From the NCBI RefSeq assembly GCF_020532555.1, contig NZ_JAJBBR010000004.1:248001-312000 (forward strand): a stretch of DNA of 64,000 nucleotides. Reading direction: 5' to 3'. Of the stretch, positions 1 to 64,000 are shown piece by piece. The notes beneath the pieces are model-generated. The model saw only the letters and a program-made list of their open reading frames with translations, ran no database searches and had not been told where the DNA came from. This DNA is from Microvirga lenta. Lineage in GTDB: Bacteria > Pseudomonadota > Alphaproteobacteria > Rhizobiales > Beijerinckiaceae. Position numbers and translations under genes: made by a program. Each line of letters begins with the position of its first letter. Positions within the stretch are counted from its first letter, which is position 1.

Positions 1-669
1 GGTCACGCGGGGATTCACGTCCACGGCGAAGTCGCGTCCGTTCTCGGTGAATTCCCACCGGTAGGGGGCGACCTGCGGGTTGGGCCGCCAGCCGATGCAG
101 TGATGCTTCGGCAGATCCCGGGGATGGGCAGGTGCACCATGCTGGGCCAGATAATCCGGGGAGGCCATCACCATGTGGCGCTGCTCGTCCGATACCGGAA
201 CGGCGATCATGTCCTGCTCGATGACCTCGCCGAGCCGGACACCTGCATCGAAGCCGTCGGCCACGATGTCGAATTCCTCGTCCGTGACCGTGATGTCGAG
301 GTGGATGTCAGGGTAGGCCGCGAGGAACCCGGCCAGCAGCGAGCCGCTCAGGAACCTCTCGGCGATCGAGGAGACCGTCAGGCGCACCATGCCGCTGGGC
401 CGCTCGCGCATTTCGCCCACGGCTTCCAGTGCGGCGCCGAGATCGTCCATGGCCGGGCGCACCGACTGGTAGAGCCGCTCCCCCGCCTCCGTCAGATGGA
501 GGCTTCGGGTGGTGCGCTGGACAAGAGCCACGCCCATCCGCTCCTCGAGCCGCCGGATGGCCTGGCTGACGGCCGAGCGGGTCACGCCCAGGCGCTCGCT
601 CGCAGCCCGGAAGCTGCGTGCTTCCGCGACCGTCACGAAGACAGCGATGCCGGCGAGGTCTGGGATCAT
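1..669 (-). CDS. LysR-family transcriptional regulator (3' end beyond window)
   Basis: Read on the minus strand from ATG at 669, the product starts MIPDLAGIAVFVTVAEARSF, a winged helix-turn-helix of LysR type (recognition helix around TRSAVSQAIRRLE), followed by the start of the substrate-binding domain. About 223 residues are visible of a usual ~300; the C-terminus lies outside the window. An in-frame ATG at 744 would add 25 residues, but LysR proteins normally begin a few residues before the first helix, so 669 is preferred. It is divergent from the SDR gene at 798, the classic arrangement in which a LysR protein controls its neighbour and itself. The effector cannot be told. Confidence 0.85.
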   Translation of the reverse strand, partial: MIPDLAGIAVFVTVAEARSFRAASERLGVTRSAVSQAIRRLEERMGVALVQRTTRSLHLTEAGERLYQSVRPAMDDLGAALEAVGEMRERPSGMVRLTVSSIAERFLSGSLLAGFLAAYPDIHLDITVTDEEFDIVADGFDAGVRLGEVIEQDMIAVPVSDEQRHMVMASPDYLAQHGAPAHPRDLPKHHCIGWRPNPQVAPYRWEFTENGRDFAVDVNPRVT

Positions 670-797
670 TGGTGACAAAAACTTACCAGCCTGTGCGCGA
701 TCGGCAAGTCGATCGCGCAGGCCGGCAGCGGTATTTCTCGTCATGAGCTCAAGACCACGAAGTCATCGGGGTCCCGGCTCCATTGAGAGGAAATTCC

Positions 798-1526
798 ATG
801 TCCGAGATGAAGATCGTTTTGATTACCGGCGCCTCCAGCGGGATCGGCGACGCCGTGGCTCGGGAGCTGTCCGAAGCCGGTCACGCCGTGGTGGTGGGCG
901 CTCGCCGGACGGACCGCCTGCACGATCTGGTCGGCCGCATCGAGGCTTCCGGCGGCGTCGCACGGGCCCATCGGCTCGATGTCACCTCCCGGGATGATTT
1001 CACCAGGGTCGTGTCCGCGACCCTCGAGGAGTTCGGCCGCATCGATGTGATCGTCAACAATGCGGGCGTCATGCCCTTGTCGCCGCTCAGGGCCCTCAAG
1101 GTGGGCGAGTGGGACCAGATGGTGGATGTCAACATCAAGGGCGTCCTGAACGGGATCGCGGCCGTGCTGCCTCACATGGAGGCCAGAGGCTCAGGTCATG
1201 TGATCAACATCGCATCCATCGGAGCACATCGGGTCTCCCCGGCCGCTGCAGTCTACTGCGCCACCAAGTACGCCGTCTGGGCGATTTCGGACGGGCTTCG
1301 CCAGGAGACGGACCGGTTGCGGGTCACGGTGATCTCGCCGGGCGTCGTCGCGAGCGAGCTGGCGGAGACGATCTCGGACGACACGGCGCGCAAGGCGATG
1401 GTGGAGTTCCGCAGGCTTGCCATCGAGCCGGATGCGATCGGCCGGGCGGTCCGCTATGCGATCGAGCAGCCCTCCGATGTGGACGTGAGCGAGATCGTCG
1501 TTCGTCCGACGGCAAGCCCGCACTGA
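798..1526 (+). CDS. SDR-family NAD(P)-dependent oxidoreductase
   Basis: A 242-residue classical short-chain dehydrogenase. The cofactor motif TGASSGIG lies near residue 10, NNAG near residue 85, and the catalytic S...YCATK set around residues 140-157. The ATG at 798 follows a GAGAGGAAA ribosome site; a TTG at 783 is less likely. The sequence resembles the YdfG/serine-dehydrogenase-like cytosolic SDRs, often annotated as general oxidoreductases; the substrate is unknown. It is divergent from a LysR regulator and lies 15 bases upstream of a small secreted protein gene, with which it is probably co-transcribed. Confidence 0.9.
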   Translation: MSEMKIVLITGASSGIGDAVARELSEAGHAVVVGARRTDRLHDLVGRIEASGGVARAHRLDVTSRDDFTRVVSATLEEFGRIDVIVNNAGVMPLSPLRALKVGEWDQMVDVNIKGVLNGIAAVLPHMEARGSGHVINIASIGAHRVSPAAAVYCATKYAVWAISDGLRQETDRLRVTVISPGVVASELAETISDDTARKAMVEFRRLAIEPDAIGRAVRYAIEQPSDVDVSEIVVRPTASPH

Positions 1527-1541
1527 AGAGAGGAGTCTTCG

Positions 1542-1910
1542 ATGCCACGCAATGACATCGCCCTCGTCCTTGCGGTCGCAATGGCGGCCGCACCGGGGGC
1601 GCTCGCGCAGTCCGATATTTCCGATCAACCCCGGTCCAAGGAAGCAGCCGGCATGACAACTCACCCTTATCTCGGCATGTGGGTCACCAAGGACGGCCAC
1701 ATTCGCCAGGAGCTTCTCCCGAGCGGCCGTTATGACGAGGCGCGGGGCAGCCGCAGGAGCGCCTATCGGGGACGCTATGAGATCCGCGGCAACAAAATCG
1801 ACTACTGGGACGATACGGGATTTACGGCCGACGGTGAGTTCATCGACGGCGTCCTCCACCACGGCGGAATGCTGTTCTACAGGGAAGAACAGGTGAAGCC
1901 GCGTCCCTGA
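1542..1910 (+). CDS. Small secreted Atu4866-domain protein
   Basis: 122 residues with a clear signal peptide (hydrophobic core VLAVAMAAAPGALA, cleavage after ALA near residue 22), so it is likely periplasmic. The mature part, TTHPYLGMWVTKDGHIRQEL through YRGRYEIRGNKIDYWDDTGF, matches the Atu4866 family, a small beta-barrel domain with a streptavidin-like fold of unknown ligand. A GAGAGGAG ribosome site precedes the ATG. It follows the SDR gene by 15 bases, so the two and the divergent LysR probably form one inducible unit. Function unknown. Confidence 0.8.
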   Translation: MPRNDIALVLAVAMAAAPGALAQSDISDQPRSKEAAGMTTHPYLGMWVTKDGHIRQELLPSGRYDEARGSRRSAYRGRYEIRGNKIDYWDDTGFTADGEFIDGVLHHGGMLFYREEQVKPRP

Positions 1911-1921
1911 CGCGCGGTGCG

Positions 1922-1953
1922 ATCCCCGCCACGGCACCATGCGTGGCGGGGAT
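1922..1953. terminator. Hairpin between convergent genes
   Basis: A perfect 12-bp stem (ATCCCCGCCACG at 1922-1933 pairing with CGTGGCGGGGAT at 1942-1953) with an 8-base loop lies between the ends of the Atu4866 gene and gyrB. There is no good T-run on either side, so termination is inferred from position and stem strength. Confidence 0.55.
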
Positions 1954-1965
1954 TCAGGCGTCCGA

Positions 1966-4482
<2,517 letters not shown>

Positions 4483-4489
4483 TCACCCC

Positions 4490-4509
4490 CGCGCGCATAC
4501 GCGCGCGTG
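4490..4509. promoter_or_regulatory. GC-rich hairpin and alternating purine/pyrimidine tract upstream of gyrB
   Basis: Twenty bases alternate strictly between pyrimidine and purine, mostly CG steps with a central ATAC, and also form a 7-bp inverted repeat (CGCGCGC at 4490-4496, GCGCGCG at 4501-4507). It sits about 100 bp upstream of gyrB and 40 bp downstream of the lysE-type gene. It may act as a terminator for the upstream gene or as a supercoiling-sensitive (Z-DNA-prone) element; both are inference. Confidence 0.4.
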
Positions 4510-4550
4510 GGAAAGCGTGGAAAAACAGCAGAAAAAGCCGGAATTTAGGC

Positions 4551-5165
4551 TCAGCGCGAGGCTATCGCAGCGGCAGCCCCGGCCATGACGGTTCCGGTGG
4601 TCCGGTTGAGGATGCGGATCGCCCTCGGGCTGGTGAAGAGACGCCGCGCCCGGGCCGCGAGGCCGATATAGGCGGCGAACACCACCCCCAGCACCGTCAG
4701 GGTCGCGGCCACGAGTTCCGCATAGCCCAAAACCGTGATCCGGGTCAGGTCGAGAAGGGTCGGCAGGAGCGCCAGGTAGAACACCATGACCTTCGGGTTG
4801 CCCATGGTGACTGCGAGGCCCGCCAGGAAGAGCTTGGCCGGATGCTCGGCCTTCCGGTCGACCTCCACCTCCTGCGGGGCGGCAGGGGCCGTCCAGAGCC
4901 TGTAGGCGATGTAGAGCAGGTAGGCGGCGCCGGCCCATTTCACCACCAGGAAGACCCCGTGGAAGGTCTGCGCGAGCGCCGCCAGCCCGACGATGGCGAA
5001 GGTCAGCCAGACCACGTCTCCGATGGCGAGCCCCGCGCTGAAGGCGGCCGCGCCCTGGGTTCCCCGCCCCAGCACCCGCGCCACGATGGCGGCGATCCCC
5101 GGCCCCGGGGAGGCCGCGGCGATGAACAGGGCGGTGGCGAAGACGAGAAGGCCGGCGAGGTCCAT
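4551..5165 (-). CDS. LysE/RhtB-family amino-acid exporter
   Basis: 204 residues with the six-helix pattern of the LysE/RhtB translocator family. The N-terminal helix carries ASPGPGIAAIVARVLGRG, the family signature around SPGP near residue 19, and LAVTMGNPKVMVFYLALLP is the fourth-helix NPK motif near residue 120. It is an inner-membrane protein; members export amino acids or related small molecules by proton antiport, and the substrate here cannot be told. The start is 2 bases after the CPBP protease stop, so it is co-transcribed with recF and the protease, an insertion between recF and gyrB. Confidence 0.88.
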   Translation of the reverse strand: MDLAGLLVFATALFIAAASPGPGIAAIVARVLGRGTQGAAAFSAGLAIGDVVWLTFAIVGLAALAQTFHGVFLVVKWAGAAYLLYIAYRLWTAPAAPQEVEVDRKAEHPAKLFLAGLAVTMGNPKVMVFYLALLPTLLDLTRITVLGYAELVAATLTVLGVVFAAYIGLAARARRLFTSPRAIRILNRTTGTVMAGAAAAIASR

Positions 5166-5167
5166 GA

Positions 5168-5953
5168 CTAGAGCCCCAGAAGGACAAGAAACGGCGTTGC
5201 GATCCAGAATATCACATGAGTGGCCATGTGCGCCAACATGGCGTGTTCCAGGCTGCGGGAGGCGTAGAGCCAGCCGTAGACGAGCCCGAGCAGGCCGTTG
5301 AGGCCGAGCGTCCGCAGGATCAGCACGGTATCGGGCTGGGCCATGCCTGAGAGGGCCGGCAGATGCCCCGCCGCGAAGAGGAGACTCGCCGGGGCGATGG
5401 CCGCCCAGACGAGCCAGAGGGGGCGCTTCCGGCGCAGGAGGCGGGTGCCGAGCCAGAGGAAGAGGGTCATGAGGCCGAAGCGGGTCATGAGTTCCTCGGT
5501 GATGCCGCCGTAGAGGAGCGCCATGACCTTTCCGGTCAGCGGAGCGTCGTCGAGGCGCGGAATTCCGGCGAAGGAGGCCGGATGGAGCTGGCGCAGGACC
5601 AGATCCACGGCCGCGGCCACCGTTCCGGCGAGAGCCGCGAGGAGCAGGGCGAAGAGCCAGCCTCCCGCCGCCGTTTCGGGCGCGGCCTGGCCGCGGCAGC
5701 GGCGCTGGACGAGGGAAACGAGGCCCGCCCGCTCGCTCAGGCCCACCCCGACGGCCACCGCCGCCAGGAGCAGCAGGGTCGGCTGGACCAGCAGGATGGC
5801 AGCCAGGGCCGTCTCCGAGAGCGGCGGCGCGTCCGGCAGGTGCTGGATCTGCGCGATGGTGGGCCCGAGGGTGGGGACCAGGGACAGGATTCCGAGAAGC
5901 CCGAGGCCGCTCAACACGAGGAAGGGGCGGGCGAATGCCATGGCGCGGGTCAT
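5168..5953 (-). CDS. CPBP-family intramembrane metalloprotease
   Basis: 261 residues, a polytopic membrane protein. The CPBP (Abi/CAAX protease) signature is present: GGITEELMTRFGLM gives the EExxxR motif, followed by LLFAAGHLPAL and a last helix with LEHAMLAHMATHVIFW, supplying the conserved histidines. The ATG at 5953 overlaps the recF stop codon (ATGA). Family members are glutamic-type intramembrane proteases used in prenyl-protein processing or self-immunity; the role here is unknown. Its coupling to recF suggests only shared expression. Confidence 0.85.
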   Translation of the reverse strand: MTRAMAFARPFLVLSGLGLLGILSLVPTLGPTIAQIQHLPDAPPLSETALAAILLVQPTLLLLAAVAVGVGLSERAGLVSLVQRRCRGQAAPETAAGGWLFALLLAALAGTVAAAVDLVLRQLHPASFAGIPRLDDAPLTGKVMALLYGGITEELMTRFGLMTLFLWLGTRLLRRKRPLWLVWAAIAPASLLFAAGHLPALSGMAQPDTVLILRTLGLNGLLGLVYGWLYASRSLEHAMLAHMATHVIFWIATPFLVLLGL

Positions 5954-7110
5954 AAGGCCGTCAGGGCCTCCACATGGCCGGGGCTTACCTGGAGAATGTC
6001 CGCGCGGCCCGCCAGCTCCGCGAACAGGCTCGGATCCGCGCCCGTCATCCAGACCTGGCCGCCCAGCGCCTCCAGGGCCGCGAACAGGCCCGCCCGGCGG
6101 CGGGGATCGAGATGGGCGGCGACCTCGTCGAGAAGCACGAAGGGCGCGATGCCGCTCATGCTGGCCACGAGCCGCGCATGGGCCAGCACCAGGCCGATGA
6201 GGAGCGCCTTCTGCTCGCCGGTGGAGGCCATGCCGGCGGGAATGTCCTTCGGGCCGTGGCGCACGAGCAGGTCCGTCGCCTGCGGCCCCACGAGGGTGCG
6301 CCCCGCCGCCCGGTCGCGGGGGCGCTGGTCGCGCAGGATCGCCCGGTAGCGGTCCTCCGCGTCCACGGCGGGAAGGGCCGCCACCAGGGCGTCGATCTCG
6401 CCCTCCAGGCTCAGGGTCGCGAACGGGAAGGGCGATTCCTCCTCGCGGGTCTCCTGGATCAGGGCGGCGAGCCGCCCGACCGTCTCCTGGCGCGCCGCCG
6501 CCACCGCGATGGCCAGCTCCGCCACCTCCCGCTCCAGGGCGTCGAGCCAGAGGCGGTCGTCGGGATTCTCCTCCAGCACCCGGTTGCGGGAGCGCAGCGC
6601 CCGTTCCAGTGCGTTCACCCGCGTGCCGTGCTCCGCATCGACCGCCAGGACGAGCCGGTCGAGGAAGCGGCGGCGATCGCCGGCCGGTCCGCGAAAGAGG
6701 GCGTCGAGATCCGGCGTCAGCCAGACGATGCGCAGGTGCTCGGCAAAGGCGGCCGGCGAGGACGCCGCCATGCCGTCGATGCGGCAGATGCGGGAGGCCC
6801 GCGCCGCCTCGCCCTGAAGCTCCAGGCCGGTTCCGAGGCGGTGCTCGCCGTAAGGGGTGTCGAGGGCGACCGAGATGGCGAACGAGCCCGCTCCGCCCTG
6901 GCGCGCCATGTCGCCGAGTTCCGCCCGCCGCAGGCCGCGGCCGGGCATGAAGAGCGAGATCGCCTCGAGGATGTTGGTCTTGCCCGCCCCGTTCTCGCCC
7001 ACCAGCGCCACGAGCGGGCGCGACACGGCGAGGTCCAGGCTCGCATAGGTGCGGAAATCCTGGAGGATGAGGCGGACGATTCGCGAAGCGGCGAGGGGGG
7101 CGGAGGACAT
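5950..7110 (-). CDS. recF: DNA replication and repair protein RecF
   Basis: 386 residues. RecF is an SMC-like ATPase that, with RecO and RecR, loads RecA at gapped DNA. Visible: N-terminal FRTYASLDLAVSRPLVALVGENGAGKTNILEAIS with Walker A GENGAGKTN near residue 36, and the C-terminal signature GEQKALLIGLVLAHA followed by Walker B PFVLLDEVAAHLD. Length and motifs are normal. It lies downstream of dnaN in the conserved order, with a repeat element in the 214-bp gap, and its stop overlaps the start of the CPBP protease gene. Confidence 0.96.
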   Translation of the reverse strand: MSSAPLAASRIVRLILQDFRTYASLDLAVSRPLVALVGENGAGKTNILEAISLFMPGRGLRRAELGDMARQGGAGSFAISVALDTPYGEHRLGTGLELQGEAARASRICRIDGMAASSPAAFAEHLRIVWLTPDLDALFRGPAGDRRRFLDRLVLAVDAEHGTRVNALERALRSRNRVLEENPDDRLWLDALEREVAELAIAVAAARQETVGRLAALIQETREEESPFPFATLSLEGEIDALVAALPAVDAEDRYRAILRDQRPRDRAAGRTLVGPQATDLLVRHGPKDIPAGMASTGEQKALLIGLVLAHARLVASMSGIAPFVLLDEVAAHLDPRRRAGLFAALEALGGQVWMTGADPSLFAELAGRADILQVSPGHVEALTAL

Positions 7111-7175
7111 GTGCGCCCTTCATTCAAGAGCGGGCGCGAAAGATCAAGCGGATTGGTTGGCCTGAAAGCCGGCTC

Positions 7176-7317
7176 CGTCATTCCGGGACGCACCGGAGGT
7201 GCGGGCCCGGAATCCACGAACCCCAACGTCTTGGGACGAGGTGAAGCGCTCTTCCTGCTCTTCCGAAATCTCGGCCGCTACAGGTTCCGGGCTGCGCTTC
7301 GCGGCGCCGGAATGACG
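7176..7317. repeat. Interspersed palindromic repeat (CGTCATTCCGG type)
   Basis: About 142 bp bounded by the inverted ends CGTCATTCCGG (7176-7186) and CCGGAATGACG (7307-7317), with internal GCGGGCCCGGAATCC and GGTTCCGGGCTGCGCTTCGC segments. This resembles the short non-coding palindromic repeats scattered between genes in many Hyphomicrobiales. It occupies most of the recF-dnaN gap. Family identity is recalled, not searched. Confidence 0.65.
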
Positions 7318-7324
7318 ACGGGGC

Positions 7325-8443
7325 TCACACCCGCATCGGCATCAGCACGTAGAGGGCGGAGGCGCCCTCGCGGTCCTGGACCAGGGTGGGAGAGCCGGGA
7401 TCGGCGAGCTTGAACAGGGCGGTGTCGCCGTCGAGCTGGGCCGTGATGTCGAGGAGATAGCGGGCGTTGAAGCCGATATCGATCGGCGCCGCGTCGTAAT
7501 CGACCTCGATCTCCTCCGTCGCGCTGCCCGAATCCGGGTTGTTGACGGTGAGCGTCAGGCGGCCCTCGTTGAGCGCCAGCTTCACGGCGCGGCCCCGCTC
7601 CGACGAGATGGTGGAGACGCGGTCCACCGCCTTGGCGAAATCGCTGCGCTCGACCGTGAGGAGCTTGTCGTTGCCGCTGGGGATCACGCGCTGGTAGTCC
7701 GGGAAGGTGCCGTCGATGAGCTTGGAGGTCAGCACGACGCCGTCGAAGGTCAGACGCACCTTGGCGGAGGAAAGCTCGATGGTGATGCTCTCCGAGCCGT
7801 CCTCGACCAGCTTGACGATCTCGGCCACGGCCTTGCGCGGAACGATCACGCCCGGCATGCCCTCGGAGCCCGCGGGCGCGGGCATCTCGACCCGGGCGAG
7901 GCGGTGTCCGTCCGTCGCCACCGCGCGCATCATGGTGGTGCCGCTCACGTCGATGGTGTGGAGGAAGATGCCGTTGAGGTAGTAGCGCGTCTCCTCGGTC
8001 GAGATCGCGAACTGGGTCTTCTCGATGAGGCGCTTGAGGTCGGCTGCCGCGAGGGTGAAGCGGTGCGGCAGGTCGCCGGCGGCGAGATCGGGAAAATCGC
8101 TTTCGGGCAGGGCCTGCAGCATGAAGCGCGAGCGGCCCGAGCGGATCTGCATCTGGCCCGTATCGCCCGTCGTCTCCAGGGAGACCTGCGAGCCGTCCGG
8201 CAATTTGCGGACGATGTCGTAGATCATGTAGGCCGGAACGGTGGTCGAGCCCGCATCCGTGATGTCGGCGGCGATCGTCTCGGTCACCTCGATGTCCAGG
8301 TCCGTCGCCTTCAGGCGCAGGGTTCCGTCCTCCGCGCGCAGGAGAACGTTGGACAGGATCGGAATGGTGTTGCGCCGCTCGACGACGCGATGCACATGCC
8401 CGAGCGCCTTCAGAAGGGCGGCGCGCTCAACAGTCACTCTCAT
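7325..8443 (-). CDS. dnaN: DNA polymerase III sliding clamp, beta subunit
   Basis: 372 residues, the normal size of the three-domain beta clamp that tethers Pol III to DNA. The start MRVTVERAALLKALGHVHRVVERR and the end ASALYVLMPMRV are both family signatures; ATDGHRLA marks the second domain. A longer open frame to 8551 exists, but 8443 matches the conserved N-terminus. It follows dnaA by 158 bp and precedes recF, on the same strand. Confidence 0.97.
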   Translation of the reverse strand: MRVTVERAALLKALGHVHRVVERRNTIPILSNVLLRAEDGTLRLKATDLDIEVTETIAADITDAGSTTVPAYMIYDIVRKLPDGSQVSLETTGDTGQMQIRSGRSRFMLQALPESDFPDLAAGDLPHRFTLAAADLKRLIEKTQFAISTEETRYYLNGIFLHTIDVSGTTMMRAVATDGHRLARVEMPAPAGSEGMPGVIVPRKAVAEIVKLVEDGSESITIELSSAKVRLTFDGVVLTSKLIDGTFPDYQRVIPSGNDKLLTVERSDFAKAVDRVSTISSERGRAVKLALNEGRLTLTVNNPDSGSATEEIEVDYDAAPIDIGFNARYLLDITAQLDGDTALFKLADPGSPTLVQDREGASALYVLMPMRV

Positions 8444-8601
8444 AGTCCCAACACCCGTTTTCGTTGGAATTCTTGGCTCGACCGCCCGGCGCCGGATGGC
8501 CGGGCAGGAAAGCGGGGCGCAAAGATTGGCGGGTGTTGCCGGAGAAAGCAAGGCCGGGCCCCGCTTTCCTCAACAACCCCCGCGCTTTATCGTGCGGATG
8601 C

Positions 8602-10104
8602 CTATTCCTGCAGCATCCGCTTCAGGAGCTCGACCTCGTCGGACAGGGCGTTGTCCTCGCCCAGGGCCTTCTCGATCTTGCGCACCGCGTGGAGCACGGT
8701 GGTGTGGTCGCGCCCGCCGAAGCGGCGGCCGATCTCCGGCAGGGACCGCAGGGTGAGCACCTTGGACAGGTACATGGCGATCTGGCGCGGGCGCACCACG
8801 GCGGCGGTGCGGCGCTCCGAGAGGATGTCCGAGCGGGAGACGTTGTAGCGCGAGGCCACCAGCTTCTGGATGTCCTCGATCTTGACGCGCTTGGGCTCGC
8901 GGTTGCGCACCAGGTCCCGGATCGCGGCCTCCGCCGTTTCCAGCGTGATGGCCGAGCCCGTCAGGGTCGCGTGGGCCAGGAGCCGGTTGACGGCGCCTTC
9001 GAGGTCGCGACCGTTGGCCGTGATGGAGCGGGCCACATAGGAGACCACGCTCGGTCCGACCTCGAAGGTCGGATGAATCTGCTTCAACGCATCGATCCGG
9101 GTGGTGAGGATCGACGCCCGCAGGGCCTCGTCCAGGGCGCCGACCTCGACCACGAGGCCGCCGGCCAGGCGCGAGCGCACCCGCTCGTCGAGGCTCTCCA
9201 GATCCGCCGGCGGGCGGTCCGCCGCGACGACGATCTGGCGGCCCGCATCGATCAGGGAGTTCAGGGTATGGCCGAATTCCTGCTGGATCTGCTTGCCCTG
9301 GATGAACTGCACGTCGTCGATGATGAGCAGGTCGATGCCGCGCAGGCGCTCCTTGAAAGCCAGGGACGTCTGCGCCTTCAGGGAGGCGACGAAGCCGTAC
9401 ATGAAGCGGTCGGCGGTGAGATAGATCACGCGCCGCCCCTGGGAGCGCACCGCATGGCCGATGGCATGAAGGAGGTGCGTCTTGCCGAGGCCCACGCCCG
9501 CATGGAGGTAGAGCGGGTTGTAGATCACCTGCCCGTTCTGGGACTGGGCGACCCGGTCCGCCGCCGCATGGGCGAGGGCGTTCGAGCGGCCGATGATGAA
9601 GCTTTCGAAGGTCAGGCGGGGATCGAGCGGCGCGCCGCCGAGATCGGAGGCCTCGCCGCGCGGCTCGGGCGCCGGCATGGAGACGGGCTTGGCGTCGCTT
9701 TCCGTGCTCGTGCCCACGATGGTCGCGGCCGGGGTCGCGCGCGGCGCCTCGCTGGCCCGGCGCGCCGGCGGGGTCTCGCCCCGGCCCAAGGTGTTGCGGA
9801 CGCCGATGACGATGCGCTCCACATCGGGAGCCTCGGACCGGTACACGGTCAGCACCCGGTCAGAATAGTGGGATTCGATCCAGCTCTTCAGGAAGCGGGT
9901 CGGAACGGTGAGATAGGCGCAGCCCTCCACGACCGCGTCCACCTCCAGCCGGCCGAACCAGCTGGCGAAGATGTCCTCGCCCAGCTCGGCCCTGAGCCGG
10001 CGCTTGACCCTTGCCCATACGTCCGATGCCGTTTGCTCCGCCGAGGGTTCGACACCGCTCTCGCTCGAAGCGGAAAAGGTGCGGTGATCTTCACTGCGCT
10101 GCAT
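8602..10104 (-). CDS. dnaA: Chromosomal replication initiator DnaA
   Basis: 500 residues. DnaA binds 9-mer boxes at oriC and, with ATP, opens the duplex. Visible: N-terminal domain ([18 protein letters not shown]), a variable linker, Walker [16 protein letters not shown] near residue 205, Walker [14 protein letters not shown], sensor segments, and the C-terminal box-binding signature [15 protein letters not shown]. The ATG at 10104 is chosen because GGAGGGG lies just upstream; in-frame ATGs at 10176 and 10203 would give an unusual N-terminal extension. Upstream is a 779-bp gene-free region with DnaA-box-like and GANTC sites, so autoregulation and CcrM-linked control are plausible. Confidence 0.97.
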
Positions 10105-10197
10105 CAATATCCCCTCCACGAGGTCCCGCTCGAAAAAGGTCGAGACCCCAACGCCACTGCCTGTTTTGAACCCCATAGGCACAAGTGACCCACAGGA

Positions 10198-10270
10198 AGC
10201 CAAAACCTGGCGCCCCCAGTTGTACTAAAGATTTTTGGTTTACCTTTAAGACGAGACAGCCAAACCTGGC
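10198..10270. repeat. Pair of direct repeats AGCCAAAACCTGGC / AGCCAAACCTGGC upstream of dnaA
   Basis: Two near-identical copies begin at 10198 and 10258, 60 bp apart, about 95 to 165 bp upstream of the dnaA start. They flank an A/T-rich stretch containing TACCTTTAAGAC. The spacing is close to six helical turns, compatible with binding of one regulator on the same DNA face. No named regulator motif is recognised. Confidence 0.4.
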
Positions 10271-10778
10271 TATCTTCTCGGCCCCCTCTCAAGTCTTTCC
10301 AAGTGAACCCTGGGCGAGGAACAGACTTTCTCTTGCTTTATAGACGCGTGAAGCAACGCCCCGTCCTCGTGTGTGAGCTCTATACATCGGCACTTGAGTG
10401 GATGACTTCGCGGCGGACCGTCGAAGTGGATTGACCTTACACAGGGGGTAGGGGGGGTGCAACACGGACGAACAGGCGGCCCGAGCCCCGGATGCCCCTA
10501 AAGGCTCCACAGGGCCGTCCACAGCTTTTCACCGACAGCCATAAAGTCCTGACTCTTCAACCGATTCACTGTTCCATCACAGCTTGTCCGCAAGCCGGCA
10601 AAAAGAGTTTTCGCGCAACGTTGATTCACGTTCGATTCGGCCCGAGTCGGGGTGGATAAGGATGCTTCGCGAAGCTTTGCCTGCTAAGATATTGGTTAAG
10701 CTTCGTTTTTCCTGCGCAGTTTCGATCTTGAGCCGACCGCGCTTCACCCCGCGTCCGGGGATAAGAGTCAAGGGCTTA

Positions 10779-10787
10779 TGTGGATAA
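10779..10787 (-). promoter_or_regulatory. DnaA box
   Basis: TGTGGATAA on the plus strand is the exact complement of the consensus TTATCCACA. It lies 35 to 45 bp from the rpsT terminator and within the GANTC cluster. Confidence 0.6.
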
Positions 10788-10818
10788 AACGGGAATTCAT
10801 TAGCCGGGTCGGAATCAT

Positions 10819-10844
10819 GAAAAAACCCGGCCTTTCGGCCGGGT
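10819..10844 (-). terminator. Intrinsic terminator of rpsT
   Basis: ACCCGGCC (10825-10832) pairs with GGCCGGGT (10837-10844) around a TTTC loop; on the minus strand the stem is followed by a run of T. It lies 40 bp past the rpsT stop. Confidence 0.85.
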
Positions 10845-10883
10845 CTCATCCGTCTTGATTAGGAGCAGCGGAAGGGCTGCTTC

Positions 10884-11150
10884 TCAGGCGCTCAGCGTCT
10901 TGATGCGGTGGGCCAGACGCGACACCTTCCGCGAGGCGGTGTTGGCGTGCAGGATGCCCTTCTGAGCGGCGCGCATCATCTCGGGCTCGGCGGCGCGCAG
11001 GGCGGCGACGGCCTCGGTCTGGTTGCCGGAGGCGATCGCCTCCTCGACCTTGCGGATGAAGGTCCGCATCCGGCTGCGGCGCGAGCGGTTGATCGCGGTG
11101 CGCTTCGCGATCTTGCGGGTCATCTTCTTGGCCGACACGGTGTTGGCCAT
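10884..11150 (-). CDS. rpsT: 30S ribosomal protein S20
   Basis: 88 residues, basic and helical: [20 protein letters not shown] followed by [16 protein letters not shown] and a C-terminal [14 protein letters not shown]20 binds 16S rRNA early in 30S assembly. It stands alone with its own terminator and lies upstream of dnaA across the putative origin, a neighbourhood conserved in many alphaproteobacteria. Confidence 0.97.
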
Positions 11151-11236
11151 GGCCTAACCTCGTTCTCTGATATCCGATGCGACGAGCCTGGCTTAGAGGA
11201 GCTCCGCGGCGATCGGGTGATTGCATGGAAACCGAA

Positions 11237-11259
11237 GAGCCCGCGGATGGCGCGGGCTC
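11237..11259. terminator. Hairpin downstream of the TSUP permease gene
   Basis: GAGCCCGCG (11237-11245) pairs with CGCGGGCTC (11251-11259) with a 5-base loop. There is only a weak T-rich tail on the minus strand. It lies between the end of the permease gene and rpsT, both on the minus strand. Confidence 0.45.
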
Positions 11260-11319
11260 ATGTGTGGCGGCTTATAGCTGCGCGACGGCTCAACGTCAAC
11301 GCCGGCCGTCATTCACGCG

Positions 11320-12111
11320 TCAAAAAAGCGCTTTCAGGGCCTGGCGCCAGGGATTGGCGGGGTCGAGAAGGAGCCTCAGGGCCATCATTCCGGACACCAC
11401 CACGAGCAGGGGACGGATGATCCGGCTGCCGAGGCGGATCGCCAGCCGCGAGCCGACCTGGGCCCCCAGCAGGGCGGTTCCGGCCATGACAAGGCCGACC
11501 GGCCAGACCACGGCGCCGGTGGCCGCATAGAGAAGGAGGCTGCCCAGATTGCTCGCGAAATTGAGCAGCTTGGTATGGGCGGTCGCCCGCACCACCCCGT
11601 AGCCCAGGAGGGTGACGAAGCCCAGCATGTAGAAGGAGCCGGCCCCGGGGCCGAAGATCCCGTCGTAGAAGCCGACCGCGACCGGAACGGTCAGGCCGAA
11701 GGCGAGGGCGCTCATCCGGGCCTGGGCGTCGGCGTCCTTTATCTTGGGCGACAGGGCGAAATAGAAGGCGATGACGATCAGGAGGGCGGGAATCAGCGCC
11801 TCGAGCACCGGCCTCGGCAGGAACCGGACGCAGAGCGCGCCGGCGACGCCGCTCGCGAACGAGACCAGCGCGAAACGCCAGGCGGAACGCCAATCGATCA
11901 GGCCCTTGCGGCCGAAGGTGTAGGTGGCCGAGGCGGCGCCCACGACCCCCTGCACCTTGTTGGTGGCGATGGCCTGCGCCGGATCGAGACCGGCGAGCAG
12001 CAGGGCCGGCACCGTCAGGAGCCCGCCGCCGCCGGCGATGGCGTCCACGAAGCCGGCGAAGAAAGAGACCGCGGCCAGAACCGCGATCATGTCGAGGCCG
12101 AGTTCGGTCAC
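11320..12111 (-). CDS. TSUP (TauE/SafE) family permease
   Basis: 263 residues, seven to eight hydrophobic helices. The N-terminal repeat carries FFAGFVDAIAGGGGLLTVPALLLAG and the second repeat FYDGIFGPGAGSFYMLGFV, the duplicated glycine-rich signature of the TauE/SafE family, which moves sulfite, sulfoacetate or other small anions. The start is a GTG at 12111, 3 bases after the enoyl-CoA hydratase stop; an ATG at 12090 is the alternative. Substrate unknown. Confidence 0.85.
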   Translation of the reverse strand: MTELGLDMIAVLAAVSFFAGFVDAIAGGGGLLTVPALLLAGLDPAQAIATNKVQGVVGAASATYTFGRKGLIDWRSAWRFALVSFASGVAGALCVRFLPRPVLEALIPALLIVIAFYFALSPKIKDADAQARMSALAFGLTVPVAVGFYDGIFGPGAGSFYMLGFVTLLGYGVVRATAHTKLLNFASNLGSLLLYAATGAVVWPVGLVMAGTALLGAQVGSRLAIRLGSRIIRPLLVVVSGMMALRLLLDPANPWRQALKALF

Positions 12112-12114
12112 GGC

Positions 12115-12888
12115 CTATCGGTCTTTGAACTGGGGCGCGCGCTTCTCGACGAAGGCGGCCATGCCTTCCTTCTGATCGGCGGTGGCGAACATGGCGTGGA
12201 AGACGCGCCGCTCGAAGCGGATGCCCTCGTTGAGGCCCATCTCGTCGGCGCGGTTGATGCTCTCCTTCGTCATCATGGCGATGGGGAGCGACATGGACGC
12301 GATGGTCTCGGCGGTCTTGAAGGCCTCGCTCAGGAGATCGGCCGCAGGCACCACCCGGGCGACGAGGCCGGAGCGTTCGGCCTCCTCGGCGCCCATCATG
12401 CGGCCGGTGAGGCACATCTCCATGGCCTTGGCCCGGCCGATCAGGCGGGTCAGGCGCTGGGTGCCGCCCATGCCGGGCATGACGCCGAGCTTGATCTCCG
12501 GCTGGCCGAACTTCGCGGTGTCGGCCGCGATGATGAAGTCGCACATCATGGCGAATTCGCAGCCGCCGCCGAGCGCGAAGCCCGCCACCGCCGCGATCAT
12601 CGGCTTGCGCCGGTTCGCCACCCGGTCCCAGCCGACGAAGAAGTCGTCCATGTAGGTCCGGGGATAGGAGAGGTCCGACATCTCCTTGATGTCGGCGCCG
12701 GCCGCGAAGGCCTTCTCCGAGCCGGTGATGACGATGCAGCCCACGTTCGGATCCGCCTCGAAGGCGTCGAGCGCCCGGTTCACCTCGCCGAGGAGGGCGG
12801 AGTTGAGGGCGTTCAGGGCCTTGGGCCGGTTGAGGGTGATGAGCCCCACCTTGCCGCGGGTCTCGACGAGAATCGTTTCATAGGCCAT
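12115..12888 (-). CDS. Enoyl-CoA hydratase
   Basis: 257 residues, a crotonase-fold enzyme. [13 protein letters not shown] lies near residue 17, the oxyanion-hole segments are [11 protein letters not shown] and [14 protein letters not shown], and the catalytic glutamate region is [16 protein letters not shown]. This set fits short-chain enoyl-CoA hydratases (beta-oxidation, crotonyl-CoA range). The ATG at 12888 follows GGAGGAGAC and removes 18 poorly conserved residues of the longer frame. It is probably co-transcribed with the TSUP permease. Confidence 0.92.
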
Positions 12889-12973
12889 GCGCCGTCTCCT
12901 CCAGGGTGGCCCACCGGTAGGCGAGGCGATGAGGCTCGGCAAGAGGGAATTGCAGGTTTCCGGGCGACGGTCC

Positions 12974-13768
12974 TCAGGAGGCCACGACCCGGCGGTAGAG
13001 GTGCCAGGTGGCGTGGCCCAGGACCGGGAGCACCACGGCGAGGCCGAGGAAGAGCGTCAGGAAACCGAGGGCGAGGGCGCCCGCCACCGTCAGGCCCCAA
13101 AGCGCCATGGTCGCCGGATTGGCCGCCACGGCCCGGATCGAGGTCCGCACGGCCGTGGCGGCGCTCACGTCCCGGTCGATGAGCATGGGGAACGACACCA
13201 CGCTGAGGCTCAGGGCCACGGCGCTGAAGACGAGGCCCAGCAGGTTCCCGGCGAGAATCAGCGCCCAGCCCCGGCCCGTGGCGAAGACCTCCTGCAGGAA
13301 GCCGCCCACGGTGGCCGGCACATGGCTGCCGAAGGTCGCCTGGTAGAGGAGCTGGGCCGTGGTGATCCAAACCACGAAGACCGCGAGCATCAGGGCGCCG
13401 AGCGCCGCGATGGAGCCGATGGCGGGCGAACGCAGCATCCGCAGGGCATGGGCCAGGGAGAATGCCTGCCCCCGCTCGCGGCGGCGGCTGAGCTCGTAGA
13501 GGCCGATGGCCGCGAAGGGGCCCACCAGGGCGAAGCCCGACATGAGGGGAAAGAGGAGCGGCAGCACGTCGGAGCCGAGGATGATCCGGGCCAGGACGAG
13601 GCCCAGGACGGGATAGATCAGGACGATGAAGAAGGCGTGGGTCGGCATCGCCTTGAAATCGTCGATCCCCGCCGCCAGGGCCTGCCGGAGATCGGCCGGT
13701 CCGATCCGGCGCACGAGGGGTTCGTCCAGCACCGTGCCGGCGTCGTGAAGGGCGTGGAGCTTCGCCAT
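12974..13768 (-). CDS. DUF2189-type multi-pass membrane protein
   Basis: 264 residues with about six predicted transmembrane helices. The pattern of an N-terminal soluble stretch ending [20 protein letters not shown], then paired helices with [25 protein letters not shown], matches the DUF2189 family of inner-membrane proteins of unknown function. The ATG at 13768 is chosen for its GGGAGGAA site; the frame is open to 13807. It lies 85 bp upstream of the enoyl-CoA hydratase on the same strand. Confidence 0.8.
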
Positions 13769-13909
13769 GGCCGTTCCTCCCGAACAGCGTTCAGGCGATT
13801 CCGGCACCCGGTGTCGTGCAGTGCGCCCGCGCCCCCCTTGCGGCGCCGATCGTGTGGGGCCGCAACCTGCCGTCGACGGGAGGGAGTGTACGCCTTTAAG
13901 CGATGCCTG

Positions 13910-14791
13910 TCATTTCTGGCATTCGGGGCAGTAGAAGGTGGAGCGTCCCGATTGGACGAGGCGGCCCACCGTGCCGGTGCAGCCGGGCGTCACGCAGGGC
14001 TCGCCCTCCCGGTCGTAGACCCGGAAGGAATGCTGGAAATAGCCGAGGGACCCGTCCACCTGCGCATGGTCGCGCAGGGTCGAGCCGCCCGCCTCCACCG
14101 CCTCGGCGAGCACGTCGCGGATGATGCCGGCCAGGCGGTGCGCCTTCTCGGTGGGCTCGCCCGCCGCGGTCGCCAGGGAGCCGGCGGGCGCCTCCGGATG
14201 CAGGCCGGTGCGGAACAGGGCCTCGCACACATAGATGTTGCCGAGGCCCGCGATCAGGCGCTGGTCGAGCAGGGCGGCCTTCAGGGGCGTGCGCTTGCCC
14301 TTGAAGAGCCGCGCGATGGCCTCGCCCGAGAGTTCGTTCCCGAGGGGCTCGATCCCCATATCCTTGAAATGCCTGCTGGTCTCGATCCCCGACCGGGGCA
14401 CCAGATCCATGAAGCCGAAGCGGCGGGCGTCGTTGTAGGTCACCGTCGCGCCGTTGGTGAAGCCGAAGACCACGTGGTCGTGGGCGCCCAGGGACCCGTG
14501 CTCGTGGTGGAACTCCCCCGGCATCGCGGTCTCGCCGCCTTTCGTGACGAGGAACCGGCCCGACATGCCCAGATGCATCACGAGCACCTCGCCGGAGGAC
14601 AGGTCCGCGAGCAGGTACTTCGCCCGACGCCCGAGCGCGGTCACCTCCTGCCCTTCGAGGCGCTCGGCGAAGCGTTCGGGGAAGGGAAAGCGCAGGTCCG
14701 GCCGGCGCTGCGCCACCTTGGTGAAGCGGGCCCCCACCATGGCGGGCTCCAGGCCGCGGCGAACGGTTTCGACTTCGGGCAGTTCAGGCAT
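13910..14791 (-). CDS. mutM: Formamidopyrimidine-DNA glycosylase
   Basis: 293 residues. MutM removes 8-oxoguanine and formamidopyrimidines and nicks the abasic site. The start is ATG at 14791, so the mature protein begins with the catalytic Pro2 and Glu3 of [14 protein letters not shown]. Other marks are the helix-two-turn-helix region [13 protein letters not shown] and the C-terminal zinc finger with CVTPGC and CPEC. A TTG one codon upstream would displace the catalytic proline and is rejected. It is divergent from ubiE across 97 bp. Confidence 0.97.
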
Positions 14792-14888
14792 CAACCATCT
14801 CTTCGGTTCCGACGACCCCTTACATAGCCTTCCGGGCCTTCATCCGCTATGGATCGCGACAACACGCACGCGGGAGGCCTGTGAGACC

Positions 14889-15638
14889 ATGACCGACGAG
14901 AAGACCCATTTCGGGTTCCAATCCGTGCCGCTCACCGAGAAACAGGGGCGGGTCAACGAGGTCTTCCACTCGGTCGCCGGCCGCTACGACCTCATGAACG
15001 ACCTCATGTCGGCCGGTCTCCACCGCCTGTGGAAGAACACCCTCGTGACCACCCTGCGCCCGCCGAAGGACCGGCCCTTCCGTCACCTCGACGTGGCCGG
15101 CGGCACGGGCGACGTGGCCTTCCGCATCCTCGATGCGGGCGGGCCCCAGACCCATGTGACGGTGCTCGACATCAACGGCGAGATGCTGAAGGTGGGCCGC
15201 GAGCGGGCGGGCCACCGCTACGAGGGCCGCATCGACTTCGTCGAGGCCAATGCGGAGGAGCTGCCGCTCGAATCGAAAGCCTACGACGCCTACACCATCG
15301 CGTTCGGCATCCGGAACGTGCCGCGCATCGATGCGGCGCTTCGCGAGGCGCACCGGGCGCTGAAGCCCGGCGGACGCTTCCTGTGCCTGGAATTCTCCAA
15401 GGTCGACGTGCCGGGGCTGGACCGGATCTACGACGCCTATTCCTTCAACGTGATCCCGCGGCTCGGGCAGGCGGTGACGGGGGATGCGGAATCCTACCAG
15501 TATCTCGTCGAGTCGATCCGGCGCTTTCCGGCCCCCGGGGCCTTCGCGCGCATGATCGAGGAGGCCGGGTTCAAGCGCGTCACCCACCGCCCCCTCACGG
15601 CGGGTGTCGTCGCCATCCATTCCGGCTGGAAGATCTGA
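14889..15638 (+). CDS. ubiE: Ubiquinone/menaquinone biosynthesis C-methyltransferase UbiE
   Basis: 249 residues, an S-adenosylmethionine-dependent methyltransferase acting on the quinone ring. Visible: [20 protein letters not shown], the SAM-binding [16 protein letters not shown], and the family signature [20 protein letters not shown] followed by [13 protein letters not shown]. The ATG at 14889 begins [10 protein letters not shown]. It starts the ubiE-ubiB-coaBC-dut-rrf2 operon; the stop is separated from the ubiB GTG by one base. Confidence 0.97.
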
Positions 15639-15639
15639 C

Positions 15640-17211
15640 GTGATCGGCAGCCTCGTCCACCTCGCCCGCAACGCCCGCGCCGGCTTCATCCTGGCCCGCG
15701 AGGGCGCGCTGGCGCTCATCGACCCCAGCGTGCTCCCGCCGGCCGGACGCGCGGTCCTGCGTCTCGCCCGCCTCGTCGAGCGCAAGGGCGCCGGGGACGG
15801 CGCGGCGCGGCTCTCCGCGGCCCTGACCCGGCTCGGGCCTTCCTATGTGAAATTCGGCCAGTTCCTGGCGACGCGCCCCGACATCGTCGGCGTGGCCGCC
15901 GCCCACGACCTGGAGCGCCTGCAGGACCGGATGCCGCCCTTTCCCCGGGCCGAGGCCGTCCGCATGGTCGAGCTCGCCCTGGGGCGGCCCATCGACGAAC
16001 TCTTCCTGGAATTCAGCGACCCGATCGCCGCCGCCTCCATCGCGCAGGTCCACAAGGCCCGCATCCGCACGCCGGAGGGCGAGGAGACCGTCGCCGTGAA
16101 GGTGGTGCGGCCGGGGGTGCGCGAGGGCTTCGCCCGCGACCTGCAGGCCATGCGGGCCGCCGCCAAGCTCTTCGCGCGCCTGGTGCCGGACGCGCGCCGC
16201 CTGAAGCCGATGGAGATCGTCGAGACCCTGGCCCGCTCGGTCGCGGTCGAGATGGACCTGCGCCTCGAGGCGGCGGCCGTCTCCGAACTGGCCGAGAACA
16301 CCAAGGACGATCCGGATTTCCGGGTGCCCAAGCCGGAATGGGACCTCACCGCCCGGGACGTGCTGACCACCACCTGGATCGAGGGCATCCGCCTCAACGA
16401 CCTGGCCGCCATCGATGCGGCCGGGTTCGACCGGGTGGCGCTGGCCCGCGCGGTGATCCAGTCCTTCCTGCGCCATGCGATCCGCGACGGCTTCTTCCAT
16501 GCGGACATGCATCCGGGTAACCTGTTCGTGGACCGGGCGGGCCGCCTCGTCGCGGTCGATTTCGGCATCATGGGCCGGCTCGGCATGAAGGAGCGCCGCT
16601 TCCTGGCGGAAATCCTGCTCGGCTTCATCCGCCGGGACTACTTGCGCGTGGCCCGGGTGCATTTCGAGGCCGGCTACGTGCCGCCGCACCATTCGGTGGA
16701 GGATTTCGCGCAGGCGATCCGGGCCATCGGCGAGCCGATCCACGACCGGCGCGCCGACGAGATCTCCATGGCGAAGCTGCTCACGCTGCTGTTCGAGATC
16801 ACCTACCTGTTCGACATGGCGACGCGCATCGAGCTCGTCATGCTGCAGAAGACCATGGTGGTGGTGGAGGGCGTGGCCCGCAATCTCGACCCGCGGCTCG
16901 ACATGTGGACCACCTCCGAACCGGTGGTGCGCGAGTGGATCGAGCGCAATCTCGGCCCCATCGGCCGCATGGAGCAGGCGGGCAGCGGCCTGCTGACGCT
17001 CGCGGGCGTCATCGGCGACCTGCCGGACCTCGCCCTGCGCGCCGAGCGCGTCCTCAACCAGCTCGAGGACGTGACCGCCAAGGGCGTCTCCCTCGAACGC
17101 GAGAGCATCGCCGCCATCGGGCGGGCGGAGGCACGGGGCGCCCGCTGGGGGACGGCGGCCTTGTGGATCATCGCCGTGTCGCTGATGATCATGCTGTTCG
17201 AAAGGTTGTGA
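15640..17211 (+). CDS. ubiB: Ubiquinone biosynthesis accessory kinase-like ATPase UbiB
   Basis: 523 residues of the ABC1/ADCK/UbiB family. The hallmark [11 protein letters not shown] (KxGQ motif) lies near residue 70, [11 protein letters not shown] replaces the usual glycine-rich loop, [11 protein letters not shown] and [10 protein letters not shown] give the catalytic and metal-binding positions, and two C-terminal transmembrane helices end at [13 protein letters not shown]. It supports coenzyme Q synthesis at the membrane. The start is taken as GTG at 15640, one base after the ubiE stop, with GGAAG upstream; the longer frame overlaps ubiE. Confidence 0.94.
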
Positions 17212-17213
17212 CG

Positions 17214-18422
17214 ATGGCGCTCTCGGGCAAACGCATCCTCCTCGTCATCGGCGGCGGGATCGCGGCCTACAAATCCCTCGACCTGATCCGCCGCCTGCGC
17301 GAGCGCGGCGCCTCCGTGCGCTGCATCATGACGGCGGGCGCTCAGGAATTCGTCACGCCGCTCGCGGCCTCGGCCATCTCGGGGCAGCGCACCCACACGG
17401 ACCTGTTCGACCGCGAGGACGAGGCCGATATCGGCCATATCCGCCTGGCCCGCGATGCGGATGCCGTCATCGTTGCTCCCGCCACCGCCAACCTGATGGC
17501 CAAGATGGCGGGCGGCCATGCGGACGACCTCGCCTCGACGGTGCTGCTCGCCACGACGCTCCCGATCCTGATCGCGCCCGCCATGAACGTGCGCATGTGG
17601 CTGCATCCGGCGACCCAGCGCAATCTCGCGACGCTCCGGGCGGACGGCGTTCACGTGACCGGTCCGAACGAGGGCGCCATGGCGGAGGCCGAGTTCGGCC
17701 CCGGCCGCATGTCCGAGCCCCTGGAGATCGTGGCGGCCGTGGAACGGCTGCTTGCCCCCTCGGGGCCTCTCGCCGGCAAGCACGTGCTCGTGACCTCGGG
17801 CCCCACGCACGAGCCCATCGATCCCGTGCGCTACATCGCCAACCGCTCCTCGGGCAAGCAGGGCCACGCCATCGCCAGGGCGGCCGCCGAGGCGGGCGCC
17901 CGGGTGACGCTCGTGTCGGGACCCGTCGACCTGCCCGATCCCGCAGGCGTCACCACGCTGCACGTGGAGAGCGCGCGGGAGATGCTCGCCGCCGTGGAGC
18001 AGGCGCTGCCCGCCGATATCGGCATCTTCGCCGCGGCGGTCGCCGATTGGCGGGTCGCCAATGCGGGCGAGCAGAAGATCAAGAAGAACGGCGGCGCCCT
18101 GCCGGAGCTCTCGCTTACGGAAAACCCCGACATTCTCGCCACCATCTCCCGCCGCAACGAGGGCCGCCCGCCCCTGATGGTCGGCTTCGCGGCCGAGACG
18201 GAGCACGTGATCGAGCACGCCAAGCAGAAACTGGCGAAGAAGGGCTGCGATCTCATCGTCGCCAACGACGTCTCGGCGGCCACGGGCGTGATGGGCGGCG
18301 ACCGGAACACGGTCCATCTCGTCACCGCGTCGGATGTCGAAACCTGGCCGACCCTGTCGAAGGCGGATGTCGCCCGCAGGCTCGTGGAGCGGCTCGGGGC
18401 CTGGGGAGGCGGCAAGGCATGA
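17214..18422 (+). CDS. coaBC: Bifunctional phosphopantothenoylcysteine decarboxylase/phosphopantothenate-cysteine ligase
   Basis: 402 residues with two domains. The N-terminal CoaC flavoprotein half has [33 protein letters not shown] and PAMNVRMW. The CoaB half, from about residue 185, has [20 protein letters not shown] and KKNGG. It makes 4'-phosphopantetheine for coenzyme A. It starts 2 bases after ubiB, and its stop overlaps the dut ATG (ATGA), so expression is coupled. Confidence 0.97.
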
Positions 18423-18886
18423 GCCGCGTCCTTCGCCTCCGGCGCCTCGACCACGCCCGGGATCTGCCGCTGCCCCGCTACGAGACGGCCGGCGCGGCGG
18501 GCATGGACCTTGTCGCCGCCAACCCCGCCGATGCGCCCGTGGTTCTGGAGCCCCTGCGGCGGGCGCTCGTTCCCACCGGCCTCGTGCTGCAGCTCGAGCC
18601 CGGCTACGAGGCGCAGGTGCGTCCCCGCTCCGGCCTCGCCCTCAAGCACGGCGTCACCGTTCTCAATGCGCCGGGCACGATCGATGCGGATTATCGCGGC
18701 GAGGTGCAGGTGCTCCTGGTCAATCTCGGGCAGGAGCCCTTCGCCGTGACCCGCGGCATGCGCATCGCCCAGATGGTGGTGGCGCCGGTGACGACGGTGG
18801 TCCCGGTGGAGGTGGAGAACGTGGACGAGACCGAGCGCGCCGGGGCCGGCTTCGGGTCGACCGGGCTTGCGAGGACGGGACCATGA
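18419..18886 (+). CDS. dut: dUTP diphosphatase
   Basis: 155 residues, a trimeric dUTPase that keeps uracil out of DNA and supplies dUMP. The five family motifs are seen in order: [41 protein letters not shown] and the C-terminal AGAGFGSTG. It overlaps coaBC at its start and the Rrf2-type gene at its end by ATGA junctions. The coaBC-dut pairing is widely conserved in bacteria. Confidence 0.97.
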
Positions 18887-19332
18887 ACTTTCTTTCCCGC
18901 CGCTCCCTGCTCGCCATCGCAGCGGTGACGGACATCGCCCTCCATGCGCGCCCCATGCCGGTTTCCGCCAAGGCCCTCGCGGCGCGGCACAACCTGCCGC
19001 CGCGCCATCTGGAGCCGATCCTCCAGGCGCTGGTCCGCCAGGGCATCCTCAAGGGCGTGCGCGGCCCTCGCGGCGGCTACGAACTCGCCCGGGAACGGCG
19101 GCGGATCACGGCGGGCGACATCGTCCGCGTCGCCATTACGGCCCAGGAGGAGGACGCCAGTTCGCCCCGGCCGGAATCCCGCCTCGCCGAGGTCGTGGTC
19201 GAGCCGGTCGTCAGGCGCGGAACCGAAGCCTTCCTGGCGGAATTGGATCAGGTAACGGTCGAGGATCTTTGCAACCGGGCGCAGGCGGAAGCTGCGGTCG
19301 ACCAGACCGGTCATGTGGATTTCACGATTTAG
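18883..19332 (+). CDS. Rrf2-family transcriptional regulator
   Basis: 149 residues. The winged-helix part [27 protein letters not shown] then [24 protein letters not shown] is the Rrf2 signature. Only one cysteine is visible (DLCNRA), so there is no three-cysteine iron-sulfur set like that of IscR. Its ATG overlaps the dut stop, and it lies 75 bp upstream of cysK. Rrf2 proteins of the CymR type control cysteine synthesis in some bacteria, so autoregulation plus cysK control is a reasonable but unproven idea. Confidence 0.88.
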
Positions 19333-19340
19333 CTTGTGAA

Positions 19341-19353
19341 ATAATCTAATTAT
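19341..19353. promoter_or_regulatory. A/T-rich palindrome upstream of cysK
   Basis: ATAAT-CTA-ATTAT is a perfect 5-bp inverted repeat in an unusually A/T-rich 30-bp stretch between the Rrf2-type gene and cysK. It lies about 55 bp before the cysK ATG, where an operator or promoter element is expected. Assignment to the Rrf2 protein is inference. Confidence 0.4.
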
Positions 19354-19407
19354 CGACATTTCGCGCAAATAGGCATAAAGAACTCCTGCATTCCCGAGGA
19401 GGATCTC

Positions 19408-20391
<984 letters not shown>

Positions 20392-20412
20392 GCTTTCTCC
20401 GATTTTCCGATC

Positions 20413-20435
20413 AAGGCGGCTTCGGCCGCCTTTTT
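20413..20435 (+). terminator. Intrinsic terminator of cysK
   Basis: GGCGGC (20415-20420), TTCG loop, GCCGCC (20425-20430), then TTTTT. It lies about 25 bp after the cysK stop. Confidence 0.9.
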
Positions 20436-20468
20436 CTTGTCTGGCCTACGGTTTCGCCAAGCGTGACC

Positions 20469-20493
20469 AGAACCTCTCCGACGCGGCCGGGTT
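20469..20493 (+). promoter_or_regulatory. Possible EcfG-type (general stress) promoter
   Basis: AGAAC at 20469-20473, 16 bases, then GGTT at 20490-20493. The alphaproteobacterial general-stress sigma factor EcfG recognises GGAAC-N16/17-CGTT, so each half has one mismatch. It is placed correctly to transcribe the hydrophilic-protein cluster. Confidence 0.3.
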
Positions 20494-20519
20494 CTCCTTG
20501 AAACATCGGGTTCAAGGAG
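20494..20519 (+). promoter_or_regulatory. Hairpin enclosing the ribosome binding site of the first small gene
   Basis: CTCCTTGAA (20494-20502) is the exact complement of TTCAAGGAG (20511-20519), with an 8-base loop ACATCGGG. The right arm contains the AAGGAG Shine-Dalgarno of the gene starting at 20526, so the folded mRNA would hide it. This is the layout of a simple translational switch such as an RNA thermometer. A DNA-binding site is the alternative. Confidence 0.55.
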
Positions 20520-20525
20520 TTCATC

Positions 20526-20888
20526 ATGGCGGACCGGAAGGCACCCCATTCCCTGAAAGATCAGACCGCGGACCAGATCCGCAACGAGCAGCGCGGCGGC
20601 ATCGACAGCCCCATCGATCCCAACCGGGACGGCGGTCCGGAGGGCAACGCGACCCTGCGCCGGGTCTGGAGCCAGCCGGGCGGCGAGGCCTACAATTACC
20701 GCCAGGGCCAGACGGGCCAGACCAGCAATGCCGGGTTCGACGGTCATGACGAACTCACCGCCGCCGAGACGCCCGAGACCACCAAGCACTTGAGCGACGC
20801 CAGCCTCTCGCCGGACGACAAGGATGCGACGGCCGAAGCCATCGCGCGCGCCACGGCCGTCAACGGCGACGACAAGGGCAAGGGCTGA
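20526..20888 (+). CDS. Small hydrophilic, probably disordered protein (1 of 5)
   Basis: 120 residues, MADRKAPHSLKDQTADQIRN to NGDDKGKG. It lacks cysteine, has one Trp and no long hydrophobic segment, and is rich in Asp, Glu, Gly, Ala, Asn, Gln and Thr. No known domain is recognised; the composition fits hydrophilins, which protect macromolecules during desiccation or osmotic stress. AAGGAG lies 6 bases before the ATG, inside a hairpin. It is the first of five tandem genes; the next starts 5 bases after its stop. Confidence 0.75.
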   Translation: MADRKAPHSLKDQTADQIRNEQRGGIDSPIDPNRDGGPEGNATLRRVWSQPGGEAYNYRQGQTGQTSNAGFDGHDELTAAETPETTKHLSDASLSPDDKDATAEAIARATAVNGDDKGKG

Positions 20889-20893
20889 GATCC

Positions 20894-21118
20894 ATGTCCC
20901 GAAAGAATGACGACCCGATGAATCGGGAAGGCGGCGCAAGGGTGGATGCCCAGCCCGACGCCGAGGCGAAGATCCGGTCCCAGCTTCCGGGCAATCCCGC
21001 CGTCGACGGCTCGTCGGGCGCGCATTCCGACCGGATCGGCTCCCGGGGTGCGGAAGACGACCGCAAGGCCGCCGAGGGAAGCGGCGATACCGAACAGAGC
21101 CACCGCGAACGTTCATGA
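20894..21118 (+). CDS. Small hydrophilic, probably disordered protein (2 of 5)
   Basis: 74 residues, MSRKNDDPMNREGGARVDAQ to TEQSHRERS. It has no Cys, Trp, Phe or Tyr; charged and small residues dominate. It begins 5 bases after the first gene and lacks a strong ribosome site of its own (GGGCTGAGA), which suggests translational coupling. No domain recognised; a hydrophilin-like role is inference. Confidence 0.65.
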   Translation: MSRKNDDPMNREGGARVDAQPDAEAKIRSQLPGNPAVDGSSGAHSDRIGSRGAEDDRKAAEGSGDTEQSHRERS

Positions 21119-21133
21119 CGTAAGGAGAGCCCT

Positions 21134-21370
21134 ATGGGCAATGCAGGTTACGGCAACCACACCGAAGATCACGTCGATCCCGAGGCCGGTCGCACGTCCT
21201 CGCCGGAGAAGAATTCCGGCAGCCAGAGCGGACAAGGCAAGCAGGGCGATGCTCCGCCCGCGGCCGGGCCGCACAGCCAGCCGTCCCTCACGAACCCGGA
21301 CGCGACCCCGGGCACCGGAGCCCTGACGCCTCCGGGCGCGGACGAGGGCACGGATTCCGTGACCGGATGA
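21134..21370 (+). CDS. Small hydrophilic, probably disordered protein (3 of 5)
   Basis: 78 residues, MGNAGYGNHTEDHVDPEAGR to GADEGTDSVTG. It is rich in Gly, Pro, Ser, Thr, Asp and Gln, with one Tyr and no Cys or Trp. A clear TAAGGAGAG ribosome site lies 7 bases before the ATG, 15 bases after the previous stop. No domain recognised. Confidence 0.65.
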   Translation: MGNAGYGNHTEDHVDPEAGRTSSPEKNSGSQSGQGKQGDAPPAAGPHSQPSLTNPDATPGTGALTPPGADEGTDSVTG

Positions 21371-21388
21371 CGGACAAAGGAGAAGGTA

Positions 21389-21706
21389 ATGGCAGGAAAA
21401 GATCAGCAGGAGCCGAAGGTGCCCACCGAACGCCCGGACCCTGAAGTCGCCGACCGCAAGCCCGAAGGCGGCGGCGAAGACCGTCCCGGCTTCGACCTGG
21501 GCGGAGCCTCGCCCGAGAACGAAACCGGCGTCGGCTCGAGCACCATTCCGGGCGGCCCGCGGGGCAGCGTTTCCAACGGCACGGATGCCGGCGGCCGCGC
21601 GACCGGCCTTTCCGATCCGAGCGGCTCGCGCTCCCTCGGCAACGAGGGCGATGCCGGCTCCGAATCCGGCTCCGGACCCACGGACGGTTCCGGCGGCCCA
21701 TCCTGA
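21389..21706 (+). CDS. Small hydrophilic, probably disordered protein (4 of 5)
   Basis: 105 residues, MAGKDQQEPKVPTERPDPEV to GPTDGSGGPS. Gly, Ser, Pro, Asp and Glu make up most of it; one Phe, no Cys, Trp or Tyr. AAAGGAGAAGG precedes the ATG, 18 bases after the previous stop. Low-complexity runs such as GSESGSGPTDGSGG suggest full disorder. No domain recognised. Confidence 0.65.
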   Translation: MAGKDQQEPKVPTERPDPEVADRKPEGGGEDRPGFDLGGASPENETGVGSSTIPGGPRGSVSNGTDAGGRATGLSDPSGSRSLGNEGDAGSESGSGPTDGSGGPS

Positions 21707-21725
21707 TCGAAACGAGGACAGAACG

Positions 21726-21890
21726 ATGGCTCAATCCGACGACAAGTCCAAGCAGGCGACCGAAAAGGACATCAGCGCCCCGCGGCTGACGCCCCAAGGC
21801 CGCGACGATCCCAGCGCCTCCGGCGAGGATTCCACCGACCCGATGGGCGAGGGCGCCAAGAAGGGGCAGGGCGACAAGGCCGAGGGGTGA
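21726..21890 (+). CDS. Small hydrophilic, probably disordered protein (5 of 5)
   Basis: 54 residues, MAQSDDKSKQATEKDISAPR to GQGDKAEG. It has no aromatic residue or cysteine, and alternating Lys and Asp/Glu. ACGAGGAC serves as a ribosome site. It is the last gene of the cluster, followed by a terminator shared with typA on the other strand. No domain recognised. Confidence 0.6.
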   Translation: MAQSDDKSKQATEKDISAPRLTPQGRDDPSASGEDSTDPMGEGAKKGQGDKAEG

Positions 21891-21951
21891 GCCTGTACAG
21901 CTCGGCCCGGGCTCGCTCGTCCCGGCTTCCCCGGATCGCCGCCCCAATGAA

Positions 21952-21978
21952 AAAGGCCGCCCTCGAGGGGCGGCCTTT
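21952..21978. terminator. Bidirectional terminator between small-gene cluster and typA
   Basis: AAAGGCCGCCC (21952-21962) pairs with GGGCGGCCTTT (21968-21978). An A-run on the left gives T on the minus strand, and TTT follows on the plus strand, so it can serve both convergent units. Confidence 0.8.
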
Positions 21979-22001
21979 CGTTCGTCTCGGACCTGTTCGC
22001 C

Positions 22002-23831
22002 TCAGGCGCTGAGCGCTTCCTTCTGCTTCTCGGCGCGCTTGCGGTCGTTCGGGTCGAGGATCGCCTTGCGGATGCGGATCGACTTCGGCGTCACCTCGAC
22101 GAGCTCGTCGTCCTGGATCCAGGCGAGCGACCGCTCCAGCGTCATGCGGATCGGCGGGGTCAGGCGCACCGCCTCGTCCTTGGAGGTCGTGCGGATGTTG
22201 GTGAGCTTCTTGCCCTTCAGCACGTTCACTTCCAGGTCGTTCTCGCGGTTGTGCTCGCCCACGATCATGCCCTGATAGACCTTCCAGCCGGGCTCGATCA
22301 TCATCGGGCCGCGATCTTCCAGGTTCCACAGGGCGTAGGCCACGGCCTCGCCCGAGTCGTTGGAGATCAGAACGCCGTTGCGGCGGCCGGCGATCTCGCC
22401 CTTGTAGGGCTCGTAGGCGTGGAACAGGCGGTTCATGATCGCGGTGCCGCGGGTGTCGGTCAGAAGCTCGCTCTGATAGCCGATGAGGCCGCGGGTCGGA
22501 GCGTAGAACACCAGACGCTGGCGATTGCCGCCCGACGGGCGCATCTCGACCATCTCGGCGCGGCGCTCGGACATCTTCTGCACCACGACGCCGGAGAACT
22601 CCTCGTCCACGTCGATCACCACTTCCTCGACGGGCTCGAGGAGCTGGCCGGTGGCCTCGTCCTTCTCGAACACCACGCGAGGACGCGACACGGCGAGCTC
22701 GAAGCCCTCGCGGCGCATGGTCTCGATCAGGATCGCGAGCTGCAATTCGCCGCGGCCCGAGACGTAGAAGCTGTCCTTGTCGGCGGCTTCCTCGATCTTG
22801 AGCGTCACGTTGCCTTCCGCTTCCTTGAACAGGCGGTCGCGGATCATGCGGCTCGTCACCTTGTCGCCCTCGGTGCCGGCGAGCGGGCTGTCGTTGACGA
22901 TGAACGACATGGTCACGGTCGGCGGATCGATGGGCTGGGCCTGGATCGGGATGTCGTTCTCGGGGGCGCAGAAGGTGTCGGCCACCGATCCCTTCACGAG
23001 GCCCGCGATGGACACGATGTCGCCCGCCTCGCCCACCTCGATGGGCTGACGCTCCAGGCCGCGGAAGGCCAGGATCTTGGACACGCGGCCGTTCTCGACC
23101 AGGTTGCCGTTACGGTCGATCACCTTGATCGTCTGGTTCGGCTTCACGGTGCCGGAGGCGATGCGGCCCGTGACGATGCGGCCCAGGAAGGGGTTGGCCT
23201 CGAGCAGGGTGCCGAGCATGCGGAACGGGCCTTCCTCGGTCTTGGCCGGGGGCACGTGCTCCAGAACGAGGTCGAACAGCGGGGCGAGGCCCTGGTCGCT
23301 CGGCCCCTCGGGCGACTTGGCCATCCAGCCGTTGCGGCCCGAACCGTAGAGGATCGGGAAGTCGAGCTGCTCGTCGGTGGCGTCCAGCGCCGCGAACAGG
23401 TCGAACACTTCGTTGATCACTTCCTGGTGGCGGGCGTCGGGACGGTCGATCTTGTTGATGGCCACGATGGGCTTGAGGCCGATCTTGAGGGCCTTCGACA
23501 CCACGAACTTGGTCTGCGGCATCGGGCCTTCGGCCGCGTCCACGAGGACGATGGCGCCGTCCACCATGCTCAGGATGCGCTCCACCTCGCCGCCGAAATC
23601 GGCGTGGCCGGGGGTGTCGACGATGTTGATGCGGGTGTCCTTCCAGACGACCGAGGTCGCCTTGGCCAGGATGGTGATGCCGCGCTCCTTCTCGAGGTCG
23701 TTCGAGTCCATGGCGCGCTCTTCCACGCGCTGGTTCTCGCGGAAGCTGCCCGACTGCTGGAGCAGCTTGTCGACGAGGGTGGTCTTGCCATGGTCGACGT
23801 GGGCGATGATGGCGATGTTGCGCAGCTTCAT
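22002..23831 (-). CDS. typA: Ribosome-associated GTPase TypA/BipA
   Basis: 609 residues, full length. TypA is a translational GTPase related to EF-G that assists ribosome assembly and adaptation to cold or stress. Visible: [20 protein letters not shown] (G1), [11 protein letters not shown] (G2), [12 protein letters not shown] (G3), NKIDRPDAR (G4), and the C-terminal domain ending [15 protein letters not shown]. It is monocistronic and convergent with the hydrophilic-protein cluster. Confidence 0.97.
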
Positions 23832-24259
23832 GAGGCTAGTCTTTCAAAGCAAAGCGGCCCGGTTCGCGGCAAGCTAGGCCGCGCCCCTGGCTCGAACCGG
23901 GCGAAAAATTGATGAGGACGCAATATAGTGATGCGAGGGCCGCCGCAATAGGGCGCCCCGAGATTTATGATTGGCCGCCTAAGGTTTAGGCAGTCTTCGG
24001 GGCCTGCGCAAGATGAGCTTTTCCGGTCCCGCTCTCCGGCCGGGGAGGATCGGCTGGGGCCGCGAGAATATCCGCAAGACACGCCACCTTGCGCTGGGGA
24101 ATGTCCTTGCGCCAGACGAGGAGGGTCGTGGTCGCCCCTGCTTCATTACAAACCTGTAATCCGCCCGCAATACGGAGGGCAGCCGGTCGAGCTTAGGGTC
24201 GTGCCTGTTTCAGCTCGAACTCTTTACGCCGCACTGCCGGCTCAAGCGGAGGACCAGGG
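23832..24259. other. Typ A upstream region with LysR remnant
   Basis: 428 bp without an intact gene. The part next to typA is its promoter and leader. The middle holds a LysR C-terminal remnant (23986-24143). The rest leads into the small gene at 24260; no other structure was recognised. Confidence 0.6.
23986..24143 (-). pseudogene. C-terminal remnant of a LysR-family regulator
   Basis: On the minus strand one frame reads AGATTTLLVWRKDIPQRKVA then CLADILAAPA and ends at a TAA (23986-23988). The part from TLLVW to ADIL matches the C-terminus of the intact LysR protein at 29060-29932 (TLLVWHRDRLQRKIACLADIL), 16 of 21 positions identical by eye. No start, helix-turn-helix or upstream LysR sequence is present, so it is a leftover from a deleted gene. 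Confidence 0.65.
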
Positions 24260-24472
24260 ATGATCTCGGACCGGGAGCTTGGGGACCACGCGAGACCGAT
24301 GCTTTCCCCTTTGGATCTGAAGCAGATCAAGGACGCGGTGAGCGAGCTGCGCGCCGCCGAGCCGGAAAGCGTCCTGGCCGCTCTGGTCGAGGAGAAGGTC
24401 CGGGCGATGGAAGGCGGGTCTCCGGAGCCGTCGGGTTTTCCGCCGATGCGGGGCAGGCAGATCCTCGGCTGA
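24260..24472 (+). CDS. Small hypothetical protein
   Basis: 70 residues, MISDRELGDHARPMLSPLDL to PPMRGRQILG. The middle is a predicted amphipathic helix (LKQIKDAVSELRAAEPESVLAALVEE shortened here to its core KDAVSELRAAE). GGAGGACCAGGG precedes the ATG. No family recognised; it lies alone between a LysR remnant and an ABC-F gene. Confidence 0.45.
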   Translation: MISDRELGDHARPMLSPLDLKQIKDAVSELRAAEPESVLAALVEEKVRAMEGGSPEPSGFPPMRGRQILG

Positions 24473-24627
24473 GCCGACGGAGAGATTGCGGCTCGCCCGC
24501 CAGGGGCTTGCGCGCAAGAGCATTTCGGGGAAAACCGGCTCTGCGTCCGCGTGTCCGGCCCGCGCCCCTCGTCGCCCGGCGCGACCCGTGCCATAAGCCC
24601 GCCGCAACTCCCTGAGGCTCAAGGTCC

Positions 24628-26250
24628 ATGATTCGCGTCGAGAACGTCAGCAAGCAGAACAGCCACCGGATCCTCTTCATCGAGGCTTCCGCGACCCTCC
24701 AGAAGGGAGAGAAGGTCGGTCTGGTCGGCCCCAACGGCGCGGGAAAGACGACCCTCTTCCGGATGATCACCCGGGAGGAGCTGGCCGACGAGGGGCAGGT
24801 CTCCGTGGATCGCGGCGTCACCATCGGCTATTTCAACCAGGATGTGGGCGAGATGGCGGGCCGCAGCGCCGTGGCCGAGGTCATGGCCGGTGCGGGACCG
24901 GTGAGCGAGGTGGCGGCCGAGCTGAAGGAGCTCGAAGCCGCGATGGTGGATCCCGACCGGGCGGACGAACTCGACCAGATCCTCGAGCGCTACGGCGAGG
25001 TGCAGGCGCGCTACGAGGAGCTGGACGGCTATTCCCTCGACGGCCGGGCGCGCGAGGTTCTCGCGGGCCTGGGCTTCAGCCAGGAGATGATGGACGGCGA
25101 CGTGGGCGCCCTGTCGGGCGGCTGGAAGATGCGCGTCGCGCTCGCCCGCATCCTGCTGATGCGCCCGGACGCCATGCTCCTCGACGAGCCGAGCAACCAC
25201 CTGGACCTGGAGAGCCTCATCTGGCTGGAGGAGTTCCTGAAGGGCTACGAGGGCGCGCTGCTCATGACCTCGCACGACCGCGCCTTCATGAACCGCATCG
25301 TCAACAAGATCATCGAGATCGACGGCGGAACGCTGACCACCTATTCCGGCGACTACGAGTTCTACGAGCAGCAGCGCGCGCTGAACGAAAAGCAGCAGCA
25401 GGCGCAGTTCGAGCGCCAGCAGGCGATGCTCGCTAAGGAGATCAAGTTCATCGAGCGCTTCAAGGCGCGCGCTTCCCACGCGGCCCAGGTGCAGAGCCGG
25501 GTCAAGAAGCTGGAGAAGATCGAGCGGGTGGAGCCGCCCAAGCGCCGGCAATCCGTGGCGTTCGAGTTCCTGCCCGCGCCCCGCTCCGGCGACGACGTGA
25601 TCAGCCTCAAGAACGTCCACAAGCGCTACGGCAGCCGGAGCATCTACGAGGGGCTGGACTTCGCGGTGCGGCGCAAGGAGCGCTGGTGCGTCATGGGCGT
25701 GAACGGCGCCGGCAAGTCGACGCTGCTGAAGCTGGTGGCCGGCACCACTTCGCCCGACGAAGGAACGGTCGCGCTCGGCAGCAGCGTGAAGATGGGCTAC
25801 TTCGCCCAGCACGCCATGGAGGTGCTGGACGGCGACCGCACGGTGTTCCAGTTCCTGGAGGATTCCTTCCCGCAGGCGGGCCAGGGCTCCCTGCGCACGC
25901 TCGCCGGATGCTTCGGCTTCTCGGGCGACGATGCGGAAAAGAAATGCCGCGTGCTCTCGGGCGGCGAGAAGGCGCGGCTGGTCATGGCCAAGATGCTCTA
26001 CGACCCGCCGAACCTCCTGGTGCTCGACGAGCCGACGAACCATCTGGACATGGCCACGAAGGAGATGCTGATCGAGGCGCTCGCGCGCTACGAGGGCACC
26101 ATGCTCTTCGTCTCGCACGACCGGCACTTCCTGAGCGCGCTGTCCAACCGGGTTCTGGAGCTCACGCCTGACGGCATCCATCAGTATGGCGGCGGCTACA
26201 TCGAGTACGTGGCGCGCACCGGCCAGGAGGCTCCGGGCCTGCGGCACTGA
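24628..26250 (+). CDS. ABC-F family ATPase
   Basis: 540 residues, two ABC ATPase domains on one chain and no membrane segment, the ABC-F pattern of ribosome-associated factors. Walker A motifs GPNGAGKTT (near residue 35) and GVNGAGKST (near 357), signatures LSGGWKMR and LSGGEKAR, and Walker B LLDEPSNHLD and VLDEPTNHLD are all intact. The linker (about residues 235-310) is charged and helical, with QQRALNEKQQQAQFERQQAM, like the P-site-tRNA-interacting linker. A housekeeping translation role is likelier than antibiotic resistance. Confidence 0.92.
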   Translation: MIRVENVSKQNSHRILFIEASATLQKGEKVGLVGPNGAGKTTLFRMITREELADEGQVSVDRGVTIGYFNQDVGEMAGRSAVAEVMAGAGPVSEVAAELKELEAAMVDPDRADELDQILERYGEVQARYEELDGYSLDGRAREVLAGLGFSQEMMDGDVGALSGGWKMRVALARILLMRPDAMLLDEPSNHLDLESLIWLEEFLKGYEGALLMTSHDRAFMNRIVNKIIEIDGGTLTTYSGDYEFYEQQRALNEKQQQAQFERQQAMLAKEIKFIERFKARASHAAQVQSRVKKLEKIERVEPPKRRQSVAFEFLPAPRSGDDVISLKNVHKRYGSRSIYEGLDFAVRRKERWCVMGVNGAGKSTLLKLVAGTTSPDEGTVALGSSVKMGYFAQHAMEVLDGDRTVFQFLEDSFPQAGQGSLRTLAGCFGFSGDDAEKKCRVLSGGEKARLVMAKMLYDPPNLLVLDEPTNHLDMATKEMLIEALARYEGTMLFVSHDRHFLSALSNRVLELTPDGIHQYGGGYIEYVARTGQEAPGLRH

Positions 26251-26696
26251 ACGGGCCCGGGCGCCGGCATCGGCTCCCCGCAAGGACAGGGTGCGAGCCG
26301 ATGTGCTCGACCGCACATCTCCCTCGACTCCGCCGGGTCTATCCTGCGACTGGCGATGCGACCCTTGCCGACAGCCGCAGGGGCCGGGGCGTCCTGGCAG
26401 GAGCCGGACGCTCGCGGACATGAACCGCCGTCAGGACAAGCATGATGGGTGTCCCATGCTGGCGATCCGGAACACCGTCCTCATGACCGGCCGGAACCGC
26501 ACCACAGGCGCGGCGGTCCCATGGTGAGCGAGGCCGGAAACACGCGGCTTCCGCGATGGAGCGTGATGCGCATGGCCGGAGAGGCCATGCGCCGGGCGAG
26601 ACCGGGCCGGCACGGCATGTCGCCGTACTGAGCACGAGGCCGGCGCAGAACCTTCTCGCAGGCCGTCCGTCACTCCTCCCATTCAGGAGCCTGCGC
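26251..26696. other. Long gap with a perfect hairpin, no supported gene
   Basis: 446 bp between the ABC-F gene and the TPR gene. Short open frames here lack ribosome sites and protein-like composition. A perfect 10-bp inverted repeat, GCGCATGGCC (26568-26577) and GGCCATGCGC (26583-26592) with a GGAGA loop, is the only clear structure. It is not followed by a T-run. Confidence 0.5.
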
Positions 26697-28574
26697 ATGA
26701 TGATCCCCCACAGCCGGCCAACCTGCCTGTCTTCCAGATCGACCCTCCTGTCGGCCGTCGCGGCCTTCGCGCTCCTTGCCGGAGCCGCACAGGCCTGCCC
26801 GCTCGGCAGCCACGACAGCCCGCGCGTGCGGATGCTCCACGCCCTGCAGCAAAAGGGGCATCATGGTCACGGGACGACGGTGGCGCAGCTGCAATCCCAG
26901 GCCGGTCCCCAGACCCCGACGAAACCCTCCCGCACGGAGCTCGGCGCCTATGGCCGGAACCTGCCGCACGGCGCGGCGGCGCCGACCTCGGAGGCGAAGC
27001 CCGCCCTTCAGGACAATCTCGGTGCGCTCTCGTGGAGCATCGTCGATACGGCGAACCCCGAGGCGAAGGCTTATTTCGATCAGGGCTACCGCCTCGGCTG
27101 GGGCTTCAACCACGCCGAGGCGGCCCGCGCCTTCCGGGCGGCGCAGGAGCTCGATCCGAACTGCACCATGTGCCTGTGGGGCGAGGCATGGGTGCTAGGC
27201 CCCCACATCAATTACCCGATGGAGCCGGACGCGAATGCCCGGGCCCTGGCGGTCCTGGAACGGGCCGGGGGCGTAGCGGGCGCGGGAGAGATGCAGAAGG
27301 CGCTGATCGAGGCGCTGCTGCAGCGGCATTCGCCGGACGCGAACGCCGACCGCAAGGCGCTCGACCAGGCCTATGCGGATGCCATGGAGGCCGTGCAGGC
27401 CCGCTTCCCGCAGGATCCGGATGTGGCGGTGCTGACCGCGGACGCGCTCATGAATCTCAGCCCCTGGGATTACTGGGCCGATGGCGGAAAGACTCCGAAG
27501 GGCAAGACCGACCGCACCGTGGCGCTGCTCGAAGGCGTGCTCGGCGCACGGCAGCTCGGGCCGCTGCAGGCGATGCCCGACCATCCGGGCGCCATCCACC
27601 TCTACATCCACACGGTGGAGGCTTCCGACCGTCCCGAACGGGCCGCGCCCCATGCCGCCCGCCTCGAAGCCTTGATGCCCGGCGCCGGGCACCTCGTCCA
27701 CATGCCGAGCCATATCTGGTACCGGCTTGGGCAATGGCGCGAGAGCCTCGACGCCAATGTGCGGGCCGCCGCGGCGGACGAGGCGCTCATGGGGCAGGGC
27801 GGCGCGAGCCTGCTCTATGCCGAGGGCTACCACGCCCATAACGTCCATTTCGTCATGGTCTCGGCCCTGATGGGAGGCGATGGCCGCACGGCGGTGGACG
27901 GGGCGGGGAAACTCGCCGGAATCGTGTCCGACCGCACCAAGCGGGAGGTTCCCTGGACCCAGCCCATCGCGGCCGCTCCCTACAATGCCCATGCGCTCTT
28001 CACGAAACCGGAGGAGGTGCTGGCGCTCGATGCGCCGGACGGCGATTTTCCGTTCGTGCGGGCGGCCTGGCACTATGCCCGAGGGGTGGCGCTGGCGCGT
28101 CTCGGGCGCACCGACGAGGCGCGTGCCGAGATGACGGCCATCGAGCAGCTGGAGAAAACGCCCGAGATCGCGGCGCTGACGGCGGCCGGCGTGCCGGGAT
28201 CCGACGTGCTGGCGATCTCGACGCGCGTGATCGACGCGCGCATCGCGCAGGCGGAAGGCGATCGGGACAGAGCCGCCACCCTGTTCAGGGAAGCGGCGGA
28301 AATCCAGGACCGCCTGCCCTACATGGAGCCGCCCTTCTGGTACTATCCGGTGCACCAGTCCCTGGGGGCGGCTTTGCTGGAGCAGGGCAGGACCGAGGAC
28401 GCACAGGCCGCCTTCCGCGCCGCGCTCGAACGCTCGCCCAATAACGGATGGGCGGCGGCAGGCCTGTTGCGCGCGGCCGAGGCTCAGGGCAATGCCCAGG
28501 CCGCCGAGGAGGCCCGGATGCTGCTGCAGAAAAACTGGTTCGGCGCGGAGCTTCCGTCGCTCGACCGGCTTTGA
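26697..28574 (+). CDS. Secreted tetratricopeptide-repeat protein with His-rich core
   Basis: 625 residues. The N-terminus MMIPHSRPTC then STLLSAVAAFALLAGAAQA is a signal peptide, so the protein is periplasmic or secreted. TPR-like helical repeats are visible at AYFDQGYRLGWGFNHAEAAR near residue 115 and in the last 100 residues. Between them lie conserved-looking histidine clusters: HPGAIHLYIHTVE, GHLVHMPSHIWYR and YHAHNVHF, plus CTMC, which suggest metal binding. AGGAG lies 7 bases before ATG 26697; the frame opens further upstream but without a ribosome site. Function unknown. Confidence 0.8.
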   Translation: MMIPHSRPTCLSSRSTLLSAVAAFALLAGAAQACPLGSHDSPRVRMLHALQQKGHHGHGTTVAQLQSQAGPQTPTKPSRTELGAYGRNLPHGAAAPTSEAKPALQDNLGALSWSIVDTANPEAKAYFDQGYRLGWGFNHAEAARAFRAAQELDPNCTMCLWGEAWVLGPHINYPMEPDANARALAVLERAGGVAGAGEMQKALIEALLQRHSPDANADRKALDQAYADAMEAVQARFPQDPDVAVLTADALMNLSPWDYWADGGKTPKGKTDRTVALLEGVLGARQLGPLQAMPDHPGAIHLYIHTVEASDRPERAAPHAARLEALMPGAGHLVHMPSHIWYRLGQWRESLDANVRAAAADEALMGQGGASLLYAEGYHAHNVHFVMVSALMGGDGRTAVDGAGKLAGIVSDRTKREVPWTQPIAAAPYNAHALFTKPEEVLALDAPDGDFPFVRAAWHYARGVALARLGRTDEARAEMTAIEQLEKTPEIAALTAAGVPGSDVLAISTRVIDARIAQAEGDRDRAATLFREAAEIQDRLPYMEPPFWYYPVHQSLGAALLEQGRTEDAQAAFRAALERSPNNGWAAAGLLRAAEAQGNAQAAEEARMLLQKNWFGAELPSLDRL

Positions 28575-28620
28575 GGCGGCTTGCCCGATCGGGTGCCCGA
28601 ACTCACGCCATGGCGGGCCG

Positions 28621-29052
28621 GTGCACGACGTGATTGGGACGCGCTGCGATCCCTACACGCACCGGCTCCTCTCCGGCGGCGACTACCATCATTGCTGCCA
28701 CTCCAACCTGACGCGGGCGCTCGCTGGGCGCCTGAACCGGCCGCTGGCGGAGGTCGAGTCTGCGGTGCACGACGTGCTCAACGTGTTCATGTGCACCGGC
28801 TTCACCCGCGACACGGGCCAGTACTTCATGAAGGCGAGTCCCGTGCGGCCCGGCGACTTCCTGGAATTCTTCGCCGAGATCGATCTGCTGGGCGCCCTGT
28901 CCGCCTGTCCCGGCGGCGATTGCAGCACCGAGCATTCCAGCGACACGGCGGCCTGCCACCCCCTGCTCGTCGAGATCTACCGCCCCAAGGCTCCCCCTGA
29001 GGGCTGGACCTCGCCGGAGCGGAACGCGTATCGCGGTGGGCACGGGGTTTGA
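28621..29052 (+). pseudogene. N-terminally truncated DUF1989 (urea carboxylase-associated) gene
   Basis: The frame encodes VHDVIGTRCDPYTHRLLSGG then DYHHCCHSNLTRAL and continues through GDCSTEHSSDTAACHP to a stop at 29052. This is the C-terminal two thirds of DUF1989, with its Cys/His residues. The expected N-terminal part (about 60-100 residues) is absent: the frame runs back into the TPR gene without matching sequence, and the nearest ATG is out of frame. GTG at 28621 is the only plausible start. DUF1989 proteins accompany urea/guanidine degradation genes, none of which is present. Confidence 0.65.
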
Positions 29053-29059
29053 GGGCTCG

Positions 29060-29932
29060 TCAGAGCGTGTCCAGGTGAGACATGAGGATATCCGCCAGAC
29101 ATGCGATCTTTCGCTGCAGCCTGTCCCGGTGCCACACCAGAAGGGTTCTGGCACGACCGAGATCGGGATCGCGCAATGGATGAGCGCGAAGGCGCGACCG
29201 TTTCGAGTAGGTGGCAAGCACACTCGACGGCATGAGCGCGACCCCCATCCCGGCCGCGATGCAGCCGAGCATGGCATGGTAGGAAGTGAGTTCGACAACG
29301 CGCTCTATGAGCACGCCGTCCCGCGCGAACCACGCTTCCAATCGGGTGCGGTGCGGGCATCCCGGATGGAATGCGAGCACCGTCCGTGGGCGAACATCCT
29401 TCGCAGACCCGATGTCGGGGTGTTGCCGACTGCTGATGATCACCAGTTCCTCGTCGAAAATCGGAAGGGTTTCTAGGCGTGGATCCGAAACGGGTTCGGC
29501 GATCAGAGCAGCGTCGAGTTCGCCTGACAGGACCTGCGCGATCTGTTCGCGAGGAGAGCCAGTCTGAAGCTCAATTGCGACCTCGGGATGGCGGCCGTGA
29601 TATTCGCTCAGCGGCAGGGGCAGCCGCGCGGCGGCGGTGCTTTCCATCGTTCCCAATCGCAGAACGCCGGATGGCTTGCTTTCATGAACGGCGTCGCGGG
29701 TCCGCTCAGCGAGTGCAAGAAGCTGCTCCGCGTGATCGAGAAGGATTCGGCCCGCCGGGCTCAGCTGCAGCTTCTTGCCTTCGCGGATGAAAAGCGCCAC
29801 GCCCAGCTTCTGCTCCAATTTGCGAATGCGAGTCGTGACATTCGATTGAACGCGGTTCAGCCGCTTGGCCGCGCTGGTAATGCCGCCGCTCTGTGCGACT
29901 GTGCGGAAGATGCGTAGGTCGGATAGCTCCAT
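29060..29932 (-). CDS. LysR-family transcriptional regulator
   Basis: 290 residues, complete. The N-terminal winged helix MELSDLRIFRTVAQSGGITS then AAKRLNRVQSNVTTRIRKLE is followed by a substrate-binding domain with LRLGTMESTAAARLPLPL, close to CysB/YofA-like regulators of small-molecule export or metabolism. It is divergent from a VOC-family gene across 102 bp that contains two perfect palindromes, so control of that gene is likely. A C-terminal relative of the same subfamily survives as a remnant at 23986-24143. Confidence 0.92.
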   Translation of the reverse strand: MELSDLRIFRTVAQSGGITSAAKRLNRVQSNVTTRIRKLEQKLGVALFIREGKKLQLSPAGRILLDHAEQLLALAERTRDAVHESKPSGVLRLGTMESTAAARLPLPLSEYHGRHPEVAIELQTGSPREQIAQVLSGELDAALIAEPVSDPRLETLPIFDEELVIISSRQHPDIGSAKDVRPRTVLAFHPGCPHRTRLEAWFARDGVLIERVVELTSYHAMLGCIAAGMGVALMPSSVLATYSKRSRLRAHPLRDPDLGRARTLLVWHRDRLQRKIACLADILMSHLDTL

Positions 29933-29933
29933 G

Positions 29934-29973
29934 GTTCTCTCACAGAGAACGTTATATTCTCAAATGATCATTT
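29934..29973. promoter_or_regulatory. Two palindromes in the LysR-VOC divergent promoter
   Basis: GTTCTCT-CAC-AGAGAAC (29934-29950) and AAATGATCATTT (29962-29973) are perfect inverted repeats. The first touches the LysR start codon and covers its ribosome site, which fits autorepression; the second lies mid-way between the divergent genes, where a LysR recognition site is expected. Confidence 0.55.
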
Positions 29974-30034
29974 TACGAGATAATGTCTGCCGTGCAACAC
30001 TGTTCGTGGAAAGTAAAGGCCGTATAGGGGCAGT

Positions 30035-30700
30035 ATGAGCATGGTCGCTGACAGGCCGACACTGGATCATATCGTAATCGGGGCACGAACGCTGGAAGAA
30101 GGCGTCAGCTACATTCGCGATGTACTTGAGGTCACCATACCACCTGGTGGAAAGCACCCACTCATGGGTACTCATAACTGCCTGATGAAGATAGGGGCAG
30201 GTACATTTCTCGAGGTCATCGCGACCGATCCAGCCTCACCTAAGCCACCACGTCCCCGGTGGTTTGCTCTTGATGAAGAGGCCCAACAAGCCCGCATCCA
30301 GGAGAGGCCCCGGATCATCGCGTGGGTTGCCGGAACCCGCACCTTGAGTGCTCATCTTTCAACCAGCCCGACGGATATGGGGCGCCCCATCGGTCTGTCC
30401 CGAGGCGGGCTGACGTGGCGAATAGGCATCCGGGACGATGGATCTCTGCCGGAGCAGGGGCTCCTCCCCGTCCTGATCGAATGGCCGAGCGGCGAAAACC
30501 CATCATCGCAGATGGCAGAATTCGGCATCAGACTGGAGCGTCTGCGCCTGCATTCTCCAAGGCCAGCAGCCCTTTCAGACGCATTGCACGGCATTCGGTC
30601 GAGAGACTTGGTTGAAATTGAATCCTGCCGCAATGGCGACCTGCGTATTGAGGCTGAGTTTTCAAACTCTGCGGCCAACACTCTTACAACGCTGACTTAA
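30035..30700 (+). CDS. VOC-family (glyoxalase-like) protein
   Basis: 221 residues. The start RPTLDHIVIGARTLEEGVSY and the GGKHPLMGTHNCLMKIGAGT segment with FLEVIATDP match the Glyoxalase_3 subgroup of the vicinal oxygen chelate fold; H12-like His and Glu (FLEV) are candidate metal ligands. The enzyme reaction is unknown. Its codons (ATA, ACA, CCA, CTT, GTA) are visibly more A/T-rich than those of neighbours, which suggests transfer. It is divergent from a LysR regulator; ATG at 30041 is an alternative start. Confidence 0.8.
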   Translation: MSMVADRPTLDHIVIGARTLEEGVSYIRDVLEVTIPPGGKHPLMGTHNCLMKIGAGTFLEVIATDPASPKPPRPRWFALDEEAQQARIQERPRIIAWVAGTRTLSAHLSTSPTDMGRPIGLSRGGLTWRIGIRDDGSLPEQGLLPVLIEWPSGENPSSQMAEFGIRLERLRLHSPRPAALSDALHGIRSRDLVEIESCRNGDLRIEAEFSNSAANTLTTLT

Positions 30701-30736
30701 CTACGCTGCTGAGCTGTTGCTACAAGAGGATAAACC

Positions 30737-31051
30737 ATGATCGTTGTCGTGTTCCGCAGCCGCCTTCAGCCTGGAGTGGAGAAGACGTACACGGAGACGG
30801 CGCAGTCCGTCGTTCCGGCCGCGATGGAGGTGCCGGGCTACATCTCGCACAAGGTCTTCACGGCGGAGGACGGGGAGCGCGTCACCATCGTGGAATACGA
30901 ATCGGAAGACGCTATGAAGGACTGGGCCCGCGATCCGCGCCACGTGGCCGCCAAGAGGCTCGGGCGGCAGGATTTCTACGCCGACTACAAGGTGCAGATC
31001 TGTAGCCTTTTGCGCGAGCGAAGCTTCAAGCGCGAGACCGTAGAGGTCTGA
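30737..31051 (+). CDS. Antibiotic-biosynthesis-monooxygenase (ABM) domain protein
   Basis: 104 residues, one ABM ferredoxin-like domain: MIVVVFRSRLQPGVEKTYTE, then PGYISHKVFTAEDGERVTIVEYES and the C-terminal WARDPRHVAAKRLGRQDFY. Such small dimeric proteins act as heme-degrading or quinol oxygenases or have no known activity. AGAGGATAAACC precedes the ATG. It follows the VOC gene by 36 bp but has the high-GC codon use of the rest of the genome. Confidence 0.8.
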   Translation: MIVVVFRSRLQPGVEKTYTETAQSVVPAAMEVPGYISHKVFTAEDGERVTIVEYESEDAMKDWARDPRHVAAKRLGRQDFYADYKVQICSLLRERSFKRETVEV

Positions 31052-31060
31052 AACGAAGAA

Positions 31061-31091
31061 TGGCCGGACTTGAGCCCGGCCACTCGCTTTT
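31061..31091. terminator. Hairpin between convergent ABM gene and argG
   Basis: TGGCCGG (31061-31067) pairs with CCGGCCA (31076-31082); a short TTTT follows on the plus strand. It lies between two convergent genes and can serve both. Confidence 0.65.
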
Positions 31092-31105
31092 CGGGATCGG
31101 GAGCC

Positions 31106-32338
<1,233 letters not shown>

Positions 32339-32532
32339 AGCAAGGGGTTCCGAGATTTCAACCGTGCCCGCGACTTAGAACGGAAGCTTGGGCGGCGCAA
32401 CCGGGCAATTGGCCGGCGATATGCATCTCCGTCATTCCTGACTGGAAAAGCCGGAGCTGTTGCGGAAAGGCGCGATAAGCTAGGCAATGGGTTCCGCACC
32501 GATGCGGCTCGCCTTGCGGGGAGACGATTGCC

Positions 32533-33159
32533 ATGCGCCGGCCGATTCTCGAGTTCTGGTACGATTTCGCCTCGACCTATTCGTATCTCGCGGCCATGCG
32601 CATCGAGGCCGCCGCCGAGGAGGCGGGGGTGGGGCTCGCCTGGCGGCCCTTCCTCCTGGGGCCGATCTTCGCCGCCCAGGGCTGGACCACCTCGCCGTTC
32701 AACCTCTACCCGGAGAAGGGCCGCTACATGTGGCGCGACATGGAGCGGGAGGCGGCCAGGCTCGACCTGCCCTTCTGTCGTCCGGAGCCCTTCCCGCAGA
32801 ACAGCCTGCTCGCCGCCCGGGTTGCCCTGGTCGGAGCGGAGGCGGGCTGGACGCCCGCCTTCACCAAGGCGGTGTTCCTGATCGAGTTCGGCAAGGGCCG
32901 CAACATCTCCGACCCGGTGCTGCTCGCCGGCATCCTGGCCGATCTCGGGCTGGACGCGGATGCGGTGATCGGGGAGGCGCAAGGGGACGCCAACAAGGCG
33001 CGCCTGCGCCGGATGGGCGAGGAGGCCCAGGCGCGGGGCATCTTCGGCGCCCCCGCCTTCGTGGCCGAGGACCGGGAGATGTTCTGGGGCAACGACCGCC
33101 TGGAGCGGGCGCTGGAATGGGCGGCGGAGCACGGACGCCGCTCCGAGTGGCCGGTGTGA
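32533..33159 (+). CDS. 2-hydroxychromene-2-carboxylate isomerase-like DsbA-family protein
   Basis: 208 residues with a thioredoxin-fold and helical insert (DsbA family, kappa-GST-like). ILEFWYDFASTYSYLAAMRI carries the Ser in place of the CxxC thiols, as in HCCA isomerases; GIFGAPAFVAEDREMFWGNDRL is the family C-terminal motif. The classical reaction is a glutathione-dependent isomerisation in aromatic degradation, but no such pathway is nearby, so the substrate is open. Confidence 0.85.
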   Translation: MRRPILEFWYDFASTYSYLAAMRIEAAAEEAGVGLAWRPFLLGPIFAAQGWTTSPFNLYPEKGRYMWRDMEREAARLDLPFCRPEPFPQNSLLAARVALVGAEAGWTPAFTKAVFLIEFGKGRNISDPVLLAGILADLGLDADAVIGEAQGDANKARLRRMGEEAQARGIFGAPAFVAEDREMFWGNDRLERALEWAAEHGRRSEWPV

Positions 33160-33480
33160 GCCCGGCGGGGCTGCGGCGGCTTCGCCCGGCGGCCCGGAAA
33201 CGCTTGTGATCCGGCACGAAACGCGATAAAAGAACGCCCATCCGACAGGACATTGACGGTTGCCGTGTTGTGAGGGTGCGTGCGCGCGCCCTTGGTGCGT
33301 TTCCGAAAAGCCTGACGGAGCAAGCGTTTCCATCCGTCGATGATACGCCGGCCCGCTCCATGGAGCGGCATGCCCGGGACCTGGCCCTGAAGGGGCGTCC
33401 CTGGCAGCGGCGGCTGGAAACGGCCCGTTCACACGAGCCGCCGGCGTTGCCCCTTAAACGAGGGCCATTCAGGAGAACAT
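33160..33480 (+). other. rpsA leader region
   Basis: 321 bp without a supported gene; cmk, which often precedes rpsA, is not here. A TTGACG (33253-33258) could be a -35 element, and AGGAGAACAT precedes the rpsA ATG. A short open frame at 33270-33515 overlaps the start of rpsA and has no ribosome site. Confidence 0.5.
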
Positions 33481-35184
33481 ATGTCCGCAGCATACCAACA
33501 AGCGCCGAGCCGTGAGGATTTCGCGGCCCTGCTCGAAGAATCCTTCCGCACGAACGAGATCAGCGAAGGCTCGGTCGTCAAGGGTAAAGTGGTCGCGATC
33601 GAGAAGGACGTCGCGGTCATCGACATCGGCGCCAAGACCGAAGGCCGCGTGGCCCTCAAGGAATTCGCAGGCCCCAACCGCGACCAGACGATCAACGTCG
33701 GCGACGAGGTCGAGGTCTATGTCGAGCGCATCGAGAATGCGCTGGGCGAGGCCGTCATCTCCCGTGACAAGGCCCGCCGCGAAGAGAGCTGGGTCAAGCT
33801 CGAGAAGGCCTTCGAGGCCCAGGAGCGCGTCAACGGCGTCATCTTCAACCAGGTCAAGGGCGGCTACACGGTCGATCTCGACGGCGCCGTGGCGTTCCTG
33901 CCGCGCTCGCAGGTCGACATCCGTCCCGTCCGCGACGTCACCCCGCTCATGGGCGTGGCTCAGCCGTTCCAGATCCTCAAGATGGACCGCCGCCGCGGCA
34001 ACATCGTCGTGTCGCGCCGCACGGTCCTCGAAGAGAGCCGCGCCGAGCAGCGTTCCGAGCTCGTGGCGAACCTCGAAGAGGGTCAGGTCATCGACGGCGT
34101 GGTCAAGAACATCACCGAGTACGGTGCGTTCGTTGATCTCGGCGGCATCGACGGCCTCCTGCACGTCACCGACATGGCATGGCGCCGCGTGAACCATCCG
34201 TCCGAGGTCGTAACCATCGGCCAGACGGTCAAGGTGAAGATCATCAAGATCAACCACGAGACGCACCGCATCTCGCTCGGCATCAAGCAGCTCCTGGCCG
34301 ATCCGTGGGAGGGCATCGCCGCCCGCTACCCGGTCCAGGCGAAGCTCAAGGGCCGCGTTACGAACATCACCGACTACGGCGCGTTCGTCGAGCTCGAGCC
34401 GGGCATCGAAGGCCTGATCCACGTCTCCGAGATGTCCTGGACGAAGAAGAACGTCCATCCGGGCAAGATCATCTCCACCTCGCAGGAGGTTGAGGTCGTG
34501 ATCCTCGAGGTCGATCAGGTGAAGCGCCGCATCTCGCTGGGCCTGAAGCAGACGCTGCAGAACCCGTGGGAGGCCTTCGCCGAGAAGCACCCTGTCGGCT
34601 CCGAGGTCGAGGGCGAGGTCAAGAACAAGACCGAGTTCGGTCTGTTCATCGGTCTCGAGAACGACGTCGACGGCATGGTCCACCTCTCGGACCTCGACTG
34701 GAACCGTCCGGGCGAGCAGGTCATCGACGACTTCAAGAAGGGCGACATGGTGCGTGCCCAGGTTCTCGACGTGGACGTCGAGAAGGAGCGCATCTCGCTG
34801 GGCATCAAGCAGCTCGGCGGCGACCCCTTCGCGGAAGCCGGAGAGATCAAGAAGGGCCAGATCGTCACCTGCGAGGTTCTCGAGGTGAAGGACGGCGGCC
34901 TGGAGGTGAAGATCGTCGACACCGACCTCAACACCTTCATCAAGCGCAACGAGCTCGCTCGCGACCGCGCCGACCAGCGCCCCGAGCGCTTCGCCGTGGG
35001 CGAGAAGCTCGATGCCCGCGTCACGCAGTTCGACCGCAAGGCCCGCCGCGTCACCGTCTCCGTCAAGGCCCTCGAGGTCGCTGAGGAGAAGGAAGCCATG
35101 GCGCAGTACGGCTCGACCGACTCGGGCGCTTCGCTCGGCGACATCCTCGGCGCGGCCCTCAAGGCCCGCACCGACAAGAAGTAA
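33481..35184 (+). CDS. rpsA: 30S ribosomal protein S1
   Basis: 567 residues with six S1 OB-fold repeats, for example EGSVVKGKVVAIEKDVAVID near residue 28, GQVIDGVVKNITEYGAFVDL near residue 200, and LKGRVTNITDYGAFVELEPG near residue 290. S1 binds mRNA and helps initiation. The spacing and number of repeats are normal. It starts a plus-strand run with the YkvA-like gene, sppA and ihfB, but ends in its own terminator. Confidence 0.97.
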   Translation: MSAAYQQAPSREDFAALLEESFRTNEISEGSVVKGKVVAIEKDVAVIDIGAKTEGRVALKEFAGPNRDQTINVGDEVEVYVERIENALGEAVISRDKARREESWVKLEKAFEAQERVNGVIFNQVKGGYTVDLDGAVAFLPRSQVDIRPVRDVTPLMGVAQPFQILKMDRRRGNIVVSRRTVLEESRAEQRSELVANLEEGQVIDGVVKNITEYGAFVDLGGIDGLLHVTDMAWRRVNHPSEVVTIGQTVKVKIIKINHETHRISLGIKQLLADPWEGIAARYPVQAKLKGRVTNITDYGAFVELEPGIEGLIHVSEMSWTKKNVHPGKIISTSQEVEVVILEVDQVKRRISLGLKQTLQNPWEAFAEKHPVGSEVEGEVKNKTEFGLFIGLENDVDGMVHLSDLDWNRPGEQVIDDFKKGDMVRAQVLDVDVEKERISLGIKQLGGDPFAEAGEIKKGQIVTCEVLEVKDGGLEVKIVDTDLNTFIKRNELARDRADQRPERFAVGEKLDARVTQFDRKARRVTVSVKALEVAEEKEAMAQYGSTDSGASLGDILGAALKARTDKK

Positions 35185-35239
35185 TCGGGCCGGCAACGGC
35201 TCGACCGTCCCCGGGCTCCGGCCCGGGGCCACCGAACAG

Positions 35240-35268
35240 ACCCGCGCGAGTGATCGCGCGGGTTTTTT
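35240..35268 (+). terminator. Intrinsic terminator of rpsA
   Basis: ACCCGCGCGA (35240-35249), GTGA loop, TCGCGCGGGT (35254-35263), then a T-run to 35268. Confidence 0.92.
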
Positions 35269-35292
35269 GCTGCGCGGGCCGAGGCCTCGTCC

Positions 35293-35769
35293 ATGGACTT
35301 TCCGCCCCGGCGCCACAGCTTTCCGGCGAAGCCTCGGGAGCGAAGAACAGGCTGGCAGGCCATGGCGCGTGGGCAAGACGACGCGGGTCTCGGGACCCGG
35401 CTGCGGAACTGGGCACGGACGGTCAGGACCGACGCGGTGGCGCTTTCGCTCGCCGTCGGCGACCGGCGGGTGCCCTGGTATGCCAAGCTCGCGGCCGCCG
35501 TGGTGGCGGCCTATGCGCTCAGCCCCATCGACCTGATTCCCGATTTCATCCCGGTCCTCGGCTATCTCGACGACGTGATCCTGGTGCCGCTCGGCATCCT
35601 GCTCGCGGTGAGGCTGATCCCGGCCCCTGTGATGGAGGAACTGCGCGCCGAGGCGCGGGCCCGGGCGGAGCGCCCGAGGAGCCGGGCCGGGGCTCTTGCC
35701 GTCGTGGCCCTCTGGGTCGCGGCGGCCGCCTTCCTGATCTGGGCCTTCTGGCCCGACCGGGCGTCGTGA
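35293..35769 (+). CDS. YkvA-family (DUF1232) membrane protein
   Basis: 158 residues. The motif YALSPIDLIPDFIPVLGYLDD in its core (SPIDLIPDFIP) is the DUF1232 signature, in a hydrophobic hairpin near residues 70-100, and a C-terminal transmembrane helix follows (VVALWVAAAAFLIWAF). Function unknown. ATG at 35362 is an alternative start that would drop the basic N-terminus. Confidence 0.8.
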   Translation: MDFPPRRHSFPAKPRERRTGWQAMARGQDDAGLGTRLRNWARTVRTDAVALSLAVGDRRVPWYAKLAAAVVAAYALSPIDLIPDFIPVLGYLDDVILVPLGILLAVRLIPAPVMEELRAEARARAERPRSRAGALAVVALWVAAAAFLIWAFWPDRAS

Positions 35770-35882
35770 AGCCTGTCCCGTCCTACGGGGGCCGCATGGC
35801 AGGGGTGCAGGTTTTTTATTGGTTAACCGCCTTGCCGCCCTATCTGCCTTCGCAATAGGGTGTCGCCTTTGAAGCAGGCACC

Positions 35883-36869
35883 ATGCAAGAGACGAAATTC
35901 ATGCCCATCGATGCCGAAGCCATCACCGATCGCCGCCGTCTGCGCCGCAAGCTGACCTTCTGGCGCGTCGCAGGCATCCTGGCTCTCATCGCCGCCGTCC
36001 TCGCCTTCGGCTATGCCGCCACCGACCGGTTCGGCATTCCGGAGGGGCGGACCCACGTGGCCCGCATCGCCGTCAACGGCTTCATCATCAGCAACCAGCA
36101 GCGCATGGCCGACCTGATGGACCGGGTCGGCAAGGCCAATTCCGTGTCCGGTGTGGTGATTTCCATCAACAGCCCGGGCGGCACCACCACGGGTTCCGAG
36201 GAGCTCTACCGCAACATCCGCAAGCTCGCCGAGAAGAAGCCCGTCGTGACCTTCGTCGACGGCACCGCGGCTTCGGGCGGCTACATCACGGCCATAGCGG
36301 CCGACCACATCGTCGCCCGCGAGACCTCCCTCGTCGGCTCCATCGGCGTCCTGTTCCAGTTCCCCGATGTGTCCGGCCTGCTCGACCACCTGGGCGTGCG
36401 GGTCGAAGAGGTGAAGTCCGCTCCGCTCAAGGCCGAGCCGAGCCCGTTCAAGCCCACGAGCCCCGAGGCCCGCGCGGCCCTGCAATCGGTGGTCAACGAC
36501 ACCTTCGACTGGTTCAAGACCCTGGTGCGGGAGCGCCGGCGCCTGAACGAAGCCGAATTGGCAACCGCGTCCACGGGCCAGGTCTTCAGCGGGCGCCAGG
36601 GCGTGTCCCTCAAGCTGGTCGACCGGATCGGCAGCGAACGGGATGCGGTCGCCTGGCTCGAGCAGGAAAGGGGCGTGGCGCGGGACCTGCCGGTGCGCGA
36701 ATGGGAGCCCCGCAGCGAACGCGACTTCTCGATCATCGCTCTGGCCGCGACCGGCGCCGACCTCTTCGGCTTCGAGCGAGCCGCCGAGTCTCTCCGCCGG
36801 TCCGCCGTCAGCCTTCAGGCCGCTCAGCTTGACGGTCTGCTGGCGCTCTGGCACCCTTCCGAAAAATAA
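35883..36869 (+). CDS. sppA: Signal peptide peptidase SppA (family S49)
   Basis: 328 residues, the short single-domain SppA form. One N-terminal transmembrane helix ([20 protein letters not shown]) anchors a periplasmic serine/lysine peptidase: the nucleophile is in [13 protein letters not shown] and the general-base lysine in [13 protein letters not shown]. It degrades cleaved signal peptides. ATG at 35901 is a possible alternative. It lies 26 bp upstream of ihfB and is probably co-transcribed with it. Confidence 0.93.
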
Positions 36870-36895
36870 AGCAGCATCAAACATATAGCCGTTCC

Positions 36896-37207
36896 ATGAT
36901 CAAATCCGAACTGGTGCTCAAGCTCGCTGAGCAGAATCCGCATTTGTATCAGCGCGACGTCGAGAACATCGTGAACGCGATTCTCGATACCATCGCCGAT
37001 GCTCTTGCCAGGGGTGACCGGGTTGAACTGCGCGGCTTCGGCGCGTTCTCCGTGAAGAAGCGGGATGCCCGCACCGGGCGCAACCCGCGCACGGGTGAAT
37101 CCGTTTCCATCTCCGAAAAAGTCGTTCCCGTCTTCAAGACGGGGAAGGAAATGCGTCAGCGCCTCAATGCCTCCCCCAAGGTTCTGAAGGCTGCCGCAGC
37201 CCAATAA
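36896..37207 (+). CDS. ihfB: Integration host factor subunit beta
   Basis: 103 residues. [20 protein letters not shown] and the beta-arm region [20 protein letters not shown], with the proline that intercalates DNA, identify the IHF beta subunit; with IhfA it bends DNA at specific sites. It lies downstream of rpsA and sppA, which matches the rpsA-ihfB association seen across proteobacteria. Confidence 0.96.
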
Positions 37208-37226
37208 CCCGAGGGATGGTCCGTAC

Positions 37227-37577
37227 ATGATTCGGTTTCTGAAGGCGTTGATTCTCCTGCCCGTCGCGATTCTCGTCGTGCTGCTCGCGGTCGCCAACCG
37301 CGCGCCGGTGACCCTGTCGTTCGATCCGTTCTCGGACGTGCCGGAATTCTCGGCCGAACTGCCCCTGTTCGCCGTGATCTTCGCCGCCGTCGCGCTGGGC
37401 GTGGTGATCGGCGGCACGGCCTCCTGGCTCGCTCAAGGACGCAACCGCAAGGAGCGCCGCCGCTTCCGCCGCGAGGCCCGTACTCTGCGCCACGAGACCG
37501 AGCGCCTGCGCACGCAGAACCAGACCACCACCACCGGCCCGGCAGCCCTGCCGCGTCCGCAGGCCTCCGCCTACTAG
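37227..37577 (+). CDS. LapA-domain (DUF1049) membrane protein
   Basis: 116 residues with two transmembrane helices (ALILLPVAILVVLLAVA and FAVIFAAVALGVVIGGTASW), separated by a short loop with NRAPVTLSFDPFS, then a basic cytoplasmic coiled-coil-like tail. This is the LapA/DUF1049 layout, linked in enterobacteria to lipopolysaccharide assembly control. It starts 20 bp after ihfB and precedes the trp region. Confidence 0.85.
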   Translation: MIRFLKALILLPVAILVVLLAVANRAPVTLSFDPFSDVPEFSAELPLFAVIFAAVALGVVIGGTASWLAQGRNRKERRRFRREARTLRHETERLRTQNQTTTTGPAALPRPQASAY

Positions 37578-37680
37578 ACCGGCCTTCCGGCCCCTCGGAA
37601 GACCCGCTTCACCCCTTGCGACGCATCGTGTCGCGCGAGAACGGCTCCCGCCTTCTTCGCGCGACGCCCTGGAAGAGACC

Positions 37681-38628
37681 ATGCACGTCATCACAGCCGC
37701 CGAGATCGACCGGGTTCTCACCTTTCCCGCCCTGATCGATGCCCTGGCCGAGGCCTTTCGCGGCGACATCGTCACCCCGGTCCGCCACCATCACGAGGTC
37801 GAGCGCTCCGGCGCCCACGGCACGCTCCTGCTCATGCCGGCCTGGACCGGCCCCGCCACGCAGGACGGCTATGTGGGCGTGAAGATCGTCTCGGTGTTCC
37901 CGGAGAACGGGGCGAAGAACCTTCCCAGCGTGCTCGGCACCTACATGCTGATGGACGGTGCGACCGGCCAGCCGCGCGCCGCCCTCGACGGCACGCGCCT
38001 GACCGTGTGGCGCACGGCCGCCGCCTCGGCGCTCGCGGCGCGCTATCTTGCCCGCGAGGATGCGAGCCGCATGGTGATGGTCGGCGCCGGATCGCTCGCG
38101 CCCTTCCTCATCCGGGCCCATATGAGCCAGCGCCCGATCCGCGAGGTGGCGCTGTGGAACCACAGGCCCGAGAAGGCCGAGAGCCTCGCCGCCGAGCTCA
38201 AGGCGCAGGGCCTTCCGGTCACCGCCGTCGCCGACCTCGAAGGCGCGGTGCGCGGGGCCGACCTCGTCTCCTGCGCGACGCTCTCCAGCGCTCCCATCGT
38301 CGAGGGCGCGTGGCTGAAGCCGGGCGCCCATCTCGACCTGGTCGGCGCCTTCAATCTCAGGATGCGCGAGGCCGACGACGAGGCGATCCGCCGGGCGCAG
38401 GTCTATGTGGATACGCAAGCCGCCAAGCACGAGGGCGGCGACGTGGCGCTGGCGCTCAAGGGCGGCGCCATCGCCGAGAGCCACGTGCGCGGCGACCTGT
38501 TCGACCTGTGCCGGAACCCGATCCGGCGCGAGAACGAGGCGATCACCCTGTTCAAGTCGGTCGGAACCGCCCTGGAGGACCTGGCTGCGGCGATGCTGGT
38601 GTGGCGCTCCGTGGCGAAAGCGTCGTAA
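37681..38628 (+). CDS. Ornithine cyclodeaminase/mu-crystallin family protein
   Basis: 315 residues. KIVSVFPENGAKNLPSVLGT, then the substrate region DGTRLTVWRTAAASALAARY and the Rossmann motif MVMVGAGSLAPFLIRAH near residue 140 are family features. Members are NAD(P)-dependent ornithine cyclodeaminases, alanine dehydrogenases or imine reductases; the exact reaction cannot be told. It lies between lapA and trpF on the plus strand, 9 bases from trpF, an addition to the usual order. Confidence 0.87.
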   Translation: MHVITAAEIDRVLTFPALIDALAEAFRGDIVTPVRHHHEVERSGAHGTLLLMPAWTGPATQDGYVGVKIVSVFPENGAKNLPSVLGTYMLMDGATGQPRAALDGTRLTVWRTAAASALAARYLAREDASRMVMVGAGSLAPFLIRAHMSQRPIREVALWNHRPEKAESLAAELKAQGLPVTAVADLEGAVRGADLVSCATLSSAPIVEGAWLKPGAHLDLVGAFNLRMREADDEAIRRAQVYVDTQAAKHEGGDVALALKGGAIAESHVRGDLFDLCRNPIRRENEAITLFKSVGTALEDLAAAMLVWRSVAKAS

Positions 38629-38637
38629 CATCCGTCC

Positions 38638-39300
38638 ATGGACAACCTGGTCAAGATCTGCGGGCTCTCCACGCCCGAAACCCTGGACGCTGCCCTCTCG
38701 GCCGGCGCGGACTGGGTCGGGTTCGTGCGCTTCGCCAGGAGCCCCCGCCATGTGGGCCTGGATCTCGGCCGCGATCTCTCGGGCCAGGCGAAGGGCCGCG
38801 CCCTGCGCGTGGTTCTCCTGGTCGATGCGGAGGATGCGGACATCGCCGACGCGGTCGAGGCGCTCGATCCCGATCTGCTCCAGCTTCACGGCCACGAGAC
38901 GCCCGAGCGGGTCGCCGCGATCCGTGAGAGGTTCGGCCGTCCGGTCGTGAAGGCGCTGGGCATCGCGGACTCGTCCGATCTCGCGGCGCTCGCAGCCTAC
39001 GGCGAGGCCGCGGATCATCTTCTCCTGGACGCCAAGCCGCCCCGGATCCCGGGCTCGCTGCCCGGCGGCAACGGGTTGTCCTTCGACTGGCGGCTTCTTG
39101 TCGGGCTTGACCCCGGCGTCTCCTTCATGCTGTCAGGAGGGCTCAACCCCGACAACGTGGCGGAGGCGATCCGGCTGACCGGCTCCAGGGCGGTCGACGT
39201 GTCGTCGGGGGTGGAGGCCGGGCCCGGCATCAAGGACCCCAGCAAGATCGAGGCCTTCGTCAAGGCAGCCCGGGCGGCATTCGCCGCCCAGAACCGTTAA
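38638..39300 (+). CDS. trpF: Phosphoribosylanthranilate isomerase
   Basis: 220 residues, a TIM barrel. KICGLSTPETLDAALSAGAD with the catalytic Cys, LQLHGHETPERV, LLDAKPPRIPGSLPGGNG with the catalytic Asp, and LSGGLNPDNVAEAI are in order. It converts PRA to CdRP in tryptophan synthesis. It is followed by trpB after 12 bp. Confidence 0.96.
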   Translation: MDNLVKICGLSTPETLDAALSAGADWVGFVRFARSPRHVGLDLGRDLSGQAKGRALRVVLLVDAEDADIADAVEALDPDLLQLHGHETPERVAAIRERFGRPVVKALGIADSSDLAALAAYGEAADHLLLDAKPPRIPGSLPGGNGLSFDWRLLVGLDPGVSFMLSGGLNPDNVAEAIRLTGSRAVDVSSGVEAGPGIKDPSKIEAFVKAARAAFAAQNR

Positions 39301-39312
39301 GGCAGGACAGGC

Positions 39313-40533
<1,221 letters not shown>

Positions 40534-40559
40534 CGAACAGGCTGGAGGAGGTCTCTCCT

Positions 40560-41327
40560 TCAGTCGTTCAGCATCGCTTCGAGGAAAAGCTCGGGATCCA
40601 GGCAGAACTCCCGCAGCAGGCGGAAATGCTGCGTATCCTCCAGCCTGATCGGCGCGAGGCCATGTTTCGTCAGCCCGAGAAGCCGCGCTCCCGGATAGGC
40701 CATCAGCATCGGCGAGTGGGTCGCCATGATGACCTGGCAGTAACCGGTACGGTCCATCCTCTGCAGCAGCTTGAGGAACTCGATCTGGCGCGACGGCGAG
40801 AGGGCCGATTCGGGCTCGTCGAAGATGTACAGGCCCTGCTTGGCGCAGCGCTCCTCGAAGAAGCGCAGGAATCCTTCCCCATGGGAATGGGAGAGGAAGT
40901 CCGGAGGAGCCTCGTTGGCGTCGAGGGCTGCCGTATCCAGGTAGCGGGACACCGAGAAAAAGCTCTCCGCCCTGAAGAACCAGCCATTGGTGACCCGCGG
41001 CAGCCAGCTGGCCCGGAGAGCCTGCCCGAGAACCCCGCCCATCGCCTCCACGGCCCGGGAATGATCGACGGGCCGATAGCCCTTGCCGCCGCCCGCCTCG
41101 TCATAGCCGGCGAGGGCTGCGATCCCTTCCAGGATGGTTGATTTCCCGACCCCGTTCTCGCCGACGATGATCGTGACCGATCGGTCGAACTCCATCGCGA
41201 AGTCCGCATCCCGGAAGATCGGCAGGCAAAACGGATAGGTCGAGGGGTCCCCCAGGCGCTCCCCGTCGAGCCACAGGCGCCTCAGATAGGGCGCGCGCAA
41301 TCGGGTCATCTGAGAGGTCTTCGCCAT
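40560..41327 (-). CDS. AAA-type ATPase of the COG3910 kind
   Basis: 255 residues, antisense between trpB and trpA. Walker A is IIVGENGVGKSTILEGIA near residue 55; Walker B is YIFDEPESALSPSRQIEFLK; a D-loop/H-switch THSPMLMAYPGA follows. This matches compact single-domain RecF/ABC-like ATPases of unknown function (COG3910), some of which travel in defence islands. No toxin or nuclease partner lies next to it. It splits the trpFBA order and was probably inserted there. Confidence 0.85.
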   Translation of the reverse strand: MAKTSQMTRLRAPYLRRLWLDGERLGDPSTYPFCLPIFRDADFAMEFDRSVTIIVGENGVGKSTILEGIAALAGYDEAGGGKGYRPVDHSRAVEAMGGVLGQALRASWLPRVTNGWFFRAESFFSVSRYLDTAALDANEAPPDFLSHSHGEGFLRFFEERCAKQGLYIFDEPESALSPSRQIEFLKLLQRMDRTGYCQVIMATHSPMLMAYPGARLLGLTKHGLAPIRLEDTQHFRLLREFCLDPELFLEAMLND

Positions 41328-41454
41328 GGCAGCATCCTGACGGTCGGGCCGATGGGCCTGCGCCCGATTCGAGTTCGGACGACGTTACACGCGGCCATGG
41401 AGAGATGTGAGATCCCTGTCCACATCCCGTAAATCCCGTGCTAAAGACCCGCCC

Positions 41455-42297
41455 ATGACACAGCGCATCGAAGCCCGTTTCGAAAAATGCCGCCAGGAGG
41501 GCCGCGCCGCCCTCGTGACCTACGTCATGGCGGGGGACCCGGATCCCGAGACCTCCCTCGAGATCCTGAGGAGCCTGCCCAAGGCCGGCGCCGACATCGT
41601 CGAGTTCGGCCTGCCCTTCACGGATCCCATGGCCGACGGCCCGGCGATCCAGGCGGCGGGGCTTCGCGCCCTCAAGGTCGGGCAGGACACGGTCAAGACC
41701 CTGGACCTCATCCGGCGCTTCCGGGCGGAGGATGCGGAGACGCCCGTGATCCTCATGGGCTATTTCAACCCGATCTACGTCTATGGCGTCGACCGCTTCC
41801 TGGCCGATGCCAAGGAGGCCGGCGTCGACGGCCTGATCGTGGTGGATCTTCCGCCGGAGGAGGACGACGAGCTCTGCCTGCCGGCGCTTAAGGCGGGCCT
41901 GGCCTTCATCCGCCTCGCCACGCCCACCACCGACGACCATCGCCTGCCGGCGGTGCTGAAGAACACGGCGGGCTTCGTCTATTACGTCTCGATCACCGGC
42001 ATCACCGGCGCGGCGACCCCGGATTTCGGCAAGGTCGCCACGGCGGTGGAGCGCATCAAGCGTCATACCCCGCTGCCCGTGGTGGTCGGCTTCGGCGTGA
42101 AGAGCGGTGCCCATGCGGCGGCGGTGGCGCAAGGGGCCGACGGCGTCGTGGTGGGCTCGGCGCTGATCGACGCCCTGAAGGGCACCCTCGACGGGGAAGA
42201 CCGCGCCACCTCGCGCACGGTCGAGGCCGTCACCACATTGGTGAAGGAACTGAGCGAAGGCGTGCGGTCGGTCGCGAAGAAGGCGGCGGCCGCATAG
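41455..42297 (+). CDS. trpA: Tryptophan synthase alpha chain
   Basis: 280 residues, a TIM barrel that releases indole from indole-3-glycerol phosphate. The catalytic Glu lies in [17 protein letters not shown] and the Asp in [27 protein letters not shown] binds phosphate. The ATG at 41455 gives the usual N-terminus MTQRIEARF; a GTG at 41407 is in frame but lies in the promoter gap. It must have its own promoter because the ATPase gene intervenes. Confidence 0.97.
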
Positions 42298-42309
42298 AGC
42301 AACGGAAGG

Positions 42310-42428
42310 CCTCGTCCTGAGGAGCTGCGCCAGCAGCGTCTCGAAGGATCGGAGGCCGGTTCCAGCAGGCTCCGGAGACGCCCTCGTGCTTCGAGACGGT
42401 CACCGAGTGACCTCCTCGGCATGAGGGC
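42310..42428. repeat. Interspersed CCTCGTCCTGAGGA-type palindromic repeat
   Basis: The segment begins CCTCGTCCTGAGGAGCTGCG, contains CGTCTCGAAGGATCGGAGG and TGCTTCGAGACG, and ends CCTCCTCGGCATGAGGGC, so its ends and centre are imperfect inverted repeats. This matches a short repeat common between genes in Hyphomicrobiales. It fills most of the trpA-accD gap. Confidence 0.65.
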
Positions 42429-42460
42429 TGCGGGGTGCCTCTGAAAGAGAAGGTAGAAAG

Positions 42461-43342
42461 ATGAACTGGATCTCCGAAGTCGTCCGTCCGAAGATCAAGA
42501 CGCTCTTCAAGCGCGAGACCCCGGACAATCTCTGGATCAAGTGCCCGGAGACCGGACAGGTCGTGTTCCACAAGGATGTGGAGGCGAACCAGTGGGTCAT
42601 CCCCGGTTCCAACCACCACATGCGCATTTCGGCCACCCAGCGCCTGCAGCTCATGTTCGACGGAGGCACCTGGCTCGACGTGGCGCTTCCCGAGGTGGCG
42701 GTGGATCCGCTCAAGTTCCGCGACGAGAAACGCTACGTGGACCGCCTGAAGGACGCCCGCGCCAAGACGGGCCAGCAGGACGCCTTCAAGGTCGGCTTCG
42801 GCCGGGTCGAAGAGACCCCGATGACCATCGCGGTGCAGGATTTCGGCTTCATGGGCGGATCGCTCGGCATGGCCGCGGGCGAGGCTTTCATCAAGGGCGC
42901 GGAAACGGCCCTCGAGAAGCAGACGCCCTACGTGCTCTTCGCCGGTTCCGGCGGCGCGCGCATGCAGGAGGGCATTCTCTCGCTCATGCAGATGCCGCGC
43001 ACGACGGTGGCCATCCGCCGCCTGCGCGAGGCGAAGCTGCCCTATATCGTGGTGCTCACCAACCCGACCACCGGCGGCGTCACGGCGTCCTACGCCATGC
43101 TGGGCGACGTGCACCTGGCCGAGCCCGGCGCGCTCATCGGCTTCGCCGGTCCGCGCGTGATCGAGCAGACCATCCGCGAGAAGCTGCCCGACGGCTTCCA
43201 GCGCTCCGAGTACCTCAAGGACCACGGCATGGTGGACATGGTCGTGCACCGCCACGACCTGAAGCCCACCATCGCCCGCCTGTCGCGCCTCTTCACCAAG
43301 ACGCCAGTCGCCGGTGCGCCGGTGGCCGAGGCCGCCGAGTAA
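42461..43342 (+). CDS. accD: Acetyl-CoA carboxylase carboxyltransferase subunit beta
   Basis: 293 residues. AccD and AccA transfer the carboxyl group from biotin to acetyl-CoA. The carboxyltransferase core is complete ([50 protein letters not shown]). The N-terminal zinc-ribbon region [20 protein letters not shown] has only one of the four cysteines found in most AccD proteins, a degeneration typical of Hyphomicrobiales. It precedes folC by 21 bp. Confidence 0.96.
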
Positions 43343-43363
43343 GACGTTTTCGGAGACAGGGCG

Positions 43364-44689
43364 ATGGATTCGTCGGATGCGCTGATCGCGCGCTTTCTCG
43401 CCCTGCACCCGAAGACCATCGATCTGTCCCTCGGGCGGATCCAGCGTCTCCTCGGGGAGCTCGGCCACCCCGAGCGCCGCCTGCCGCCCACGATCCATGT
43501 GGCCGGCACCAACGGCAAGGGTTCGACCATCGCGTTCATGCGGGCGATCCTGGAAAGCGCGGGCCTCGCCGTCCACGTCTATACCTCGCCCCATCTGGTT
43601 CGCTTCCACGAGCGCATCCGCCTCGGGCGCATCGGCGGCGGGCAGTATGTGGGCGAGGATCGCCTCGTCGAGGCCCTGCGCCGCTGCGAGAAGGTGAATG
43701 CGGGCCAGCCCATCACCGTGTTCGAGATCACGACCGCCGCCGCCATCCTGCTGTTCTCGGAGGAGCCCGCCGACGTGCTCCTGCTGGAGGTGGGTCTCGG
43801 GGGACGCTTCGACGCCACCAACGTGATCGACCATCCGGCCGCCGCCGTCGTCACCTCCATCGGGCACGACCACGCGGAGTATCTCGGCACCACCCTGAAG
43901 GCCATCGCCAAGGAGAAGGCCGGCATCTTCAAGCGCGGCTGCCCGGCCGTGATCGCGCCGCAGGATTACACGGAAGCCGACGAGACCCTGCGCGACGAGG
44001 CGGAGCGGATCGGCGCCTCGCCGCTCCTGGTGGGCCAGCAGGATTTCTCCGTTCACGAGGAAGGGGGGCGCCTCGTCTATCAGGACGAGAAGGGCCTCCT
44101 CGACCTGCCGCGGCCCAGGCTCGTCGGGCGCCACCAATACATCAATGCGGGCACCGCCATCGCGGCCCTGCGGGCGGCCGGCTTCGAGCAATTCGAGACC
44201 TCGGCCTTCGAGGCCGGGATCACCCGCGCCGAATGGCCGGGCCGATTGCAGCGCCTGTCCAAGGGGCGCCTGCCCGAGATCGCGCCCCAGGGCTGCGAAC
44301 TCTGGCTCGACGGCGGCCACAACGCCGATGGCGGGCGCGTTCTCGCCGCCGCCATGGCCGACCGGAGCGAGCGCAGCGATGCACCCCTGGTGCTGATCGC
44401 CGGCATGCTCGGCACCAAGGATTCGGAAGCCTTCTTCAAGAATTTCCTGGGACTGGCCCGGGAGGTGATCGCGGTTCCCATTCCGGGCCAGATCGCCGCG
44501 CGCCCGGCCGACGAGGTCGCGGCCATCGCCGCGAGCGTGGGCCTGACCACCTCGACCAAGGCCAGCGTCGAATCGGCCCTCGCCTCGCTGCACGACTATG
44601 TCTGGGAGCACCCGCCCCGCATCCTCATCTGCGGCTCGCTCTACCTCGCGGGCGAGGTGCTGGCCGCGAACGGAACGCTGCCGCAATAG
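43364..44689 (+). CDS. folC: Folylpolyglutamate synthase/dihydrofolate synthase
   Basis: 441 residues of the Mur-ligase fold. The P-loop is VAGTNGKGSTIAFM near residue 45; VYTSPHLVRFHERI and LEVGLGGRFDATN follow. It adds glutamate to dihydropteroate and to folates. It ends the plus-strand accD-folC unit and is convergent with trxA. Confidence 0.96.
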   Translation: MDSSDALIARFLALHPKTIDLSLGRIQRLLGELGHPERRLPPTIHVAGTNGKGSTIAFMRAILESAGLAVHVYTSPHLVRFHERIRLGRIGGGQYVGEDRLVEALRRCEKVNAGQPITVFEITTAAAILLFSEEPADVLLLEVGLGGRFDATNVIDHPAAAVVTSIGHDHAEYLGTTLKAIAKEKAGIFKRGCPAVIAPQDYTEADETLRDEAERIGASPLLVGQQDFSVHEEGGRLVYQDEKGLLDLPRPRLVGRHQYINAGTAIAALRAAGFEQFETSAFEAGITRAEWPGRLQRLSKGRLPEIAPQGCELWLDGGHNADGGRVLAAAMADRSERSDAPLVLIAGMLGTKDSEAFFKNFLGLAREVIAVPIPGQIAARPADEVAAIAASVGLTTSTKASVESALASLHDYVWEHPPRILICGSLYLAGEVLAANGTLPQ

Positions 44690-44702
44690 GCGACGACACG
44701 AA

Positions 44703-44724
44703 AAAGGGGCCTTTCGGCCCCTTT
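44703..44724. terminator. Bidirectional terminator between folC and trxA
   Basis: AAAGGGGCC (44703-44711), TTTC loop, GGCCCCTTT (44716-44724). A/T runs on both sides allow termination of either strand. Confidence 0.85.
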
Positions 44725-44746
44725 CCAAATTCCGTTATGGCAGAGC

Positions 44747-45067
44747 TCAGGCCGAGGCCTGGATCCACTTGGCGAGGTCGCCCTTGGGGGCGGCGCCGAT
44801 CTTCTGGGCCACCACCTGGCCGCCCTTGAACATCATCAGGGCCGGGATCGAGCGGATGCCGAACTGCGACGCGACCTGCGGGTTCTCGTCCACGTTGATC
44901 TTCGCGATCTTCACCTTGCCGGCCATCTCGTTGGAGATCTCTTCCAGGGCCGGGCCGATCATGCGGCAGGGACCGCACCACTCGGCCCAGAAATCGACCA
45001 CGACGGGCTCGGAGGAGTTCAGGACGTCCTGCGAGAAGCTCGCATCGGTCACCTTAACGGTCGCCAT
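44747..45067 (-). CDS. trxA: Thioredoxin
   Basis: 106 residues with the active site [12 protein letters not shown] near residues 29-35 and the cis-proline in RSIPALMMF. It is the general cytoplasmic disulfide reductant. It lies 103 bp downstream of addA on the same strand. Confidence 0.97.
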
Positions 45068-45170
45068 TGCATCACCTTTGTTCTGTTACCGCGACTCATG
45101 TCCCGAGTCGCTCAACGATAAGGCCTAGTTAAGAACGGCCTTTTCGGGAATCAAGCAAGGGGCCTTTCCC

Positions 45171-48100
45171 TCACGCCGCTTTGATGAGGGTAAGAGCCGA
45201 TTCCAGATCCGGTTCCCGCAATTCGTGGATCACCGGCCCCGAGGTCCAGACCAGGAAGGCCCGCACCCGTCTGCCCGGATAGATCTCCTGGAGAAGCGTT
45301 CGGTAGAGGGCAAGCTGGGCCACGTAGGAGCGTGGCGGCGGCTGGCCCGGCCGGGGCGGGCGGGCCGTGGTCTTGAAATCCGCCACCAGAACCTCGTCGT
45401 CGAGCACCGCCAGCCGGTCGATCTGGCCCGAGACCATGAGGTCGCCCACCGCCGTCCCGACCCGGCCCGCGATGGGCGCCTCGGCCCGTGAGGCCGGGCC
45501 GAAAAGCGGCTTCAGGTCGGGATGGTCCAGGACGCCGAGGGCGTTGGCGACCACGGCCGCGCGCACATCCTCGCGCAGGCGCGGCGCGCGGGCCTTCACA
45601 TAGGCCCCCGCCATGGCCTCCCGGCGCTCCGGAGGCAGGCTCGGGAGACGTTCCAGCAGGGCATGGACCAGGGTGCCGCGCAGGCGCGCGTCCGGGGCGT
45701 AGGGTCCGTCGCCGGGGCGGGCCAGACGCTCGGCCGCGCCCAAGGCGCTGGAAGGCCTGATCGGCGGCAGGGGCTCGGGCTCGGGGTCGGCCGGCAGGCT
45801 CAGCCAATCCGGCACCTCGACGGGTTCGAGGGGCACGATTTCCGCGCTGGCCGCGGGTCGGGCCAGGGGCGCGCCGTCGCGCCAGACCTCGATGGGGCCG
45901 TAAGGTGCCTCGCTCAGCTCCAGGCCCCCGGCCTTCTCGACGAGCCCGTGCCGGATCATCTCGCACCAGGCTTCCTGCGGCGAGTCCTTGCGGCCCGTCA
46001 GGTAGGGGGCGATGACCAGCCGGTCCTTGGCCCGGGTCATGGCCACGTAGAGGAGGCGGTTGTGCTCCTCGTGGCCCTTGGCGTGCAGGGTCTCGCGCGC
46101 CTGGGCCATCACGTCCGAATCATAGGACTTGCCCGGCGACCAGACCGGAACCGTCTCGCCGAACCGGGTCGGCAGCTGCAGGAGCGGCGGGTCGCGGCCC
46201 AGAACCTCGCAGCCGTCGATGAGGATGACGATCGGCGCCTCCAGGCCCTTGGCGCCGTGCACGGTCATCACCCGCACCTCGTTGTTCACCGCGTCGAGGT
46301 CGCGCTTGATGGTGTGGGAGGCGGATTCGAACCGGTTGAGGAACACGGTGAGCGAGGGCGTCTCCGTCGTCTCGGATTGGTGGGCGAAGCACAGGAAGGC
46401 GTCGATGGCGTCGCCCGCCTCGCTGCCCAGCCGCGCCACGAGCTTGGAGCGTCCGCCCCGGGGCCCGAGCAGGGTGGCGAAGAAGCCGAAGGGCCCGTGC
46501 GTGCGGGCAAGCTCCTGCCAGGCGTGCAGGGCTTCGAGACCGGCCCCGGCGGCCTTGTCGCCCGCCTCCGCGTGCCGCTCCAGGGCGGCCAGCAGGGATT
46601 CCTCATCCGCCCGGTAGGCCGCGATGCGGATCAGGTCGTCGTCGGTCAGACCCACGAGGGGCGACTTGAGGGCGGTCGCCAGCGTCAGGTCGTCCTCCGA
46701 CAGCAGCGCAGCGCGGCCTGCCGCCACGAGGTCGAGCACCGCGATGTGCTCGCCGATATTGAGCCGGTCGGCCCCCGCCACCGGCACGCCCGCTTCCTTC
46801 AGCGCCCGGATCACCGCCTCGAAGGCGGCGCCGCGTTTTCTCACCAGCACGAGCACGTCGCCCGCGCTCCAGACGCGGCCCATCTCGTCGCCCTTGGTGG
46901 TCCAGCATTTCACGGCCTGCGCGACCCGCCGGGCCACGACCACGGGCGGGGATTGCTGCTCGGGCTGGTCGACCGGCAGCACCCAGGCTTCCGGCTCCTC
47001 CTCCTCGGCGGGGGTCTCGGTCGGCCACAATTCCACGAGGCCCGGCGCATGGGGGCGCGCGCTCTCGTGCACCGTGCCGACGGCCTTGTCCTCGAAGGAC
47101 AGGCCCTTGAAGTGCCGGTCCACCGCGAAGGTGGCGTCCACGGCGGACAGCACCGCCTTGGCGGAGCGGAAGGAGACAGTGAGGCGCACATCCTCGAAGG
47201 GCAGCTCCGCCGCGCTCACCTTGCGCGACCAGGTCTGGCGGCTCGATTCGAATTCCTGCGGGGCGGCGCCCTGGAAGCCGTAGATCGACTGCTTGGGGTC
47301 GCCGACCGCGAACAGCGTGCGCACGCGCTTCCCTTGGGCGCCGAAGCCTGCGGTGAAATCCTCGGTGATGCGGCGCAGGATTTCCCATTGCTCCGGGTTC
47401 GTGTCCTGCGCCTCGTCGACGAGCACGTGGTCGATGCCGCGGTCGAGCTTGTAGAGCACCCAGGCCGCGTCGCCCCGGTTCAGGAGCTGCAGGGTCTTGT
47501 CGATGAGGTCCTGGAAATCGAGGGCGCCGAGCCGCGCCTTCGCCTGATCGACCCGCAGGCTGATCTCGGCCGCGAGGGTGAACAGGGCGGTGGTGCGCGC
47601 GAAGGCGCGCGCGGCCTTGCGCTTCTCGATGAGGCGCCAGATGCGCTGCTGCTCCGCGAGCAGCTTCTCCTTCAGCGCCGGATCGACGGATTTCGTGACG
47701 AGACGGGACTCCGCGCGGGGTGTCCAATCCGATTCCTTGAGGAAGATCGTCAGGTAGTGAGTGAGCTTCTCGTCCGGATTGCTCGCCTCGGACGCGGCGA
47801 TGAAGGCGGCGGCGCGTTCCTGGTCGGTCGCCTTGCCGGCCAGAAGCTCCCGGGCGATGGAAGGCCAGCTCTCGGGGCCGATCCCGCCTTCGAGCATCGC
47901 CTGCTCGACGCTCTCGATCGTCTCGTCGGGGGCCAGCCCCAGCTCTTTTCGCAGAAGCGCCGGGCCGTCGACCCGGTGCAGAAAGGTCTTGCAGCGCATG
48001 GCGGCGTTCAGCGCCGATGTCAGCGCGTCGCCCGCCGCCTCCACGCTCACGATGTCGAGCGCCTCGGCGAGCTCCGGATAGTTGCCGCTCGACGCGTCCG

Positions 48101-48605
48101 CCAGCACGTTCGCCATGGCGGCCGCCAGCATCTCGTCGGTCTGGCTCTCGTCGAGCACCGCGAAGCGGGCGGGCACGTTGGCCTCGAAGGGCACGAGATG
48201 CAGAAGCCGCTCGCAGAAGGCGTGGATGGTGTCGATCTTCAGGCCGCCCGGCGTTTCCACCGCGCGGGCGAAGAGGGTGCGGGCGAGCCTGACCTGCTGG
48301 CGGGTCGGGCGCTCGCCTTCGAGCTCCGTCAGCTCCTTGACGAGGCTCTCCTCGTCCAGCGTCACCCATTTGCCCAGGCGCTCGAAGACGCGGATCGCCA
48401 TGTTGGCGGCGGCGGCCTTGGTGAAGGTGAGACACAGGATCCGGCCGGGCGGGGAGCCTGCGAGCAGCAGGCGCACGACCCGGTCCGTGAGCACCTTCGT
48501 CTTGCCCGCGCCCGCATTGGCCGACACCCAGGCCGAGGCGCGCGGATTGGCGGCGCGGCGCTGCGCTTCGCGCGTGTAGTCCGGAATGACGAGATCGTCG
48601 CTCAT
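45171..48605 (-). CDS. addA: Helicase-nuclease subunit AddA
   Basis: 1144 residues. AddA is a UvrD-type helicase and nuclease that, with AddB, resects double-strand breaks for RecA loading. Walker A is ANAGAGKTKVLTDR near residue 30; Walker B is HVLVDEAQDTNPEQW; the C-terminal nuclease motif is VADFKTTARPPRP with the following QLALYRTLL. The ATG at 48605 overlaps the addB stop (ATGA). The same frame stays open far upstream through addB, but that is an overlap artefact. Confidence 0.95.
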   Translation of the reverse strand: MSDDLVIPDYTREAQRRAANPRASAWVSANAGAGKTKVLTDRVVRLLLAGSPPGRILCLTFTKAAAANMAIRVFERLGKWVTLDEESLVKELTELEGERPTRQQVRLARTLFARAVETPGGLKIDTIHAFCERLLHLVPFEANVPARFAVLDESQTDEMLAAAMANVLADASSGNYPELAEALDIVSVEAAGDALTSALNAAMRCKTFLHRVDGPALLRKELGLAPDETIESVEQAMLEGGIGPESWPSIARELLAGKATDQERAAAFIAASEASNPDEKLTHYLTIFLKESDWTPRAESRLVTKSVDPALKEKLLAEQQRIWRLIEKRKAARAFARTTALFTLAAEISLRVDQAKARLGALDFQDLIDKTLQLLNRGDAAWVLYKLDRGIDHVLVDEAQDTNPEQWEILRRITEDFTAGFGAQGKRVRTLFAVGDPKQSIYGFQGAAPQEFESSRQTWSRKVSAAELPFEDVRLTVSFRSAKAVLSAVDATFAVDRHFKGLSFEDKAVGTVHESARPHAPGLVELWPTETPAEEEEPEAWVLPVDQPEQQSPPVVVARRVAQAVKCWTTKGDEMGRVWSAGDVLVLVRKRGAAFEAVIRALKEAGVPVAGADRLNIGEHIAVLDLVAAGRAALLSEDDLTLATALKSPLVGLTDDDLIRIAAYRADEESLLAALERHAEAGDKAAGAGLEALHAWQELARTHGPFGFFATLLGPRGGRSKLVARLGSEAGDAIDAFLCFAHQSETTETPSLTVFLNRFESASHTIKRDLDAVNNEVRVMTVHGAKGLEAPIVILIDGCEVLGRDPPLLQLPTRFGETVPVWSPGKSYDSDVMAQARETLHAKGHEEHNRLLYVAMTRAKDRLVIAPYLTGRKDSPQEAWCEMIRHGLVEKAGGLELSEAPYGPIEVWRDGAPLARPAASAEIVPLEPVEVPDWLSLPADPEPEPLPPIRPSSALGAAERLARPGDGPYAPDARLRGTLVHALLERLPSLPPERREAMAGAYVKARAPRLREDVRAAVVANALGVLDHPDLKPLFGPASRAEAPIAGRVGTAVGDLMVSGQIDRLAVLDDEVLVADFKTTARPPRPGQPPPRSYVAQLALYRTLLQEIYPGRRVRAFLVWTSGPVIHELREPDLESALTLIKAA

Positions 48606-51600
48606 TCGAAGCCCTCGCCGCCGCCCGCGCTCGCGAGCGACCATTCCTTCACCCGCGCCAGGTGGTCGTATTCGGAGAAGCGGCGCGCATATTTCGGGAA
48701 GGGCCGCGACACGTAAGCCGCCTCGCCCTTGGCATAGCGGGCGATCATGCCCTCGAAGCGACGGCGATGTTCTTCCACGATCTCCGGCACCGAGCGCTCC
48801 TCGTCGCGTCCCGGCTTGATCTCCCGCGGCCTGATCGGCTCGCGCCCGCCCGTGGTGTGGATGTAGACGAGGTCCGGCGTCTCCTTCGCGGCAGGCATGC
48901 CCTTGAAGGCGCCCTTCATCAGCATCACGGCCTCCAGGGTGAGCTGCGGCGAGAAGCCGGCATAGACCTCGCGCAGGCCCGGCGGCTGCCCGGTCTTGAA
49001 GTCGATGATGGTGAAGCCCCCGTCGCACCTCTGTTCGATCCGGTCCGCGCGGGCGCGAAGGGTGAACACGCTGCCGTCGCCGAGCGGGATCGGCAGCTTG
49101 CCGGAACGCTCGGCATGGACCTCCACGAGATCCGGCCGCCGACCCTGCTCCCAGACCACGAACGCGGTGGCGAGCCGCGTGAAGCGGGGCCACCATTCCG
49201 CGTAGAGCTCGGGATAGGCGTCGGCGATGTCCGCGAAGGCTTCCGTGCCGCGCGAGAGCAGGTCCTCCAGCGCGTGGGCCGGCAGCGCCTTCGGATAGGC
49301 CTCCGCGAAGCCGCCGAGAACGTCGTGGATGATCGTGCCGCGATCGGCGGCGCTGGGGGCCACGGCAATGGCGTCGAGGGCGTCGAGCTTGAGGATGTGG
49401 CGCGCGTAGATGGAATACGGGTCGCGCACCAGCGTCTCGATTTCCGTGACGCTCAGGCTGCGCGGGAACAGGGCAGGGTCGGGCTTCGGCCGCGGCCGGG
49501 CCAGGGGCGGCGCGGGCTGCGGCGTGTCGAGATGGCGGGCGAGGCGGCGGTAGCGCTCGCCTGCCTTCGTCATCTCCGCCCACACGTCCTTGCCGGTGAA
49601 GGCCTTCAGGCGCTGCAGGAAGCGCGAGGGCACCATGGGCGAGCCGTCGCGCTTCTGCGCGCGGGTGATCACCACGTCGCGGGTGCCGAGCGCCTGCACG
49701 AAATCGTGCGCGGTCTGGCCGATGCGGCGCTCGGGCGGCGCCAGCCCCACGCGGGCGCGCATGGGCCGGTTGAGGAAGGCGTCCGTCACCGTGCGCGGGG
49801 GCCAGGTGCCCTCGTCGAGGCCCCCCAGCACCACCCGGTCCACCGACAGAAGGCGGGCCTCCAGCAGGCCCAGGATCTTCAGGCGGCGATGGGTCGAGCG
49901 CGGGGAGGGACTGATGGTCCGCTGCTTGGCGAGCGCGGTGAAGAAGGTCGGGTAGTCGACGAAGCGGCCTTCGAGCGGGTGCCCTTCCTCCTGGCGGATG
50001 TCGGAATGGGCGAGATCGTCGAACAGGGCCGCCACCGCCTCCAGGGACGCATCCGGATCGACGATCTCGCCTTCCCCGTCCGGGAGCGCGATCAGCAGAT
50101 CGAAGGTGCGGCGGTGCTCTTCGGTCAGCGCCATCAGGTCGAGCCTTCCCTCGCCATGGGCGGCGGGCGTGAAGCCGTCGAAGGCGAGCCCGAGGCGCTG
50201 CAGCAGCTCGTCGGCGAGGTCCCAGTCGGCCTCGGCCAGGCGTGCTTCGGGACGGGGCGTGCGGTGGTCCTTCCCCGAGCGGCGGGAGGCCAGCGCGGTG
50301 CGGATGCCCTCGATGCCCTGCGCGGGCGCCGGGCCGCGCAGCACGCCGATTTCGAGCACGCTTGCCGCCCGCTCCACGCTCGCGCGCGGCATTCCGAGCC
50401 GCACCAGGGGATGGGCGAGGAGGGCGAGCAGCCGGATCGGGCGCAGGTCGTCGGCCGCCGCCTCCGCAGCCAGGCGCGCGAGGCGGCCGGCGGGCGTGTC
50501 GGGAAGCGGGATGCCGGCGGAATCCTCCACCGCCAGTCCCCAGCGGGCGAGTTCCGCCGTCACGCGGGCGGCCAGGGCCCGGTCCGGCGTGACGAGGGCG
50601 GCCGTGCGGCCGGGATGGGCAATGGTCTCGCGCAGGGCCACTGCGATGGACAGGGCCTCCTCGCGCTCGTCCATGGCCTCCACGATGGCGAGGCCCGCGC
50701 AGCCGGCCTCGCTCAGGGCCACCCGGTCCTCGGGAGCGATCAGGGACCAGCGGTCCGTCGTGTCCGCGGGCCGCAGGGCCTCCGACAGCAGGTGGTTGCG
50801 GGCCCTGGCGAGATCCGGCACCTCGCCGATGACCGTCACCTCGGAGCGTTTCACGCGCAGATGCCGGTCCACGAGACGGCGCAGGCTCGCCTGCGGATGG
50901 CCGTGCACCGGATCGGTCTCGTCGTCGCCGGTGCCCCCGATGGTGGCCCAGCTCTCCTCGTCGAGATCGGTGTCGAGCCCCGGCAGCACCACGGCGCCCC
51001 TGGGAAGGCGCGCGATGGCCGCCATGAGATTGGCGGTGGCCGGCACAGAGCCGGTGGAGCCCGCGACGATGATCGGGTTCGCCGGACGCTCGCGCGTCAG
51101 CCGCCGCGCCTCGGCTTCGATCAGGGCCCCGCGCCGTTGCGCCGGGTCGCTGGCCTGGCGTTCGGCCAGGATCCTGGGCCAGTTCTCGCTGGCGATCTGC
51201 ACGAAATGCCGGGTGATCCGGAAATATTCGGAATAATCCGCGTCGACCGCGAGCTCCAGGGCGTGCCAGTCGATGCCTTCGGTGGTGAAGGCATCCATCA
51301 GGGTCTCCAAATCCCCCGCGAGACCCACCGCATCGGCCGGCGAGGCGGGCACCATGAAGGGCACGCCGGGGCCGAGCTGCAGCAGGCTCCGGTCCACCTC
51401 CGCCGACCAGCGCTGCACGAGCCGGGTGAGGATGAGGCGCCGCTCCAGGGGCGGGATCGGAGGCTTGAGGGAGGCGGCCTCTTCGAGGGGCGTGCCCTCG
51501 AGCCCCGTCATCTCGAACTCGGCCTCGTCGGTCTCGCCCAGCGGCACGATGCGCGGCAGGAGCTGCGCCTTGCCCCCGCCGCGTTCGGCGAGGAGCGCGA

Positions 51601-51772
51601 TCAGGGCGCGGGCGGCGCGGCGGGTCGGAACATAGATCGTGACGTCGGCCAGCGCCGCGGGATCGTCGGGAAGGGAGCCGACGAGGCGGCCGTCGATCAG
51701 CGCATCCGCCAGGGTCGGCAGGAAGGCGCAACCCGGAGGAATGGAGAAGACGTTGGCCGTGTGACGCGACAC
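48602..51772 (-). CDS. addB: Double-strand break repair protein AddB
   Basis: 1056 residues, the alphaproteobacterial form. It begins MSRHTANVFSIPPGCAFLPT (GTG start at 51772) with a degenerate helicase fold (TIYVPTRRAARAL) and ends with a RecB-like nuclease: IIDFKTGQPPGLREVYAG and the Q-L-T-L-E motif near residue 975. No C-terminal cysteine quartet is visible, so the iron-sulfur staple of Bacillus AddB is absent, as usual in this group. It overlaps addA by 4 bases. Confidence 0.94.
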   Translation of the reverse strand: MSRHTANVFSIPPGCAFLPTLADALIDGRLVGSLPDDPAALADVTIYVPTRRAARALIALLAERGGGKAQLLPRIVPLGETDEAEFEMTGLEGTPLEEAASLKPPIPPLERRLILTRLVQRWSAEVDRSLLQLGPGVPFMVPASPADAVGLAGDLETLMDAFTTEGIDWHALELAVDADYSEYFRITRHFVQIASENWPRILAERQASDPAQRRGALIEAEARRLTRERPANPIIVAGSTGSVPATANLMAAIARLPRGAVVLPGLDTDLDEESWATIGGTGDDETDPVHGHPQASLRRLVDRHLRVKRSEVTVIGEVPDLARARNHLLSEALRPADTTDRWSLIAPEDRVALSEAGCAGLAIVEAMDEREEALSIAVALRETIAHPGRTAALVTPDRALAARVTAELARWGLAVEDSAGIPLPDTPAGRLARLAAEAAADDLRPIRLLALLAHPLVRLGMPRASVERAASVLEIGVLRGPAPAQGIEGIRTALASRRSGKDHRTPRPEARLAEADWDLADELLQRLGLAFDGFTPAAHGEGRLDLMALTEEHRRTFDLLIALPDGEGEIVDPDASLEAVAALFDDLAHSDIRQEEGHPLEGRFVDYPTFFTALAKQRTISPSPRSTHRRLKILGLLEARLLSVDRVVLGGLDEGTWPPRTVTDAFLNRPMRARVGLAPPERRIGQTAHDFVQALGTRDVVITRAQKRDGSPMVPSRFLQRLKAFTGKDVWAEMTKAGERYRRLARHLDTPQPAPPLARPRPKPDPALFPRSLSVTEIETLVRDPYSIYARHILKLDALDAIAVAPSAADRGTIIHDVLGGFAEAYPKALPAHALEDLLSRGTEAFADIADAYPELYAEWWPRFTRLATAFVVWEQGRRPDLVEVHAERSGKLPIPLGDGSVFTLRARADRIEQRCDGGFTIIDFKTGQPPGLREVYAGFSPQLTLEAVMLMKGAFKGMPAAKETPDLVYIHTTGGREPIRPREIKPGRDEERSVPEIVEEHRRRFEGMIARYAKGEAAYVSRPFPKYARRFSEYDHLARVKEWSLASAGGGEGFE

Positions 51773-51781
51773 CGAAAAACC

Positions 51782-52531
51782 TCACCGCAGGCTGGCGGCA
51801 AGGCACTCTTCCGCCACAGGGATCGCCTGCGGTTCACCAACATGCAGCCACTGACCGTCAAGCTGCAAGCCGTAGAGTCGGTCCTTCGCGATGGCCCGGT
51901 CGTAGAACAGGTTGGCCGAGAACGGTCCTTCCGGCGTGTCGGCGACGAGTTCCGGCTTCACGATCGCGACGCCCGCATAGACGAAAGGCACCCTTTCCTC
52001 GTCGCCTCTGCGGCGGCGCAGGCGCCCGTCCGGGTCCATGCTGAAATCGCCCCGCCCCTCGTAGCCGACGCTTGTGGACAAAGGCGCCACGAGCATCAGG
52101 ATGTCCATGCGGTCGGGATCCCAGGCCGACACGAGGCGTCTCAGATTCGGCTCGCGGCCCTCGATCCACATGGAATCGGAGTTGAAGGTGATGAACGGGC
52201 CATCGCCCAGGAGCGGCAGCGCCTTCCGCACGCCGCCGCCCGTTTCGAGCACTTCCGCGCGCTCGTCGGAGACCACGATGTGCGGCATTTTGCGTGTGCG
52301 TAAGTGGTCCTCGAGCATGTCCGCGAAGTGATGGACGTTCACCACGACCGTCTCGATGCCCGCCTCGGCGAGCCGGTCGAGGGCGAAATCGATCAGGCTG
52401 CGGCCGCCGACCTTGACCAGGGGCTTGGGCATGGTCGCGGTGATCGGCAGCATGCGCTTGCCCAGCCCGGCGGCGAGGACGATGGCGGTTTTGGGCGAAC
52501 GCGGGGGCAAGGGCTGGCGCTTTCGGCTCAA
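51782..52531 (-). CDS. murU: MurNAc-1-phosphate uridylyltransferase (MurU-like)
   Basis: 249 residues, a sugar-phosphate nucleotidyltransferase: AIVLAAGLGKRMLPITATMP near residue 16 binds the nucleotide, and FITFNSDSMWIEG carries the metal-binding Asp. Next to an AmgK-type kinase this is MurU of the cell-wall recycling bypass, which makes UDP-MurNAc directly. The start appears to be TTG at 52531, overlapping the upstream stop (TTGA); no ATG lies near. Confidence 0.85.
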   Translation of the reverse strand: MSRKRQPLPPRSPKTAIVLAAGLGKRMLPITATMPKPLVKVGGRSLIDFALDRLAEAGIETVVVNVHHFADMLEDHLRTRKMPHIVVSDERAEVLETGGGVRKALPLLGDGPFITFNSDSMWIEGREPNLRRLVSAWDPDRMDILMLVAPLSTSVGYEGRGDFSMDPDGRLRRRRGDEERVPFVYAGVAIVKPELVADTPEGPFSANLFYDRAIAKDRLYGLQLDGQWLHVGEPQAIPVAEECLAASLR

Positions 52532-54105
52532 GGGGAGGGTGGCGTGTCGTCCACGGGCGGAATGAGCCGCGGCAGGTAGTTCTCGTACCAGACCTTCAGC
52601 CTGCTCAAGGAGGGATGGGCGAGGTTGCGCATGAGATAGGTCTCGATCCGCGGCAGGTGCCGCAGGTAGTGCGGCTTGCCATCGCGCCGGTCGAGCCGGG
52701 CGAAGATGCCGAGAATCTTCGTGGCGCGCTGCGCGCCCATGATGGCGTAGGCGCGCGCGAAGGAGGCGACGTCGAAGGTCGGATCGGCGGCCTTGCGCTC
52801 GCGGGCGTAGAGGCCGATCAGCCGCAGTTCCATGTCGGGCGACACGGTCACGCGCGCATCCTGCAGCAGGGAGGCGACGTCGTAGGCGGGAGAGCCCAGG
52901 ACCGCGTCCTGGAAGTCGATGATTCCGACGCGGGCGAGGCCCTCGCGCTCCGGCAGCCAGATCAGGTTCGGCGAATGGTAGTCACGCAGAACCCAGGTGG
53001 TGGGCCCCGACAGCACCTCGGACAGGGTCTCGGTCCACAGATTGACGAATTCCGCCCTCGCCGAGCCGGACAGCAGGTTGCCGATGATGTGCGGCACGTA
53101 CCAGTCGGCCAGAAGCTCCAGCTCGATCAGCAACGCCTCGAGATCGTAGGGCGGGATGGCGTGCTCCTGACCCTCGGTGACCGGCAGGACCTGCGGCAGG
53201 GTCATTCCGTGCAGCTTCACGAGAAGCCGCGTCGCCTCCGCATAGCGCTCGGGAATCGGTCCGTTGACGTCGACGAAGGGTTCGGAGCCGAGATCCTCGA
53301 TGAGGAGCAGGCCGGCATCGAGGGCCTCGCCGTAGATGCGCGGCGCGCTGAAGCCCAAGGAGCGCAGGCCCTTGTCCATGGCCACGAAGGCGTGGATGGT
53401 CTCGGCCAGCTTCGCGATGGTGGTGTAGGGCTTGCCGCGGCGAACCGGCGGGCCTGGCGGGCGCGGCGGCGAGATCATGAGGAGCGCGGTTTCGCCGGAG
53501 GGCTTCATCAGGCGCTCGTAGGAGCGGATCACCGATGCGTCGCTCGGCATCGGCATGCGCAGGGCGTCCGTCCAGCCGCAGCGCTCCACGAGCTCGCGGA
53601 AGGCCCTGAGCCGCATGAGCCGGGATTCGAAAAGGCCGAAGCCCGACAGGGTGGCGATGCGTCCGCCGTCCGGGGCGAGATCGAGGCGGATGTCGAGCCG
53701 CTCCGACTTGAGGGCATCGTCCGCCCGCTCCGGCCACTCGACCAGGGTGACGGCATTCTCCGTCATCTCGTCCCAGCCGAGCTCCACGAGCTCGTCTCCG
53801 CCGGAAAGCCGGTAGAAATCCGCATGGACGATGGGATGTTTCGGACCCTCGTAGACCTGCATGAGGGTGAAGGTGGGACTCGGAACCTCCAGATCCGGCT
53901 CGCCCGCCACGGCGCGGATGAGGGCGCGCGCGAAGGTCGTCTTGCCGGCGCCGAGGCCGCCCGAGAGCGTGACGAGGTCTCCGGGACGCAGCTCGTCGGC
54001 AAGGCTGCGGGCCAGGTGCTCCGTCGCTTCGTGATCGGGCAGGGCCACGATCCAGAGAGGTTGCGAGACGTCGTCCTCGGTCATGCGGGAGAATCCATTC
54101 ACCAT
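52528..54105 (-). CDS. TsaE-AmgK fusion: tRNA t6A ATPase subunit plus MurNAc/GlcNAc anomeric kinase
   Basis: 525 residues, two domains. Residues ~1-170 are TsaE, the ATPase of the tRNA threonylcarbamoyladenosine complex (SGGLGAGKTTFARALIR, HADFYRL, LGWDEM, VEWPER). Residues ~185-525 are an aminoglycoside-phosphotransferase-fold kinase like AmgK (VLRDYHSPNLIWLPE, IIDFQDAVLGSPAYDVASLL), which phosphorylates MurNAc at C1. The fusion is common in Hyphomicrobiales. ATG at 54084 is an alternative start. murU follows with an overlapping start. Confidence 0.92.
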   Translation of the reverse strand: MVNGFSRMTEDDVSQPLWIVALPDHEATEHLARSLADELRPGDLVTLSGGLGAGKTTFARALIRAVAGEPDLEVPSPTFTLMQVYEGPKHPIVHADFYRLSGGDELVELGWDEMTENAVTLVEWPERADDALKSERLDIRLDLAPDGGRIATLSGFGLFESRLMRLRAFRELVERCGWTDALRMPMPSDASVIRSYERLMKPSGETALLMISPPRPPGPPVRRGKPYTTIAKLAETIHAFVAMDKGLRSLGFSAPRIYGEALDAGLLLIEDLGSEPFVDVNGPIPERYAEATRLLVKLHGMTLPQVLPVTEGQEHAIPPYDLEALLIELELLADWYVPHIIGNLLSGSARAEFVNLWTETLSEVLSGPTTWVLRDYHSPNLIWLPEREGLARVGIIDFQDAVLGSPAYDVASLLQDARVTVSPDMELRLIGLYARERKAADPTFDVASFARAYAIMGAQRATKILGIFARLDRRDGKPHYLRHLPRIETYLMRNLAHPSLSRLKVWYENYLPRLIPPVDDTPPSP

Positions 54106-54113
54106 CGCCGCAC

Positions 54114-56687
54114 CTACTCGGCAGCGATCTTGGGCACCGCATTATGCCCCGAACGGCCGTCCGATGGCGATTCCTGCCGCTCGTTGGGGAAGATGCACGT
54201 GACGGTGGTTCCGACGCCGGGGGCGGACGACACGTCGATGCGCCCGCCATGCAGCTCGACGAAGGAGCGCACGATCGAGAGGCCGAGGCCCACGCCGCGA
54301 TGGCGCGTTCCGAGCGTGTGGCTCTCGAAGCGCTCGAAGATGCGGGCCTTGACCTCGGGCGGCATGCCGCGGCCCTGGTCCCTCACCTCGAAGATCACCT
54401 CGCCGCCGGACTTGCGGGCCCGCACCGTGATCGTCTGCCCCGGCGGCGAGAATCCGACCGCGTTGGAGAGCAGGTTGAACAGGATCTGGCGGATGCGTTT
54501 GCCGTCGGCCACGAAGGAGCCGATGTCGTCCGGCGCGTCGATCACCACGTTGAGCGAGGATTCGCTGAGCCGGTCCTCGAGGCCGCGCATGGCGGCCTCG
54601 ATGGTCGAGCGGATGTCGACGATCTCGGGCACCAGTTCGAGAGAGCCCGTATCGATGGAGGCGAGATCGAGAATGTCGTTCAGGATCGCCAGCAGGGACT
54701 TGGACGACCGCTCGATGTGGTCCGCATAATCGCGCTGGCGCGGGTTGAGCGAGCCCGCCGTCTCGTCGCTGAGGAGATGGGTGAAGCCGATGATGGTGGT
54801 GAGCGGCGAGCGCAGCTCGTAGGACACGTGGTGCACGAACTCGTCGCGCAGGCGCGAGGCGCGCTCCAGCGCATCGTTGCGCTCGGTGAGCGCCCGCTCC
54901 ACGCTCACGCTCGCGGTGACGTCGATGAAGGTCAGAAGCGTCGCGCCGTCCGGCAGGGGCTGCGCCGTGCAGTCCAGCGCCGAGCCGTCGCGCCGCTCCA
55001 TGCGGCAGGTCAGGCCCATGCGCATGTCGGCCAGCCCCGCGACCGCGCCGCGGATCTCGATCCACGGCTCCTCCTGAGGCGCCAGCAGGCGGCAGGTCTT
55101 AATGACGGTGTCGATATGCGGGTGCTCGGCCGGCATGTCCGGCGACAGGTTCCACATGTCGGCGAAGGCGCGGTTGTGCAGCTTGAGGCGCCCGTCCGAG
55201 CCGAACACGGCGACGCCTTCCTTGAGGGTGTCGAGGGTCTCGCTCTGCACGCGGGTGAGGGCGGTGACCTGGCTCTCCAGCTGGAAGCGCTCGCTCACGT
55301 CGTCGAAGAGATAGGTCACGCCCCCTTGCGGGTTCGGATTGATGACGACGCGCAGGGTCCGGCGGTCGGGCAGGTGCCACCAGATCTCCTGCGGCTCCAC
55401 GGAGCGGTAGCCGGAGAGGAAGTCCGCCTTCCAGGCGCGGAAATCCGCCTGCTCGGGCAGCTTGCGGGCGGCGCGGAGGCGGTCGAGCACCTCGCTGTCC
55501 TGCGGCCGCGAGGCCAGGAAGGCCTGGTCGAGGCCCCAGAGCTGCTGATAGGCGGCGTTGCTGAAGATGAGATGCTGCGACCCGTCGAAGATCGCCACCG
55601 CGGTGGGGAGCTGGTCGAGGGTGCGCACATGGGCGGCCATCTGGCGCTGCAGGTCCGTCCGGACCGCTTCCAGCTCCGACACGTCCACGGCGATGCCGGC
55701 GCTGCCGCCGGCGGTCGGGCGCTCGATCACGTCGAGCACGGAACGCTGGCCGGCCATGACCGCCGTGACGCGGGCCGCGAAGGTCGCGCCGGACTTGCGC
55801 TGACGGCTCGCCTCCTCCCGGGTCTGCCGGTCGAGCAGTTCGAGGGAGCGCGCCGCCGCGTCGTCGATGTCGGTCGCCTCGACGGCCTTCAGATAGGCCT
55901 GGTTGGCCCAGATGAGCCCGTCCTCCGCGTCGCGGATCCAGAGCGGATAGGCGACCGCGTCGAGAAGGGTCGTCATGGAGCGCAGGTCGCTGCGGGCCGC
56001 CAGCAGGTCGGACCGCGCCATCAGGAGTTCGGCCCGGTCGCCGGTGATGTCGCGCAGGCGCAGAATGGCGCGCCCGCCGATGGTGCGACCTTCCGCGTCG
56101 ATGAAGCGGCCGGTGAGCGTGCGCACGGTCAGGCGGAAGCTTTCGCCCCGCTGCCGCAGCTGCTCCAGGGAGGTCTCCACGGCGGCGGCGTCGCTGGGCG
56201 CGAGCCAGGCGCCGAAGGCGAGAGCCCGTTTGGCGTTGGCTCCGTCGGAGACGATGGACGGGTCGCCCTCGAACCGGGGCTCGCCGTCGCGCCCCTGCCA
56301 GCTCACGAGGAGCTGGCGCTCCGATCCCATGAGCAGGGTCACGAGGTCGTCGGCGCCGCGCAGGCTCGCCAGCTCCGTGCGCATGGCCTCCTCCCGCTGC
56401 GCGAAGCGCCGACGCTCGCGCAGCAGCATCACCGAGGTGGTGGTGGAAAACGCCACGAGCCCCATGAAGAGGCCGAGATAGCCGGCATTGTGGAGGTCGA
56501 AACTGTTCAGGACGCCGATGAGGTCGGTGGCCTCGTCCGAGAGGGACAGGGTCAGGTCGGAGGCCAGGGCGGGCCAGGAGATCCCGGCGAGGAACGCGAA
56601 GGCCAAGGGTCCGCGAGCGGCGGCGACGGGTTTCCCCGTCAGTTCCTCCTCGCGCTCATGACGCTCCCATCCCCACTGCGCGGCCAT
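54114..56687 (-). CDS. PAS-domain sensor histidine kinase with Tyr at the phosphoacceptor site
   Basis: 857 residues. Two hydrophobic segments near the N-terminus (LAFAFLAGISWPALA, GLFMGLVAFSTTTSVML), then several PAS-like regions (QLPTAVAIFDGSQHLIFSNA; VAVFGSDGRLKLHNRAF), a dimerisation helix and an HATPase_c domain with intact N (NLLSNAVGFSPPG), G1 (VRDQGRGMPPE), F and G2 (GVGLGLSIVRSFVELHG) boxes. The H-box reads HHVSYELRSPL: Tyr623 replaces the usual His. ATG at 56687 follows GGAAGGA. It lies between ahcY and the TsaE-AmgK gene; no partner regulator is adjacent. Confidence 0.9.
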   Translation of the reverse strand: MAAQWGWERHEREEELTGKPVAAARGPLAFAFLAGISWPALASDLTLSLSDEATDLIGVLNSFDLHNAGYLGLFMGLVAFSTTTSVMLLRERRRFAQREEAMRTELASLRGADDLVTLLMGSERQLLVSWQGRDGEPRFEGDPSIVSDGANAKRALAFGAWLAPSDAAAVETSLEQLRQRGESFRLTVRTLTGRFIDAEGRTIGGRAILRLRDITGDRAELLMARSDLLAARSDLRSMTTLLDAVAYPLWIRDAEDGLIWANQAYLKAVEATDIDDAAARSLELLDRQTREEASRQRKSGATFAARVTAVMAGQRSVLDVIERPTAGGSAGIAVDVSELEAVRTDLQRQMAAHVRTLDQLPTAVAIFDGSQHLIFSNAAYQQLWGLDQAFLASRPQDSEVLDRLRAARKLPEQADFRAWKADFLSGYRSVEPQEIWWHLPDRRTLRVVINPNPQGGVTYLFDDVSERFQLESQVTALTRVQSETLDTLKEGVAVFGSDGRLKLHNRAFADMWNLSPDMPAEHPHIDTVIKTCRLLAPQEEPWIEIRGAVAGLADMRMGLTCRMERRDGSALDCTAQPLPDGATLLTFIDVTASVSVERALTERNDALERASRLRDEFVHHVSYELRSPLTTIIGFTHLLSDETAGSLNPRQRDYADHIERSSKSLLAILNDILDLASIDTGSLELVPEIVDIRSTIEAAMRGLEDRLSESSLNVVIDAPDDIGSFVADGKRIRQILFNLLSNAVGFSPPGQTITVRARKSGGEVIFEVRDQGRGMPPEVKARIFERFESHTLGTRHRGVGLGLSIVRSFVELHGGRIDVSSAPGVGTTVTCIFPNERQESPSDGRSGHNAVPKIAAE

Positions 56688-57048
56688 GCCGTGCGGTCCT
56701 TCCCAATCGGTTGCGGCTCCGGAACGGAGCCAAAATGATCCACGCGGCGGCGCAGCATGCGACGCCGCAGACGGTCTTGCAGACGCATGAACGGAACTGC
56801 CGGCATGGTACGTAAAACCCGACACAACCGGACGAATCGCGTTCACAATAGACCAGTGCCGAGTCAGCCAGAAAGGGGGTTAAGGTCCGCTTAAGCTTCC
56901 TTTGGAGAACCTGTGGACAATTGGCCACTCTCCTTGCGTAACCCTCTTTTTCGTCGGCAGGCGCACACCGAATCGAGGCGGCCTCCGCACCATGAAAAAA
57001 GCCCGGCGGAGCCGGGCTTTTCTCGTTCGCGGCCTTCGGGCAGGCGGC
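56688..57048. other. ahcY-kinase intergenic region
   Basis: 361 bp without a supported gene: the kinase leader and promoter, and the ahcY terminator at 56994-57021. Confidence 0.6.
56994..57021. terminator. Intrinsic terminator of ahcY
   Basis: AAAAGCCCGGC, GGA loop, GCCGGGCTTTT, flanked by a long A-run (T on the minus strand), 30 bp past the ahcY stop. Confidence 0.88.
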
Positions 57049-58479
<1,431 letters not shown>

Positions 58480-58548
58480 GATGTCTCTCTTGCGCCTTTG
58501 GTGAATTGGCGCCGTGTCTATCAGAGACCGGACAGAGAGGCAATCAAG

Positions 58549-58568
58549 ATATAAAGATGTCTTTATAT
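58549..58568 (-). promoter_or_regulatory. Perfect palindrome upstream of ahcY
   Basis: ATATAAAGA-TG-TCTTTATAT is a 9-bp perfect inverted repeat with a 2-base centre, strikingly A/T-rich in this genome, 70-89 bp upstream of the ahcY start and 11 bp from the end of the HPr gene. ArsR-family SahR/SamR-type regulators of methionine-cycle genes use this kind of operator; the link is inference. Confidence 0.6.
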
Positions 58569-58578
58569 GTCGGCGAAG

Positions 58579-58899
58579 CTACTCGTCCTCGCCGAACCTG
58601 TTGGCCAGAAGATCGTCGATGGCCTGCAGGCAGGCCTCCGCGTCCTCGCCCTTGGCCGTGACGGTGATCGAGGTGCCCTGGGCGGCCGCGAGGGTCAGAA
58701 GGCCCATGATCGAGCGGCCGCCGACCGTCTCGCCGCACCGGGTCACGGTCACGTCGGCGTCGAAGCGCTCCACGGTCTGGACGAACTTGGCCGAAGCGCG
58801 GGCGTGGAGACCGCGGCGGTTGATGATCCGGATCTCGCGGGCAAGCACCCCGTCCGGCAGGATGACTGGAGGGCAGTCCTCGTCGTCGACGCGGTCCAT
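58579..58899 (-). CDS. ptsH: Phosphocarrier protein HPr
   Basis: 106 residues. INRRGLHARASAKFVQTVER has the phosphorylatable His, and VGGRSIMGLLTLAA the Ser targeted by HprK. It starts at ATG 58899, just after the EIIA stop. An acidic N-terminal extension of about 15 residues precedes the domain. It forms the incomplete regulatory PTS with the next two genes. Confidence 0.94.
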   Translation of the reverse strand: MDRVDDEDCPPVILPDGVLAREIRIINRRGLHARASAKFVQTVERFDADVTVTRCGETVGGRSIMGLLTLAAAQGTSITVTAKGEDAEACLQAIDDLLANRFGEDE

Positions 58900-58903
58900 G
58901 CGG

Positions 58904-59305
58904 TCACTTCCCCGACAGGACGCGCGAGGCGACGTTGATGTATTTCCGTCCGGCCTCCTGCGCATGGGAGACGGCATCCGCCAGGGACTCCTCGTCCCGG
59001 ACGCTGGCGAGCTTGATCAGCATGGGCAGGTTGATCCCGGCGACCACCTCGACCGAGTTGCCGTTCATGCAGGACAGGGCCAGGTTCGAGGGCGTGCCCC
59101 CGAACATGTCCGTCAGAACCACCACCCCCTGGCCCGAGTTGACCCGACACACGGCGGCCATGATGTCCTTGCGCCGTGTCTCCATGTCGTCGTCGGGGCC
59201 GATCGTGATCGTTTCGAGCTGCTCTTGAGGCCCCACCACATGCTCTAGCGCCGCTTTGAATTCCGTCGCGAGCTGCCCGTGGGTGACGAGCACCATTCCA
59301 ATCAT
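58904..59305 (-). CDS. PTS EIIA component, mannose family
   Basis: 133 residues. MIGMVLVTHGQLATEFKAAL has the phosphoryl-accepting His near residue 9; VVVLTDMFGGTPSNLALSCM is the EIIA-Man signature. No EIIB or EIIC lies near, so it is a regulatory rather than a transporting PTS protein. ATG at 59305 fits the domain; the longer frame has no support. Confidence 0.92.
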   Translation of the reverse strand: MIGMVLVTHGQLATEFKAALEHVVGPQEQLETITIGPDDDMETRRKDIMAAVCRVNSGQGVVVLTDMFGGTPSNLALSCMNGNSVEVVAGINLPMLIKLASVRDEESLADAVSHAQEAGRKYINVASRVLSGK

Positions 59306-59394
59306 ATTGTTACAGGTCCGAACGCTCCCCTGAGCGGAGCCGCTATTTTGTGCACTGCGAAGCCAAGCGCAAGAGCAATGAGAGGAAAAGTTCA

Positions 59395-59850
59395 TCACAG
59401 TGTCACGACCGTGTCGCAAACACCACTCAGCCGGGCGAGAGCAATGTCGGTCGAAAATGCCCTGGTTCGCATGTGAACACGAGGCACCATGACGCCGCAG
59501 AGCCGGACCTGTCCATCCTGCTCTTCGGGATGACGCGGCGGATCATCCGAAAGATCGGCGACGAGGCGGACGACGGCGGCGGGCTCGAAGGACTGCCGGA
59601 CGATCCCGACCCCGCGGATCTCGATGCATCCGGCGATGGGCGCCACGGCAAAGGCGAGGAGGCGGCCGTGTCGCGCCTCGAGGCGGGTCCGGTCGTCGCT
59701 GACGAGGCGGCAGAACCGTCCCGCCCGGCCGCCATGAAACAGGATCTCGCGGGCGAACGAGGACTTGCCGGCGCCGGAGGCGCCCCGGATCAGGAGCCCG
59801 GCCTCGCCCACGACGACGCAGCAGGCATGGATCGTCTCGCTGCCGGTCAA
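59395..59850 (-). CDS. hprK: Short HPr kinase/phosphorylase
   Basis: 151 residues, only the catalytic domain. The P-loop is IRGASGAGKSSFAREIL near residue 20; CIEIRGVGIVRQSF is the family signature. The N-terminal domain of Firmicute HprK is missing, as is normal in alphaproteobacteria. The likely start is TTG at 59850, 8 bases past the chvG stop, because no ATG or GTG lies in frame there; upstream frame overlaps chvG. Confidence 0.88.
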   Translation of the reverse strand: MTGSETIHACCVVVGEAGLLIRGASGAGKSSFAREILFHGGRAGRFCRLVSDDRTRLEARHGRLLAFAVAPIAGCIEIRGVGIVRQSFEPAAVVRLVADLSDDPPRHPEEQDGQVRLCGVMVPRVHMRTRAFSTDIALARLSGVCDTVVTL

Positions 59851-59857
59851 GGAGCCG

Positions 59858-61660
59858 TCATCCTTTCTGGCTGGCGATCGGGAGGCGGATGATGAAGCGG
59901 GCGCCGAGGCGGCGCGGCTCCCCCGTTTCCTCGTCGAGCGGGCCGGGGCGGTTCTCCGCCCGGATCGTCCCGCGGTGAGCCTCCACGATCTGGCGCGAGA
60001 TGGACAGGCCCAGCCCCGAATTCTGGCCGAAGCCCTGTTCGGGCCGGTCCGTGTAGAAGCGCTCGAAGATCCGGTCGAGGGCGTGGGGCTCGATGCCCGG
60101 GCCGCTGTCCTCCACCACGATCTCCACATCCGCCTTTCGCCGCCGCAGGGACACCCGCACCGGCTGGTCCGGGGGCGAGAAGGAGCGGGCATTGTCGATG
60201 AGGTTGTTGAAGACCTGCCCCAGGCGGCTGTCGTGACCGAGAACGAGAAAGGCGTCGCGGCCCTTGGGGTGCTTCTCGATCCTCAGATCGATGATCGGAT
60301 CGTTCTCGCGCTTGCGCTCGTTGGCGACCGACACCACCGCGTCGAGAAGCCGGGCCATGTCGACCGGTTCGGCGTCGGCGCGCGCCAGCTCCGCATCGAG
60401 GCGGGAGGCGTCCGAGATGTCGCTGATGAGCCGGTCCAGGCGCTTCACGTCGTGCTGGATGATCGACATGAGGCGCAGGCGGGACTCGTCGTTGCGGGCG
60501 AGCGGCAGGGTTTCCACGGCGCTGCGCAGGGAGGTGAGAGGGTTCTTGAGCTCGTGCGCCACGTCGGCGGCGAAGCTCTCGATGGCGTCGATGCGGTTGT
60601 AGAGCGCCTTCGTCATGTCGCGCAGCGCCCCCGAGAGGTGGCCGATCTCGTCGGAGCGGGCGGTGAAATCCGGGATCTCCTGGCGGGACTTGGTGCCCCA
60701 TCTCACCCGTTCCGCCGCTTCGGCCAGCCGCCGGACCGGCCCGGCGATGGCGCCCGCGAGGAAGAGCGAGAGGACGATCATCACCACCGCCGCCACCAGG
60801 AAGACCTGGAGCAGGGCGAAACGCTCGGAGGCGATGATGGCGTCGATGTCCCCTTCCTGGGTCGAGAGCAGCAGCACTCCCTGGACCGTGCGGAAGCGCT
60901 GGATCGGCACCGCCACCGAAACGATGGTCTCGCCCCGGGCGTTCACGCGCACGTCGTTGGCCTGCTTGCCGGCGAAGGCCTGCTGCACCTCGGGCAGGGT
61001 CTTGCCGTTGGCGGGGCCGGGCTCCTCCTGGACCGGGCGCCGCTTGCGCCGGAACAGATTGCGCAGCGAGTTCCAGGTGCGCTCGATGAAGCTCGTGGTG
61101 TCCTCGGTGGCCGCCACCGGCGGCAGGTCCCGGCGCAGGATGTCGCCGCGGGAATAGAAGGTGCGGGAATCGAGGAGGAGGAAGCCCTCCCGGTCGAAGA
61201 TGCGCGCGCGGGTCTGGGTCGGCGTGACGAGCCGGCGCAGCAGGGGCGCCACCCGCTCGGGATTGATGGAGAATTCGAGCGAGGAGAGATATTCGTCGCT
61301 GAAGCGCTCGGTCTCGCCCGCCTGCATCTGCAGCAGCCGGTCGGGGTCGATCGCGATGGTGTTCGTGTCCACCGTCGCCGAGCTGGCGATGGCGCCCGCG
61401 ATGATCTCGCCCTGGATGAGCAGGCTCTGCACCCGCGCCTCGATGAGGCCCTCGCGGAACTGGTTGAGGTAGAGAAAGCCGACGAGCAGCGCGACGAGGC
61501 CGGCGAGATTGAGCACGACGATCCGTCGCGTCAGGCTCGACGACGCGCGCTGCACGAGCATCCGGCCGAACTGCCGAAGCTGTGCCAGGGCCCCACGGGG
61601 GGCTGGCGGGTCTTCGGCCGCAGCCTCGGCGTGGATGGGATCAGCCTTCATGCCACTCAT
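59858..61660 (-). CDS. chvG: Sensor histidine kinase ChvG
   Basis: 600 residues. Two transmembrane helices (IVVLNLAGLVALLVGFLYLN near residue 50; LLQVFLVAAVVMIVLSLFLA near 285) flank a periplasmic sensor, followed by HAMP, the H-box FAADVAHELKNPLTSLRSA, and intact N (NLIDNARSFSPP), G1 and G2 boxes. ChvG/ExoS senses acidity and envelope state. ATG 61651 is an alternative start. Order chvI-chvG-hprK is conserved. Confidence 0.95.
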   Translation of the reverse strand: MSGMKADPIHAEAAAEDPPAPRGALAQLRQFGRMLVQRASSSLTRRIVVLNLAGLVALLVGFLYLNQFREGLIEARVQSLLIQGEIIAGAIASSATVDTNTIAIDPDRLLQMQAGETERFSDEYLSSLEFSINPERVAPLLRRLVTPTQTRARIFDREGFLLLDSRTFYSRGDILRRDLPPVAATEDTTSFIERTWNSLRNLFRRKRRPVQEEPGPANGKTLPEVQQAFAGKQANDVRVNARGETIVSVAVPIQRFRTVQGVLLLSTQEGDIDAIIASERFALLQVFLVAAVVMIVLSLFLAGAIAGPVRRLAEAAERVRWGTKSRQEIPDFTARSDEIGHLSGALRDMTKALYNRIDAIESFAADVAHELKNPLTSLRSAVETLPLARNDESRLRLMSIIQHDVKRLDRLISDISDASRLDAELARADAEPVDMARLLDAVVSVANERKRENDPIIDLRIEKHPKGRDAFLVLGHDSRLGQVFNNLIDNARSFSPPDQPVRVSLRRRKADVEIVVEDSGPGIEPHALDRIFERFYTDRPEQGFGQNSGLGLSISRQIVEAHRGTIRAENRPGPLDEETGEPRRLGARFIIRLPIASQKG

Positions 61661-61676
61661 TCAGGACGCCTCGGCG

Positions 61677-62375
61677 TCAGGCTTCCTTGAAGCGGTAGCC
61701 GACGCCGTAGAGGGTCTCGATCATTTCGAAATTCTGGTCAACCATCTTGAACTTCTTGCGCAGGCGCTTGATGTGGCTGTCGATGGTGCGGTCGTCCACG
61801 TAGACCTGGTCGTCATAGGCCGCGTCCATGAGGGCGTTGCGGCTCTTCACGACGCCCGGGCGGGTGGCGAGCGCCTGCAGGATCAGGAATTCGGTCACCG
61901 TCAGGGTCACCGGCTCGCCCTTCCAGGTGCAGGCATGGCGCTCCGGGTCCATCTTCAGCTGCCCGCGCTCAAGCGCCTTAGCGTCGGTTTCCCGCGGGGC
62001 GGCTTGATCCTTGGGGGCGAAGCGTCGCAGCACGGCTTTGACCCGCTCCACCAGGAGACGCTGCGAGAACGGTTTGCGGATGAAGTCGTCGGCGCCCATT
62101 TTGAGGCCGAACAGCTCGTCGATCTCCTCGTCCTTCGAGGTCAGGAAGATCACCGGCAGATCGGACTTCTGGCGCAGGCGGCGCAGGAGCTCCATTCCGT
62201 CCATGCGCGGCATCTTGATGTCGAAGATCGCGAGATCCGGCGGGGCATGCTTCAAGCCGTCGAGGGCGGATGCGCCGTCGGTATAGGTCTGAATGCGATA
62301 ACCTTCCGCCTCCAGGGCGATGGAGACGGATGTCAGGATGTTGCGATCGTCATCGACAAGGGCGATCGTTGGCAT
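61677..62375 (-). CDS. chvI: Response regulator ChvI
   Basis: 232 residues, OmpR type. [17 protein letters not shown] and the phosphoacceptor Asp in [17 protein letters not shown], then a winged-helix effector domain ending [12 protein letters not shown]. It is the partner of ChvG, 16 bp upstream. ChvI controls exopolysaccharide, acid response and central metabolism in related bacteria. It is divergent from pckA. Confidence 0.96.
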
Positions 62376-62859
62376 GAACTCTTCCTTGTTATACGCGAAT
62401 GGCCGTTGCCGGCACGCTCACTCCGGTGGGCCTCCCGCCTGACAACGCAGGAGGCACCAAAACGTGCCCAACTGCGTCTTTCTCATGGCATAAATAAGGT
62501 CCCCTCGTGGGAGTGCCAGGGGCCCCGGTCCCGCGGGCAAGTTTAGGCGCCCTCCCACAACCGGAGATGAACGCCGCCGGAGGCTGGGTTTCTCTTCCCA
62601 AGGCGGGCCGGAGAGCCGCCAATACCCCGCAAAAGCGGGCGAATTTCGTCTGGACGGCGCGAAAACGGCCTAGCCTGGGACAAAATAGAATGCGATGGAA
62701 CGTGGTTAGTTGACGGTGACGCCGGCTAACCTCACCATCGCTGCGACAGGCGGTACGGCGAAAGGGTTGCAGCGGCGACGCTTGAACAAGAACAGTATAG
62801 CGCCATTTCTGGGCAGGAAACAGGGCCGTCCAATGGCCGACCATCAGGAGAAGTCTTCA
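62376..62859. other. chvI-pckA divergent promoter region
   Basis: 484 bp without a supported gene. It contains the chvI leader, A/T-richer stretches near 62486-62500 and 62685-62715, and the pckA promoter. Nearness to chvI makes a ChvI site possible, but no motif was confirmed. Confidence 0.5.

Positions 62860-64000
<1,141 letters not shown>

Follow-up and report, generated by a model that had tools for sequence, protein, structure and literature searches.

A conserved cluster of five small, hydrophilic, predicted disordered proteins in Microvirga with a candidate EcfG-type promoter

GsiB of Bacillus subtilis, a repeat-based protein, is a hydrophilin under sigma-B general-stress control. Hydrophilins are characterized by a hydrophilicity index greater than 1, a glycine content greater than 6%, and predicted disorder (PMC7448490). 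In Acinetobacter baumannii, DtpA and DtpB are described as hydrophilins from a stress gene cluster that support desiccation tolerance (PMC13232832). The general-stress sigma factor EcfG is described as confined to Alphaproteobacteria (PMC3892343), and its targets in Methylobacterium extorquens are reported to carry GAAC-N16,17-C/GGTT, so that a spacer of 17 is accepted as well as one of 16 (PMC4814048).

We analyzed five consecutive plus-strand genes, here called p1–p5, in a 64,000-nucleotide stretch of the Microvirga lenta genome (the window). As an earlier reading made from the sequence alone (the sequence-only reading) had stated, open reading frames of 120, 74, 78, 105, and 54 codons occupy positions 20526–21890, namely p1 (20526–20888, 120 aa), p2 (20894–21118, 74 aa, a shortened member of its family), p3 (21134–21370, 78 aa), p4 (21389–21706, 105 aa), and p5 (21726–21890, 54 aa). 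The same reading gave most of them their own ribosome sites, and we found a clear AAGGAG for p1, p3, and p4 and GAGG for p5, while p2 has no obvious site and starts 5 nt past the p1 stop. The mechanical ORF list runs p5 further upstream than 21726, but we favor the start at 21726 because of its orthologs and the GAGG ahead of it. The upstream neighbor (19408–20391, plus strand) and the convergent downstream neighbor (22002–23831, minus strand) we take to be cysK and typA, respectively, by recognition of their sequences. A terminator scan placed a terminator-like hairpin after cysK on the plus strand (AAGGCGGC-TTCG-GCCGCCTT then TTTCTTG, 20413–20432), which separates cysK from the cluster. A two-way hairpin between p5 and typA (AAAGGCCGCC-loop-GGCGGCCTTT, 21952–21978) was recognized by eye and not listed by the scan. 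Given these two hairpins, p1–p5 look like one transcription unit.

Conservation in relatives indicates that these are genes. Of 37 genomes of the genus, 35 carry p1, and none of 24 genomes from other families of the order does. Gene order, scored across 48 non-redundant p1 loci, was p1-(p2)-p3-(p4)-p5 in all 41 loci with two or more of the genes, the other seven having p1 only by that method. The sets found were p1-p3-p4-p5 (18 loci), p1-p3-p5 (17), p1 alone (7), p1-p2-p3-p5 (3), all five (2), and p1-p3 (1). Thus p3 was present in 41 of the 48 loci, p5 in 40, p4 in 20, and p2 in five, or eight when the p2 genes of L059, L065, and L066, which this method misses and the p2 profile detects, are added; a p4 match in L053 was removed from these counts because it falls inside the p3 ORF. 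With p1, p3, and p5 together in 40 of 48 loci, we interpret these three as the core of the cluster and p4 as facultative. Median pN/pS was 0.38 for p1, 0.57 for p2 (five sequences only), 0.46 for p3, 0.39 for p4, and 0.23 for p5. In the 25 named Microvirga loci, where typA matched in all and cysK in 24 (ahead of p1, the L052 sequence reads N), the values were 0.229 for p1 (n = 20), 0.366 for p3 (n = 24), 0.295 for p4 (n = 15), and 0.174 for p5 (n = 24), compared with 0.142 for cysK (n = 24) and 0.092 for typA (n = 25). Over-long readings were excluded from the named-loci pN/pS and from the hydrophilin counts below, and in alignment A3 the L030 row starts a few residues ahead of its likely start. 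Because p1 is widespread in the genus, gene order is kept, and pN/pS is well below 1, we interpret p1–p5 as real genes under purifying selection, and the gene order and synonymous bias for which the sequence-only reading had looked to relatives are both there.

Figures for the wider spread of the families rest on samples drawn from larger groups. The p1 profile matched 37 of 248 family genomes in 5 of 43 genera (21 of 248 genomes with a single-sequence query), and the p5 profile matched 25 of 248 in the same five genera. Corresponding values were 9 of 199 genomes and 5 of 43 genera for p4, 14 of 189 and 4 of 43 for p2, and 40 of 199 and 15 of 43 for p3. An order-wide search found p1 in 5 and p5 in 2 of 297 genomes. 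All five genes are adjacent, in the same order as in the window, in genus g60 (L059). In genus g33, p2 directly follows p1 as a pair in L065, L066, L069, and L070 by profile search, preceded by cysK in L065 and L066, and p5 lies on another contig or more than 300 kb away in all eight genomes that have both p1 and p5. Two genomes of the window's genus that are without p1 (G012 and G261) keep p3 within 1.5 kb of cysK, with the promoter motif discussed below 55 nt upstream. A third (G005) lacks all five within 1.5 kb of cysK, and its genome gave no match to p1, p3, p4, or p5 in profile searches.

We looked for relationships among the families and for mobility. Common descent by duplication was rejected for the two pairs compared, p3 with p4 and p1 with p2, between which hhalign found no relation. 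Hybrid p3/p4 genes, seen in L116 and L053, are the sole hint of module exchange among the five. A mobile element was likewise rejected, as a tblastn search with p1 against a plasmid collection (72,556 records) gave no match. The same search with p3 matched one record, over residues 42–64. In this record, Aureimonas sp. AU20 plasmid pAU20a, the p3 tail (AGPHAKPELTNPDATPGAGSLP) is part of a 56-aa protein (L185:3944-4114) encoded next to a PAS-domain histidine kinase, so the tail is distributed more widely than the cluster.

The five proteins share a hydrophilin-like composition. Cysteine is absent from all of them, as the sequence-only reading had noted. That reading also described them as nearly free of hydrophobic and aromatic residues. 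F, I, L, M, V, W, Y, and C together make up 13%, 9%, 8%, 10%, and 7% of p1 to p5, respectively, so p1 is less bare than claimed. The hydrophilicity index, calculated as mean Kyte-Doolittle hydropathy with the sign changed, is 1.20, 1.47, 1.12, 1.10, and 1.51 for p1 to p5, and glycine makes up 11.7%, 12.2%, 18.0%, 23.8%, and 13.0%. All five window proteins therefore exceed both hydrophilin numbers, as do 41 of 47 p1 orthologs, 5 of 5 p2, 40 of 40 p3, 20 of 21 p4 (one p4 row being the L053 hybrid), and 40 of 40 p5. We note that these numbers are weak on their own, because among 47 long window ORFs taken as background (mean hydrophilicity 0.43) five pass both as well; these five are Arg-rich by eye and are probably spurious frames.

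The charge-hydropathy rule placed all five proteins on the disordered side. A folded domain was rejected for p1 and p5, the two that were folded with AlphaFold2, since no fold was predicted for either (p1, mean pLDDT 55.4, pTM 0.17, shallow alignment of 19 sequences; p5, mean pLDDT 66.5, pTM 0.22, shallow alignment of 13 sequences). The claim that the proteins belong to no known family held in searches of Pfam and NCBIfam, which returned 0 families for the five proteins at E up to 1 and 0 for nine distant members at E up to 0.1; models of LEA, KGG/Con-10, and other catalogued stress-protein families in these collections were matched by none of p1–p5. When 19 p1 members were compared with family models, three unrelated weak matches appeared, in one member each, and the p1 profile matched no solved structure at E up to 0.1. 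A literature search found no description of p1–p5 in the text it covered, which is not proof of absence in print.

Each family has its own strongly conserved motifs. These are APHSL..Q.ADQIRNEQRGG, PGGEA..YR, LTAAETPE.TKHLSDA, and DKDATAEAIERATAVNGK in p1; PKKxDNxVG...GGxQTPEQA...GGSSxGHSD in the p2 family, from which window p2 is missing a 21-residue block (alignment A5); a MGNAGYGNH head and a PAAGPHxxPxLTNPDATPGTGxLP tail in p3; VPTERPDPxxAxRxP...DRPGFDLGG followed by a Gly/Ser-rich tail in p4; and DIxAPRLTPQGRxxP...GEDSTNPMGEGAKKGQxxKAEG in p5. The earlier statement that the proteins share composition without clear motifs is thus supported between families, in the two pairs compared by hhalign, but not within them. 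p5 is the most conserved of the five, with 18 of 54 positions invariant across 13 sequences, and by pN/pS it is nearly as constrained as cysK (0.174 vs 0.142), which indicates that more than composition matters. We consider it surprising that predicted disordered proteins are so constrained in sequence, and in p5 we interpret this constraint as exceeding the needs of a bulk protectant.

Upstream of p1 the sequence reads CCAGAAC-N16-GGTTCT, and it contains a candidate sigma-EcfG-type promoter (AGAAC-N16-GGTT, 20469–20493, plus strand) 57 nt upstream of the p1 start, in which GAAC-N16-GGTT (20470–20493) fits the M. extorquens EcfG consensus. For the comparison we took 60 distinct 160-nt regions upstream of p1, excluding any shorter than 100 nt and any that duplicated the final 100 nt of another. 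AAC-N16-GTT was present in 53 of the 60 (shuffle mean 0.90, largest 3), although these are not 53 independent events because upstream regions within one genus are related. No other spacer from 13 to 21 exceeded 3 of 60. Three of the seven regions without N16 have a spacer of 17 and four have neither. The four are L011, counted as a miss because of a wrong start choice, and L061, L062, and L063 of genus g45, which have no motif directly upstream of p1; in L061 and L063, p1 seems by eye to follow another gene closely. Separately, AAC-N12-GTT occurred in 10 of the 60 regions (shuffle mean 1.17). The N16 motif also lies ahead of 7 of 11 p5 copies outside the cluster (shuffle mean 0.10), five times at most 60 nt from the start and twice at 106–116 nt, and one more copy has a spacer of 17. 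Control regions in the named loci gave AAC-N16-GTT in 0 of 24 cysK and 0 of 25 typA upstream regions, with other spacers in two cysK regions (17) and one typA region (18).

The bare pattern proves little, because it is common in the window, and the argument for a promoter is carried by conservation. GAAC-N16-SGTT occurs six times on both strands of the window, with the p1 site read twice, compared with 2.3 by shuffling, and 5 of 100 shuffles reach six. In favor of EcfG control, exact GGAAC-N16-CGTT was found 80 times across the whole genome vs 36 for a reversed control; against it, the −35 of the p1 candidate is AGAAC, not GGAAC. In 38 anchored rows the flanking sequences AAGC.T.GCC and CTCCTT are mostly preserved, unlike the middle of the spacer; since these rows were picked for carrying the motif, only their flanks are informative. 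A sigma-70 promoter was considered and rejected, as the single candidate (20498–20527) overlaps the p1 start codon and is unconvincing. Elsewhere in the window, two near-identical GAAC-N16-CGTT matches stand 255 nt apart (34107–34130 and 34362–34385), perhaps a repeat inside coding sequence. In genera without the cluster, 2 of 10 p3 loci (L161–L170) carry the motif, both in g45, and L161, L163–L168, and L170 have p3 homologs without AAC-N16/17-GTT in the 160 nt upstream, so the regulation of these homologs may differ.

The host genome encodes the corresponding regulators. PhyR scored above cut-off (NCBIfam NF006623, and also Pfam), and NepR scored above its Pfam cut-off at six of six places (G000; L186 and L187). 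The genome, of 4.5 Mb, thus has six NepR-like loci. One locus brings together PhyR, NepR, and an ECF sigma factor, and the genome has a further NepR-sigma pair. The ECF sigma factor beside NepR scored 303.1 bits against its best equivalog, NF009192, below the cut-off of 307, and 247.1 bits against subfamily NF009199 (cut-off 219), and it is on these scores and its neighbors that we use the name EcfG for it. With regard to EcfG regulon membership, both a fitting promoter and a host PhyR/NepR/EcfG-like sigma system were found.

Taken together, these patterns suggest that p1–p5 are rather likely to be an EcfG-controlled operon of hydrophilin-type protectants, forming one transcription unit of the general stress response. 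Under stress, PhyR would take the anti-sigma factor NepR, and freed EcfG would transcribe from the promoter at 20469–20493, so that the cell would produce all of these small, soluble, glycine-rich, disordered proteins together. When cells lose water, meet salt, or enter stationary phase, the proteins may serve as hydrophilin-type protectants that prevent the aggregation of proteins and other cellular components. We infer three elements of this reading: EcfG driving the operon, a single transcript, and protection by the proteins. Weighing against it are the AGAAC −35, the absence of the motif directly upstream of p1 in g45 and from eight of the ten p3 loci in genera without the cluster, the two cysK control regions with a spacer of 17, the commonness of the bare pattern, the five background ORFs that pass both hydrophilin numbers, the strength of the constraint on p5, and G005. 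Since each family has its own conserved motifs, the five probably have distinct targets or complementary ways of protecting. Because several of them are strikingly unchanged in relatives, the proteins probably contribute to surviving drying and other stresses, and do so by more than their bulk composition. The hydrophilin-type cluster proposed by the sequence-only reading is thus partly supported, by conserved genes, hydrophilin numbers, absence of a predicted fold in p1 and p5, and a stress-type promoter that it had not noted; on the other side, composition does not account for everything, and p2 and p4 are missing from many loci.

Other explanations bear on the same evidence. Many long spurious ORFs occur in GC-rich sequence, and p1–p5 could in principle be chance readings of GC-rich intergenic DNA, but homologs are in frame and in order and all five show a synonymous excess, so that conservation and pN/pS rule this out for practical purposes. 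It is also quite improbable that only some of the five are functional, the cluster then being a loose collection of small ORFs that are acquired, merged, and discarded downstream of a single stress promoter. The presence of p4 in 20 of 48 loci and of p2 in five (eight with profile finds), the shortened window p2, and the p3/p4 hybrids of L116 and L053 could be read in this way. However, 40 of 48 loci have p1, p3, and p5 together, p4 is under constraint in the loci that carry it (pN/pS 0.295, 15 sequences), and another genus, g60 (L059), keeps all five in the window's order.

A possible but rather unlikely alternative keeps EcfG control and makes p1–p5 disordered adaptors or regulators, whose motifs would bind defined partners, such as the ribosome, RNA polymerase, a protease, or each other, with hydrophilicity a by-product of disorder. 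The strongly conserved motifs within each family are consistent with this, as are the p5 pN/pS of 0.174 vs 0.142 for cysK and its 18 of 54 invariant positions in 13 sequences. On the other hand, motifs differ among the five, yet their composition is alike and a single promoter precedes them in the window, as would suit a common physical role, and the neighbors cysK and typA are housekeeping genes that hint at no partner. We therefore retain an operon of hydrophilin-type protectants as the preferred reading.

Within the general stress response, a considerable proportion of EcfG-regulated genes in Sphingomonas melonis is described as having no known function (PMC6599016), and the five families of this locus lack a Pfam or NCBIfam model but have a likely regulator. 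The operon is also a clean test of a question about desiccation proteins, namely whether protection by disordered proteins needs sequence or only composition, because p5 is predicted to be disordered yet is nearly as constrained as cysK. It is conceivable, though doubtful, that five disordered families switched on together by EcfG act via their own short motifs, not bulk composition, as a multi-part stress kit. If true, such a sequence-specific disordered kit would represent a separate kind of stress protection in bacteria, and it might build a shared protective condensate or dock onto defined machines.

Compared with described systems, p1–p5 resemble DtpA and DtpB in being hydrophilin-type proteins from a gene cluster, a likeness drawn from the published description. 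As described, the A. baumannii cluster also holds katE and others, whereas p1–p5 stand without other genes, and because EcfG is confined to Alphaproteobacteria, control of the DtpA/DtpB cluster must differ. With hydrophilins in general, including LEA proteins, p1–p5 share an index greater than 1, glycine greater than 6%, and predicted disorder, but they match no family model and are more conserved in sequence than a composition rule needs. GsiB is likewise, putatively, a parallel by description, as a hydrophilin under a general-stress sigma factor, although the sigma factor is different and GsiB is repeat-based, whereas no repeats were noted in p1–p5. Methylobacterium is a genus related to Microvirga. 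The site upstream of p1 has the promoter consensus of the M. extorquens EcfG/PhyR/NepR regulon in common with it, and just as several NepR (and EcfG) proteins are described in M. extorquens (PMC4814048), several NepR proteins are encoded in the Microvirga genome.
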